Part shown: positions 1 to 64,000 of the stretch, piece by piece | How positions within the stretch are numbered: the stretch's first letter is position 1 | How the letters are laid out: each line of letters starts with the position of its first letter | NCBI GenBank assembly: GCA_963576725.1 | Contig: OY755252.1 | Span: forward strand, 26,928,722 to 26,992,721 | Length of the DNA: 64,000 nt | Direction: 5' to 3' | From: Azorinus chamasolen | Taxonomy: Eukaryota > Mollusca > Bivalvia > Cardiida > Solecurtidae | Program-made: the position numbers and the translations under genes | Notes under the pieces: generated by a model | What the model was told of the DNA's origin: nothing | Seen by the model: the letters and a program-made list of their open reading frames with translations, nothing else | Database searches by the model: none

Positions 1-936
1 TCATTATTTTATTACATGAATATTCGTGAAATAATATAGATCTGACTCTATAGTTTCTGTCACTATGATTTTGAAGAAGAAAAACACATCAGTTGAGCCA
101 TTACTTAAACTATTTGATGAGAATGGATTCTGATTCAGACGTCATTACTTATCCTGTTTTACGATGACGGGTTTGCGGTTTTATGACGTCGACGTCAATA
201 ATGACGTCACATTGTCGTATGTAATGACGAGACAACGTTGTATCCAACGAACGACGCCACGGCCTAATAATGATCAATCGGACGCATACATTTCAGATTC
301 TGAGAAGGCTAATAAAGAGGTAAGAATACAAGAACTTAGATGAATCCAAAAGTAATATGTGTACAGTGGCTATAGGGGTCCGAGGGAATGCTTCTTCTGG
401 AAAATTTAGAATTGTGTAGTTTTTAAACCATTGTGATAAATAGAGCATGTTAATGCCCAAATCAGGACAAAAGTAATAAAGATTGCTCCTGTTTGGACTA
501 TGCGGAAAAATACCATTATGCATTAAGCTATCACCCGGCTTTTAGTGTTCTTCTATATCCAGAACACCCAGTTTACGGCCGCCGAGTAAAAAAGCATAAC
601 CTCTCCTGAGGAAATAGACTAAAGGGCGTGTTGCATTGCGCAATTTATATGTAAACTCTTTTTTGCAAACATATCAGATGCCGAGATAATATTTAGGTGT
701 CTCGTCAGGATTTAATTTATTTGACACTCCACTTATGTTTTTAGATTCATTTGAAGAATAGTCCACTTTCAAATGTAAAGCAGACGACAAGTTTGCAGAC
801 CTAATTTTACTCGGCGCGAAAATTTGAAATATTACGACTGTCTTCGTTTATTTTCACCAGGTGTAGTATATCCTATCGATGTTCGTTTAGACAATGAACA
901 TCGACGGATCTTGATGTAAACTTAAACAATAAAATA
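1..936. other. Intergenic sequence without a recognised gene
   Basis: No convincing coding exon is seen. Positions 419-448 match one arm of the family D palindrome (AAACCATTGTGATAAATAG) without its partner arm, so a MITE remnant is present. A cluster of TGACGTCA-like palindromes lies at about 138-209. The rest is AT-rich and featureless to me. Confidence 0.6.
138..209. promoter_or_regulatory. Cluster of CRE-like TGACGTCA motifs
   Basis: AGACGTCATT (138-147), GACGTCGACGTCA (185-197) and TGACGTCA (202-209) fall within about 70 bp. TGACGTCA is the CREB/ATF consensus. They lie about 1.7 kb upstream of the first recognised exon of gene A, so a regulatory link is only a suggestion. The related string TGACGTCA also occurs in the 327-bp segment of array units 1 and 3. 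Confidence 0.2.
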
Positions 937-1099
937 CAGCAAAACCTCTAAATTATGTTAATTAGTTGGTATTTAGGGCAGATAGGTGTTTAAAGCAAGG
1001 TGAAAGTAAAACAGAACGCTCCTATAGGAACGTTCTGTTTTACTTCCATCTTGCTTTAAGCAGCCACCTGCCTTTAACACTAAATACTTGATGTAATTC

Positions 1100-1240
1100 T
1101 GTGACAGGCCGGGTACAGGTACTGGGTGAAAGACAGTAAGCGGTTCGGATAGCTCAGTGGTTAGAGCACTCGCCTTGTAAGTGAGGGGTCCCGGGTTCGA
1201 TCCCCGGTCTGGCTGCATGTTTTTCACCAGTCCTGTTACA
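1100..1240 (+). repeat. Left LTR of the TRIM
   Basis: The 141-bp repeat begins TGTGACAGGCC and ends TCCTGTTACA. Its outer parts are inverted repeats of each other (TGTGACAGG...ACTGGGTGAAA against TTTCACCAGTCCTGTTACA), so a stem could form that encloses the tRNA-like part at 1143-1215. Confidence 0.8.
1143..1215 (+). tRNA. tRNA-Thr(UGU)-like sequence in the left LTR
   Basis: Arm lengths are canonical. D-arm: GCTC...GAGC. Anticodon arm: CTCGC-CTTGTAA-GTGAG, giving anticodon UGU (Thr). Variable loop: GGGTC. T-arm: CCGGG-TTCGATC-CCCGG. Boxes A (TAGCTCAGTGG) and B (GGTTCGATCCC) match pol III consensus. The acceptor stem is poor (GTTCGGA against TCTGGCT: wobbles and one mismatch), and a GCA follows rather than an unpaired base alone. 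I read this as a tRNA-derived internal promoter carried by the TRIM rather than a working tRNA gene, although a tRNA scanner would probably report it. Confidence 0.55.
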
Positions 1241-1242
1241 GT

Positions 1243-1253
1243 TGGCGCCCAAC
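1243..1253 (+). other. Primer-binding site (tRNA-Lys) of the TRIM
   Basis: TGGCGCCCAAC is the reverse complement of the 3' end of animal tRNA-Lys (...GTTGGGCG plus CCA). It lies 2 bp inside the left LTR, the usual PBS position. Confidence 0.75.
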
Positions 1254-1311
1254 TTGAAAATCTGACCCTGTGCACGCCCATGATTTCTGCTGCAGATTCG
1301 GCGAGAATCTC

Positions 1312-1330
1312 AGGGAAAAAGGGGGAGTAG
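1312..1330 (+). other. Polypurine tract of the TRIM
   Basis: A run of G and A (AGGGAAAAAGGGGGAG) followed by TAG abuts the TGTGACAGG start of the right LTR, where plus-strand priming is expected. Confidence 0.7.
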
Positions 1331-1469
1331 TGTGACAGGCCGGGTACAGGTACTGGGTGAAGACAGTAAGCGGTTCGGGTAGCTCAGTGGTTAGAGCACT
1401 CGCCTTGTAAGTGAGGGGTCCCGGGTTCGATCCACGGTCTGGCTGCATGTATTTCCCAGTCCTGTTACA
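1331..1469 (+). repeat. Right LTR of the TRIM
   Basis: The 139-bp direct copy of 1100-1240 has a few substitutions and two small indels: one A lost in the GGGTGAAAG run, GGTTCGGA changed to GGTTCGGG, one mismatch in the T-stem, and a shortened TTTTCACCAG stretch. Confidence 0.8.
1373..1445 (+). tRNA. tRNA-Thr(UGU)-like sequence in the right LTR
   Basis: This is the same cloverleaf as at 1143-1215, with anticodon UGU. The T-stem carries a C-to-A change (CACGG), which breaks one pair. Box A and box B are intact. Confidence 0.5.
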
Positions 1470-1539
1470 ATTCAGTGGCCGTTATAGAGAGGTTATACTG
1501 TAATGTGTCTAAACGAGAAAACTTACCATCAATACTTTA

Positions 1540-1895
1540 ACTGTAATACATGTGTCCTAACTCTTCTCATGCCGAGCGAGTATTGGCGGACATAAGCAAA
1601 CAGATGGGATCCATCGTAGAGGAGCCGTCTGATCAGGGTCTGCTCTGTTTGCTAATGGAATTTGATAGATCGTTTTCTTTACTTTCTAAAATGGTTACAT
1701 TTTTTCACCTTCCATATTTCATTATTATGTTACATGTACTATTTTTGTCCATGAATATACTTTGGAATAAATGTTAACTTAGAATCAGTCAGACATAGTA
1801 GCAAACAGTGTAGACCCTGATCAAACGTATCATAAAAGGAGCCGTTTGAGCTGGGTCTGCACTATTTATCTAAGTTTGTCTGTCCGAATACGCAG
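1540..1895. mobile_element. Two decayed TTAA-type MITEs
   Basis: Palindrome remnants lie at about 1600-1652 (CAAACAGATGGG...GTCTGCTCTGTTTG) and 1803-1870 (GCAAACAGTGTAGACCC...GTCTGCACTATTT). The flank between them (TTTAC TTTCTAAAATGG...CCATATTTCATTA) matches the inner flank of family A seen intact at 45093-45342. Terminal TTAACCC motifs are lost. Confidence 0.6.
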
Positions 1896-1903
1896 GGTAC
1901 CAG

Positions 1904-2480
1904 ATGCTGTCGATACTAGAAGTCCACCGGAAAAGGGGAAGAACACGTTGTACCCCACCTGGGTTTAAGGAAACCAAAGGTTGCTTCCCTTCAAATGAAA
2001 ACAACAGTTCAGCAATTAATGCAAGCACTAACTATAGGCGTAGTACTTGTACAAACAGGAAAGTTCGTGTAATGCCCGTGCCGAACTCGCACTGTGGGGT
2101 CAGTAAAACGACGAAAAGCGAGGACAGATGCCATATGAGGTCGGTTATACAAGTGGAGAAGAGACGGGCTAAATACCGGACAAAGCCGCCGGGTTTTCAT
2201 AACATTCAGTCCTCAAATATAAACAACAATTCAAAACAAAAAGCAGGCTCCAAAGACGAGACAGAAATGGACAAGAAACAAAACAAAGAACATTCGAAAA
2301 GCACAGAGACAACGAAACTGAATTGGTCTAAGTTTGTAAACATTACGCAATCAGACTGGTCAACAAGGAACTTCGCCAAAATCAAAGCCCCAATAAAGAT
2401 GAAGGTACCAAATGTTCCTGTGAAAGCATTTGCGGACTTAAAAGAAATCATCAAAACGAAAGTTCAGACGAAACCTCCGG
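1904..2480 (+). CDS. Gene A, first recognised exon
   Basis: This 577-nt open exon encodes about 192 residues: basic and Lys/Asn/Ser-rich, with the motif PPGF at about residues 18-21 and again near 95, and a related KPPE at the junction with exon 2. The donor is CCGG|GTGAGA (phase 1). Low-complexity composition makes domain assignment impossible by eye. If ATG 1904 is not the start, the exon may begin at 1896 after CGCAG. Confidence 0.5.
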
Positions 2481-2558
2481 GTGAGAAAAATAGTATGATT
2501 AGTTTATTTTAGCTGACATTCAATTCTAAGTTTCAGTCTTCTCACTTGCCTATTATTT

Positions 2559-2621
<63 letters not shown>

Positions 2622-5600
2622 AAATAAGACAATTAATTAGTAGCTATAATGGGTGGAGTCGGTCACAAATCTAAATCAAGTAAAATGCGTTTGTTTGTAT
2701 TTATTCTCAGAACCCACTAGGCCTGTCATCTTCACAGACACGGTGGCGGAGGAGACTGTCTCTGTCAACGTTACTGAAGAGATAGGAGATGACCATATGA
2801 ACTGGACATACACCATAGATGACAGACTCTCGCCAGGTAGTTCAGATTGTCTTAACCCTTATTCCCTACCCCTTTTCCTGCTTATCGCGATTTTTAGTTG
2901 CATTTGCGAATAGGTTAGACAAAGATTAGACACCGAATATCTCGTCGTCTCATCAAGATGCAAGCTGTCTGAGCCCCAGAGCTACAGATAAAGGTTCGTA
3001 CCCAAATACTAAAATCATTTCTCCACCAAACCCTATAATGTGACCACTATATATAGGGTTTGGTGGAGAAATAAAAGAGAATTCTTGAAAATGTTTAAAT
3101 TTTCGCATCTTATCTGGACCTCTGTATTTGATATTCTGTGAAAAGTGTCTCAAATGCTCACTCAACCCTTTACTCCATAGATATCCCTTTCTACGACTTT
3201 GCACACAGAGTAGACCAAATCAGACGGCTCCTATAGGAGCCGTCTGATCAGGATCTGCTATTTGTTGATGACATGATGTAGATATGATTCTACAGTTTCT
3301 GCCATAGCTAAAATGCACGTGTTCATGTATCACTGTAGTGAATAAACTATTTCACATTTAACCTGCTGAGAAGATTATCTTTACAACATAAGTGTTCACC
3401 TACAAACATTTCAAAATTCAACATATAATCAGTGTGTCTACCAAAATACAACCAGGGTGTCAAACAGTTTGGATCCTGATGAGACGCCGAGTTACTCGGC
3501 GTCTCATCTGGATCCAAACTGTTTGCACAGGTATACACTCATCCGCCCATAGCAGGCTTAAGGTGAATAATATGCACGTTGTCATTATTTCTTATATTTA
3601 TGGAGTAAAGGGTTAATCAAAATATTCTCAATATCGTGGTCGATTCGGCAGCATTCTAGTTTTAACAGGGTCCATGCTTATAAAACTTTTTTAGTTGAGT
3701 CTGAGTTCGTTCGCAAGCTTTTGATTGGTCGGGTTTGAGTTCTCAAGCTTTTGATTGGTCAGATTTGAGCCAAAGACTCAAATCTGACCAATCAAAAACT
3801 TGAGAACGAACACAGACTCAACTAAAAGTTTTATAAGCATGGATACAGATCAGCATATTAGCAGACATTACGTTTTTCTTACACAGCAGGATATTGATTA
3901 ACGTTTTCCAAACAAAACACGCTTTTCAATTGTTTCTACCTTATATAAATACCAGTATAGCATTCTATTGCGTTTCCATGCTGCTCGAGAATTTGTCATC
4001 AGCTTATATTCAGACGAGACACTGAGTAACTCGAAGTCTCAGCAATCAATTTTATTTTCGGATAATAGTTTCTTAAATCTTTCCTTCATATAGACGCATT
4101 TTCACGCATTCGCAAACAGAGGAAACCTAGACCAGACGGCTTCCAGACGAGCCGCCTGATCAGGGTCTGCTATGTTTGTTAATGGAATTTGATAGTCCTG
4201 TTTCTTTAGTTTCTAAAATGGCTAGTCAGTTCTACCTTCCAACCCCCTTTTCATGCTACTCGAGACTTGACAGCCATTTGTCATCATCTTGTATTCAGAC
4301 GAAACGCTGAGTAACTCGGGGTATCATCAAATATGATTTTCGATTCATATTTTCTTAACTCTTTCCGTTTATATAAACACCTTTTCACGCATTTGCAAAC
4401 AGAGAAAACCCAGATCAGACGGCTCGTAGTGGAGCCGTCTTTAGAATCTAAGCCTGCTCTGTATGCTTTTGGAATTTGATAGATGTGTTTATTTAGTTTC
4501 TAAATTGGCTACAGCGTTTTATTAGAACTAGTTTGTCCATGAATATTCAGTATGTATTGAAATTTGGATTACATATAGAGCAGGGAAATGGTTAAATGCT
4601 TGAGTGTAAGGAGTTTTCTGCATAACTATCATCTTGTATTTAGCCTCCACATGTCCTATAGACTGACATTGATGCTAATTTGAACGTCGGGTTTTAGACA
4701 GTATTTGGAAGGATTGATAACATTTTGGAAACCCTAAACTTGCCACATATTTTTATCACTCTGCCCTCTTTGAATATAAATTAGGCAATTCGTTACAAAA
4801 ATATACAGGATATGTAGAAATGATTTTCCTAGACAAAAGCATTGGGCATCGAGGCATGTATTTCCATGGCAAACAGTGCAGACCCAAATGAGAGAGCTCC
4901 TATATAGGAGCTCTCTCATCTGGGTCTACACTGTTTGCAAATGCAACTATAGATGTGACTGGCACGCTATATGTCAATACTTCCGCGACGCTTCTGTTTC
5001 AGAGAACTATATGGAGACATGTCGTTACTATGACGACGCGATCAATAACAGGCGGGATATGCTGAAGGCTCTGTATGTGCTTGGGGACATGCTCGTCACG
5101 AATGAATTAGAAGGGGACAGGGACACGTGGGTCCAGTACACAGAAACGGTATGAACAAGTACAAATGTTGCTTGGTAGACTCGCTGGGTATTTAATCCTT
5201 TACCTCGTGATATATTCAAACAAAAAATCCATTAATCCATGAATATTTATAAACTAAATGTGCAGTATGACCAATGAACCGGAATTGCTTGGCCATTTCA
5301 GAAACATTAGAATCGGAACGTGTGAATCTCAAAATTTCAAAGTTCGCAAGTGTAATTCTACTAATGGGGTGTATGGAGAACTTGGAAGATACATGTACCC
5401 TCAATATGCATCAATATTTGTACAAATTGTTAGATATTGGTGTAAAATTGTCACTTCAGATCATATGTTAATTAAACCATTGTATAATTTGCTATTACAT
5501 TGTAAATGAATGTGAAAATGATATCGTGAACGGGGCAAATAACATGAAACATCTACTTGAAGGTCATAGACTTGCATATGCATGGTATAACCCATTCTTT

Positions 5601-8600
5601 GATGAATTAAACCATTTCTATTAAGTTTCGAACATTAACAGTTGTAGACATGTGTATCCAGAAGTGGAAATCAAAGTACTGACAGTACTGAAGGTTTCGG
5701 ACATAATGTATATCATATTGATTGTTTGCTGTTGATTTTTCTGAAAATCATGTCAGTAGTTTGGAAGACATTTAAAGAATTGTTTTATGAACATGTCACA
5801 TACAGGGCGATTCCAATAGCTCATCTTGCCACTTTGTGCCAATAGAGCCAAAATTGATAGTTTATGTAGTAAAGAGCCATCACTCCGTTATTTGAAAGTA
5901 AGGGTCAAGTCAAGTCGCGCTTAGCATAATAGAATTAACGATTTCACCATTATCGTTGAATGAGAACACTGTAGGTCTAGACTGGACCCCGGATGATTCT
6001 GGCCATTACTTGGTCAGTACCAAACATATGCAAGAAATGTCTGATTTATAAAAACACTAATTTCCTTAACCCTTTCCCTGTTCTATGTTTATTCCAAATT
6101 TCAATACCTACTGAATATTTATGGACAAAATAGTTACAATGAAATATGAAAAGTGGCCATTAGTAGCCATTTAAGAAAGTAAAGAAAAAAAGAAAGAAAG
6201 AGTAGCCTATATATATAAGTGTGTAGGCAAAAGGGGCATTTAACTCAGAATCCGACAACAATATATCGGACTTTTGTAAATACCACATGGAACTTTCAAA
6301 ATCCGACGACCTTATGTCGGACTTCTGTTGTAAAAAACACCATGCTGTTTGAACAAAGGCTTTTGGATTGACAGTAGGTAGTTGGTAAAATCTATTCATT
6401 TTATACTTGGAGATTTCATGAAAAATGGGTCTGTATAATTTGCATATTAAGTATGTACGTTCACTAGTCGTTGTTGCTTTTCACACCTTTGTAGAGTTTA
6501 AATAGAACCATGTAACAAAACCAAATGCAAATAGAAAAAAAGATTCTAATATATATTTTATTCTTTATCTTTTTTGATATTTTTTTCTCTAAATACATTT
6601 TAAAGCAAACAAACTAGAAAACATAAGCATGCCTCTTGAAACTTGTTATGGACTTTTTAAAGCATTATGCTATATTAACATACAGTCCTGGTGTCAATAG
6701 TATGCATTTCGATGAAACGTAGAGGCAGGATCCAGACTTTGTGCTAGGACAACTATGAATTCGAAAGTACCATGTTCAATTTAAAATTGTCACCTGCTCA
6801 TTATTTTGTGTATTGCATATATAACTATTTATATTCAATTAGTCTATGATTTGCATAGTTTTATTTTAAAATTGTCAAACATCTAGGATCCTGATCACAG
6901 ACGGACACACACAATGTACAACTGGCAATTAGGTCACGATAACCTGCATAATATTTGATAACTTAAGTTGTTTCAAAAGGAATTAATGCACAGTTCAAAC
7001 TGACTATAAAAAATTCCCTGAGAATTTGAACAATAATTAAATCAACAAAAACAATAGTTTAAAAAAGTACATGTATATAGACACAGAGCGCAAATGGAAC
7101 GGATCCATGTAAGAAACTTGATTCTCACATACCTTCCCTTATCTCCGAGTTAGAACAACAGGTTAAGATTTCCTTATCTGTAACACGTGTAAGATCACTT
7201 TAGAACGTATGACGTCATATATGACGCCAAGCCATGGAAAGCTACGTTTACATGTCATTTAAATGGCGAAAATACACTTTTTTGATATGTGAGAAAAAGA
7301 ATCTGATGCTCGTTGGCTTTTAAGATCACATGTTCCTAAACTCACCATGAAAATGTTATTAAGCTCGCCAAGGCTCGCTTAATGACATTTTCTAAGGCTT
7401 GTTTAGGAACATGTGATCTTAAAAGACAACAAGCAACAGATCCTCTATTTCCTGTTCTATGTTTATTCCAAATTTCAATACCTACTGAATATTCATGAAC
7501 AAAGTAGTTATAATGAAACATGAAAAGTGGAAATGAGTAGCCATTTAAGAAAGGAATGAAAAATTCTTTCAAATTCCATTAGCCAACAGAGCAGACCCTG
7601 ATCAGACGACTTCTATAGGAGTCATCAGATCTGGGTCTACTCTGTTTACAAACGCGTGAAAAAATATTTATATGAAGGAAAGGGTTAAGCGTTCTAGCAC
7701 CCAAGCTCTCCTCTCTACCAGTTTGTACAGCTGAATAAGTCAGTTTGGAAACATTTTTGCAAACTTAGATTAAACAGACATGATAGCAAATAGTGAAAAC
7801 CCTTCAAACGGGCCCATTAAGGAGGTGTTTGATCTGGGTCTGCCCTATTTGCATCAGTGTGTTTGTCAAAATACCTAGGGTAATTAGGGTATCACTTGTT
7901 AATCTCTGAAATACATTCAAAAATATAGATTTGTCACCTTTTACAATAGAGTAAAACCCCTCTTAACCCGACTTCTAGTAGATAAGAATTTAGAAACTTT
8001 TTAGGCAGGTGGCTGCTTAATGCAGGGTGAAAGTCATGCCGAGGAGCTTTCTGCATTATTTTCATCCTGCATTAAGCTGCCACCTGTCTCCAAGACTGAT
8101 ATTTATACTGAATTTAAAGTCTGGTTTAGAGGGGTTTTACCGTACATGTATTTTTGAAATTCTATTTCTTTCAAACCAGATCTTAGCAACAACGTCGCAC
8201 GACCATTGGTAAAATTCATCAGGAAACATTGTAATGTCGCAATGGAATCGAATTTCTGCATTTGAATTTTGATCTACCCTAGAAATAGTACCATTGATGT
8301 TCGATATTTCATAGTAGTTCACAAAATGTTGAAAGTGTATCGAAATATCAACCGTGGCTGTAATAATCAAATAATTCTTTTCGGTTATGTGTCCATTTCA
8401 TGTACCTCCAACAATTCTATATTGTTCTGCAAAATCTAACAATTATGTTACTTTGGTCTACCTAACTATTACAACGGTGAAATGGGCTGTTCCAAAATTC
8501 AAACAAGTCAAGCTAAAATGAGCTTATGGTTAATATTTAGGGACTTTTCCAAACAATAGTGTAACACGACAAACCGTGCAGACCCTGATTAGAGGGCTTC

Positions 8601-11600
8601 TCTATGAGCCTTCTTCTTACCTGGGTCTCCTCTGTTTGCAAATGGCATAAGTTACTAGGCAAAAAGTGCATTTAACTCAGAATCCGACAACAATATATCA
8701 GACTTTTGTAAATACCACAGGAAGGGTATGGGACTTTCAGAATCCGACGACCTTATGTCGGACTACTGTTGTAAAAAGACACCATGCTGTTTGAACAAAG
8801 GCGTTTGGATTGACAGTAGGTCATTGGTAAAATCTATTTATTTTATACTTGGAGATTTCATGAAAAATGGGTCTGTATAATTTGCATATTAAGTATGTAC
8901 GTTCACTAGTCGTTGTTGCTTTTCACACCTTTGTAGCGTTTAAATAGAACCATGTAACACTTATATATTGGGACCCAAGCGGTGGCCGAGGGGAAAGAGC
9001 TGCGTCTATGAATCTCTAGGTCCTTGGTTCGAATCCCGTCAAAACCATATATATTCTAATATATTTTTTATTCTTTATTTTTTTGATATTCTTTTCTCTA
9101 AATACATTTTAAAGCAAACAAACTAGAAAACATAAGCATGCCTCTTGAAACTTGGTATGGACTTTTGAAAGCATTATGCTATATTAACATACAGTCCTGG
9201 TGTCAATAGTATGCATTTCGATGAAACGTAGAGGCAGGATCCAGACTTTGTGCTAGGACAACTATGAATTCGAAAGTACCATGTTCAATTTAAAATTGTC
9301 ACCTGCTCATTATTTTGTGTATTGCATATATAACTATTTATATTCAATTAGTCTATGATTTGCATAGTTTTATTTTAAAATTGTCAAACATCTAGGATCC
9401 TGATCACAGACCGACACACACAATGTACAACTGGCAATTAGGTCACGATAACCTGCATAATATTTGATAACTTAGTTTGTTTCAAAAGGAATTACTGCAT
9501 AGTTCAAACTGACTATAAAAAATTCCCTGAGAATTTGAACAATAATTAAATCAACAAAAACAATAGTTTAAAAAAGTACATGTATATAGACACAGAGCGC
9601 AAATGGAACGGATCCATGTAAGAAACTTGATTCCTGTTCAATGTTTATTCCAAATTTCAATACCTACTGAATATTCATGAACAAAGTAGTTATAATGAAA
9701 CATGAAAAGTGGAAATGAGTAGCCATTTAAGAAAGGAATGAAAAAATCTTTCAAATTCCATTAGCCAACAGAGCAGACCCTGATCAGACGACTTCTATAG
9801 GAGTCATCAGATCTGGGTCTACTCTGTTTACAAACGCGTGAAAAAATATTTATATGAAGGAAAGGGTTAAGCGTTCTAGCACCCAAGCTCTCCTCTCTAC
9901 CAGTTTGTACAGCTGAATAAGTCAGTTTGGAAACATTTTTGCAACTTTAGATTAAACAGACATGATAGCAAATAGTGAAAACCCTTCAAACGGGCCCATT
10001 AAGGAGGTGTTTGATCTGGGTCTGCCCTATTTGCATTAGTGTGTTTGTCAAAATACCTAGGGTAATTAGGGTATCACTTGTTAATCTCTGAAATACATTC
10101 AAAAATATAGATTTGTCACCATTTACAATACAGTAAAACCCCTCTTAACCCGACTTCTAGTAGATAAGAATTTAGAAACTTTTTAGGCAGGTGGCTGCTT
10201 AATGCAGGGTGAAAGTCATGCCGAGGAGCTTTCTGCATTATTTTCATCCTGCATTAAGCTGCCACCTGTCTCCAAGACTGATATTTATACTGAATTTAAA
10301 GTCTGGTTTAGAGGGGTTTTACCGTACATGTATTTTTGAAATTCTATTTCTTTCAAACCAGATCTTAGCAACAACGTCGCACGACCATTGGTAAAATTCA
10401 TCAGGAAACATTGTAATGTCGCAATGGAATCGAATTTCTGCATTTGAATTTTGATCTACCCTAGAAATAGTACCATTGATGTTCGATATTTCATAGTAGT
10501 TCACAAAATGTTGAAAGTGTATCGAAATATCAACCGTGGCTGTAATAATCAAATAATTCTTTTCGGTTATGTGTCCATTTCATGTACCTCCAACAATTCT
10601 ATATTGTTCTGCAAAATCTAACAATTATGTTACTTTGGTCTACCTAACTATTACAACGGTGAAATGGGCTGTTCCAAAATTCAAACAAGTCAAGCTAAAA
10701 TGAGCTTATGGTTAATATTTAGGGACTTTTCCAAACAATAGTGTAACACGACAAACCGTGCAGACCCTGATTAGAGGGCTTCTCTATGAGCCTTCTTCTT
10801 ACCTGGGTCTCCTCTGTTTGCAAATGGCATAAGTGACTAGGCAAAAAGTGCATTTAACTCAGAATCCGACAACAATATACCAGACTTTTGTAAATACCAC
10901 AGGAAGGGTATGGGACTTTCAGAATCCGACGACCTTATGTCGGACTACTGTTGTAAAAAGACACCATGCTGTTTGAACAAAGGCGTTTGGATTGACAGTA
11001 GGTCATTGGTAAAATCTATTCATTTTATACTTGGAGATTTCATGAAAAATGGGTCTGTATAATTTGCATATTAAGTATGTACGTTCACTAGTCGTTGTTG
11101 CTTTTCACACCTTTGTAGCGTTTAAATAGAACCATGTAACACTTATATATTGGGACCCAAGCGGTGGCCGAGGGGAAAGAGCTGCGTCTATGAATCTCTA
11201 GGTCCTTGGTGCGAATCCCGTCAAAACCAAATATATTCTAATATATTTTTTATTCTTTATTTTTTTGATATTCTTTTCTCTAAATACATTTTAAAGCAAA
11301 CAAACTAGAAAACATAAGCATGCCTCTTGAAACTTGGTATGGACTTTTTAAAGCATTATGCTATATTAACATACAGTCCTGGTGTCAATAGTATGCATTT
11401 CGATGAAACGTAGAGGCAGGATCCAGACTTTGTGCTAGGACAACTATGAATTCGAAAGTACCATGTTCAATTTAAAATTGTCACCTGCTCATTATTTTGT
11501 GTATTGCATATATAACTATTTATATTCAATTAGTCTATGATTTGCATAGTTTTATTTTAAAATTGTCAAACATCTAGGATCCTGATCACAGACCGACACA

Positions 11601-14600
11601 CACACAATGTACAACTGGCAATTAGGTCACGATAACCTGCATAATATTTGATAACTTAGTTTGTTTCAAAAGGAATTACTGCATAGTTCAAACTGACTAT
11701 AAAAAATTCCCTGAGAATTTGAACAATAATTAAATCAACAAAAACAATAGTTTAAAAAAGTACATGTATATAGACACAGAGCGCAAATGGAACGGATCCA
11801 TGTAAGAAACTTGATTCTCACATACCTTCCCTTATCTCCGAGTTAGAACAACAGGTTAAGATTTCCTTATCTGTAACACGTGTAAGATCACTTTAGAACG
11901 TATGACGTCATATATGACGCCAAGCCATGGAAAGCTACGTTTACATGTCATTTAAATGGCGAAAATACACTTTTTTGATATGTGAGAAAAAGAATCTGAT
12001 GCTCGTTGGCTTTTAAGATCACATGTTCCTAAACTCACCATGAAAATGTTATTAAGCTCGCCAAGGCTCGCTTAATGACATTTTCTAAGGCTTGTTTAGG
12101 AACATGTGATCTTAAAAGACAACAAGCAACAGATCCTCTATTTCCTGTTCTATGTTTATTCCAAATTTCAATACCTACTGAATATTCATGAACAAAGTAG
12201 TTATAATGAAACATGAAAAGTGGAAATGAGTAGCCATTTAAGAAAGGAATGAAAAATTCTTTCAAATTCCATTAGCCAACAGAGCAGACCCTGATCAGAC
12301 GACTTCTATAGGAGTCATCAGATCTGGGTCTACTCTGTTTACAAACGCGTGAAAAAATATTTATATGAAGGAAAGGGTTAAGCGTTCTAGCACCCAAGCT
12401 CTCCTCTCTACCAGTTTGTACAGCTGAATAAGTCAGTTTGGAAACATTTTTGCAAACTTAGATTAAACAGACATGATAGCAAATAGTGAAAACCCTTCAA
12501 ACGGGCCCATTAAGGAGGTGTTTGATCTGGGTCTGCCCTATTTGCATCAGTGTGTTTGTCAAAATACCTAGGGTAATTAGGGTATCACTTGTTAATCTCT
12601 GAAATACATTCAAAAATATAGATTTGTCACCTTTTACAATAGAGTAAAACCCCTCTTAACCCGACTTCTAGTAGATAAGAATTTAGAAACTTTTTAGGCA
12701 GGTGGCTGCTTAATGCAGGGTGAAAGTCATGCCGAGGAGCTTTCTGCATTATTTTCATCCTGCATTAAGCTGCCACCTGTCTCCAAGACTGATATTTATA
12801 CTGAATTTAAAGTCTGGTTTAGAGGGGTTTTACCGTACATGTATTTTTGAAATTCTATTTCTTTCAAACCAGATCTTAGCAACAACGTCGCACGACCATT
12901 GGTAAAATTCATCAGGAAACATTGTAATGTCGCAATGGAATCGAATTTCTGCATTTGAATTTTGATCTACCCTAGAAATAGTACCATTGATGTTCGATAT
13001 TTCATAGTAGTTCACAAAATGTTGAAAGTGTATCGAAATATCAACCGTGGCTGTAATAATCAAATAATTCTTTTCGGTTATGTGTCCATTTCATGTACCT
13101 CCAACAATTCTATATTGTTCTGCAAAATCTAACAATTATGTTACTTTGGTCTACCTAACTATTACAACGGTGAAATGGGCTGTTCCAAAATTCAAACAAG
13201 TCAAGCTAAAATGAGCTTATGGTTAATATTTAGGGACTTTTCCAAACAATAGTGTAACACGACAAACCGTGCAGACCCTGGTTAGAGGGCTTCTCTATGA
13301 GCCTTCTTCTTACCTGGGTCTCCTCTGTTTGCAAATGGCATAAGTGACTAGGCAAAAAGTGCATTTAACTCAGAATCCGACAACAATATATCAGACTTTT
13401 GTAAATACCACAGGAAGGGTATGGGACTTTCAGAATCCGACGACCTTATGTCGGACTACTGTTGTAAAAAGACACCATGCTGTTTGAACAAAGGCGTTTG
13501 GATTGACAGTAGGTCATTGGTAAAATCTATTCATTTTATACTTGGAGATTTCATGAAAAATGGGTCTGTATAATTTGCATATTAAGTATGTACGTTCACT
13601 AGTCGTTGTTGCTTTTCACACCTTTGTAGCGTTTAAATAGAACCATGTAACACTTATATATTGGGACCCAAGCGGTGGCCGAGGGGAAAGAGCTGCGTCT
13701 ATGAATCTCTAGGTCCTTGGTTCGAATCCCGTCAAAACCAAATATATTCTAATATATTTTTTATTCTTTATTTTTTTGATATTCTTTTCTCTAAATACAT
13801 TTTAAAGCAAACAAACTAGAAAACATAAGCATGCCTCTTGAAACTTGTTATGGACTTTTTAAAGCATTATGCTATATTAACATACAGTCCTGGTGTCAAT
13901 AGTATGCATTTCGATGAAACGTAGAGGCAGGATCCAGACTTTGTGCTAGGACAACTATGAATTCGAAAGTACCATGTTCAATTTAAAATTGTCACCTGCT
14001 CATTATTTTGTGTATTGCATATATAACTATTTATATTCAATTAGTCTATGATTTGCATAGTTTTATTTTAAAATTGTCAAACATCTAGGATCCTGATCAC
14101 AGACCGACACACACAATGTACAACTGGCAATTAGGTCACGATAACCTGCATAATATTTGATAACTTAGTTTGTTTCAAAAGGAATTACTGCACAGTTCAA
14201 ACTGACTATAAAAAATTCCCTGAGAATTTGAACAATAATTAAATCAACAAAAACAATAGTTTAAAAAAGTACATGTATATAGACACAGAGCGCAAATGGA
14301 ACGGATCCATGTAAGAAACTTGATTCCTGTTCTATGTTTATTCCAAATTTCAATACCTACTGAATATTCATGAACAAAGTAGTTATAATGAAACATGAAA
14401 AGTGGAAATGAGTAGCCATTTAAGAAAGGAATGAAAAAATCTTTCAAATTCCATTAGCCAACAGAGCAGACCCTGATCAGACGACTTCTATAGGAGTCAT
14501 CAGATCTGGGTCTACTCTGTTTACAAACGCGTGAAAAAATATTTATATGAAGGAAAGGGTTAAGCGTTCTAGCACCCAAGCTCTCCTCTCTACCAGTTTG

Positions 14601-17600
14601 TACAGCTGAATAAGTCAGTTTGGAAACATTTTTGCAACTTTAGATTAAACAGACATGATAGCAAATAGTGAAAACCCTTCAAACGGGCCCATTAAGGAGG
14701 TGTTTGATCTGGGTCTGCCCTATTTGCATTAGTGTGTTTGTCAAAATACCTAGGGTAATTAGGGTATCACTTGTTAATCTCTGAAATACATTCAAAAATA
14801 TAGATTTGTCACCTTTTACAATACAGTAAACCCCCTCTTAACCCGACTTCTAGTAGATAAGAATTTAGAAACTTTTTAGGCAGGTGGCTGCTTAATGCAG
14901 GGTGAAAGTCATGCCGAGGAGCTTTCTGCATTATTTTCATCCTGCATTAAGCTGCCACCTGTCTCCAAGACTGATATTTATACTGAATTTAAAGTCTGGT
15001 TTAGAGGGGTTTTACCGTACATGTATTTTTGAAATTCTATTTCTTTCAAACCAGATCTTAGCAACAACGTCGCACGACCATTGGTAAAATTCATCAGGAA
15101 ACATTGTAATGTCGCAATGGAATCGAATTTCTGCATTTGAATTTTGATCTACCCTAGAAATAGTACCATTGATGTTCGATATTTCATAGTAGTTCACAAA
15201 ATGTTGAAAGTGTATCGAAATATCAACCGTGGCTGTAATAATCAAATAATTCTTTTCGGTTATGTGTCCATTTCATGTACCTCCAACAATTCTATATTGT
15301 TCTGCAAAATCTAACAATTATGTTACTTTGGTCTACCAAACTATTACAACGGTGAAATGGGCTGTTCCAAAATTCAAACAAGTCAAGCTAAAATGAGCTT
15401 ATGGTTAATATTTAGGGACTTTTCCAAACAATAGTGTAACACGACAAACCGTGCAGACCCTGATTAGAGGGCTTCTCTATGAGCCTTCTTCTTACCTGGG
15501 TCTCCTCTGTTTGCAAATGGCATAAGTGACTAGGCAAAAAGTGCATTTAACTCAGAATCCGACAACAATATATCAGACTTTTGTAAATACCACAGGAAGG
15601 GTATGGGACTTTCAGAATCCGACGACCTTATGTCGGACTACTGTTGTAAAAAGACACCATGCTGTTTGAACAAAGGCGTTTGGATTGACAGTAGGTCATT
15701 GGTAAAATCTATTCATTTTATACTTGGAGATTTCATGAAAAATGGGTCTGTATAATTTGCATATTAAGTATGTACGTTCACTAGTCGTTGTTGCTTTTCA
15801 CACCTTTGTAGCGTTTAAATAGAACCATGTAACACTTATATATTGGGACCCAAGCGGTGGCCGAGGGGAAAGAGCTGCGTCTATGAATCTCTAGGTCCTT
15901 GGTTCGAATCCCGTCAAAACCAAATATATTCTAATATATTTTTTATTCTTTATTTTTTTGATATTCTTTTCTCTAAATACATTTTAAAGCAAACAAACTA
16001 GAAAACATAAGCATGCCTCTTGAAACTTGTTATGGACTTTTTAAAGCATTATGCTATATTAACATACAGTCCTGGTGTCAATAGTATGCATTTCGATGAA
16101 ACGTAGAGGCAGGATCCAGACTTTGTGCTAGGACAACTATGAATTCGAAAGTACCATGTTCAATTTAAAATTGTCACCTGCTCATTATTTTGTGTATTGC
16201 ATATATAACTATTTATATTCAATTAGTCTATGATTTGCATAGTTTTATTTTAAAATTGTCAAACATCTAGGATCCTGATCACAGACCGACACACACAATG
16301 TACAACTGGCAATTAGGTCACGATAACCTGCATAATATTTGATAACTTAGTTTGTTTCAAAAGGAATTACTGCACAGTTCAAACTGACTATAAAAAATTC
16401 CCTGAGAATTTGAACAATAATTAAATCAACAAAAACAATAGTTTAAAAAAGTACATGTATATAGACACAGAGCGCAAATGGAACGGATCCATGTAAGAAA
16501 CTTGATTCCTGTTCTATGTTTATTCCAAATTTCAATACCTACTGAATATTCATGAACAAAGTAGTTATAATGAAACATGAAAAGTGGAAATGAGTAGCCA
16601 TTTAAGAAAGGAATGAAAAAATCTTTCAAATTCCATTAGCCAACAGAGCAGACCCTGATCAGACGACTTCTATAGGAGTCATCAGATCTGGGTCTACTCT
16701 GTTTACAAACGCGTGAAAAAATATTTATATGAAGGAAAGGGTTAAGCGTTCTAGCACCCAAGCTCTCCTCTCTACCAGTTTGTACAGCTGAATAAGTCAG
16801 TTTGGAAACATTTTTGCAACTTTAGATTAAACAGACATGATAGCAAATAGTGAAAACCCTTCAAACGGGCCCATTAAGGAGGTGTTTGATCTGGGTCTGC
16901 CCTATTTGCATTAGTGTGTTTGTCAAAATACCTAGGGTAATTAGGGTATCACTTGTTAATCTCTGAAATACATTCAAAAATATAGATTTGTCACCTTTTA
17001 CAATACAGTAAAACCCCTCTTAACCCGACTTCTAGTAGATAAGAATTTAGAAACTTTTTAGGCAGGTGGCTGCTTAATGCAGGGTGAAAGTCATGCCGAG
17101 GAGCTTTCTGCATTATTTTCATCCTGCATTAAGCTGCCACCTGTCTCCAAGACTGATATTTATACTGAATTTAAAGTCTGGTTTAGAGGGGTTTTACCGT
17201 ACATGTATTTTTGAAATTCTATTTCTTTCAAACCAGATCTTAGCAACAACGTCGCACGACCATTGGTAAAATTCATCAGGAAACATTGTAATGTCGCAAT
17301 GGAATCGAATTTCTGCATTTGAATTTTGATCTACCCTAGAAATAGTACCATTGATGTTCGATATTTCATAGTAGTTCACAAAATGTTGAAAGTGTATCGA
17401 AATATCAACCGTGGCTGTAATAATCAAATAATTCTTTTCGGTTATGTGTCCATTTCATGTACCTCCAACAATTCTATATTGTTCTGCAAAATCTAACAAT
17501 TATGTTACTTTGGTCTACCTAACTATTACAACGGTGAAATGGGCTGTTCCAAAATTCAAACAAGTCAAGCTAAAATGAGCTTATGGTTAATATTTAGGGA

Positions 17601-20600
17601 CTTTTCCAAACAATAGTGTAACACGACAAACCGTGCAGACCCTGGTTAGAGGGCTTCTCTATGAGCCTTCTTCTTACCTGGGTCTCCTCTGTTTGCAAAT
17701 GGCATAAGTGACTAGGCAAAAAGTGCATTTAACTCAGAATCCGACAACAATATATCAGACTTTTGTAAATACCACAGGAAGGGTATGGGACTTTCAGAAT
17801 CCGACGACCTTATGTCGGACTACTGTTGTAAAAAGACACCATGCTGTTTGAACAAAGGCGTTTGGATTGACAGTAGGTCATTGGTAAAATCTATTCATTT
17901 TATACTTGGAGATTTCATGAAAAATGGGTCTGTATAATTTGCATATTAAGTATGTACGTTCACTAGTCGTTGTTGCTTTTCACACCTTTGTAGCGTTTAA
18001 ATAGAACCATGTAACACTTATATATTGGGACCCAAGCGGTGGCCGAGGGGAAAGAGCTGCGTCTATGAATCTCTAGGTCCTTGGTTCGAATCCCGTCAAA
18101 ACCAAATATATTCTAATATATTTTTTATTCTTTATTTTTTTGATATTCTTTTCTCTAAATACATTTTAAAGCAAACAAACTAGAAAACATAAGCATGCCT
18201 CTTGAAACTTGTTATGGACTTTTTAAAGCATTATGCTATATTAACATACAGTCCTGGTGTCAATAGTATGCATTTCGATGAAACGTAGAGGCAGGATCCA
18301 GACTTTGTGCTAGGACAACTATGAATTCGAAAGTACCATGTTCAATTTAAAATTGTCACCTGCTCATTATTTTGTGTATTGCATATATAACTATTTATAT
18401 TCAATTAGTCTATGATTTGCATAGTTTTATTTTAAAATTGTCAAACATCTAGGATCCTGATCACAGACCGACACACACAATGTACAACTGGCAATTAGGT
18501 CACGATAACCTGCATAATATTTGATAACTTAGTTTGTTTCAAAAGGAATTACTGCACAGTTCAAACTGACTATAAAAAATTCCCTGAGAATTTGAACAAT
18601 AATTAAATCAACAAAAACAATAGTTTAAAAAAGTACATGTATATAGACACAGAGCGCAAATGGAACGGATCCATGTAAGAAACTTGATTCCTGTTCTATG
18701 TTTATTCCAAATTTCAATACCTACTGAATATTCATGAACAAAGTAGTTATAATGAAACATGAAAAGTGGAAATGAGTAGCCATTTAAGAAAGGAATGAAA
18801 AAATCTTTCAAATTCCATTAGCCAACAGAGCAGACCCTGATCAGACGACTTCTATAGGAGTCATCAGATCTGGGTCTACTCTGTTTACAAACGCGTGAAA
18901 AAATATTTATATGAAGGAAAGGGTTAAGCGTTCTAGCACCCAAGCTCTCCTCTCTACCAGTTTGTACAGCTGAATAAGTCAGTTTGGAAACATTTTTGCA
19001 ACTTTAGATTAAACAGACATGATAGCAAATAGTGAAAACCCTTCAAACGGGCCCATTAAGGAGGTGTTTGATCTGGGTCTGCCCTATTTGCATTAGTGTG
19101 TTTGTCAAAATACCTAGGGTAATTAGGGTATCACTTGTTAATCTCTGAAATACATTCAAAAATATAGATTTGTCACCTTTTACAATACAGTAAAACCCCT
19201 CTTAACCCGACTTCTAGTAGATAAGAATTTAGAAACTTTTTAGGCAGGTGGCTGCTTAATGCAGGGTGAAAGTCATGCCGAGGAGCTTTCTGCATTATTT
19301 TCATCCTGCATTAAGCTGCCACCTGTCTCCAAGACTGATATTTATACTGAATTTAAAGTCTGGTTTAGAGGGGTTTTACCGTACATGTATTTTTGAAATT
19401 CTATTTCTTTCAAACCAGATCTTAGCAACAACGTCGCACGACCATTGGTAAAATTCATCAGGAAACATTGTAATGTCGCAATGGAATCGAATTTCTGCAT
19501 TTGAATTTTGATCTACCCTAGAAATAGTACCATTGATGTTCGATATTTCATAGTAGTTCACAAAATGTTGAAAGTGTATCGAAATATCAACCGTGGCTGT
19601 AATAATCAAATAATTCTTTTCGGTTATGTGTCCATTTCATGTACCTCCAACAATTCTATATTGTTCTGCAAAATCTAACAATTATGTTACTTTGGTCTAC
19701 CTAACTATTACAACGGTGAAATGGGCTGTTCCAAAATTCAAACAAGTCAAGCTAAAATGAGCTTATGGTTAATATTTAGGGACTTTTCCAAACAATAGTG
19801 TAACACGACAAACCGTGCAGACCCTGATTAGAGGGCTTCTCTATGAGCCTTCTTCTTACCTGGGTCTCCTCTGTTTGCAAATGGCATAAGTGACTAGGCA
19901 AAAGGTGCATTTAACTCAGAATCCGACAACAATATATCAGACTTTTGTAAATACCACAGGAAGGGTATGGGACTTTCAGAATCCGACGACCTTATGTCGG
20001 ACTACTGTTGTAAAAAGACACCATGCTGTTTGAACAAAGGCGTTTGGATTGACAGTAGGTCATTGGTAAAATCTATTCATTTTATACTTGGAGATTTCAT
20101 GAAAAATGGGTCTGTATAATTTGCATATTAAGTATGTACGTTCACTAGTCGTTGTTGCTTTTCACACCTTTGTAGCGTTTAAATAGAACCATGTAACACT
20201 TATATATTGGGACCCAAGCGGTGGCCGAGGGGAAAGAGCTGCGTCTATGAATCTCTAGGTCCTTGGTTCGAATCCCGTCAAAACCTAATATATTTTTTAT
20301 TCTTTATTTTTTTGATATTCTTTTCTCTAAATACATTTTAAAGCAAACAAACTAGAAAACATAAGCATGCCTCTTGAAACTTGTTATGGACTTTTTAAAG
20401 CATTATGCTATATTAACATACAGTCCTGGTGTCAATAGTATGCATTTCGATGAAACGTAGAGGCAGGATCCAGACTTTGTGCTAGGACAACTATGAATTC
20501 GAAAGTACCATGTTCAATTTAAAATTGTCACCTGCTCATTATTTTGTGTATTGCATATATAACTATTTATATTCAATTAGTCTATGATTTGCATAGTTTT

Positions 20601-23600
20601 ATTTTAAAATTGTCAAACATCTAGGATCCTGATCACAGACCGACACACACAATGTACAACTGGCAATTAGGTCACGATAACCTGCATAATATTTGATAAC
20701 TTAGTTTGTTTCAAAAGGAATTACTGCACAGTTCAAACTGACTATAAAAAATTCCCTGAGAATTTGAACAATAATTAAATCAACAAAAACAATAGTTTAA
20801 AAAAGTACATGTATATAGACACAGAGCGCAAATGGAACGGATCCATGTAAGAAACTTGATTCCTGTTCTATGTTTATTCCAAATTTCAATACCTACTGAA
20901 TATTCATGAACAAAGTAGTTATAATGAAACATGAAAAGTGGAAATGAGTAGCCATTTAAGAAAGGAATGAAAAAATCTTTCAAATTCCATTAGCCAACAG
21001 AGCAGACCCTGATCAGACGACTTCTATAGGAGTCATCAGATCTGGGTCTACTCTGTTTACAAACGCGTGAAAAAATATTTATATGAAGGAAAGGGTTAAG
21101 CGTTCTAGCACCCAAGCTCTCCTCTCTACCAGTTTGTACAGCTGAATAAGTCAGTTTGGAAACATTTTTGCAACTTTAGATTAAACAGACATGATAGCAA
21201 ATAGTGAAAACCCTTCAAACGGGCCCATTAAGGAGGTGTTTGATCTGGGTCTGCCCTATTTGCATTAGTGTGTTTGTCAAAATACCTAGGGTAATTAGGG
21301 TATCACTTGTTAATCTCTGAAATACATTCAAAAATATAGATTTGTCACCTTTTACAATACAGTAAAACCGCTCTTAACCCGACTTCTAGTAGATAAGAAT
21401 TTAGAAACTTTTTAGGCAGGTGGCTGCTTAATGCAGGGTGAAAGTCATGCCGAGGAGCTTTCTGCATTATTTTCATCCTGCATTAAGCTGCCACCTGTCT
21501 CCAAGACTGATATTTATACTGAATTTAAAGTCTGGTTTAGAGGGGTTTTACCGTACATGTATTTTTGAAATTCTATTTCTTTCAAACCAGATCTTAGCAA
21601 CAACGTCGCACGACCATTGGTAAAATTCATCAGGAAACATTGTAATGTCGCAATGGAATCGAATTTCTGCATTTGAATTTTGATCTACCCTAGAAATAGT
21701 ACCATTGATGTTCGATATTTCATAGTAGTTCACAAAATGTTGAAAGTGTATCGAAATATCAACCGTGGCTGTAATAATCAAATAATTCTTTTCGGTTATG
21801 TGTCCATTTCATGTACCTCCAACAATTCTATATTGTTCTGCAAAATCTAACAATTATGTTACTTTGGTCTACCTAACTATTACAACGGTGAAATGGGCTG
21901 TTCCAAAATTCAAACAAGTCAAGCTAAAATGAGCTTATGGTTAATATTTAGGGACTTTTCCAAACAATAGTGTAACACGACAAACCGTGCAGACCCTGGT
22001 TAGAGGGCTTCTCTATGAGCCTTCTTCTTACCTGGGTCTCCTCTGTTTGCAAATGGCATAAGTGACTAGGCAAAAAGTGCATTTAACTCAGAATCCGACA
22101 ACAATATATCAGACTTTTGTAAATACCACAGGAAGGGTATGGGACTTTCAGAATCCGACGACCTTATGTCGGACTACTGTTGTAAAAAGACACCATGCTG
22201 TTTGAACAAAGGCGTTTGGATTGACAGTAGGTCATTGGTAAAATCTATTCATTTTATACTTGGAGATTTCATGAAAAATGGGTCTGTATAATTTGCATAT
22301 TAAGTATGTACGTTCACTAGTCGTTGTTGCTTTTCACACCTTTGTAGCGTTTAAATAGAACCATGTAACACTTATATATTGGGACCCAAGCGGTGGCCGA
22401 GGGGAAAGAGCTGCGTCTATGAATCTCTAGGTCCTTGGTTCGAATCCCGTCAAAACCAAATATATTCTAATATATTTTTTATTCTTTATTTTTTTGATAT
22501 TCTTTTCTCTAAATACATTTTAAAGCAAACAAACTAGAAAACATAAGCATGCCTCTTGAAACTTGTTATGGACTTTTTAAAGCATTATGCTATATTAACA
22601 TACAGTCCTGGTGTCAATAGTATGCATTTCGATGAAACGTAGAGGCAGGATCCAGACTTTGTGCTAGGACAACTATGAATTCGAAAGTACCATGTTCAAT
22701 TTAAAATTGTCACCTGCTCATTATTTTGTGTATTGCATATATAACTATTTATATTCAATTAGTCTATGATTTGCATAGTTTTATTTTAAAATTGTCAAAC
22801 ATCTAGGATCCTGATCACAGACCGACACACACAATGTACAACTGGCAATTAGGTCACGATAACCTGCATAATATTTGATAACTTAGTTTGTTTCAAAAGG
22901 AATTACTGCACAGTTCAAACTGACTATAAAAAATTCCCTGAGAATTTGAACAATAATTAAATCAACAAAAACAATAGTTTAAAAAAGTACATGTATATAG
23001 ACACAGAGCGCAAATGGAACGGATCCATGTAAGAAACTTGATTCCTGTTCTATGTTTATTCCAAATTTCAATACCTACTGAATATTCATGAACAAAGTAG
23101 TTATAATGAAACATGAAAAGTGGAAATGAGTAGCCATTTAAGAAAGGAATGAAAAAATCTTTCAAATTCCATTAGCCAACAGAGCAGACCCTGATCAGAC
23201 GACTTCTATAGGAGTCATCAGATCTGGGTCTACTCTGTTTACAAACGCGTGAAAAAATATTTATATGAAGGAAAGGGTTAAGCGTTCTAGCACCCAAGCT
23301 CTCCTCTCTACCAGTTTGTACAGCTGAATAAGTCAGTTTGGAAACATTTTTGCAACTTTAGATTAAACAGACATGATAGCAAATAGTGAAAACCCTTCAA
23401 ACGGGCCCATTAAGGAGGTGTTTGATCTGGGTCTGCCCTATTTGCATTAGTGTGTTTGTCAAAATACCTAGGGTAATTAGGGTATCACTTGTTAATCTCT
23501 GAAATACATTCAAAAATATAGATTTGTCACCTTTTACAATACAGTAAAACCCCTCTTAACCCGACTTCTAGTAGATAAGAATTTAGAAACTTTTTAGGCA

Positions 23601-26600
23601 GGTGGCTGCTTAATGCAGGGTGAAAGTCATGCCGAGGAGCTTTCTGCATTATTTTCATCCTGCATTAAGCTGCCACCTGTCTCCAAGACTGATATTTATA
23701 CTGAATTTAAAGTCTGGTTTAGAGGGGTTTTACCGTACATGTATTTTTGAAATTCTATTTCTTTCAAACCAGATCTTAGCAACAACGTCGCACGACCATT
23801 GGTAAAATTCATCAGGAAACATTGTAATGTCGCAATGGAATCGAATTTCTGCATTTGAATTTTGATCTACCCTAGAAATAGTACCATTGATGTTCGATAT
23901 TTCATAGTAGTTCACAAAATGTTGAAAGTGTATCGAAATATCAACCGTGGCTGTAATAATCAAATAATTCTTTTCGGTTTTGTGTCCATTTCATGTACCT
24001 CCAACAATTCTATATTGTTCTGCAAAATCTAACAATTATGTTACTTTGGTCTACCTAACTATTACAACGGTGAAATGGGCTGTTCCAAAATTCAAACAAG
24101 TCAAGCTAAAATGAGCTTATGGTTAATATTTAGGGACTTTTCCAAACAATAGTGTAACACGACACACCGTGCAGACCCTGGTTAGAGGGCTTCTCTATGA
24201 GCCTTCTTCTTACCTGGGTCTCCTCTGTTTGCAAATGGCATAAGTGACTAGGCAAAAAGTGCATTTAACTCAGAATCCGACAACAATATATCAGACTTTT
24301 GTAAATACCACAGGAAGGGTATGGGACTTTCAGAATCCGACGACCTTATGTCGGACTACTGTTGTAAAAAGACACCATGCTGTTTGAACAAAGGCGTTTG
24401 GATTGACAGTAGGTCATTGGTAAAATCTATTCATTTTATACTTGGAGATTTCATGAAAAATGGGTCTGTATAATTTGCATATTAAGTATGTACGTTCACT
24501 AGTCGTTGTTGCTTTTCACACCTTTGTAGCGTTTAAATAGAACCATGTAACACTTATATATTGGGACCCAAGCGGTGGCCGAGGGGAAAGAGCTGCGTCT
24601 ATGAATCTCTAGGTCCTTGGTTCGAATCCCGTCAAAACCAAATATATTCTAATATATTTTTTATTCTTTATTTTTTTGATATTCTTTTCTCTAAATACAT
24701 TTTAAAGCAAACAAACTAGAAAACATAAGCATGCCTCTTGAAACTTGTTATGGACTTTTTAAAGCATTATGCTATATTAACATACAGTCCTGGTGTCAAT
24801 AGTATGCATTTCGATGAAACGTAGAGGCAGGATCCAGACTTTGTGCTAGGACAACTATGAATTCGAAAGTACCATGTTCAATTTAAAATTGTCACCTGCT
24901 CATTATTTTGTGTATTGCATATATAACTATTTATATTCAATTAGTCTATGATTTGCATAGTTTTATTTTAAAATTGTCAAACATCTAGGATCCTGATCAC
25001 AGACCGACACACACAATGTACAACTGGCAATTAGGTCACGATAACCTGCATAATATTTGATAACTTAGTTTGTTTCAAAAGGAATTACTGCACAGTTCAA
25101 ACTGACTATAAAAAATTCCCTGAGAATTTGAACAATAATTAAATCAACAAAAACAATAGTTTAAAAAAGTACATGTATATAGACACAGAGCGCAAATGGA
25201 ACGGATCCATGTAAGAAACTTGATTCCTGTTCTATGTTTATTCCAAATTTCAATACCTACTGAATATTCATGAACAAAGTAGTTATAATGAAACATGAAA
25301 AGTGGAAATGAGTAGCCATTTAAGAAAGGAATGAAAAAATCTTTCAAATTCCATTAGCCAACAGAGCAGACCCTGATCAGACGACTTCTATAGGAGTCAT
25401 CAGATCTGGGTCTACTCTGTTTACAAACGCGTGAAAAAATATTTATATGAAGGAAAGGGTTAAGCGTTCTAGCACCCAAGCTCTCCTCTCTACCAGTTTG
25501 TACAGCTGAATAAGTCAGTTTGGAAACATTTTTGCAACTTTAGATTAAACAGACATGATAGCAAATAGTGAAAACCCTTCAAACGGGCCCATTAAGGAGG
25601 TGTTTGATCTGGGTCTGCCCTATTTGCATTAGTGTGTTTGTCAAAATACCTAGGGTAATTAGGGTATCACTTGTTAATCTCTGAAATACATTCAAAAATA
25701 TAGATTTGTCACCTTTTACAATACAGTAAAACCCCTCTTAACCCGACTTCTAGTAGATAAGAATTTAGAAACTTTTTAGGCAGGTGGCTGCTTAATGCAG
25801 GGTGAAAGTCATGCCGAGGAGCTTTCTGCATTATTTTCATCCTGCATTAAGCTGCCACCTGTCTCCAAGACTGATATTTATACTGAATTTAAAGTCTGGT
25901 TTAGAGGGGTTTTACCGTACATGTATTTTTGAAATTCTATTTCTTTCAAACCAGATCTTAGCAACAACGTCGCACGACCATTGGTAAAATTCATCAGGAA
26001 ACATTGTAATGTCGCAATGGAATCGAATTTCTGCATTTGAATTTTGATCTACCCTAGAAATAGTACCATTGATGTTCGATATTTCATAGTAGTTCACAAA
26101 ATGTTGAAAGTGTATCGAAATATCAACCGTGGCTGTAATAATCAAATAATTCTTTTCGGTTATGTGTCCATTTCATGTACCTCCAACAATTCTATATTGT
26201 TCTGCAAAATCTAACAATTATGTTACTTTGGTCTACCTAACTATTACAACGGTGAAATGGGCTGTTCCAAAATTCAAACAAGTCAAGCTAAAATGAGCTT
26301 ATGGTTAATATTTAGGGACTTTTCCAAACAATAGTGTAACACGACAAACCGTGCAGACCCTGATTAGAGGGCTTCTCTATGAGCCTTCTTCTTACCCGGG
26401 TCTCCTCTGTTTGCAAATGGCATAAGTGACTAGGCAAAAAGTGCATTTAACTCAGAATCCGACAACAATATATCAGACTTTTGTAAATACCACAGGAAGG
26501 GTATGGGACTTTCAGAATCCGACGACCTTATGTCGGACTACTGTTGTAAAAAGACACCATGCTGTTTGAACAAAGGCGTTTGGATTGACAGTAGGTCATT

Positions 26601-29600
26601 GGTAAAATCTATTCATTTTATACTTGGAGATTTCATGAAAAATGGGTCTGTATAATTTGCATATTAAGTATGTACGTTCACTAGTCGTTGTTGCTTTTCA
26701 CACCTTTGTAGCGTTTAAATAGAACCATGTAACACTTATATATTGGGACCCAAGCGGTGGCCGAGGGGAAAGAGCTGCGTCTATGAATCTCTAGGTCCTT
26801 GGTTCGAATCCCGTCAAAACCTAATATATTTTTTATTCTTTATTTTTTTGATATTCTTTTCTCTAAATACATTTTAAAGCAAACAAACTAGAAAACATAA
26901 GCATGCCTCTTGAAACTTGTTATGGACTTTTTAAAGCATTATGCTATATTAACATACAGTCCTGGTGTCAATAGTATGCATTTCGATGAAACGTAGAGGC
27001 AGGATCCAGACTTTGTGCTAGGACAACTATGAATTCGAAAGTACCATGTTCAATTTAAAATTGTCACCTGCTCATTATTTTGTGTATTGCATATATAACT
27101 ATTTATATTCAATTAGTCTATGATTTGCATAGTTTTATTTTAAAATTGTCAAACATCTAGGATCCTGATCACAGACCGACACACACAATGTACAACTGGC
27201 AATTAGGTCACGATAACCTGCATAATATTTGATAACTTAGTTTGTTTCAAAAGGAATTACTGCACAGTTCAAACTGACTATAAAAAATTCCCTGAGAATT
27301 TGAACAATAATTAAATCAACAAAAACAATAGTTTAAAAAAGTACATGTATATAGACACAGAGCGCAAATGGAACGGATCCATGTAAGAAACTTGATTCCT
27401 GTTCTATGTTTATTCCAAATTTCAATACCTACTGAATATTCATGAACAAAGTAGTTATAATGAAACATGAAAAGTGGAAATGAGTAGCCATTTAAGAAAG
27501 GAATGAAAAAATCTTTCAAATTCCATTAGCCAACAGAGCAGACCCTGATCAGACGACTTCTATAGGAGTCATCAGATCTGGGTCTACTCTGTTTACAAAC
27601 GCGTGAAAAAATATTTATATGAAGGAAAGGGTTAAGCGTTCTAGCACCCAAGCTCTCCTCTCTACCAGTTTGTACAGCTGAATAAGTCAGTTTGGAAACA
27701 TTTTTGCAACTTTAGATTAAACAGACATGATAGCAAATAGTGAAAACCCTTCAAACGGGCCCATTAAGGAGGTGTTTGATCTGGGTCTGCCCTATTTGCA
27801 TTAGTGTGTTTGTCAAAATACCTAGGGTAATTAGGGTATCACTTGTTAATCTCTGAAATACATTCAAAAATATAGATTTGTCACCTTTTACAATACAGTA
27901 AAACCCCTCTTAACCCGACTTCTAGTAGATAAGAATTTAGAAACTTTTTAGGCAGGTGGCTGCTTAATGCAGGGTGAAAGTCATGCCGAGGAGCTTTCTG
28001 CATTATTTTCATCCTGCATTAAGCTGCCACCTGTCTCCAAGACTGATATTTATACTGAATTTAAAGTCTGGTTTAGAGGGGTTTTACCGTACATGTATTT
28101 TTGAAATTCTATTTCTTTCAAACCAGATCTTAGCAACAACGTCGCACGACCATTGGTAAAATTCATCAGGAAACATTGTAATGTCGCAATGGAATCGAAT
28201 TTCTGCATTTGAATTTTGATCTACCCTAGAAATAGTACCATTGATGTTCGATATTTCATAGTAGTTCACAAAATGTTGAAAGTGTATCGAAATATCAACC
28301 GTGGCTGTAATAATCAAATAATTCTTTTCGGTTATGTGTCCATTTCATGTACCTCCAACAATTCTATATTGTTCTGCAAAATCTAACAATTATGTTACTT
28401 TGGTCTACCTAACTATTACAACGGTGAAATGGGCTGTTCCAAAATTCAAACAAGTCAAGCTAAAATGAGCTTATGGTTAATATTTAGGGACTTTTCCAAA
28501 CAATAGTGTAACACGACAAACCGTGCAGACCCTGATTAGAGGGCTTCTCTATGAGCCTTCTTCTTACCTGGGTCTCCTCTGTTTGCAAATGGCATAAGTG
28601 ACTAGGCAAAAAGTGCATTTAACTCAGAATCCGACAACAATATATCAGACTTTTGTAAATACCACAGGAAGGGTATGGGACTTTCAGAATCCGACGACCT
28701 TATGTCGGACTACTGTTGTAAAAAGACACCATGCTGTTTGAACAAAGGCGTTTGGATTGACAGTAGGTCATTGGTAAAATCTATTCATTTTATACTTGGA
28801 GATTTCATGAAAAATGGGTCTGTATAATTTGCATATTAAGTATGTACGTTCACTAGTCGTTGTTGCTTTTCACACCTTTGTAGCGTTTAAATAGAACCAT
28901 GTAACACTTATATATTGGGACCCAAGCGGTGGCCGAGGGGAAAGAGCTGCGTCTATGAATCTCTAGGTCCTTGGTTCGAATCCCGTCAAAACCTAATATA
29001 TTTTTTATTCTTTATTTTTTTGATATTCTTTTCTCTAAATACATTTTAAAGCAAACAAACTAGAAAACATAAGCATGCCTCTTGAAACTTGTTATGGACT
29101 TTTTAAAGCATTATGCTATATTAACATACAGTCCTGGTGTCAATAGTATGCATTTCGATGAAACGTAGAGGCAGGATCCAGACTTTGTGCTAGGACAACT
29201 ATGAATTCGAAAGTACCATGTTCAATTTAAAATTGTCACCTGCTCATTATTTTGTGTATTGCATATATAACTATTTATATTCAATTAGTCTATGATTTGC
29301 ATAGTTTTATTTTAAAATTGTCAAACATCTAGGATCCTGATCACAGACCGACACACACAATGTACAACTGGCAATTAGGTCACGATAACCTGCATAATAT
29401 TTGATAACTTAGTTTGTTTCAAAAGGAATTACTGCACAGTTCAAACTGACTATAAAAAATTCCCTGAGAATTTGAACAATAATTAAATCAACAAAACCAA
29501 TAGTTTAAAAAAGTACATGTATATAGACACAGAGCGCAAATGGAACGGATCCATGTAAGAAACTTGATTCCTGTTCTATGTTTATTCCAAATTTCAATAC

Positions 29601-32600
29601 CTACTGAATATTCATGAACAAAGTAGTTATAATGAAACATGAAAAGTGGAAATGAGTAGCCATTTAAGAAAGGAATGAAAAAATCTTTCAAATTCCATTA
29701 GCCAACAGAGCAGACCCTGATCAGACGACTTCTATAGGAGTCATCAGATCTGGGTCTACTCTGTTTACAAACGCGTGAAAAAATATTTATATGAAGGAAA
29801 GGGTTAAGCGTTCTAGCACCCAAGCTCTCCTCTCTACCAGTTTGTACAGCTGAATAAGTCAGTTTGGAAACATTTTTGCAACTTTAGATTAAACAGACAT
29901 GATAGCAAATAGTGAAAACCCTTCAAACGGGCCCATTAAGGAGGTGTTTGATCTGGGTCTGCCCTATTTGCATTAGTGTGTTTGTCAAAATACCTAGGGT
30001 AATTAGGGTATCACTTGTTAATCTCTGAAATACATTCAAAAATATAGATTTGTCACCTTTTACAATACAGTAAAACCCCTCTTAACCCGACTTCTAGTAG
30101 ATAAGAATTTAGAAACTTTTTAGGCAGGTGGCTGCTTAATGCAGGGTGAAAGTCATGCCGAGGAGCTTTCTGCATTATTTTCATCCTGCATTAAGCTGCC
30201 ACCTGTCTCCAAGACTGATATTTATACTGAATTTAAAGTCTGGTTTAGAGGGGTTTTACCGTACATGTATTTTTGAAATTCTATTTCTTTCAAACCAGAT
30301 CTTAGCAACAACGTCGCACGACCATTGGTAAAATTCATCAGGAAACATTGTAATGTCGCAATGGAATCGAATTTCTGCATTTGAATTTTGATCTACCCTA
30401 GAAATAGTACCATTGATGTTCGATATTTCATAGTAGTTCACAAAATGTTGAAAGTGTATCGAAATATCAACCGTGGCTGTAATAATCAAATAATTCTTTT
30501 CGGTTATGTGTCCATTTCATGTACCTCCAACAATTCTATATTGTTCTGCAAAATCTAACAATTATGTTACTTTGGTCTACCTAACTATTACAACGGTGAA
30601 ATGGGCTGTTCCAAAATTCAAACAAGTCAAGCTAAAATGAGCTTATGGTTAATATTTAGGGACTTTTCCAAACAATAGTGTAACACGACAAACCGTGCAG
30701 ACCCTGATTAGAGGGCTTCTCTATGAGCCTTCTTCTTACCTGGGTCTCCTCTGTTTGCAAATGGCATAAGTGACTAGGCAAAAAGTGCATTTAACTCAGA
30801 ATCCGACAACAATATATCAGACTTTTGTAAATACCACAGGAAGGGTATGGGACTTTCAGAATCCGACGACCTTATGTCGGACTACTGTTGTAAAAAGACA
30901 CCATGCTGTTTGAACAAAGGCGTTTGGATTGACAGTAGGTCATTGGTAAAATCTATTCATTTTATACTTGGAGATTTCATGAAAAATGGGTCTGTATAAT
31001 TTGCATATTAAGTATGTACGTTCACTAGTCGTTGTTGCTTTTCACACCTTTGTAGCGTTTAAATAGAACCATGTAACACTTATATATTGGGACCCAAGCG
31101 GTGGCCGAGGGGAAAGAGCTGCGTCTATGAATCTCTAGGTCCTTGGTTCGAATCCCGTCAAAACCTAATATATTTTTTATTCTTTATTTTTTTGATATTC
31201 TTTTCTCTAAATACATTTTAAAGCAAACAAACTAGAAAACATAAGCATGCCTCTTGAAACTTGTTATGGACTTTTTAAAGCATTATGCTATATTAACATA
31301 CAGTCCTGGTGTCAATAGTATGCATTTCGATGAAACGTAGAGGCAGGATCCAGACTTTGTGCTAGGACAACTATGAATTCGAAAGTACCATGTTCAATTT
31401 AAAATTGTCACCTGCTCATTATTTTGTGTATTGCATATATAACTATTTATATTCAATTAGTCTATGATTTGCATAGTTTTATTTTAAAATTGTCAAACAT
31501 CTAGGATCCTGATCACAGACCGACACACACAATGTACAACTGGCAATTAGGTCACGATAACCTGCATAATATTTGATAACTTAGTTTGTTTCAAAAGGAA
31601 TTACTGCACAGTTCAAACTGACTATAAAAAATTCCCTGAGAATTTGAACAATAATTAAATCAACAAAAACAATAGTTTAAAAAAGTACATGTATATAGAC
31701 ACAGAGCGCAAATGGAACGGATCCATGTAAGAAACTTGATTCCTGTTCTATGTTTATTCCAAATTTCAATACCTACTGAATATTCATGAACAAAGTAGTT
31801 ATAATGAAACATGAAAAGTGGAAATGAGTAGCCATTTAAGAAAGGAATGAAAAAATCTTTCAAATTCCATTAGCCAACAGAGCAGACCCTGATCAGACGA
31901 CTTCTATAGGAGTCATCAGATCTGGGTCTACTCTGTTTACAAACGCGTGAAAAAATATTTATATGAAGGAAAGGGTTAAGCGTTCTAGCACCCAAGCTCT
32001 CCTCTCTACCAGTTTGTACAGCTGAATAAGTCAGTTTGGAAACATTTTTGCAACTTTAGATTAAACAGACATGATAGCAAATAGTGAAAACCCTTCAAAC
32101 GGGCCCATTAAGGAGGTGTTTGATCTGGGTCTGCCCTATTTGCATTAGTGTGTTTGTCAAAATACCTAGGGTAATTAGGGTATCACTTGTTAATCTCTGA
32201 AATACATTCAAAAATATAGATTTGTCACCTTTTACAATACAGTAAAACCCCTCTTAACCCGACTTCTAGTAGATAAGAATTTAGAAACTTTTTAGGCAGG
32301 TGGCTGCTTAATGCAGGGTGAAAGTCATGCCGAGGAGCTTTCTGCATTATTTTCATCCTGCATTAAGCTGCCACCTGTCTCCAAGACTGATATTTATACT
32401 GAATTTAAAGTCTGGTTTAGAGGGGTTTTACCGTACATGTATTTTTGAAATTCTATTTCTTTCAAACCAGATCTTAGCAACAACGTCGCACGACCATTGG
32501 TAAAATTCATCAGGAAACATTGTAATGTCGCAATGGAATCGAATTTCTGCATTTGAATTTTGATCTACCCTAGAAATAGTACCATTGATGTTCGATATTT

Positions 32601-35600
32601 CATAGTAGTTCACAAAATGTTGAAAGTGTATCGAAATATCAACCGTGGCTGTAATAATCAAATAATTCTTTTCGGTTATGTGTCCATTTCATGTACCTCC
32701 AACAATTCTATATTGTTCTGCAAAATCTAACAATTATGTTACTTTGGTCTACCTAACTATTACAACGGTGAAATGGGCTGTTCCAAAATTCAAACAAGTC
32801 AAGCTAAAATGAGCTTATGGTTAATATTTAGGGACTTTTCCAAACAATAGTGTAACACGACAAACCGTGCAGACCCTGATTAGAGGGCTTCTCTATGAGC
32901 CTTCTTCTTACCTGGGTCTCCTCTGTTTGCAAATGGCATAAGTGACTAGGCAAAAAGTGCATTTAACTCAGAATCCGACAACAATATATCAGACTTTTGT
33001 AAATACCACAGGAAGGGTATGGGACTTTCAGAATCCGACGACCTTATGTCGGACTACTGTTGTAAAAAGACACCATGCTGTTTGAACAAAGGCGTTTGGA
33101 TTGACAGTAGGTCATTGGTAAAATCTATTCATTTTATACTTGGAGATTTCATGAAAAATGGGTCTGTATAATTTGCATATTAAGTATGTACGTTCACTAG
33201 TCGTTGTTGCTTTTCACACCTTTGTAGCGTTTAAATAGAACCATGTAACACTTATATATTGGGACCCAAGCGGTGGCCGAGGGGAAAGAGCTGCGTCTAT
33301 GAATCTCTAGGTCCTTGGTTCGAATCCCGTCAAAACCAAATATATTCTAATATATTTTTTATTCTTTATTTTTTTGATATTCTTTTCTCTAAATACATTT
33401 TAAAGCAAACAAACTAGAAAACATAAGCATGCCTCTTGAAACTTGTTATGGACTTTTTAAAGCATTATGCTATATTAACATACAGTCCTGGTGTCAATAG
33501 TATGCATTTCGATGAAACGTAGAGGCAGGATCCAGACTTTGTGCTAGGACAACTATGAATTCGAAAGTACCATGTTCAATTTAAAATTGTCACCTGCTCA
33601 TTATTTTGTGTATTGCATATATAACTATTTATATTCAATTAGTCTATGATTTGCATAGTTTTATTTTAAAATTGTCAAACATCTAGGATCCTGATCACAG
33701 ACCGACACACACAATGTACAACTGGCAATTAGGTCACGATAACCTGCATAATATTTGATAACTTAGTTTGTTTCAAAAGGAATTACTGCACAGTTCAAAC
33801 TGACTATAAAAAATTCCCTGAGAATTTGAACAATAATTAAATCAACAAAAACAATAGTTTAAAAAAGTACATGTATATAGACACAGAGCGCAAATGGAAC
33901 GGATCCATGTAAGAAACTTGATTCCTGTTCTATGTTTATTCCAAATTTCAATACCTACTGAATATTCATGAACAAAGTAGTTATAATGAAACATGAAAAG
34001 TGGAAATGAGTAGCCATTTAAGAAAGGAATGAAAAAATCTTTCAAATTCCATTAGCCAACAGAGCAGACCCTGATCAGACGACTTCTATAGGAGTCATCA
34101 GATCTGGGTCTACTCTGTTTACAAACGCGTGAAAAAATATTTATATGAAGGAAAGGGTTAAGCGTTCTAGCACCCAAGCTCTCCTCTCTACCAGTTTGTA
34201 CAGCTGAATAAGTCAGTTTGGAAACATTTTTGCAACTTTAGATTAAACAGACATGATAGCAAATAGTGAAAACCCTTCAAACGGGCCCATTAAGGAGGTG
34301 TTTGATCTGGGTCTGCCCTATTTGCATTAGTGTGTTTGTCAAAATACCTAGGGTAATTAGGGTATCACTTGTTAATCTCTGAAATACATTCAAAAATATA
34401 GATTTGTCACCTTTTACAATACAGTAAAACCCCTCTTAACCCGACTTCTAGTAGATAAGAATTTTAGGCAGGTGGCTGCTTAATGCAGGGTGAAAGTCAT
34501 GCCGAGGAGCTTTCTGCATTATTTTCATCCTGCATTAAGCTGCCACCTGTCTCCAAGACTGATATTTATACTGAATTTAAAGTCTGGTTTAGAGGGGTTT
34601 TACCGTACATGTATTTTTGAAATTCTATTTCTTTCAAACCAGATCTTAGCAACAACGTCGCACGACCATTGGTAAAATTCATCAGGAAACATTGTAATGT
34701 CGCAATGGAATCGAATTTCTGCATTTGAATTTTGATCTACCCTAGAAATAGTACCATTGATGTTCGATATTTCATAGTAGTTCACAAAATGTTGAAAGTG
34801 TATCGAAATATCAACCGTGGCTGTAATAATCAAATAATTCTTTTCGGTTATGTGTCCATTTCATGTACCTCCAACAATTCTATATTGTTCTGCAAAATCT
34901 AACAATTATGTTACTTTGGTCTACCTAACTATTACAACGGTGAAATGGGCTGTTCCAAAATTCAAACAAGTCAAGCTAAAATGAGCTTATGGTTAATATT
35001 TAGGGACTTTTCCAAACAATAGTGTAACACGACAAACCGTGCAGACCCTGATTAGAGGGCTTCTCTATGAGCCTTCTTCTTACCTGGGTCTCCTCTGTTT
35101 GCAAATGGCATAAGTGACTAGGCAAAAAGTGCATTTAACTCAGAATCCGACAACAATATATCAGACTTTTGTAAATACCACAGGAAGGGTATGGGACTTT
35201 CAGAATCCGACGACCTTATGTCGGACTACTGTTGTAAAAAGACACCATGCTGTTTGAACAAAGGCGTTTGGATTGACAGTAGGTCATTGGTAAAATCTAT
35301 TCATTTTATACTTGGAGATTTCATGAAAAATGGGTCTGTATAATTTGCATATTAAGTATGTACGTTCACTAGTCGTTGTTGCTTTTCACACCTTTGTAGC
35401 GTTTAAATAGAACCATGTAACACTTATATATTGGGACCCAAGCGGTGGCCGAGGGGAAAGAGCTGCGTCTATGAATCTCTAGGTCCTTGGTTCGAATCCC
35501 GTCAAAACCAAATATATTCTAATATATTTTTTATTCTTTATTTTTTTGATATTCTTTTCTCTAAATACATTTTAAAGCAAACAAACTAGAAAACATAAGC

Positions 35601-38600
35601 ATGCCTCTTGAAACTTGTTATGGACTTTTTAAAGCATTATGCTATATTAACATACAGTCCTGGTGTCAATAGTATGCATTTCGATGAAACGTAGAGGCAG
35701 GATCCAGACTTTGTGCTAGGACAACTATGAATTCGAAAGTACCATGTTCAATTTAAAATTGTCACCTGCTCATTATTTTGTGTATTGCATATATAACTAT
35801 TTATATTCAATTAGTCTATGATTTGCATAGTTTTATTTTAAAATTGTCAAACATCTAGGATCCTGATCACAGACCGACACACACAATGTACAACTGGCAA
35901 TTAGGTCACGATAACCTGCATAATATTTGATAACTTAGTTTGTTTCAAAAGGAATTACTGCACAGTTCAAACTGACTATAAAAAATTCCCTGAGAATTTG
36001 AACAATAATTAAATCAACAAAAACAATAGTTTAAAAAAGTACATGTATATAGACACAGAGCGCAAATGGAACGGATCCATGTAAGAAACTTGATTCCTGT
36101 TCTATGTTTATTCCAAATTTCAATACCTACTGAATATTCATGAACAAAGTAGTTATAATGAAACATGAAAAGTGGAAATGAGTAGCCATTTAAGAAAGGA
36201 ATGAAAAAATCTTTCAAATTCCATTAGCCAACAGAGCAGACCCTGATCAGACGACTTCTATAGGAGTCATCAGATCTGGGTCTACTCTGTTTACAAACGC
36301 GTGAAAAAATATTTATATGAAGGAAAGGGTTAAGCGTTCTAGCACCCAAGCTCTCCTCTCTACCAGTTTGTACAGCTGAATAAGTCAGTTTGGAAACATT
36401 TTTGCAACTTTAGATTAAACAGACATGATAGCAAATAGTGAAAACCCTTCAAACGGGCCCATTAAGGAGGTGTTTGATCTGGGTCTGCCCTATTTGCATT
36501 AGTGTGTTTGTCAAAATACCTAGGGTAATTAGGGTATCACTTGTTAATCTCTGAAATACATTCAAAAATATAGATTTGTCACCTTTTACAATACAGTAAA
36601 ACCCCTCTTAACCCGACTTCTAGTAGATAAGAATTTTAGGCAGGTGGCTGCTTAATGCAGGGTGAAAGTCATGCCGAGGAGCTTTCTGCATTATTTTCAT
36701 CCTGCATTAAGCTGCCACCTGTCTCCAAGACTGATATTTATACTGAATTTAAAGTCTGGTTTAGAGGGGTTTTACCGTACATGTATTTTTGAAATTCTAT
36801 TTCTTTCAAACCAGATCTTAGCAACAACGTCGCACGACCATTGGTAAAATTCATCAGGAAACATTGTAATGTCGCAATGGAATCGAATTTCTGCATTTGA
36901 ATTTTTATCTACCCTAGAAATAGTACCATTGATGTTCGATATTTCATAGTAGTTCACAAAATGTTGAAAGTGTATCGAAATATCAACCGTGGCTGTAATA
37001 ATCAAATAATTCTTTTCGGTTATGTGTCCATTTCATGTACCTCCAACAATTCTATATTGTTCTGCAAAATCTAACAATTATGTTACTTTGGTCTACCTAA
37101 CTATTACAACGGTGAAATGGGCTGTTCCAAAATTCAAACAAGTCAAGCTAAAATGAGCTTATGGTTAATATTTAGGGACTTTTCCAAACAATAGTGTAAC
37201 ACGACAAACCGTGCAGACCCTGATTAGAGGGCTTCTCTATGAGCCTTCTTACCTGGGTCTCCTCTGTTTGCAAATGGCATAAGTGAATAGACAAAAAGTG
37301 CATTTAACTCAGAATCCGACAACAATATATCAGACTTTTGTAAATACCACAGGAAGGGTATGGGACTTTCAGAATCCGACGACCTTATGTCGGACTACTG
37401 TTGTAAAAAGACACCATGCTGTTTGAACAAAGGCGTTTGGATTGACAGTAGATCATTGGTAAAATCTATTCATTTTATACTTGGAGATTTCATGAAAAAT
37501 GGGTCTGTATAATTTGCATATTAAGTATGTACGTTCACTAGTCGTTGTTGCTTTTCACACCTTTGTAGCGTTTAAATAGAACCATGTAACACTTATATAT
37601 TGGGACCCAAGCGGTGGCCGAGGGGAAAGAGCTGCGTCTATGAATCTCAAGGTCCTTGGTTCGAATCCCGTCAAAACCAAATATATTCTAATATATTTTT
37701 TATTCTTTATTTTTTTGATATTCTTTTCTCTAAATACATTTTAAAGCAAACAAACTAGAAAACATAAGCATGCCTCTTGAAACTTGTTATGGACTTTTTA
37801 AAGCATTATGCCATATTAACATACAGTCCTGATGTCAATAGTATGCATTTCGATGAAACGTAGAGGCAGGATCCAGACTTTGTGCTAGGACAACTATGAA
37901 TTCGAAAGTACCATGTTCAATTTAAAATTGTCACCTGCTCATTATTTTGTGTATTGCATATATAACTATTTATATTCAATTAGTCTATGATTTGCATAGT
38001 TTTATTTTAAAATTGTCAAACATCTAGGATCCTGATCACAGACCGACACACACAATGTACAACTGGCAATTAGGTCACGATAACCTGCATAATATTTGAT
38101 AACTTAGTTTGTTTCAAAAGGAATTACTGCACAGTTCAAACTGACTATAAAAATTCCCTGAGAATTTGAACAATAATTAAATCAACAAAAACAATAGTTT
38201 AAAAAAGTACATGTATATAGACACAGAGCGCAAATGGAACGGATCCATGTAAGAAACTTGATTCCTGTTCTATGTTTATTCCAATTTCAATACCTACTGA
38301 ATATTCATGAACAAAATAATGGCTTATTATTTCCACTTTTCATGTTTCATTATATGAAACATAAATAGTGGAAATGAGTAGCCATTTAAGAAAGGAAAGA
38401 AAAAGATCTTTCAAATTCCATTAGCCAACAGAGCATATCCTGATCAGACGACTCCTATAGGAGTCATCAGATCTGGCTCTACTCTGTTTACAAACGCGTG
38501 AAAAACATTTATATGAAGGAAAGGTTTAGTGTTCTAGCATCTCTACCAGTTTGTACAGCTTGGAAATATTTTTGCAACTTTAGATTACAGCTTGCTTAAT

Positions 38601-41428
38601 CCTTACAATGCTGAGTGATGTTTCGTTTGCAACAATTGACGTCTGCTTCAATTCTTCAATAAACTTTCTTTCATTTTATGCAAAAATATGATCAAGATGA
38701 CAAACAGTTTGGATCCTGATGAGACGCAGAATTATGTGGCCTCTCATCTGGATCCAAACTGTTTGCATATGTAATCACAGTTTCGCCGCTAGCGTGCAAA
38801 GAGTTAAGCGTATGACCTCTAGAGATTTTAGCATGATGTAACAGTTGCCCTGCACTACTGACCACCAGTGCGCTGTAACCTTGATACTGTAAAGGACGTA
38901 AAGAACAGAAGAAGTCTATTTAACCCTTAATTTCCCCATATAAACTTGTTTTCATGCATCTGCAAATAGATTCCACCCAGATTAGACAGCTCGCTCCCAT
39001 AGATTCAGGGTCTGCTCTGTTGCTAATGGATCCACCTTCCATATTTCATTATAAATATTTTGTAAGATTCCGGAACCAGATTGTAAACCAAGCACTGCAC
39101 ATGCGCGTATTCTCTTAGGGGGGTTCCCGCTAGGTAGCGCTCGTGCAATAGGGTTTTCCGCCATAGCAAAAGCCGAAACCCTAAAAAGACATGTCACTTT
39201 ATTCGTATAAGAATTATAAGCTTGCATTTGGCTTAGACAATTATTTAAACATCTTGTATAAAACATATGAGCCACTTTTTTGTGATATACAGTAAAACCT
39301 CTCTATAACGACCACTAAATTATGTTAATTAGTTGGTATTTTGGACAGGTGGTTGCTTAAAACAAGGTGAAGGTAAAACAGAACGCTCCTATAGGAGCGT
39401 TCTGTTTTACTTTCACCTTGCTTTAAGCATCCACCTGCCTTTCACCTTGCTTTAAGCATCCACCTGCCTTTAACACAAAATATTTGATGTAATTTAGTGG
39501 TCGTTATAGAGAGGTTTTACTGTACTCATGTAAATAAGTCCGATTCGTAATGATAAATGTTCATAAATGTTCATATTCATTCATTTATTTCAGGAATTTA
39601 TGCTTAACAGTAACATATAGTCACGTGACACTTGTTTAGTTAATATGTATACAGTAAAACACCGCTAATGCGACCAACTAAAAGAGGTATAATTCTGGGC
39701 GCTAGATGCAGGTGGTTGCTTAATGCAGGGCAAAAGTAATGCCGAAAGCTCCTAGAGGAGCTTTATGCATTACTTTTGCCCTGCATTAAGCAACCACCTG
39801 CTTATAAAGACACCCGTGTTTATTCATTAAGTGGTCGCATTATAGGGGTTCTATTGTATTTGTATGATTATAAATTGTACCAGAGTATGTAAAAAAAAAA
39901 AAAACATTTACTTGGTTCTAATATTCTGACGTCATTATTCGTCAAAATATGACATTAACCTTTCAGTGCATTAAACAAGTCACTGGAGACATTTGCAAAC
40001 AGTGTATACCAAGATGAGAGGGTTCAGGAAGGAGCAATCTCATTGGGGTCTACACTGTTTATCGTGTCACATGTTTCTGTAACCCTTTCCTCCATAAATA
40101 CGCCTTTTGCGCCTCTGTAAAAGTCACTTTTAGAAACCATTGTGATAAATAGTGCAGTTGCTCCTATTGAGCAAATGCTCTATTTATCACAATGGTTTCA
40201 AAACTACTCAATTCTAAAATTCTCCATTTCTCTAGCAAATTCTCCTTTTCAGTAGTTTTATTCAAAGAGGTTGGATCTAAAAATAGCCTGTGAGGGAAAG
40301 GATTAAATTAAAATAAATATTCCTACAATTCACGGTACACTTGACATGTTTGAATTTTTAATACAGTGGAATCTGTCCAGAGCGGCCATCAAAAAGAGGT
40401 CTAATTATGAGACTGTTAGGCAGGTGATAGCTTAATGCAAGTCAATGATGTATTGCAGAACTTTCTGCATTACTTTTGCCCTGTGATAAGCAACGACATG
40501 CTTGTTAAGACTAAATGAATGGCATATTGCGGTCGTGTGATACACAGACTATCGCATTCGGATTTATATCTTACTAGTTGTATTAGATTCGTTGACTAAG
40601 AAGATGTTATATCTTATTATTGTATTCAACCCCTTCAATAACAGTGACAACAATGAATATTTAGAATAATTGTTAATCTAGCACATGGACACAGGCAATG
40701 TTGGCTAAGACATTAACTGTAGAATTATAATATTATCAATATTACACCATAAGCAAACAGAGCATATCCTCATTAGACGGCTCCTGCGGGGTTTGATCTG
40801 GGTCTTCCCCTGTTTGCAAAGTCATACAATAGCGTTAAAGTCCAATATCGTACATGACACACCGAACCAAGTTAACCCATTTGCCCCCACGGTCCCATAT
40901 ATGGGACGTAGGCAAACAGTGTAGACTCTGATCAGACGCCGCATAATGCGGCGTCTAATCAGAGTATATACTGTTTGCTGATAGGAAATTCAATATAAAA
41001 CAAAACAAAAAATTTAGACCAGACATCCCTTAGATAAAAGATAGACTAATCCAATATATAAGCATGGAAGAATCCACTGGGAGCAAATGGGTTAATGAAA
41101 GCAGCGTAATCATGAAGATACAAACAACATACGTCAACAGTTCCATGCAGTTCCAGCTTGTTTTGTATGTAGCTACTCTACCTTTTGTTCGTTTTAGTGG
41201 GCGAAAGAAGAACAAGAGTGGAAAGAAAAGTGTAAAGCGAGCCACGCCTACTTCGAGAAAACAAGGCGCACACTTGGACATGCACCCGATTCATTACTCA
41301 AGCGGGCAGCACGCATTGTACAGACAGCCAGGCAAGGGGCGCAGTTGGCGATAAAAGAGGCATGCCCGTGTTTCTTCAGGTCAAAAGAAATCGAATTAAT
41401 CGAATTTCCTAGACCTGAAGTTTCATGA
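1904..41428 (+). CDS. Gene A: unrecognised four-exon protein with a ~36-kb third intron
   Basis: Exons 1904-2480, 2711-2836, 5003-5148 and 41198-41428 join in one frame: phase 1 at the first two junctions and phase 0 at the third, all with GT/AG borders. The sum is 1080 nt, or 359 residues plus stop. The N-terminal ~190 residues are basic, rich in Lys/Ser/Asn and carry PPGF motifs. Exon 2 is acidic with two N-x-T sites. Exons 3-4 look helical and charged, ending in a Lys-rich stretch with a CPCFF motif. I do not recognise the family. The 5' end is open: the reading frame continues to about 1874 and an acceptor CGCAG lies at 1891-1895, so the first exon here may be internal. Further exons in the long intron cannot be excluded. 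The intron holds the 2.18-kb tandem array. Confidence 0.5.
2562..2619 (+). repeat. (CT)n microsatellite
   Basis: About 29 uninterrupted CT dinucleotides, in the intron between gene A exons 1 and 2, close to the exon 2 acceptor. Confidence 0.95.
2711..2836 (+). CDS. Gene A, second recognised exon
   Basis: A 126-nt exon between TTTATTCTCAG and CCAG|GTAGTT. It enters and leaves in phase 1. It encodes 42 residues including VNVTEEIGDD and NWTYTIDD, acidic with two potential N-glycosylation sites. It follows the CT microsatellite by about 90 bp. Confidence 0.55.
2976..3130. mobile_element. Foldback element, family G
   Basis: An inverted repeat with arms ATTTCTCCACCAAACCCTATA and its complement spans 3017-3074. 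Flanks (AGCTACAGATAAAGG on the left, GAAAATGTTTAAATTT on the right) recur in a second, more diverged copy at 42015-42205, so this is a repeated element. Confidence 0.6.
3163..3616. mobile_element. TTAA family A' MITE with a nested family C palindrome
   Basis: The left end reads CAACCCTTTACTCCATAG and the right end CTTATATTTATGGAGTAAAGGGTTAA (split here: GGAGTAAAGGGTTAA closes at 3616). Its own palindrome lies at about 3205-3265 with centre GGCTCCTATAGGAGCC. A second palindrome of family C (3461-3525) is nested in its right half. Confidence 0.65.
3461..3525. repeat. Family C palindrome
   Basis: CAAACAGTTTGGATCCTGAT and its near-complement meet at GACGCCGAGTTACTCGGCGTC. The arms differ at one site (CCTGAT against CCAGAT). 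Close copies: 38701-38765, 58427-58491, 59931-59993 and 60478-60541. Confidence 0.85.
3671..3843. repeat. Long imperfect inverted repeat (foldback)
   Basis: TCCATGCTTATAAAACTTTT at the left has its complement ending at 3843. The left arm carries an internal tandem duplication of about 30 bp (two AAGCTTTTGATTGGTC stretches) that the right arm has once. The central loop is only about 7 bp. No clear target duplication is seen. Confidence 0.75.
4090..4250. mobile_element. Degenerate TTAA family A MITE
   Basis: The inner flank TTCACGCATTCGCAAACAG, a damaged palindrome (4117-4180) and the right-hand flank GGAATTTGATAG...TTTCTAAAATGGCTA match family A. The outer ends are lost. Confidence 0.6.
4355..4595. 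mobile_element. TTAA family A MITE
   Basis: TTAACTCTTTCCGTTTATAT at the left and GCAGGGAAATGGTTAA at the right bound 241 bp, with an imperfect AAACAG palindrome (about 4397-4470). TTAA ends with no coding capacity suggest a piggyBac-type non-autonomous element. Confidence 0.7.
4866..4943. repeat. Foldback core palindrome next to gene A exon 3
   Basis: GGCAAACAGTGCAGACCC...GGGTCTACACTGTTTGC folds around AGCTCCTATATAGGAGCT. Both arms read CCA here, an exception to the usual arm asymmetry. It ends about 60 bp before the exon 3 acceptor. Confidence 0.75.
5003..5148 (+). CDS. Gene A, third recognised exon
   Basis: A 146-nt exon after the strong acceptor CTTCTGTTTCAG and ending ACG|GTATGA in phase 0. 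It encodes ENYMETCRYYDDAINNRR and a further helical stretch to DTWVQYTET. The frame stays open upstream (CDWHAICQYFRDASVS), but an acceptor at 4957 would be in the wrong phase, so the downstream acceptor is preferred. A foldback MITE ends about 60 bp upstream. Confidence 0.55.
5149..6065 (+). other. Unique intron sequence
   Basis: The start of gene A's long intron. No coding exon in the needed phase 0, no palindrome and no recognisable repeat is seen. Confidence 0.5.
6066..6185. mobile_element. Left end of a family A MITE at the array border
   Basis: TTAACCCTTTCCCTGTTCTA and the following ~110 bp match the family A copy inside every array unit, including its otherwise missing TTAACCC end. 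The homology breaks off in an A/G-rich stretch (6175-6200), just before the first array unit. The array may have arisen next to this element. Confidence 0.6.
7124..7450. repeat. 327-bp segment unique to array units 1 and 3
   Basis: Present here and at 11817-12143, and cleanly absent from every other unit (AACTTGATT joins CCTGTTC directly). It contains TGACGTCATATATGACG and a foldback (7317-7425) with arms CTTTTAAGATCACATG. No target duplication is evident, so loss from the other units is the simpler reading. Confidence 0.85.
7317..7425. repeat. Foldback within the 327-bp segment
   Basis: CTTTTAAGATCACATGTTCC and its complement, with an inner pair GAAAATGTTATTAAGC / GCTTAATGACATTTTC. Also present in unit 3. 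Confidence 0.75.
8970..9046 (+). ncRNA. tRNA-like pol III box A/B sequence, repeated in units 2-15
   Basis: Box A TGGCCGAGGGG (8983-8993) is the form typical of tRNA-Leu/Ser; box B GGTTCGAATCC (9026-9036) matches consensus. The anticodon and acceptor stems do not fold well, so this is not a functional tRNA. It resembles a tRNA-derived SINE head. Fourteen copies begin at 8970, 11152, 13663, 15845, 18027, 20209, 22381, 24563, 26745, 28917, 31089, 33261, 35433 and 37602. Unit 1 lacks it. Transcription by pol III is possible but unproven. Confidence 0.6.
10131..10324. mobile_element. TA-B MITE inside the array unit (reference copy)
   Basis: CAGTAAAACCCCTCTTAACC after a TA and GAGGGGTTTTACCG before a TA bound 194 bp with the internal GGCAGGTGG...CCACCTG palindrome. 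A copy is present in units 1-14; those of units 13 and 14 have lost 10 bp. Confidence 0.75.
10319..10552 (-). pseudogene. Cys-loop receptor-like exon fragment (one of 14 copies)
   Basis: On the minus strand, an acceptor-like TTATTACAG (before 10539) opens a frame of about 73 residues. Residues 44-65 fit the Cys-loop ligand-gated channel signature: Cys44, thirteen residues, Cys58, six residues, Trp65, with DITMFP after Cys44. NGTIS upstream fits the receptor's ligand-binding domain. In the canonical loop FP sits two residues later, so the match is divergent. The frame runs into the TA-B MITE end (10131-10324), where it stops. No other receptor exon is seen. Copies end at 8370, 10552, 13063, 15245, 17427, 19609, 21781, 23963, 26145, 28317, 30489, 32661, 34833 and 37005. 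It is probably a dead gene fragment copied with the array; identity reflects recent amplification, not selection. Confidence 0.5.
10838..13348. repeat. Array unit 3 (2511 bp)
   Basis: Has both the tRNA-like sequence (from 11152, with box B damaged to GGTGCGAATCC) and the 327-bp segment (11817-12143), plus one extra CA. The only unit with both features. Confidence 0.9.
13349..15530. repeat. Array unit 4 (2182 bp)
   Basis: tRNA-like sequence from 13663. No 327-bp segment. Near-identical to the following units. Confidence 0.9.
15531..17712. repeat. Array unit 5 (2182 bp)
   Basis: tRNA-like sequence from 15845. Carries the G variant (CCTGGTTAG) in its third palindrome, shared with units 3, 7 and 8. 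Confidence 0.9.
17713..19894. repeat. Array unit 6 (2182 bp)
   Basis: tRNA-like sequence from 18027. The A variant (CCTGATTAG) in the third palindrome. Confidence 0.9.
19895..22066. repeat. Array unit 7 (2172 bp)
   Basis: tRNA-like sequence from 20209. Ten bases of the AT stretch right after it are missing, as in units 10-12. G variant in the third palindrome. Confidence 0.9.
22067..24248. repeat. Array unit 8 (2182 bp)
   Basis: tRNA-like sequence from 22381. Private changes: TTTTGTGTCC at about 23980 and GACACACCG at about 24164. Confidence 0.9.
24249..26430. repeat. Array unit 9 (2182 bp)
   Basis: tRNA-like sequence from 24563. A variant in the third palindrome; private TACCCGGG at about 26393. 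Confidence 0.9.
26431..28602. repeat. Array unit 10 (2172 bp)
   Basis: tRNA-like sequence from 26745 followed by the 10-bp AT deletion; first of three consecutive units with it. Confidence 0.9.
28603..30774. repeat. Array unit 11 (2172 bp)
   Basis: tRNA-like sequence from 28917 followed by the 10-bp AT deletion. Private change ACAAAACCAATAG at about 29497. Confidence 0.9.
30775..32946. repeat. Array unit 12 (2172 bp)
   Basis: tRNA-like sequence from 31089 followed by the 10-bp AT deletion; last of the three-unit run. Confidence 0.9.
32947..35118. repeat. Array unit 13 (2172 bp)
   Basis: tRNA-like sequence from 33261 with the full AT stretch. A different 10-bp deletion lies at about 34461, inside the TA-B MITE (GATAAGAATTTTAGGCAGG), shared only with unit 14. 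Confidence 0.9.
35119..37287. repeat. Array unit 14 (2169 bp)
   Basis: tRNA-like sequence from 35433. Shares the MITE deletion of unit 13 (at about 36633), lacks 3 bp near 37247, and has the only residue change in the exon-like fragment (Gln34 to Lys). Confidence 0.9.
37288..38598. repeat. Array unit 15 (partial, edge unit)
   Basis: tRNA-like sequence from 37602. Homology to the unit ends after GCAACTTTAGATTA at about 38598, before the TA-B MITE and exon-like fragment. An inverted duplication lies at 38326-38372. The unit has more private changes than the inner units. Confidence 0.85.
38326..38372. repeat. Short inverted duplication at the right array edge
   Basis: ATTTCCACTTTTCATGTTTC is followed by the near-complement from the normal unit sequence. 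Other units contain only the second arm, so a template-switch style inverted duplication arose here. Confidence 0.7.
38599..39289. other. Post-array intron sequence with MITE remnants
   Basis: A family C palindrome (38701-38765) and a degenerate family A MITE (about 38921-39065: TTTAACCCTTAATTTCCCC...CTTCCATATTTCATTA). The rest shows no recognised feature. Confidence 0.6.
38701..38765. repeat. Family C palindrome
   Basis: CAAACAGTTTGGATCCTGAT...ATCTGGATCCAAACTGTTTG; the centre is decayed relative to other copies. Arms differ CCT against CCA. Confidence 0.8.
39290..39522. mobile_element. TA-B MITE
   Basis: CAGTAAAACCTCTCTATAAC after TA and GAGAGGTTTTACTG before TA, 233 bp. The palindromic core is centred on GCTCCTATAGGAGC. 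The right half has a tandem repeat of CTTTCACCTTGCTTTAAGCA. Confidence 0.85.
39652..39856. mobile_element. TA-B MITE, variant ends
   Basis: CAGTAAAACACCGCTAATGC after TA, and TAGGGGTTCTATTG before TA. The core arms CAGGTGGTTGCTTAATGCAG are perfectly complementary around CTCCTAGAGGAG. Confidence 0.8.
39891..39904 (+). repeat. Poly(A) run
   Basis: Fourteen consecutive A. Confidence 0.9.
39994..40065. repeat. AAACAG-type palindrome remnant
   Basis: GCAAACAGTGTATACC...GGTCTACACTGTTTA with decayed inner arms; directly adjoins the next MITE. Confidence 0.65.
40079..40306. mobile_element. TTAA family D MITE
   Basis: GTAACCCTTTCCTCCATAAA at the left, GAGGGAAAGGATTAA at the right; core AAACCATTGTGATAAATAG folds with its complement ending CACAATGGTTTC. 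Confidence 0.7.
40364..40548. mobile_element. Degenerate TA-B MITE
   Basis: Left end CAGTGGAATCTGTCCAGAGC after TA and the core GGCAGGTGATAGCTTAATGC are clear; the right end is decayed. Confidence 0.55.
40745..40819. repeat. AAACAG-type palindrome remnant
   Basis: GCAAACAGAGCATATCCT...GGTCTTCCCCTGTTTGC; arms differ CCT against CCA. Confidence 0.65.
40872..41095. mobile_element. TTAA family F MITE, just upstream of gene A terminal exon
   Basis: TTAACCCATTTGCCCCCA and its complement TGGGAGCAAATGGGTTAA bound 224 bp. The core CAAACAGTGTAGAC...ACTGTTTG is perfectly symmetric at the usual mismatch site. The other copy (44217-44421) is in the opposite orientation. It ends 102 bp before the terminal exon acceptor. 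Confidence 0.8.
41198..41428 (+). CDS. Gene A, terminal exon
   Basis: The acceptor CTTTTGTTCGTTTTAG is followed in phase 0 by 76 codons and a TGA. The product starts WAKEEQEWKEKCKASHAYF and continues as a charged, probably helical segment with KEACPCFFRSK near the end. The phase matches the donor at 5148 exactly. An overlapping frame from 41064 to 41354 is rejected because this frame has the better splice context and protein-like composition. Confidence 0.6.
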   Translation, partial: WAKEEQEWKEKCKASHAYFEKTRRTLGHAPDSLLKRAARIVQTARQGAQLAIKEACPCFFRSKEIELIEFPRPEVS

Positions 41429-41573
41429 AATCTTCCATTTTATGTGATTGGATATATATGTGTATGTGTGATTCAGTGGAATGTGTAATACATGAAAACA
41501 ATGGGACAATAAGTAGCACATTCTATTATCATTATATAATTGCTTAAATATTTTTTAAAAAATGTAAACAAGA

Positions 41574-41586
41574 AATAAAAAATAAA
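41574..41586 (+). terminator. Poly(A) signals after gene A
   Basis: Two AATAAA hexamers (41574-41579 and 41581-41586) lie about 150 bp after the gene A stop codon, as expected for a 3' UTR end. Confidence 0.5.
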
Positions 41587-41599
41587 ATGTCTATGTCAC

Positions 41600-42014
41600 G
41601 TAATAATTTGTTAGGTTTTTTTTAAACAGAAGCAGAGTTTAACAGTGTATCCGCTTGTATGAACCCCAAATGTACCACTCATAGAGACAGTACAGTAGAT
41701 CCGTACTATAGCGACCATACGTCGTATTCGGCTGGCACTGTACCACTAAGGAACGAAAATAAGTCTCAGTCGAATACAATTCGCCTTGAGTAACGAAACA
41801 AAATTATTCAACACAGGTTGGAAAAACTGTTGAGATCGTCGAGTAACGCAAGGTAACGGTATTCCAAAAACTATAATAAATTATTATGTTGATTGGTTGA
41901 ATTCAATAGGTGAGAGAAGTTCATATGACGGAATAGAAAGAAAAGGCCTGGTCGAATACGGCTAATGACTGCATGTATATGAGTGTTTGAGCTCTTTAAC
42001 TAAGCAATATTAAG
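41600..42014. other. Intergenic, no feature recognised
   Basis: Past the gene A 3' end. CGTATTCGGCTGG and CTGGTCGAATACG occur in inverted orientation about 230 bp apart (41729 and 41947), which may be the ends of a decayed element; nothing else is seen. Confidence 0.4.
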
Positions 42015-42205
42015 CGGAGCTAAAGATAAAAGTGCGTATCCATATTCTAAAATCGTCATTTCTCCACCAAAACTTATACTATGCATTCCCTCTCTTTAGG
42101 GTCGTCTCGAAGAAACGATTCTAAAAAGCGGTCGTAAATGTAGGGTTTGGTTGGGAAATAAAGGAGCTAGTATTGAAAATGTTTAAATTTATCTGGAGCT
42201 CTGAC
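42015..42205. mobile_element. Second copy of foldback family G
   Basis: CATTTCTCCACCAAAAC and GGGTTTGGTTGGGAAAT with shared flanks (TTGAAAATGTTTAAATTT) match 2976-3130. It is abutted by the Harbinger-type element. Confidence 0.6.
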
Positions 42206-42208
42206 TAA

Positions 42209-43366
42209 AGCCTGTCTCACACAGAACACGGTTGGGCACACGGTTCCAATACGGTATACTCGGTTATACACGGGTTGACTGGTACGAGTATTGAGCTCCA
42301 ACCGTGCCTGGGGATGAGTTGGTACGATTTAGACTCGAATGTAGCATGAGTATGTACGAACAAAGCACGGATATACTCGGTCAAGCAAGGTTTGTCACGG
42401 TTTGAACACGATTTGCAAAACGATTTTCATACGATTCATACGATTGTTGTACGGTTCCAAGTACGGTCTAGTACGGTCTGTTACGGCCTAGTACGATTAA
42501 ACACGACTTTTACTCGATTAACTGGACATTTACAGGGTTTACATACGGTCCCACCGACTTTTGTTCGAGTTATGCTCGAATTATCACACATTCGTGTATG
42601 TTTTGATATAAATTGACTCGTTTTGATGGCTTGGCTTCATAAATTTTCGAACTTTCAACAAAGAAGTATAGGAAAATGGCAGATGACAGAATAAGGGAAT
42701 TAGAAATCATGATAAGGCTGATAGACATTGAGATTATTTTGGCCAGAAGGCGTGAGGGGAGACAAGAACAAGTCAACAGAAGGAGAAGAAGAAGGAGACA
42801 AGTTTGGACAAGAGAATGGCTCAACAGACGGGTCATGTTTTGTACAGACATAGAGACCATGTCTGGTCGTACTTGACCATGTATAATACGTACTTGAACC
42901 GTATTGGTCGTATGGCGATCGTATGAAACCGTATTGGTCGTATGGCGATCGTATAAAACCGTGTGTACACTCGTGTGAATCGTACGGTGATCGTGTGACA
43001 TTCGAGTGTTAATCCGGGTGTTGGATGTAGGACTTGGGAACGGTTTCACACGATTCCATACCATTTATATACGATATTGACACGGTTGAGCTCACTCGTG
43101 GAGTGGGACTTCATGCGCGGTTGTATATACGGTCTCGTACGGTCTCACACGGTCTCTCACGGTCTTGTACGATCGCTAATACGATTATACACGGACATGG
43201 CACCCGTGTCAGTTTTTTAAAAAGTTTTAAAAATCATACACGGCTTTCACGGATACACTCGAATGGCCCGAGTGTAACTCGGATAAGGCCACGGTTGGTT
43301 CGGTTATATGTACGGTTTACACGGATGGCCAACCGTATAAGCCGTGTGTTCTGTGTGAGACAGGCT
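42209..43366. mobile_element. Harbinger-type (PIF/Harbinger) non-autonomous element
   Basis: Terminal inverted repeats AGCCTGTCTCACACAGAACA and its complement bound 1158 bp with TAA on both sides (42206-42208 and 43367-43369). A 3-bp TWA duplication is the PIF/Harbinger hallmark. The interior is packed with short ACGGT/TACGATT motifs left of centre and their complements right of centre, so the element can fold on itself. It includes a small frame resembling a Harbinger transposase N-terminus. Confidence 0.75.
42676..42876 (+). pseudogene. Remnant of a Harbinger transposase N-terminus
   Basis: An ATG opens 66 residues with an acidic, hydrophobic start and then an Arg-rich block (RRRRRRRQVWTREWLNRR). 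HARBI1-like nucleases carry a similar W-x-R-x-W-L-x-RR motif after a basic stretch near their N-terminus. The frame stops soon after and no DDE domain follows, so it is a truncated remnant. The match is from memory of the motif, not an alignment. Confidence 0.5.
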
Positions 43367-43408
43367 TAAGGTAAGAAATAATGATATCGTGGATTACCTA
43401 TTGTTTTA

Positions 43409-43587
43409 CAGTAAACCCTCTCTATAACGGCCACTAAACTATGTTAATTAGTTGGTATTTAGGGCAGGTGGATGCTTAAAGCCTATATGCGCGTTCTGTT
43501 TTACTTTCACATTGCTTTAAGCAGCCACCTGCCATTAACACAAAATACCTGATGTAATTTAGTGGCCGTTATAGAGAGGTTTTACTG
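43409..43587. mobile_element. TA-B MITE with deleted core arm
   Basis: CAGTAAACCCTCTCTATAAC after TA and GAGAGGTTTTACTG before TA. The left core arm is shortened (GATGCTTAAAGCC joins GCGTTCTG). Confidence 0.8.
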
Positions 43588-43696
43588 TATATTGTTGTAT
43601 GAACACAAGACGTTTGTCAGTGGCAGAAAATGTAGAATCAGATCTAAGCCGTATTTATAGTTGTGAAGTAATGAGTAAAAAGATCGAGGGGACTGC

Positions 43697-43898
43697 TTAA
43701 CCTATTTCCTCATATTGACGACTTTGTGAAACCATTGTGATAAATAGAGCATTTGCTCTAGGAGCAAATGCTTTATTTATCACAATGATTTCAAATTACA
43801 AAATTCTAAAAAAGAACCTTTCGCTAGTTAATGCTCCTTTTCGGTAGATTTATTCAAAGATATAGTATCTAAAAATAGCCTATGAGGTAATGCGTTAA
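43697..43898. mobile_element. TTAA family D MITE
   Basis: TTAACCTATTTCCTCATA...TATGAGGTAATGCGTTAA with core GAAACCATTGTGATAAATAG and its complement around GCTCTAGGAGC. Confidence 0.75.
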
Positions 43899-43950
43899 AA
43901 CAGAACGTACTTAAACCGTGGCCTGCTGAATTCGACCATACGCTCGTTTG

Positions 43951-44018
43951 CAAACAGCTAGGATCGAGATAAGACGCCGTGTATCTCGGTGTCTCCTCAG
44001 GATCCAAGCTGTTTGACC
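43951..44018. repeat. Family C palindrome
   Basis: GCAAACAGCTAGGATCGAGA...TCAGGATCCAAGCTGTTTG around GACGCCGTGTATCTCGGTGTC; arm bases A and T at the asymmetric site. Confidence 0.75.
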
Positions 44019-44216
44019 CTTAGTCAATAAGTTCTCAATAATATGAACGAATCGGAAGTAATTAAGAAGCGATCAGTCCAGAAGTTTCAGCTAGTATCTG
44101 TCTTCAGCTGGCTGAGCGTTAGACACGTTAAGAACTGTTTAATTGTCGCCCTGCATTCACTACCTTCTGTTTCAATCCTTTCTTTGATGACTATTTGTGC
44201 AAGGCGTTGCCTACTT

Positions 44217-44421
44217 TAACCCATTTACTCCCAGCGGATTATTCCATGCTTATATATTGGATTAGTCTATCTTTTATCTAAGAGATGTCTGGTCTAAATT
44301 TTCATTTTTGTTTTATTTTATATTGAATTTCATATCAGCAAACAGTGTAGACGCCGTCTGATCAGATTCTACACTGTTTGCCTACGTCCCGTATATAGGA
44401 CCGTGGGAGCAAATGGGTTAA
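44217..44421. mobile_element. TTAA family F MITE with shortened core
   Basis: TTAACCCATTTACTCCCA and GGGAGCAAATGGGTTAA; opposite orientation to 40872-41095. The left arm of the palindrome is largely deleted (GTAGACGCCGTCTGATCAG). Confidence 0.8.
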
Positions 44422-44448
44422 ATCAATTTAATCGTGGTCATTTTAATA

Positions 44449-44650
44449 CAGTAAAACCCCTCTGAAACGGAATTGTAGTAGAGAAGAATTTAGGTACTTT
44501 TAGGCAGGTGGTAGCTTAATGCAGGGTGAAAGTCATACAGAAAGTTCCTAGAGGAGTTATCTATACGACTTCTCCTGCATTAAGATGCCACCTGTCTCTA
44601 AGACCGATAGTTATACTAAATTAAACCTCCGGTTTAGAGGGATTTTAGTG
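44449..44650. mobile_element. TA-B MITE
   Basis: CAGTAAAACCCCTCTGAAAC after TA and AGAGGGATTTTAGTG before TA. Core GGCAGGTGGTAGCTTAATGC with a diverged right arm. Confidence 0.75.
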
Positions 44651-45092
44651 TATATAAAATCAGGACATTTATTATCATTGCGAAAAGTAGAGAATCACAT
44701 CTGTAGCACATACGCAAACAGAGGAGGTTCTGATTAGAGGGTTCCTATATATAGGATGTCCAGTACTCTTACAGTACCTATATTGATGGTAGTACTTTTA
44801 CTTAGGTTTTAAATGGCCGTAGATTAAAATACACAATGTTCGATTTTACAATATTTATTGTAACTTGTACAATGGGAATTCGGTTTGGAAACATAATCTT
44901 AATTCCACAAAATGTTGTTACAAACTCAAAACAATGTCCCGCCATTTCTATTTGGTAGCAAACTTCAGCCATTCTAATAAAAAATGAGTACCAAGCAAAT
45001 ATCGTTGAGTATACATGTATATAGACAAATCTATGCCAACTGGTAGAAGCTGGGAACTTACAATGTATCATGCGTGGAAACATTCTTCATTC

Positions 45093-45342
45093 TTAACCCT
45101 TTCCCTCATGTAAACGTGTTTTCACGCATTTGCAAACAGAGTAGACCCAGATCAGACGGCTCCTCAAGGAGCCGTCTGATCAGGGTCTGCTCTGTTTGCT
45201 AATATAATTTGATACACCTGTTTCTCTACTTTCTAAAGTGGCTACAATGTTCCGCCTTCCATATTTCATTATATCTATTTTGTCCAGGATTATTTAGTAG
45301 GTATTGAATTTTGTAATAAACATAGAACAGGGAAAGGGTTAA
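45093..45342. mobile_element. TTAA family A MITE (best copy)
   Basis: TTAACCCTTTCCCTCATG and AACAGGGAAAGGGTTAA bound 250 bp. Core CAAACAGAGTAGACCCAGAT...ATCAGGGTCTGCTCTGTTTG around GCTCCTCAAGGAGC, arms differing A against T. The same family lies, inverted, in every array unit. Confidence 0.85.
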
Positions 45343-45379
45343 ACCACGGAATGTGTTAGTGGATAAAATACTAAAACTA

Positions 45380-45583
45380 CAGTAAAACCTCTCTATAACG
45401 GACACTAAATTACATTAAGTATTTTGTGTTAAAGGCAGGTGGCTGTTTAAAGCAAGGTGAAAGTAAAACAGAACGCTCCTATGGGAGCGTTCTGTTTTAC
45501 TTTCACCTTGCTTTAAACAGCCACCTGCCCTAAATACCAACTAATTAACACAATTTAGTGGCCGTTATAGAGAGGTTTTACTG
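45380..45583. mobile_element. TA-B MITE (best copy)
   Basis: CAGTAAAACCTCTCTATAAC after TA and GAGAGGTTTTACTG before TA, 204 bp; nearly one continuous palindrome around CGCTCCTATGGGAGCG. Confidence 0.9.
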
Positions 45584-45641
45584 TATATTATATGTTAACA
45601 GAGCACGTTTGTAAATGTTAACTAGGGTCACTAATAAAGCA

Positions 45642-45943
45642 CAGTTGAACTTCAATATCTCGAACTTCAAATGAGCATACAAATTACTTCGAGATAACAG
45701 AAGTTCGAGTCAACCGTTTCTAATGTAGACAATTTCGCCAGTTCACAAATGAATGCAGTTCTAGAGTAATGCTGAAAGTTCCTGTAGGAACTTTCAGCAT
45801 CACATTCGACCTGCATTAAGCTGCCACGCGTGTTACTAGATATGCGTAGGGATACATTTTACAACAATTCTGTATTGTAAATTTTGGAAGGACCGACCTT
45901 TTTAGTTCGAGTTATCCGTGTTCGAGATATCAAAGTTTAACTA
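45642..45943. mobile_element. TA-type MITE, divergent ends
   Basis: CAGTTGAACTTCAATATCTC and GAGATATCAAAGTTTAACTA bound about 300 bp; the right core arm CATTAAGCTGCCACG links it to the TA-B group. Confidence 0.65.
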
Positions 45944-46054
45944 TATCTGCTAATAGCCTGATCTGGTGCAATAGTGTCATTCTTCCGATTCGCCAGGCCT
46001 TTTGTAAACAGAATACGTGTAGATCAAAATCAAACAGCTCATGCTTATGAAATG

Positions 46055-46304
46055 TTAACCCTTCTCTTGCTGAATTTTAAAATACATTTCTCCTTCTTTA
46101 CCCCTGTCCTGTTGTATATTTACATATATCTTCACTGTGTACAAGTATTTCGCTGTGCAATCACTGCTGTGGAGTGCACTGGTTGCACAATCAACTTGTA
46201 AATAGTGCAGACCCTGATGAGACAGCTCCTGCAGGAGGTGTCTCATCTGGGTCTTCACTATTTACAGGTAGGTATATTGACGTGAATAGCAAGCGAAAGG
46301 TTAA
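46055..46304. mobile_element. TTAA family E MITE
   Basis: TTAACCCTTCTCTTGCTGAA...GCAAGCGAAAGGTTAA, 250 bp. Core GTAAATAGTGCAGACCCTGA folds around AGCTCCTGCAGGAG; arms T and A. Same family, inverted, at 63105-63352; truncated at 56079-56254. Confidence 0.8.
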
Positions 46305-46689
46305 ATATCAGAACCTACCATTTTAATATAGTATAAAAATTAAGATAATGAATATTCATAAAGTGACTAATTCACGCATATATGCTTATTATGGAAATGG
46401 TTAATACATGTGTGCATGACTACAGTCTCTCTAACACTGCCGCATGAATGTAAAATGTCAAGATTCTGTGGGCGATATATAAAATACTACTCATGTTTGT
46501 TGTTTGTTTGTTTGTTTTATAGAAAACCGCTACTAAAGTGTGAAATGAAATATCGTAATATATCATGTATTGTTTATTTGAGTCCCGGTTCGATCAGAAA
46601 TAAGCTGATTTACCAGGATAACAAATGACGTCACTGACACATTTTACGTCAATTATATTTCCACATTACCGCATTTTGCAACGATATGA

Positions 46690-46771
46690 AAAGCAAACAG
46701 AGCAGATCCTATAGGAACTGTCTGGTTTGCAAAGGCACAGAAAAGTGTATTTATGGAGTAAATGGTTAAAT
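46690..46771. mobile_element. Half of an A'-type MITE
   Basis: A collapsed palindrome (GCAAACAGAGCAGATCCTAT...CTGTCTGGTTTGC) and the right end TTATGGAGTAAATGGTTAA. Confidence 0.6.
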
Positions 46772-47036
46772 GTTTGGGTGTGGAATATGAATGTATAACT
46801 GCATATTCGTCTGTCAGCCTGGCCTGCAAGCTGTTGCATAAAAGTTGTAATAGATCAAGATACACAGTCATATAATAGCCCAGTTATCATAACTTACTGT
46901 CATTATTTACATTAAAGGTAACATGTCTATAAATAACGCGTATTTAGAAATTTTCTCATAACCATTAAAATACTGTTTAGTGTTTTTTATGTATATATTC
47001 TTGAAAAATTTTATAGCAAAAAAATGCATTTGTGAA

Positions 47037-47262
47037 TTAACCCATTCTCGCCAACTGCCGGCTTTATTTGTGCCACTGTAAAACTCATTTTTAAACCATT
47101 GTGATAAATAGAGCATTTGCTCCATAGGAGCAAATGCTCTATTTATCACAATTGTTTAAAAACTACACACTTCTAAAATTAATTTGTCTTTATTAATTTC
47201 TCCTTTTCAGTAGATTATTTCAAAGAGGTTTGGTCTTAAAATAGTTTAAGAGGGAATGAGAT
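47037..47262. mobile_element. TTAA family D MITE
   Basis: TTAACCCATTCTCGCCAAC at the left; the right end is decayed (AGAGGGAATGAG). Core AAACCATTGTGATAAATAG around GCTCCATAGGAGC. Confidence 0.7.
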
Positions 47263-47435
47263 GATAATAATGATTTACAGTGGCACTCATAGAATGTTAT
47301 CTTAGACCAAAATAGTATCACGGTGTGGCGAATATAAACGGAACCAATCGGAACACCTCGGGGAAACAATCGTGACCTTACCGAGTAGTTACGACTGATA
47401 CGAAACTAAGATGTACACGATTATTCTAAAACGTA

Positions 47436-48403
47436 TGGAACGCCATTCTGCCATGCTATTAGCTAAATGCTTAATGCGAAATGCTAAATGCAAAATGCGA
47501 AATGCTTTTTGCCAATTGTGAAAATTGCTAGGGAAAGACCCTGAATGTTCCAAAATGATAGATGTAAATGGCAAATGCGAAATGCTTATTGCTGAATGCA
47601 TGTTTGCACTACTAGCATTGAACAGCACCATTTTTAAAGGGGATGTCCCTACATTTGACGCGGTTCATACACACTTAAAATATACATACCACATTTGTTT
47701 ATATGCTGAAAAGTAGTATATCGCAAAACACCCCATCCAATCACCGTTTACAATGACAAAACATCCATGTGTTTGATATCGCCGATCCCGGTTTTACTCC
47801 CCGATGTTTCAGTTTTATTCGGGTTGAGTTTTAGTTTTGTAACGGTTCGCCCTATTCGCGATTCTCCGACCACTTCCGAGAAAGCTATTACGTAAACAAT
47901 GGAGGGATCGAGTGATCGTCGGCAAAACGCGGAAGAATTTAACGGAAAAGGCCGATAATATTGTGTTGTAGAACAAAAATTATCAGTATTGATGAAATCG
48001 GTTTATTTGTATCACATGGGCATTTTTCGATATAAGTTCAAATTGGGAACTTTCATAATAATGATAGAGCATAACAAATACCAAGTTTTATGATATTATT
48101 GAAAATATGCGATCATTGTAGGGACGTCCTCTTTAAGTGACTATACATTTGCTAGATGCATGTTTGTTTACATTCACGCTTATTGCTTATTGTACTACTA
48201 AAATAAAAATGGTGTTGTTAAATGCTAGCAGTGCAAACATGCATTTAGCAATAAGCATTTCGCATTTCGCATTTGTCATTTACATCCATTATTTGGAACA
48301 TTCCGGTTCTTTTCCTAGCAATTAACACAATTGGCAAAACGCATATCTCATTTTGCATTTAGTATTTCGCATTTAGCAAATAACATGGCAGAATGGCGTT
48401 CCA
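47436..48403. mobile_element. Large TA-flanked foldback element with a nested insertion
   Basis: TGGAACGCCATTCTGCCATG and its complement bound 968 bp, with TA on each side. Long arms contain short AATGCGAAATGCTAAATGC repeats. A second element (47634-48136) sits between the arms. Confidence 0.75.
47634..48136. mobile_element. Nested TTAA-flanked element with AAGGGGATGTCCC ends
   Basis: TTAAAGGGGATGTCCCTACA and TGTAGGGACGTCCTCTTTAA face each other across 503 bp. TTAA ends fit piggyBac or Kolobok type elements. No coding frame inside. Confidence 0.65.
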
Positions 48404-48567
48404 TATAAAACGAATAAAAATATTCGACAAACTTTGGCACATGTAAATGAATATCCGTAAGTTACTTACACACTGTACTTGTTTTTGTTAAAACAAACTT
48501 TTTTTTTCTAAAACACGTCATTTATAGACACGTTGTCTTAAAAGCACATTGTTGCTGCACGAGTAAA

Positions 48568-48842
48568 TCACATAATTGAGCACCTGTCTTGAAGCTTGGA
48601 AGACTTTCTATTGTCAGGCCTGCGTCCATTCCACACACCAATATCCCTAGCCTCTGTGAGAATAAACTCCTCTACCTCTACACCGTAAAATATGTCAATA
48701 TCATTCAAACTCATTTTGGACACGTTCACTGGAACCGATTCTTTCGCAATGGCGGTTCTCACGTTGTCAATAAATGAAGAACAACCAAGGGGTCCTCCAA
48801 GGTAATTTCTGGTTGCCAGTTCTAGACTGCATTCCGGCAGGG
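48568..48842 (-). CDS. Gene B exon 4
   Basis: A 275-nt exon after GTCTACTTTTCAG, phase 1, running ALPECSLELATRNYLGGPLG through to a TGA. It is terminal if the stop at 48568-48570 is used. Confidence 0.6.
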
Positions 48843-51279
48843 CTGAAAAGTAGACAAATTATAGTAGAACATGTCCTAAGCTGTCATTTAAATTATTAAA
48901 CATAAGAGTCTTACAAAACAGGTGGTTGGTTAATGCAGAGCATCATCATAGGAGCTTTCTGCATTACTTTTGACCTCTATGAAGCTACCGCCTGTCTTAC
49001 AGACCCACAATTAGACCTCTTTTTATGGTCGCTGAAGACAGGTTTCATTGTATATTACAAACCAGAGATAACTGTCATTTCACCACCAAAGCCTATATTT
49101 GGCTATTTTTCCATTCTCAGTCAGATCAATTTATGTGGGGGGATTGGTAGTCCTAGAAGATCAGTATAGTATGACCAGATGTTACCTGTCAGTCGAATCA
49201 GTGTATAGCGTATGGTATGATCAAGTGTGAGTCAGTCGGGTCGGTAACGTATAGTATGTCCAGATGTGAGTTACCTGTTAGTCGAATCGGTGTATGACGC
49301 ATGGTACGTCCTTAGAACATGTAATTTGACCAGATCTGAGCTATCTGTCAGTCGGATCGGTAACGTATAGTATGTCCAGATGTGAGTTACCTGCTAGTCG
49401 AATCGGTGTATGACGCATAGTACGTCCTTAGAACATGTAGTATGACCAGACGTGAGTTGCCTGCCAGTCGAATCGGTGTACAAACTATAGTACATGTATG
49501 TCCATATGTGAGTTACCTGCCAGTCGAATCGATGTATGACGCATAGTGTGTCCTTTGAACATGTAGTTTGACCAGATGTGAGTTACCTGCCAGTTACCTG
49601 CCAGTCGAATCAGCGTATAGTATGTCCATATGTGAGTTACCTGCCAGTCGAATCAGCGTATAGTATGTCCATATAACATGTAGTATGACCAGATGTGAGT
49701 TACCTGCCAGTCGAATCGGTGTACAACCATATGTGAGTTACCTGCCAGTCGAATCGGTGTACAACCATATGTGAGTTACCTGTCAGTCGATTCGGCGTAT
49801 GACGTATAGTATGTCCATATAACATGTAGTATGACCAGATGTGAGTTACATGCCAGTCGAATCGGTGTACACATATAGTATGTCCATATGTGAGATACCT
49901 GTCAGTCGAATCGGTGTATAACGTATAGTACGACCAGATGCAAGTTACCTGCCAGTCGAATAAGTGTATAACGTATAATATGCCCATATAACATACATGT
50001 ATAGTATGACCAGATGTGAGTCACCTGTCAGTCGAGTCAGTGTATGATCAGGTGTGAATTATCTGACAGTCTGATCGGTGTATAACGCATCGTATGATCA
50101 TATAACATGAAGTATGACCAGATGTTATTTACTTGTCAGTCGGATCGGTGTATAACGCATCGTATGGTCATATGACATGTAGTATGGCCAGATGTTATTT
50201 ACTTGTCAGTCGGATCGGTGTATAACGCATCGTATGGTCATATAACATATAGTATTTCCAGATGTTATTTACTTGTCAGTCGGATCGGTGTATAACGTAT
50301 CGTATGATCATATAACATGTAGTATGACCAGATGTGAGTTACCTGTCAGTCAAATCAGTGTATAGTATTGCCAGATGTGAGTTATCTGTCAGTCGAATCA
50401 GTATATAACGTATAGTGTGTTCATCTGCCGGTACACTCAAGCCCCATATCCTAACTTCAGATCTCCCTTTTCCGAAGATGTTTCATTGTTCCTACGATAA
50501 CACATTACTTAAAGAAACGAACGAGAATGTACATCGTCTGATGTTTAAGAAATGGTTGCCCCTCAACGCTGAGGTTCGAATCCCCGCTTGGCATTTGGAT
50601 TTTTCATGTAAGGATACCTTCAACTGGCTTGCGGTAGGTCGATGGTTCTACCTGGGTGTTCTATGCACGGGGCGAAGCAATTTGTTTCGTGTACGGAAAC
50701 CCCTATGGACTTTCTCAACCTGTAATTGGCTAGAAGTGGCGATATGATTGAAATACGTAAAGATACGTAAAACCTGTACAAAAGTAACAAACAAACGAAC
50801 GGACGAACGAGCAAGTGAACGAACGAACGGACGAACGAATTAACAAACAAACAAACAACAAACGAATTAACAAACACACAAACAAAACAAAACAAAACAA
50901 AACAAACAAAACAAAACAAAACAAAAACACATTACTACAAGTGCCAACGAACAAGTGTGTACATGTACCTCTTTGGTTATTTAAGAAATGGTATGCCGGA
51001 ATGACGGACTGGGGATCTAGGAGGTGAAGCTTGACAAACAAAATATTCATCTCCGTGTTGAAGTCCTCCTCAGTGGCCTGGCCGCGGATGATTCTCTGTA
51101 GCCAGTGCATTGTCCATGAAGGTTCCATAATACTATCGATGATTTTCTCCGCCCATTCCTGACTGTAAAATAGAAGTTAAACATTTGGATGTCAATTCAG
51201 TCCAGTTGTGTTTGCCATATACAACGAGGATACACAGTAGAACCTATCCTAAGCAACGATCATTTTATTATTATTATTA

Positions 51280-51316
<37 letters not shown>

Positions 51317-51338
51317 GTTATTATTGTTGTCGTTATTA

Positions 51339-51382
<44 letters not shown>

Positions 51383-51406
51383 ATTATTATTATCACCATC
51401 ATCACA

Positions 51407-51462
<56 letters not shown>

Positions 51463-54329
51463 TATCATCATCATCATCATTATCATCATCATCATCACCA
51501 TCATTTGTATTTTCATATTACTAATATGAAAGTCCAGTTTAGAGAGGTGTTTACTGTATATGAAACACATTGATGTAATAATAAGGCAACATGCGTAACC
51601 CGGTGAGGTGACCTTTATTAGTTATACGTGTATTTAGATTTACATATACCATGTCGACTAATGTGTTTTTATCAGAGGCAATAATCATACAGCTGCAATA
51701 TTGTCATCTGTAATTACGTATACAATGAAAGTGGCATTCTATATTAATGACGCTGGCATTTATGCCTTTGAATAGGGAACGAATGCAATGGCCTTTGTAA
51801 ACAGGGTAGACCCATATCAGAGGTCTTCTTGGGGAAGTATCTGATCAAGGTCTGCACTGTTGGTCAGTCAAAGTCCTCTTTCAAAATATTCCCTTTCTAA
51901 CTGAATGAACAGTCACGCTATTGTTTAACAGTGATTGGACATTCTACTTTGCAAAATCATGTAAATGGATAAAGGGCCTAAACTTAGAAGCCATTTTATT
52001 GGCCGCTGCTGGGAGGTGTCACTGTATATTTTTAACTGTTAGGGTCTACACTATTTGCCATTCAGAGTCCTCTCACAGTTCATACTCTTTGCTACTATAT
52101 TGTTAAACAGTGATGAACTATTTCTGTTTTAACATTCAACATTTAATTTGTTAATCCTCTGAACTCAGGACAGGCATGTGCTCTCATTTGCAAACAGCGT
52201 AGACTTAGATCAGAGGGCTCTCAATCAGCAAGTTTACGCATTTCATATCGAGTGGACTCTATAGTTAAACACTGATGGGCTATCCCATTCTGATAGTTCG
52301 GTGTTGAAAGGGTTTACACTCCTAAAACAGTTTGCCGTTTTATTTGCCGATGTAGCGGTACTGTAGCAACTTACCCGTCATCGTCGACAAAGTCTTGCAG
52401 ACTAACATCCAACTTTTTGTTTTTCACCACGTCTGGATACAGTTTTGTATACAAGGAAAATCCTGTAATGAAATCAAGCGAAATATTTTACTCTCTGCTT
52501 CTCGCTAGGATTCAAAATGTATGTTACTAAGTCAATAGTTTCCCAAAAATCAAACAAATGAGTGAATGGAAACGAAGAAAATGTTGTGGCAGACCAGCCA
52601 GCATTTTGTCACAGCGTGTTTTGTTCGTTTCAAACTTCCAACATAATGGGTATTGAAAGAGGCTGAGAAACAAGCAAGTACGGTTTAGACTATTCTTGAC
52701 CTTTATCCGATATACATATGCAATAACAAAACACCTCTATACCGGACATTAAAAATAGTATCAATTTTCGTCGGTTAATGGCAGCTTAATGCAGGATGGA
52801 GGTCATGCTGAAAGTTAACAAATGATTTTCGTCCTGTGTCCACTGCCCTGTTTGCGTATGGAATGATACAGACATTGTTCTACACTTTTTAACAGGGAAA
52901 AAAACACATTTCCTTCTCCGATACATGTAAAATAATTAGATAATTAGTATTAACGAGGTCATTATTTCTTATATAAAAAAGTGAAGAAATTGGTTAATTT
53001 CGAGACTGAAATTTAAATCAAGACAAAAAATTGTAGATTTCTGGTGAAATACTTCACAGAAAACCCATGAGCATGTTTATACATACGTGTACATGATGTT
53101 TATACATACTTATACATGTGTTTCGTTGATGAAGAACGGCGTGATATACAGCAGAGCATGTCCCCAGCAGCCAGTCATTTATTGAACATAGGACTCTTAA
53201 GAAGCAGGTGGTTGCTTAATGCATGGAAAAGTAATACAGAAACCTTCTAATTGTGCGTCTGTACGGCAGGTGGTAACTTAATACAGGTCGAAAGTACTAC
53301 AGAAACCTCCTATAGGTGCTTTCTGCATTACTTTTGACCTGTATTAAGCAACCACGTGATGGTCAGCACTACTGTTCAATAAATGAATGGCCGCTTAGGA
53401 CAGGTTAGATACTGTATGTCAAACCTTTCGCAATGGACGCGACATCTGATCAAAGCTAAAACTGCCATTCAATACTGATGGTGCATGTAATTTGTTCATG
53501 TAATTACTGTATGAATATCAATACGGGGAAGGTTTACAATAGTATATGATACAAGAAGATTTATCCGTGGCAAAAACTGTAGATTGAGATCTATATCATT
53601 TCAGAAGCAAACAGAGCGGAGTCTTATCAACAGGTTCCTACAAGAGCCGTTTGATATGGGTTTATGCTGTTCACAAAATCGTTTAAATGTGTGAAATTCA
53701 ATGCACACCTTAGCTAGGCGTCAGGTTTACACCGTTGTCGCTTATCTATATCTACACTGTTTGGAAACACACAAGAGCACAGCTATTCCCATGCTTAGGT
53801 TCACTTGTAAACCAACACTTTTGAATGAAATGCATGTCAAGGGGTACCATACAGCATGGATTAGGTATTCAGAAATATTTCACTTACCTAATTTCTTCCA
53901 ATGCACACTTTCGTATATCTCACGGAGTGCGTCTTCCAAATTGTTTCTTTCTATTGTACAACTAAATTTGAACTCATCATTACACTGTGAAATAGCCTTT
54001 GCAACCATGGCAACAGCTAGTCTATCAACCGGTAATCCTCGTAGGTCATCCTCTTGAAGTTTGGTACTAATCGTCACTTCCGGAAAGAAGAGTCTGCGCA
54101 CTGAAGGTTGAAGCTGTATACAATTCATTAACAATTCTCGTGATGCTTCAACCACCATATCGACGCCATTTTGAAACGGTGTTAAACTTAGTAACAAATC
54201 CAGTGTCAATTTAGACTTATTTTGTTGCTTTGGAGACCTTTTAGAAAGGTCTTCTCTCTTTTTTACGACAGTTCTTTTCACTGTTTTGAAGGAAGACGCT
54301 CTGCTAACTTCCGTTGGTCGCATTTTCAT
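48568..54329 (-). CDS. Gene B: unrecognised four-exon protein
   Basis: Minus-strand exons 54329-53888, 52462-52375, 51162-50969 and 48842-48568 join with GT/AG borders and matching phases (1, 2, 1). The sum is 999 nt, 332 residues plus stop. The start ATG at 54329 has ACC before it and an in-frame TAA 9 bases upstream, so it is well supported. The N-terminal ~45 residues are basic. The rest looks helical and globular (LLLSLTPFQNGVDMVVEASR, then QEWAEKIIDSIMEPSWTMHW, then a last exon rich in acidic residues). No transmembrane segment or signal peptide is seen. I do not recognise the family. The last exon ends at TGA 48568, but a weak donor AG|GTGCTC 20 bp earlier would allow a further exon, and no AATAAA lies close downstream. 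Confidence 0.65.
48913..49052. mobile_element. Degenerate TA-B MITE in gene B
   Basis: CAGGTGGTTGGTTAATGCAG and the inverse ending GCTACCGCCTGTC form the core; the right flank ends GACAGGTTTCATTGTA. It lies in gene B intron 3. Confidence 0.55.
49165..50425. repeat. Minisatellite, ~50-bp unit, in gene B intron 3
   Basis: About 20 degenerate copies of a ~50-bp motif (GTATGACCAGATGTGAGTTA, then CCTGCCAGTCGAATCGGTGT and ATAACGTATA), some paired with a ~20-bp spacer (GTATGTCCATATAACATGTA) into a ~70-bp or ~120-bp higher-order unit. On gene B's sense strand most copies contain CAGGTAACTC, a splice-donor-like string. Confidence 0.85.
50540..50932 (+). mobile_element. MetaSINE-like SINE
   Basis: Box B-like GGTTCGAATCC at 50573 ends a degraded tRNA-like head. 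The body has AACTGGCTTGCGGTAGGTCG and ATGGTTCTACC, which I recall as the conserved central domain of the MetaSINE superfamily in molluscs, then GTGGCGATATGA and an A-rich tail ACGTAAAACC running into an AACAA microsatellite. Family assignment is from memory and the 5' end is uncertain. Confidence 0.5.
50783..50932 (+). repeat. (AACAAACG / AACAA)n microsatellite at the SINE tail
   Basis: ACAAACAAACGAACGGACGA grades into AACAAAACAAAACA runs. It lies just downstream, in gene B sense, of the exon 3 donor. Confidence 0.85.
50969..51162 (-). CDS. Gene B exon 3
   Basis: A 194-nt exon between TCTATTTTACAG and CAAAGAG|GTACATG, phase 2 to phase 1. It encodes 64 full codons from QEWAEKIIDS to AYHFLNNQR. 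The acceptor is 100 bp from a long trinucleotide microsatellite. Confidence 0.7.
51264..51510. repeat. (ATT)n-(ATC)n compound microsatellite
   Basis: TTATTATTATT runs shift to TCATCATCATC runs over about 245 bp, in gene B intron 2. The frames across it are spurious poly-Ile/Met/Leu. Confidence 0.95.
51795..51865. repeat. AAACAG-type palindrome
   Basis: GTAAACAGGGTAGACCCATA...TGATCAAGGTCTGCACTGTT, arms A and T at the asymmetric site; gene B intron 2. Confidence 0.7.
52151..52320. mobile_element. Degenerate TTAA family H MITE
   Basis: TTAATCCTCTGAACTC, GCAAACAGCGTAGACTTAGA and the flank AACACTGATGGGCTATCCCA...GTTGAAAGGGTTT recur near 58738-58870 and 60067-60270. Confidence 0.5.
52375..52462 (-). 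CDS. Gene B exon 2
   Basis: An 88-nt exon between CATTACAG and GACGG|GTAAGT, entering in phase 1 and leaving in phase 2. It encodes FSLYTKLYPDVVKNKKLD and an acidic DFVDDD end. Confidence 0.7.
53160..53418. mobile_element. Tandem-duplicated TA-B remnant
   Basis: Core arms occur three times (GCAGGTGGTTGCTTAATGCA at 53201, GGCAGGTGGTAACTTAATAC at 53263, and the inverse ending GCAACCACGTG at 53356), so one arm is duplicated. The right flank ends GACAGGTTAGATACTGTA. Confidence 0.6.
53607..53672. repeat. AAACAG-type palindrome
   Basis: GCAAACAGAGCGGAGTCTTA...TGATATGGGTTTATGCTGTT, arms T and A; gene B intron 1. Confidence 0.6.
53888..54329 (-). CDS. Gene B exon 1 (coding part)
   Basis: A 442-nt exon, ATG to TTAG|GTAAGTG (phase 1). 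It encodes 147 residues, beginning MKMRPTEVSRASS and ending HWKKL plus a split Gly. A 5' UTR acceptor TTCTCTCTCCAG lies at about 54399-54410, so a non-coding leader exon upstream is likely. Confidence 0.7.
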
Positions 54330-54450
54330 GGTTTTGCATTAGGCAGGTAGGGGAAATAGTGGATTCTGTCAGACGGTCATCTCGAGTTGTCTTTATACCT
54401 GGAGAGAGAATGAGAGTAGTTGTCAGCTTCATGTCATACATGGTAATGTA

Positions 54451-54672
54451 CAGTAGAAACCCTCAACAGCGAATAGAGAGCAGTGTCATTTGAAGCATGT
54501 GGATGTTTTTGAATAAGCATCTATAGAGGCAGGTGGTCAGGACCTACTTAATAGATGGTAGAAGTAATGCAGAAAGCTCCTGTCGGAGCCTTCTGCTCAA
54601 CTTTCGTCCTGCATTTAGCCTCAACCTAGCTTTACGACCAAGATTTATTATTCTTCTATGCGTTCACTAGAG
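54451..54672. mobile_element. Degenerate TA-B MITE upstream of gene B
   Basis: CAGTAGAAACCCTC after TA, the core AAGCTCCTGTCGGAGCCTT, and a decayed right end. It lies about 120 bp 5' of gene B's start codon. Confidence 0.6.
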
Positions 54673-55187
54673 AAAGGATTTATTCATATATAAACATTGC
54701 TATACTAAAACTAACTATTTAGGTTTGCAACCAGTGTAGAAATAGACCAATTTAAAATACGATGTCTTAACGAGTTTTGAACTGACGCTGTTGAACCGGA
54801 ACAATCATTGCGATTTAAACGCGGCGGCTGAAATGGTTGTTCACTGTTTGCAAAGTCTAGATGTCAGTTTTCGTATAACAAGCTTCATTTCTATAAGCAT
54901 CTGATATAAAGATCTGACATACAGGTTTCATTATGAGCTTATGTGCGTGCCTAGTGTAGACTCAAACTTGTAGCCAAGGGCATTATTAGTGCCGGGTAGG
55001 GTACAAGCATCGTCGTCAATGATCGGAAGTCGATTTGATCATCTAGAGACTGATCTAATTCACAAATATACTTCATTACTAAGTAGCTCTGGTTATTCAT
55101 AACGTCTAGCATAACATCTAGTATAACATTATTTTAACTGATCCAACGTACAGTTCCAGCGATTGTTAACTGAAGATAAAATTAGTC
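54673..55187. other. Intergenic, no feature recognised
   Basis: AT-rich sequence upstream of gene B with no clear gene, palindrome or microsatellite. Confidence 0.5.
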
Positions 55188-55407
55188 TTAACTCATTCTC
55201 TCCTAGGCTATTTTTAGACCCATCCTCTTTGAATAAATCTACCGAAAATGAACTTTAACTATAGAAACGGAGAGTTTTAGAATCGTGTAGTCGTGAAACC
55301 ATTGTGATAAATAGAGCATTAGCAAATGCTCTATTTGTATCACAATGGTTTCAAAACGTGAATTTTATAGAGGCGCAAAAATGCGTCACTAGGGGGTAAT
55401 GTGTTAA
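55188..55407. mobile_element. TTAA family D MITE
   Basis: TTAACTCATTCTCTCCTAGG at the left; CACTAGGGGGTAATGTGTTAA-like right end. Core GAAACCATTGTGATAAATAG and complement with a shortened centre. Confidence 0.75.
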
Positions 55408-55806
55408 AAAGCGACCACTTGCAAAGAGATTGTATTCTATCGAGAGTTCGTGTAATTCGGCGTCCAGTTAGGATACAAGCTGTTTGACACTCGACCGGTA
55501 ATGTCTGAAAACCCTTGAGCGATATTTCTAAGCTAGCTGCAGTTCAAACTTTAAGCAGGTGTCATTTTGTCGGCCTGATAAACTCATGCATGACACACCA
55601 GTACGCGTCGTAACTAGCACAATTCAAATGTCTCGAAATTTAACACGCATTATTCAATTATGTATTGAAAATGATAATTATCATGAAGGAACACAATCAT
55701 TACATATACATATGGTTTGTGCTATTCAATGCAGTTAAAGCTGTGATAATTGAATGTTCTAGAACGTTTTAACAGTTAAATCTATCTATACCGAATTTTT
55801 AAATTA

Positions 55807-56002
55807 CAGTAAACCCCTTCTAAACCGGATGTTACATGTAGTATAGATATCGGGCTTGGAGACAGGCAGTTGCTTAATGCAGGCTGAAAGTCATAGAAGA
55901 GCTTTTTGCATGACTTCAATCCTGAATTAAGCAGCAGCCTGCCTAAAATATCTGAATTGTTCTCTACTATATAAATAATTCCGGTTTAGAGATTCTTTGC
56001 TG
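55807..56002. mobile_element. TA-B MITE
   Basis: CAGTAAACCCCTTCTAAACC after TA; GGTTTAGAGATTCTTTGCTG before TA. Core GACAGGCAGTTGCTTAATGC. Confidence 0.75.
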
Positions 56003-56078
56003 TAGTATCAATGCATGTCTGTAAAACAGGTGGTAGCTTAATGTAGGATAAAAGTCTTGACTTAAACTATCTAAATTA

Positions 56079-56254
56079 TTAACCTTTCTCTTGCTGAATT
56101 TTAAAATACATTTCTCCTTCTTTACACATGCCCTGTTGTATAATTACATATATCTTCACTGTGTACAAGTATTTCGCTGTGCAATCACTGCTGTGACGTG
56201 CACTGGTTGCACAATCAACTTGTAAATAGTGCAGACCCTGATGAGACAGCTCCT
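56079..56254. mobile_element. TTAA family E MITE, right part missing
   Basis: Matches 46055-46304 from TTAACCTTTCTCTTGCTGAA to AGACAGCTCCT at the palindrome centre, then switches to A'-type sequence (AATGAATATTCATGTAAGAA). The join is at the hairpin tip. Confidence 0.75.
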
Positions 56255-56492
56255 CCCTAATGAATATTCATGTAAGAAATAATGACGTTATGGATATTAA
56301 TAAGATTATTTTTTATAATGGCATATGAACACAGAACATTTTGGCTGAGACAGAAACTGTACAATCAGGCCTATATTACACCATAAGCAAACAGAGCAGA
56401 CCCCGATCAGACGGCTCATATAGGAACCGTCTGATCTGGGTCTATCCTGTTTGCAGATGCGTCAAAATGCGCTTACACAAGGAAGGGGTTAA
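56255..56492. mobile_element. TTAA family A'-like MITE, left end missing
   Basis: Flank AATGAATATTCATGTAAG..., palindrome GCAAACAGAGCAGACCCCGA...GGGTCTATCCTGTTTGC (56388-56454; arms C and A), right end AAGGAAGGGGTTAA. Confidence 0.65.
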
Positions 56493-56511
56493 CCAGTTGA
56501 TATTCTAATAC

Positions 56512-56735
56512 AGGAAAACGTCTCTAAACAGAAATTTCAAATTAGTATCAATCCTGGTTCTTAAAACAGATAACAGCTTAATGCAAGTTTAAGTCATGCA
56601 GAAGCTCCCATGTGACATTTCAGCATGGCGTTCGTCCTAAATGAAGCAACCATCTATCTGAAAAGATCCCACTTCTTCTTTACTGGGTGTAAAACAGCTT
56701 AGATCCTGATGAGAGGACTCACCTGCATCCAAGCT
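56512..56735. mobile_element. Decayed TA-B MITE and half of a family C palindrome
   Basis: ACAGGAAAACGTCTCTAAAC and GATAACAGCTTAATGC are TA-B remnants; AAACAGCTTAGATCCTGATG...CATCCAAGCTGTTTG (56692-56740) is a shortened family C core. Confidence 0.5.
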
Positions 56736-56998
56736 GTTTGAAAAGTACAGAACGGTTACGCTTAACGTGTACGTTGTTAACAGTTTACTGGATGAAGACC
56801 CCGCCCATTAGGAATAACAATATAAGTCTTGTATTGAAACATACAATAAGGTACTATATTGTCATGGCGTTAGTGAATCAGATTTGTAAAATATACGCTA
56901 ACAGAGTGGGCCCTGATCACACAGCCCCTACAGCACCTGTATGGTCGGCCCTACTACGTTTATATAGGCATAAAGAGGTGGAGTTATCATCTTAAAGG

Positions 56999-57164
56999 TT
57001 AATCCATTACCTCATAGGCTATTTTTAGATACAACCTCTTTAAATAAACCTACCAAAAAGGAACATTAACTAGAGCAAAGGAAAATTTTAGAATTTTGTA
57101 GTTTGAAACACAAAGTGACTTTTACAGAGTCGTCAAAAGTCGTCAATATGAGGGAATTGGTTAA
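56999..57164. mobile_element. TTAA family D MITE lacking its core palindrome
   Basis: TTAATCCATTACCTCATAGG...TATGAGGGAATTGGTTAA with both D flanks, but TTTGAAAC joins ACAAAGTGAC directly where other copies have the ~65-bp palindrome. Confidence 0.75.
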
Positions 57165-57268
57165 GCAAGATATTAGGTACATGTATCATGTTCTAATAAT
57201 GAGTCCTATTCGTGACATCGTTACTGATTTCAGATATAAGTATCGTGTGACAATGTACTACTTCAATC

Positions 57269-57488
57269 CCTTTCTCCATCAATATTCATGCATGGACACA
57301 TGTATATATGAATATTTAATAGCATTAATATCATAATGTATAATGAACAAGAAACTGTAGAATCAGATCTAAATAAATGCGAAAGACACATGGAGCAGAC
57401 ACTGATCAGACACCACCTATAGGAGCAGTCTGATCAGGTTCTACTCTGCTTACGTTTAAAGGCAACGTGATAGAGCAAGGGATTAACA
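57269..57488. mobile_element. TTAA family A'-like MITE
   Basis: CAATCCCTTTCTCCATCAAT...AGAGCAAGGGATTAA with a decayed palindrome (about 57388-57450, GGAGCAGACACTGATCAGAC). Confidence 0.6.
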
Positions 57489-57654
57489 ACCGGTGTCCCA
57501 ATACCAACATCGACATTGCGCATTCTAAATGATAGTGGAATGCCATGTAAAACATACTAACTGAATACAAATATTTGATTAACATGATTTATTTACACAG
57601 CTTTCTATATTTTCTTCAAAGGGAATAAAACGAATAGATCTAACCCTTGTCGTC

Positions 57655-57864
57655 TTAACCCTTTCAACGATGAATTTTCAGAGTGGAATAGCCAATCATT
57701 GATTAAATATATAAACCATTCAGTATGAAAGGCATATACTTACTAGTTATTTTTAAATAACAAACAGTGCAGACCCTGATCAGAGGGCTTCTCAATGCCC
57801 TCTGATCTGGGTCTGCACTGTTTGCAAATTACAGTACATGCAAGTCCGTCATTCAAAGGGTTAA
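57655..57864. mobile_element. TTAA family H MITE (best copy)
   Basis: TTAACCCTTTCAACGATGAA...GTCATTCAAAGGGTTAA, 210 bp. Core CAAACAGTGCAGACCCTGAT...ATCTGGGTCTGCACTGTTTG, arms T and A. Confidence 0.8.
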
Positions 57865-57902
57865 TAATTAAACTCGTGATTGGCATACCCACAGTAGAAC
57901 GT

Positions 57903-58158
57903 CATACCTTTCCTCCATAAATACGCCTTTCTAAGCCTTTGCTGACCCAGTAGATCCAGATAAGACGGCTCCTATAGGAGCCGTCTGATCAGGGTATGTT
58001 CTATTTGCTTATGATATAATATAGTTATGATGTTACAGTTTCTGCTATATATGGCATTGAGTACCTGTACCCATGTGCTTTTATAACAATTAATCTAATT
58101 AATATCCATAATAATATAATTTTTTCATACATGAATATTCATAGAGTGAAGGGTTAGT
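57903..58158. mobile_element. TTAA family A' MITE, end-decayed
   Basis: ACCTTTCCTCCATAAATACG at the left and AATATTCATAGAGTGAAGGG at the right; core centre GGCTCCTATAGGAGCC, arms A and T. Confidence 0.65.
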
Positions 58159-58254
58159 CCATGTTCGCCATACTAACTGAAGTGTTCACAGCACTTAACA
58201 CTATAACATGTTCATGTATGTATCATTCAAATACGGCAAATATAGCGCGTATAA

Positions 58255-58255
58255 G

Positions 58256-58287
<32 letters not shown>
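58255..58287 (+). repeat. (GTT)n microsatellite
   Basis: Eleven GTT triplets; a short (ACA)n complement lies at 58317-58331, so the two could pair. Confidence 0.9.
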
Positions 58288-58290
<3 letters not shown>

Positions 58291-58383
58291 CTCCTTTGTC
58301 TCTATACTCTGTCAAACAACAACAACAACATTAACTCATTTATTTCATGTTAAGGGAGCACAGCAAACAACATATTTCCTGGT

Positions 58384-58598
58384 TTAACCCTTTCGCTGCC
58401 AATGCCGGATCTGTGATTGCCTATGCAAACAGTTTGGATCCAGATGAGACGCCGAGTAACTCGGCGTCTCATCAGGATCCAAATCGTTTGTTACTGTTAC
58501 TATGTTTTTGAAACAAAAATGAAGAAAATCAAAATAATGAAAATTTGTAGCAGACGACAAAGTGAGCAGACGACAGAGTTTGGCAGCGAAAGGGTTAA
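58384..58598. mobile_element. TTAA family C MITE
   Basis: TTAACCCTTTCGCTGCCA and TGGCAGCGAAAGGGTTAA bound 215 bp around the family C palindrome (58427-58491). This copy gives the full extent of the family. Confidence 0.85.
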
Positions 58599-58611
58599 GA
58601 GACCGATGGGA

Positions 58612-58722
58612 TCAGCAAACAATGCAGATCCAGATCAGAGGGCTCCATTAGGAGCCCTCTGATCTGGGTCTACACTGTTTGTCTGTGTCCTTTTTAAGGG
58701 ACACTGGACACAAATGGGTTAA
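58612..58722. mobile_element. AAACAG-type palindrome with F/H-like right end
   Basis: GCAAACAATGCAGATCCAGA...ATCTGGGTCTACACTGTTTG followed by GACACAAATGGGTTAA. Both arms read A at the asymmetric site. The left end is not recognisable. Confidence 0.65.
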
Positions 58723-58737
58723 TCATATGATCACACG

Positions 58738-58870
58738 AGTTAGCAAATACTGTAGAACCAGATCAAACAAAATGCTCTAGCAAGTTTAAGTCTGTCATAC
58801 TGAACAGTCTCGGAGTTAATCACTGATGGACTACTCCACTCTGAAATAATGGCAGTGTTGAAAGAGTTAA
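58738..58870. mobile_element. Degenerate TTAA family H MITE
   Basis: GTTAGCAAATACTGTAGAACCA and ATCACTGATGGACTACTCCA ... GTTGAAAGAGTTAA match the family H flanks; the palindrome is lost. Confidence 0.5.
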
Positions 58871-58871
58871 A

Positions 58872-59143
58872 AGCACTATACATTCTAGCACGTAGCCTTC
58901 AAATACGCCACGTAAATATCAATAAATATCCTTCAAATACGGCAAATAAATACCACTATAACCTCTAGCATGTATGCTTCAAGTGTGGCATGCAAATGCC
59001 ACTAAAACTTCTAGAATATATCCTTCAAATACTACATAACATACCAGCTAACATCCTAGCATGTTTGTTTCAAATACGGCGTGTAAATACATGTACCACT
59101 TAATATTCTAGCATGTTTCCTTCAAATACGGCATGTAAATGCC
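58872..59143. repeat. Degenerate ~47-bp minisatellite
   Basis: About six copies of a motif built on TCTAGCATGTTTCCTTCAAA then TACGGCATGTAAATGCCACT. Confidence 0.75.
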
Positions 59144-59320
59144 ACAGGTATAAGTTTTTTTCTGTGTTTCTTTTTTATTCTCTTCTGTCATACATCAACA
59201 ACCTTTAACCCCTAGCACTCTTGGTATGACTATTTGTGAGCGTTTGAAAATAGATTAGTGCAACATCTGACTGGTAAACTTCCTTTCGTATCACAGGTAA
59301 ATTTCGGGAAATGTAACATA

Positions 59321-59756
59321 CAGTAAAACCCCTCTTAACTCATTCTCTCCTAGGCTATTTTTAGATCCAACCTCTTTGAATGTATCTACCGAAAAGGAGC
59401 ATCAACTAGAGGAAAGGAAAAATTTAGAATTTTGTAGTTTGAAACCATTGTGATAAATAGAGCATTTGCTCATATATGAGCAAATGCTCTATTTATCACA
59501 ATGGTTTCATAAAGTGACTTCTATAGATGCGCAAAAATGCGTCACTAGGAGATAATGTGTTAATACTTTATGAATTTATAAACAGGTGTGTGCTTAATGC
59601 TAGACGGAAATTATGCAGAATTGTCCTGTAGGAGCTTTCTACATTGCAGAAGCTTTCTGCATAAATTGTGTCGTGCATTAAGCTACATGTACCACAAGCC
59701 TTTCAGACCCTGAATTGGACCTCTAGTTAGTGATAAGAATTAGATGGATTTTACTG
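59321..59756. mobile_element. TA-B MITE interrupted by a family D MITE
   Basis: CAGTAAAACCCCTC after TA at the left, GATGGATTTTACTG before TA at the right. The family D element at 59335-59563 is inserted at a TTAA that is duplicated on both sides. The core arm TTCTGCATAA is partly duplicated. Confidence 0.8.
59335..59563. mobile_element. TTAA family D MITE, nested
   Basis: TTAACTCATTCTCTCCTAGG and CACTAGGAGATAATGTGTTAA-type ends; core GAAACCATTGTGATAAATAG around GCTCATATATGAGC. Insertion within 59321-59756 proves TTAA target duplication. Confidence 0.85.
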
Positions 59757-59922
59757 TATATTAAAATAATTGAAACCGCTACATGTATACTGACAGACTG
59801 TTTCCATATCACCTGTCAGATTAGCCCTTCTCAAACTAAAAAACAAAAATCAGCCAACTTCCTGACCTGTCACAAATTTTACTCACGTCAGAGTTTTTCA
59901 AGTTTTAAGGAATTATTAATCG

Positions 59923-59998
59923 AGTGTCAAACAGACTGGATCCAAATGAGATGCCGAGTTACTCGGCGTCTCATCTGGGATCCAAACTGTTTGCAAAT
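59923..59998. repeat. Family C palindrome
   Basis: GTGTCAAACAGACTGGATCC...GGATCCAAACTGTTTGC around GATGCCGAGTTACTCGGCGTC; both arms A. Confidence 0.8.
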
Positions 59999-60066
59999 GT
60001 TGATACTAGCCAGGTCGCACTTAGCATGCGGAAGGTTTATTAGATCGATTCTCATTTTGATATATT

Positions 60067-60270
60067 AACCCCCATGAAATGAGTTTATCGACTTTTTGCA
60101 TACAGTGTAGACCCAGATCAGAGGGCCCTTAGAGGAGTCCACTGATCAATGGGTATACACTCTTTATCGTTTAGTATCGCTTAGCAAATGTATGTTTTTA
60201 CTACTGAATGGATTCTTCCGTTAAACACTGATGGGTCATTCCACTTTGAAAACCCAGCAATCAAAGGGTC
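60067..60270. mobile_element. TTAA family H MITE, decayed
   Basis: TTAACCCCCATGAAATGAG, palindrome GCATACAGTGTAGACCCAGA...GGGTATACACTCTTT, and the flank AACACTGATGGGTCATTCCA...AATCAAAGGGTCA. Confidence 0.6.
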
Positions 60271-60433
60271 AGCATGTACACAGGCATTGTCATTTCCAAG
60301 CACCACCTGTTTGCTATCTGTGCTGTATCTAAACACAATTTGTATCCTTGTCATCCAATACAGATCTGCAACACAATGGTATGATCCTTTCAGCGCTGAG
60401 TTTTCAAATGGACTATGTCAAAATTCAAACAGA

Positions 60434-60681
60434 TTAACCCTGTCGCTGATAATGCCGGATCTGTGATTACCTATGCAAACAGTTTGGATCCAGATGAGAC
60501 GCCGAGTAACTCGGCGTCTCATCAGGATCCAAACTGTTTGTTACTGTTACTATGTTTTTGAAACAAAAATGAAGAAAATCAAAAGAATGAAAATTTGTTG
60601 CAGACGACAAAGTTAGCAGACGACAGAGTTTGGCAGACGACAAAGTTAGCAGACGACAAAGTTTGGCAGCGAAAGGGTTAA
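60434..60681. mobile_element. TTAA family C MITE with expanded right flank
   Basis: TTAACCCTGTCGCTGATAAT...GGCAGCGAAAGGGTTAA. Core as in 58427-58491. The right flank motif GCAGACGACAAAGTT is repeated four times; the 58384 copy has two. Confidence 0.8.
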
Positions 60682-60719
60682 GGTTATCGTAAATATTCAT
60701 ATTTAAAATAAAGTGTAAC

Positions 60720-60792
60720 ATGACAAACAGTGCAGACCCCGATGGGAGACTCTTCTAGGAGCCCTCTCGTCTGGGTTTATACTGTTTGCAAA
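60720..60792. repeat. AAACAG-type palindrome
   Basis: GACAAACAGTGCAGACCCCG...GTCTGGGTTTATACTGTTTG, arms C and A, centre CTTCTAGGAG. Confidence 0.7.
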
Positions 60793-61111
60793 GTCGACCT
60801 TTCATCAGTATCAAAACTGTTCGACACTCTATGTTTTGCAAAGAAATGAGAGACTTTTTTTCTTTATAAATTGAAGCAACCGACAATAGATGCGGACGAA
60901 AAATTACTTCGCATGCAAAGGTTTAATAGTCATCTGTTCTTATAGACCTCACCATTATTTATTAAATATAATCGCTATAAGTTTACTGTATTTTTTATAC
61001 AGGGCATACCAAGGCATGTCGCGGAAATAGACAAAACGGCATGTTTTAAAATTTAGCATGCTGTAAACCGATATCTACTCACATACACTCCTTTGCTACA
61101 AATTTTAAATA
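60793..61111. other. Intergenic, no feature recognised
   Basis: AT-rich sequence with no element ends, palindrome or frame that I can support. Confidence 0.5.
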
Positions 61112-61312
61112 CAGCAAAATCTCGATTATTCGATTTGTTTGCATAGAAGAATTTAGACCCTCTTAAGCAGGTGACTGTTTAATATATGATGAAAGTCATG
61201 CAGAAAGCTATAGGAGCTTTCTGTGTGACTTTCACCATGCATTAAGCTGCCACCTGTCTTGAAGGTCGATACTTATACGTATTTTAGTGTTCGAATAATC
61301 GCGATTTTACTG
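61112..61312. mobile_element. TA-B MITE, variant ends
   Basis: CAGCAAAATCTCGATTATTC after TA; GAATAATCGCGATTTTACTG before TA. Core GCAGGTGACTGTTTAAT with its inverse ending GCTGCCACCTG. Confidence 0.8.
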
Positions 61313-61711
61313 TACTGATAATTCGTTTAAACATTCGTGAAACTTTTGATCAAGAGTCAACCAGTTTGGATCCTTATGAGACGTCGTTATCTATTTGCCA
61401 ATGCCAGTCAGTTCGCTAGTAGCAGACTGCGGGTCCTCTTTACGATTTATATTGTTTGACACTCGTCATCATATAATTCCATCTATTGTTAACTCCATAG
61501 TTTAAATCTAAATTTCATGTTATTTGTTTGTTACCTTCATTGCAATCGGTCTGGTTCTTCACTGTATGTAAAATTCCAAAGTCAAATTATCTCATTACCA
61601 CACGGCTTTTCACCTGGTATAACATGTTTCCTAGCATATTTATAAGTGACAGTTCAACAGCTGCTGAGGATATGATCACAAATGTCATTTCCCATGCAAT
61701 GAGGTGTACAA

Positions 61712-61903
61712 TAAACACTTTCCAAACCGGACGTTAATTTTTTGTATAAATATCGGTCTTGGAAACAGGTGGTTGCTACATTCAGGATGAAAGCCTTTCA
61801 GAGCTTTCTGTATGACTTTCACTCTGCATTAAGCAGCCACTCGCCTAAAAATATCTAAATTCTTCTCTACGTGAATTCCTGTTTAGAGAGAGTTTACAGT
61901 ATC
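61712..61903. mobile_element. TA-B MITE, decayed ends
   Basis: AACACTTTCCAAACCGGACG...CCTGTTTAGAGAGAGTTTACAGTA with core ACAGGTGGTTGCTAC / GTAGC-type arms (CATTAAGCAGCCACT). Confidence 0.6.
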
Positions 61904-62094
61904 TTGTTAAGTACGTTCTAGAAAACTTATCACTGCTGTGAAAAACATGTCTGCCTGATATTTTCTCAAATTATAGTTTACTGGACACACAGTTTGGATC
62001 CTGCTGATGTTTGGAGAGAATCTGTTTGCAAAGATTAAATTAGAATCGTCAATAAACTTTTCAGGCATATTGCAGTTGAATGTTAGGTAGAGGT

Positions 62095-62456
62095 AACTAA
62101 GAAAGCTCCAATAGGAGATTTCTGCATGTCTTTCACCCTGCATTTAGCTGCCACCTGTTTCTAAGACCGGTGATTCTACTTATTTAACAGTTCAGATAAG
62201 CGAGTGTTCGGTTTTGCGAATGTTCGAGTTGGCGTGTGTTTGAGTAAGCGAGTATTCGGGTTAGAGAATGTTCGGTTTAGCGTGTGTTCGAGTTAACGAG
62301 TCATCAGGTTAGCAAATGTTCGGTTTAGCATGTGTTCGAGTTAACGAGTCTTCGGGTTAGCAAATGTTCGGTTTAGCGAGTGTTCGATTTAGCGAGTCCT
62401 ATGGTTAGTAAATGTTCGGTTTCGCGAGTGTTCGAGTTAGCGAGGTTTTACTGCAC
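62095..62456. mobile_element. TA-type MITE with a minisatellite in its right end
   Basis: Right core arm (AAGCTCCAATAGGAGATTTC ... TTTAGCTGCCACCTG) leads into the minisatellite 62205-62450, which ends GCGAGGTTTTACTG, the element's terminal repeat. Confidence 0.6.
62205..62450 (+). repeat. ~15-bp-based minisatellite derived from a transposon end
   Basis: Tandem variants of GTGTTCGAGTTAGCGAG and ATGTTCGGTTTAGC alternate for about 245 bp. The unit matches the subterminal sequence of a TA-type MITE, whose other end type appears at 63421-63480 (ACTCGCTTATCCGAACC). Confidence 0.75.
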
Positions 62457-62699
62457 ATGAGAAATTAGCTGGTATAACAACTGCTGTTTATAGATATACA
62501 AACGAGGCTTGTTTAACATGTATAAATTCTCCTTCGTAATTAGCTTGTGCATGTACTGTATACAATATTCGCTCGGGTCATATTAATTGTCTTGATTATG
62601 TACATGAGTCACATGGGCTGGAATGATTATCACTTCATCGACAGCTGAATAGACATACAAGTCATTTTTCAGTGCAAACTGTCATTATTACCATGTTAT

Positions 62700-62769
62700 C
62701 ATCATAATAATAATAATAATCAATATCACCATTATTATTACTACTATTATTATTAAATAGTAGAAGTGT

Positions 62770-62830
<61 letters not shown>

Positions 62831-62865
62831 CGTAGTAGTGGTAGTAGTAGTAGTATCATCATCAT
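62700..62865. repeat. Compound trinucleotide microsatellite
   Basis: (ATA)n, (AGC)n, (AGT)n and (ATC)n tracts in series. Frames through it are spurious. Confidence 0.9.
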
Positions 62866-62978
62866 TATTTATGATTATTTTCGTTGTTGTTGCTCTTGCT
62901 GTTATTGTCATAATCGTCATCATTAATATAGATATCAATGCCGGTAAGTAGTCACCTGTGTTATCATAATCATATAGA

Positions 62979-63045
62979 TAGTTCCGTGTCCGAGTGATCA
63001 CAGTCACTAAGCGGTTGGAATCCCGTACGGCAGGTTCGTGTACAC
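62979..63045 (+). other. Possible tRNA-like fragment
   Basis: GTGTCCGAGTG resembles a Leu/Ser-type box A and is followed by GGTTGGAATCCCG, a weak box B, 28 bp later. No cloverleaf is convincing; it may be a SINE head remnant. Confidence 0.2.
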
Positions 63046-63104
63046 ATGTATTGATAACGTGGTCGTTCCAGAGAGGTTCTATACTCTTATTACGGACCTG
63101 TTTA

Positions 63105-63352
63105 TTAACCCTTCGCTTGCTATTCACGTCAATATACCTACCTGTAAATAGTGAAGACCCAGATGAGACAGCTCCTGCAGGAGCTGTCTCATCAGGGTCT
63201 GCACTATTTACAAATTGATTGTGCAGCCAGTGCACTCCACAGCAGTGATTGCACAGCATATACTTGTACACAGTGAAGATATATGTAATTATAAAACAGG
63301 GCATTGTAAAGAAGGAGAAATGTATTTTAAAATTCAGCAAGCGAATGGTTAA
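63105..63352. mobile_element. TTAA family E MITE
   Basis: TTAACCCTTCGCTTGCTATT...TCAGCAAGCGAATGGTTAA, 248 bp, inverted relative to 46055-46304. Perfect-centre palindrome AGCTCCTGCAGGAGCT; arms A and T. Confidence 0.85.
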
Positions 63353-63420
63353 TAGGTCTCCGGTTTGCTGGGTGACTTTTGTTCGTGTTGCTAATGGAGC
63401 AATTATCATACTTGACATTA

Positions 63421-63545
63421 TAAAATAAAACCTCGTTAATTCGAAAACTCGCTTATCCGAACCTTACTAAACCGAAAAGAAAATAATCGCTCGGTTCTTG
63501 ACCAGGGTCTGCTCTGTTTACTTGTGTACTAACAACGATCTGATT
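63421..63545. mobile_element. Left end of a TA-type MITE joined to half a family A palindrome
   Basis: AAAACCTCGTTAATTCGAAA and CTCGCTTATCCGAACC are subterminal TA-type motifs; ACCAGGGTCTGCTCTGTTTA is one arm of a family A core. Confidence 0.5.
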
Positions 63546-63743
63546 CTACAGTTTCTGCCAAGGCCCAAAACGTCATTGTTCATGCGTCATTGTACAAACT
63601 CAACTAATTGATATGCATGATGCCTGTATTTCTTATTTTATAGTATAATGTCATGTAATTTCGAATAACAATCATTCCAGACACCAAAACAGAGTCTATA
63701 CAGTTTGCAAATGACTGTTATATGACTTTCTATGCTTGATATG

Positions 63744-63950
63744 TCAGTAGGACCTGTTTTAAGCGACCTTCAAAATAATGTCTAATCATGGGTCTGTAAG
63801 GCAGGTGGTAGCTTAATGCAGGTCAACAGTAATGCAGAAAGCTCCTATATGAGCTTTCCGCATTACTTTTGCCATGCAATAAGCAACCACCTGCTTTTTA
63901 AGATTGCTATACTCAATAAATGAATAGCCACATAGGACAGGTTCAGCTGG
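63744..63950. mobile_element. TA-B MITE, decayed ends
   Basis: CAGTAGGACCTGTTTTAAGC at the left; TAGGACAGGTTCAG at the right. Core GGCAGGTGGTAGCTTAATGC with an arm that reads GTTGC on the complement (A/T mismatch), centre GCTCCTATATGAGC. Confidence 0.65.
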
Positions 63951-64000
63951 ATAACTCCTTTCCGTTAACTGCACAGAATATGGAGTAGATATCTCCTTTG

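Follow-up and report, generated by a model that had tools for sequence, protein, structure and literature searches.

An element of the TRIM type occupies positions 1100-1469 (370 bp) of the window, by which we mean the whole 64-kb stretch of DNA that was analysed. Its features are listed in Table 1. Both LTRs start with TGTGACAGG and end with CCTGTTACA. In their alignment, 136 of 141 columns are identical, and the remaining columns comprise one transition, two transversions, and two gaps (K2P 0.022). The primer-binding site (PBS), TGGCGCCCAAC, occurs once in the window, compared with a mean of 0.01 occurrences in 100 shuffles. The primer that matches this site is presumably tRNA-Lys. The polypurine tract stops three bases ahead of the 3' LTR, and the bases in between are TAG. 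The direct LTRs with TG...CA ends, the PBS at a 2-bp offset, the polypurine tract, and the 90-bp interior had been proposed earlier from inspection of the letters (the sequence-only reading), and all of them were found in place. The single long frame that crosses the interior, on the minus strand at 976-1383, has no Pfam match. There is no second copy of the element within the 64-kb window, where the remaining matches are only 12-16 bases long.

Table 1. Features of the TRIM-type element and its insertion site (positions in the window)
Feature	Position	Strand	Basis
Palindromic MITE-like repeat hosting the TRIM, interrupted by 1100-1473	935-1502	.	repeat matches; outer ends by eye
5' target site duplication, ATTC	1096-1099	.	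sequence; empty sites
5' LTR, TG...CA, 141 bp	1100-1240	+	sequence and alignment
tRNA-Thr(TGT)-like sequence, 5' LTR	1143-1216	+	ARAGORN; Rfam RF00005, 53.7 bits
Box A, TAGCTCAGTGG, 5' LTR	1150-1160	+	motif match
Box B, GGTTCGATCCC, 5' LTR	1194-1204	+	motif match
T5 run, candidate pol III terminator, 4 bases past the tRNA-like end	1220-1224	+	sequence
Interior, 90 bp	1241-1330	+	sequence
PBS, TGGCGCCCAAC, 11 bases, 2 bases past the 5' LTR	1243-1253	+	sequence and shuffles
Polypurine tract, AGGGAAAAAGGGGGAG, 16 purines	1312-1327	+	sequence
3' LTR, TG...CA, 139 bp	1331-1469	+	sequence and alignment
tRNA-Thr(TGT)-like sequence, 3' LTR	1373-1446	+	ARAGORN; Rfam RF00005, 42.7 bits
Box A, TAGCTCAGTGG, 3' LTR	1380-1390	+	motif match
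Box B-like, GGTTCGATCCA, 3' LTR, last base off	1424-1434	+	motif match
3' target site duplication, ATTC	1470-1473	.	sequence; empty sites

Each LTR contains a tRNA-like sequence. ARAGORN called only two tRNAs in the window, one per LTR, and called none in 2000 dinucleotide shuffles of 1100-1469. Both Rfam scores lie above the gathering score of RF00005, which is 29. Judged by profile, the tRNA-like part is a tRNA. It includes segments that we take to be box A and box B. The box A segments of the two LTRs are identical; in box B, the 3' LTR departs at the last base. The sequence-only reading had described box A/B-bearing tRNA-Thr(UGU)-like folds in both LTRs, with a tRNA profile as a check. ARAGORN and the Rfam model both bear this out, with the 3' box B one base off and with single-sequence folds of the tRNA-like parts that are no more stable than those of shuffles (z 0.98 and 0.60). 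For the 5' LTR minus its last base (140 bases), the fold has a z of -1.70, and 14 of 200 shuffles are equally stable.

It may be asked whether the LTR holds a working tRNA-Thr gene that has been spread by the element. The D, anticodon, and T stems of the 5' copy are all paired, and the T5 run stands behind them as it would behind a tRNA gene. Kojima 2024 (PMC10886601) also reports that tRNA-Thr can be encoded by seven bivalve families. However, both acceptor stems are poor. In the ARAGORN drawing, the acceptor stem of the 5' copy has three Watson-Crick pairs, three G-U pairs, and one mismatch, and that of the 3' copy has two Watson-Crick pairs, four G-U pairs, and one mismatch. One pair of the T stem is broken in the 3' copy, and the folds of both copies do no better than shuffles. 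Because of the poor acceptor stem, the tRNA-like part is unlikely to function as a tRNA or to be a working tRNA gene, and the spread of such a gene by the element is very improbable.

The element lies within a palindromic MITE-like repeat. Its left flank is a palindrome with arms at 951-1024 and 1025-1098 that are 78% complementary. In an empty-site test, the left and right flanks were joined after one ATTC and compared with the window. An empty palindromic repeat at 45378-45558 (matched as 45558-45378) agrees with the joined flanks in 167 of 181 bases, with no gap across the junction. In all, three loci (39288-39524, 43406-43589, and 45378-45585) give six gap-free matches that span the junction. 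A palindromic repeat can match in either direction at one locus, and 45405-45585 and 45378-45558 are one locus. The target bases are ATTT in five of the six matches and GTTT in the sixth, compared with ATTC at the TRIM site. The target base thus differed by a point change, and the 4-bp duplication is genuine. These empty sites in the window prove a TRIM insertion with a 4-bp target duplication, and the ATTC duplication seen in the sequence-only reading is confirmed by the flanks as well.

The palindromic MITE-like family is present at 935-1502, 39288-39524, 43406-43589, and 45378-45585. The MITE-like hairpin gives matches to microRNA models that stay below threshold, namely mir-7131 (43.3 bits, threshold 74) and mir-5928 (37.4 bits, threshold 59).

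A relative of the element was found at the protein level. The minus-strand open frame at 976-1383 was compared with 5.77 billion proteins, and one match emerged from 21 candidates. This match, P0001, is 89 amino acids long and is encoded on a 578-base contig. Over 1231-1329, 28 of 33 residues are alike. Most likely, the similarity mirrors similarity of the DNA, as this locus is not known to make a protein. P0001 follows the order LTR piece, interior, LTR piece, as the element does. Its residues allow box A and box B at one place each, where the alignment predicts them. They are incompatible with the 11-base PBS, which means that P0001 has a different primer site. A loose primer-site pattern, TGGNNCCAA, is permitted by the residues, and the primer site of P0001 might fit another tRNA. 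P0001 keeps most of the interior while its primer site differs, a combination that may point to a change of primer among related elements.

The shared LTR-interior-LTR order of P0001 also bears on whether a pair of ordinary tRNA-derived SINEs, or of tRNA genes, simply lies 230 bp apart by chance. Such an arrangement would agree with the recognition of both repeats as tRNA. The repeats, however, extend well past the tRNA part to TG...CA ends, and the interior recurs between the LTR pieces of P0001, which argues against a chance pair. Furthermore, a single 4-bp duplication encloses the whole insert, and the joined flanks match empty sites. The single duplication and the empty sites together rule out independent SINEs, and we give a chance pair of SINEs or tRNA genes practically no credence.

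Further searches included viral and prokaryote collections. A protein search with another frame of the element gave no candidate. A pattern of the LTR ends retrieved ten stretches from viral contigs, and the best match in each covered 19-26 bases at the LTR start. These stretches were attributed to chance, since the other matches were shorter and scattered and none spanned the whole LTR and interior. Patterns of the tRNA part retrieved nothing from viral contigs or genome contigs. In a translated search (A2), 46 stretches from viral contigs and 54 from genome contigs fitted the pattern, and none was confirmed by tblastn. The viral and prokaryote collections thus yielded no confirmed relative.

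The features described above correspond to Helenus. As set out in Kojima 2024 (PMC10886601), Helenus occurs in fungi, plants, and animals, among them bivalves, and 51 families are found in pteriomorphian bivalves. Helenus elements are short TRIMs of 311-1263 bp that lack coding capacity. Their LTRs include a tRNA-like sequence that has boxes A and B, and they possess a PBS and a polypurine tract. The duplications are 4 bp in animals, Lys is among the primers in bivalves, and seven bivalve Helenus families are able to encode tRNA-Thr (PMC10886601). A 2026 meeting report restates the Helenus finding (PMC12859917). The element agrees with this description in each of the features compared. As to a multi-copy family with solo LTRs, the analysis yielded no second copy within the 64-kb window and one relative, P0001. 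It is a short TRIM within the reported length range, and its one long frame has no Pfam match. The PBS follows the 5' LTR and the polypurine tract precedes the 3' LTR. The LTRs have tRNA-derived sequence with boxes A and B, the 3' box B being one base off, and ATTC lies on both sides of an insertion for which empty sites exist. In a comparison by described features rather than by family sequences, no difference from Helenus was established.

Other known TRIMs share some of these features. The plant element Cassandra is a TRIM whose LTRs contain the sequence of a pol III-type gene, but this sequence is 5S rRNA in place of tRNA, and Cassandra is described as pol III-transcribed (PMC10886601). 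Ajax of nemerteans also has a small-RNA promoter sequence in the LTR of a TRIM; unlike the present element, it uses partial 5S rRNA and makes a 5-bp target site duplication (PMC10886601). The bivalve biv-TRIM (Satovic 2019, PMC6934838) resembles the element in its short interior (77-80 bp) and its polypurine tract. However, its TDRs are 202-218 bp long, its polypurine tract is GGGGAGA in most cases, it has no unambiguous PBS, and the accessible text mentions no tRNA in the TDR. With LTRs of 141 and 139 bp and the tract AGGGAAAAAGGGGGAG, the element does not fit biv-TRIM, as compared with the published figures rather than the sequence (PMC6934838).

The LTRs, PBS, polypurine tract, and target duplication, together with the empty sites, the order of P0001, and the match with bivalve Helenus, support identification of the element as a non-autonomous LTR retrotransposon, an insertion of a Helenus-kind TRIM, to which we assign a probability of about 0.9. 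Some observations count against this explanation: P0001 lacks the 11-base PBS, the 3' box B is one base off, a T5 run lies in the 5' LTR, and no autonomous helper element was found in the present analysis. The sequence-only reading had regarded the element as a Cassandra-like hybrid of SINE and LTR retrotransposon. A TRIM with tRNA-derived boxes A and B in both LTRs and the parallel with Cassandra both stand. The kind of element is not new, being already known as Helenus since 2024 (PMC10886601). The locus offers a clean TRIM example with a borrowed tRNA promoter sequence, in which the insertion is proved within the same window.

The RNA of an LTR element starts in the 5' LTR and ends in the 3' LTR, past the point that matches its start. 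In the element, an internal pol III promoter is, or once was, most likely provided by the tRNA-like part of the LTR. Transcription would begin just upstream of the tRNA-like sequence, at about 1131-1142, and finish at a T-run of the 3' LTR, which would make the tRNA-like part the repeated R region. The presence of boxes A and B and the absence of TATAA, AATAAA, and ATTAAA from the plus strand of the element favour pol III. The poor acceptor stem beside kept promoter boxes also counts for a predicted promoter role. We regard this pol III step as reasonably likely. Kojima's proposed group TRIMp3 embodies the idea of a pol III promoter, and transcription by pol III is left unproved in the accessible text of that paper (PMC10886601).

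The remaining steps of the proposed cycle would depend on a helper. Most likely, an autonomous Gypsy-type element supplied in trans the proteins that copied the present one. The first DNA strand would be primed by tRNA-Lys at the PBS, and the second would be begun at the polypurine tract. Integrase would then have placed the product into the palindromic repeat, generating the 4-bp duplication. The same 11 bases are given as the PBS of Drosophila gypsy in a study that deleted and mutated that site (PMC6541305), and this identity fits a Gypsy-type helper. A primer role of tRNA-Lys would also agree with the presence of Lys on Kojima's bivalve list (PMC10886601).

The position of the T5 run complicates transcription by pol III. 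It is the only run of at least four Ts on the plus strand of the element. At the corresponding site the 3' LTR has TATTT, and no further T4 is met before 1673, beyond the end of the element. Pol III should therefore mostly halt in the 5' LTR after about 90 bases, ahead of the interior. With T5 in the 5' LTR only, this copy should yield mainly short RNA, and read-through would continue into the flank. Such a placement of the run speaks against pol III transcribing this copy efficiently over its full length. The T5 of the 5' LTR may have arisen later, or read-through may be a regular step of the cycle, two readings that a single copy does not separate.

It is conceivable, if rather doubtful, that the LTR has its own pol III promoter and terminator and produces mostly short tRNA-like RNAs, with leaky read-through giving the genomic RNA. 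If so, the T-run would be a built-in brake on copying and would serve a second time, in the 3' LTR, to set the 3' end. The residues of P0001 permit T5 in one LTR piece and T4 in the other, which keeps such a brake possible, although the 3' LTR of this copy is without the run. How pol III passes the T-run of the 5' LTR and yet ends in the 3' LTR is a question raised by these data, on which nothing was found in the accessible text of Kojima 2024 (PMC10886601).

The same element could instead be transcribed by pol II, and the tRNA-like part would then be a SINE relic, left by an insertion into the LTR and without a present role. The T5 run right after the 5' tRNA-like part, which should shorten pol III transcripts, speaks for this alternative. 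It accords poorly with boxes A and B of the 5' LTR, which are intact even though the acceptor stem is poor, and with a plus strand devoid of the TATAA, AATAAA, and ATTAAA motifs. We consider a pol II-transcribed element with a relic somewhat unlikely and prefer the pol III promoter.

Other parts of the window contain further repeats and one exon-like frame. A tandem array at 7449-38315 has a unit of 2182 bp and includes 14 full units if the reference is counted, and the 13 besides it are 98.9-99.9% identical to that reference unit. About 325 bp of extra sequence lies between 11814 and 12142, and partial pieces occur from 6077 on. The longest stop-to-stop frame of the unit is 86 amino acids, and the unit has no Rfam family at the gathering score. 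Pfam searches with 14 ORFs of the window gave three weak matches (ACT_9, DUF2398, and Palm_thioest), none at the curated cut-off. The exon-like ORF is located at 53883-54338 on the minus strand and encodes 152 amino acids. It has no PDB match, and its single Pfam match (ACT_9) is under the cut-off. Its homologues P0002 and P0003 show 58% identity over 97-98% of its length. Dispersed repeats at 3350-3549, 43831-44019, 58387-58611, and 60470-60754 contain frames reading NSLDPDETPSYSASHLDPNCL or similar. Complex tandem repeats at 49233-50407 have periods of 11 to 146 bp and consist of variants of GTGAGTTACCTGCCAGTCGAATC.
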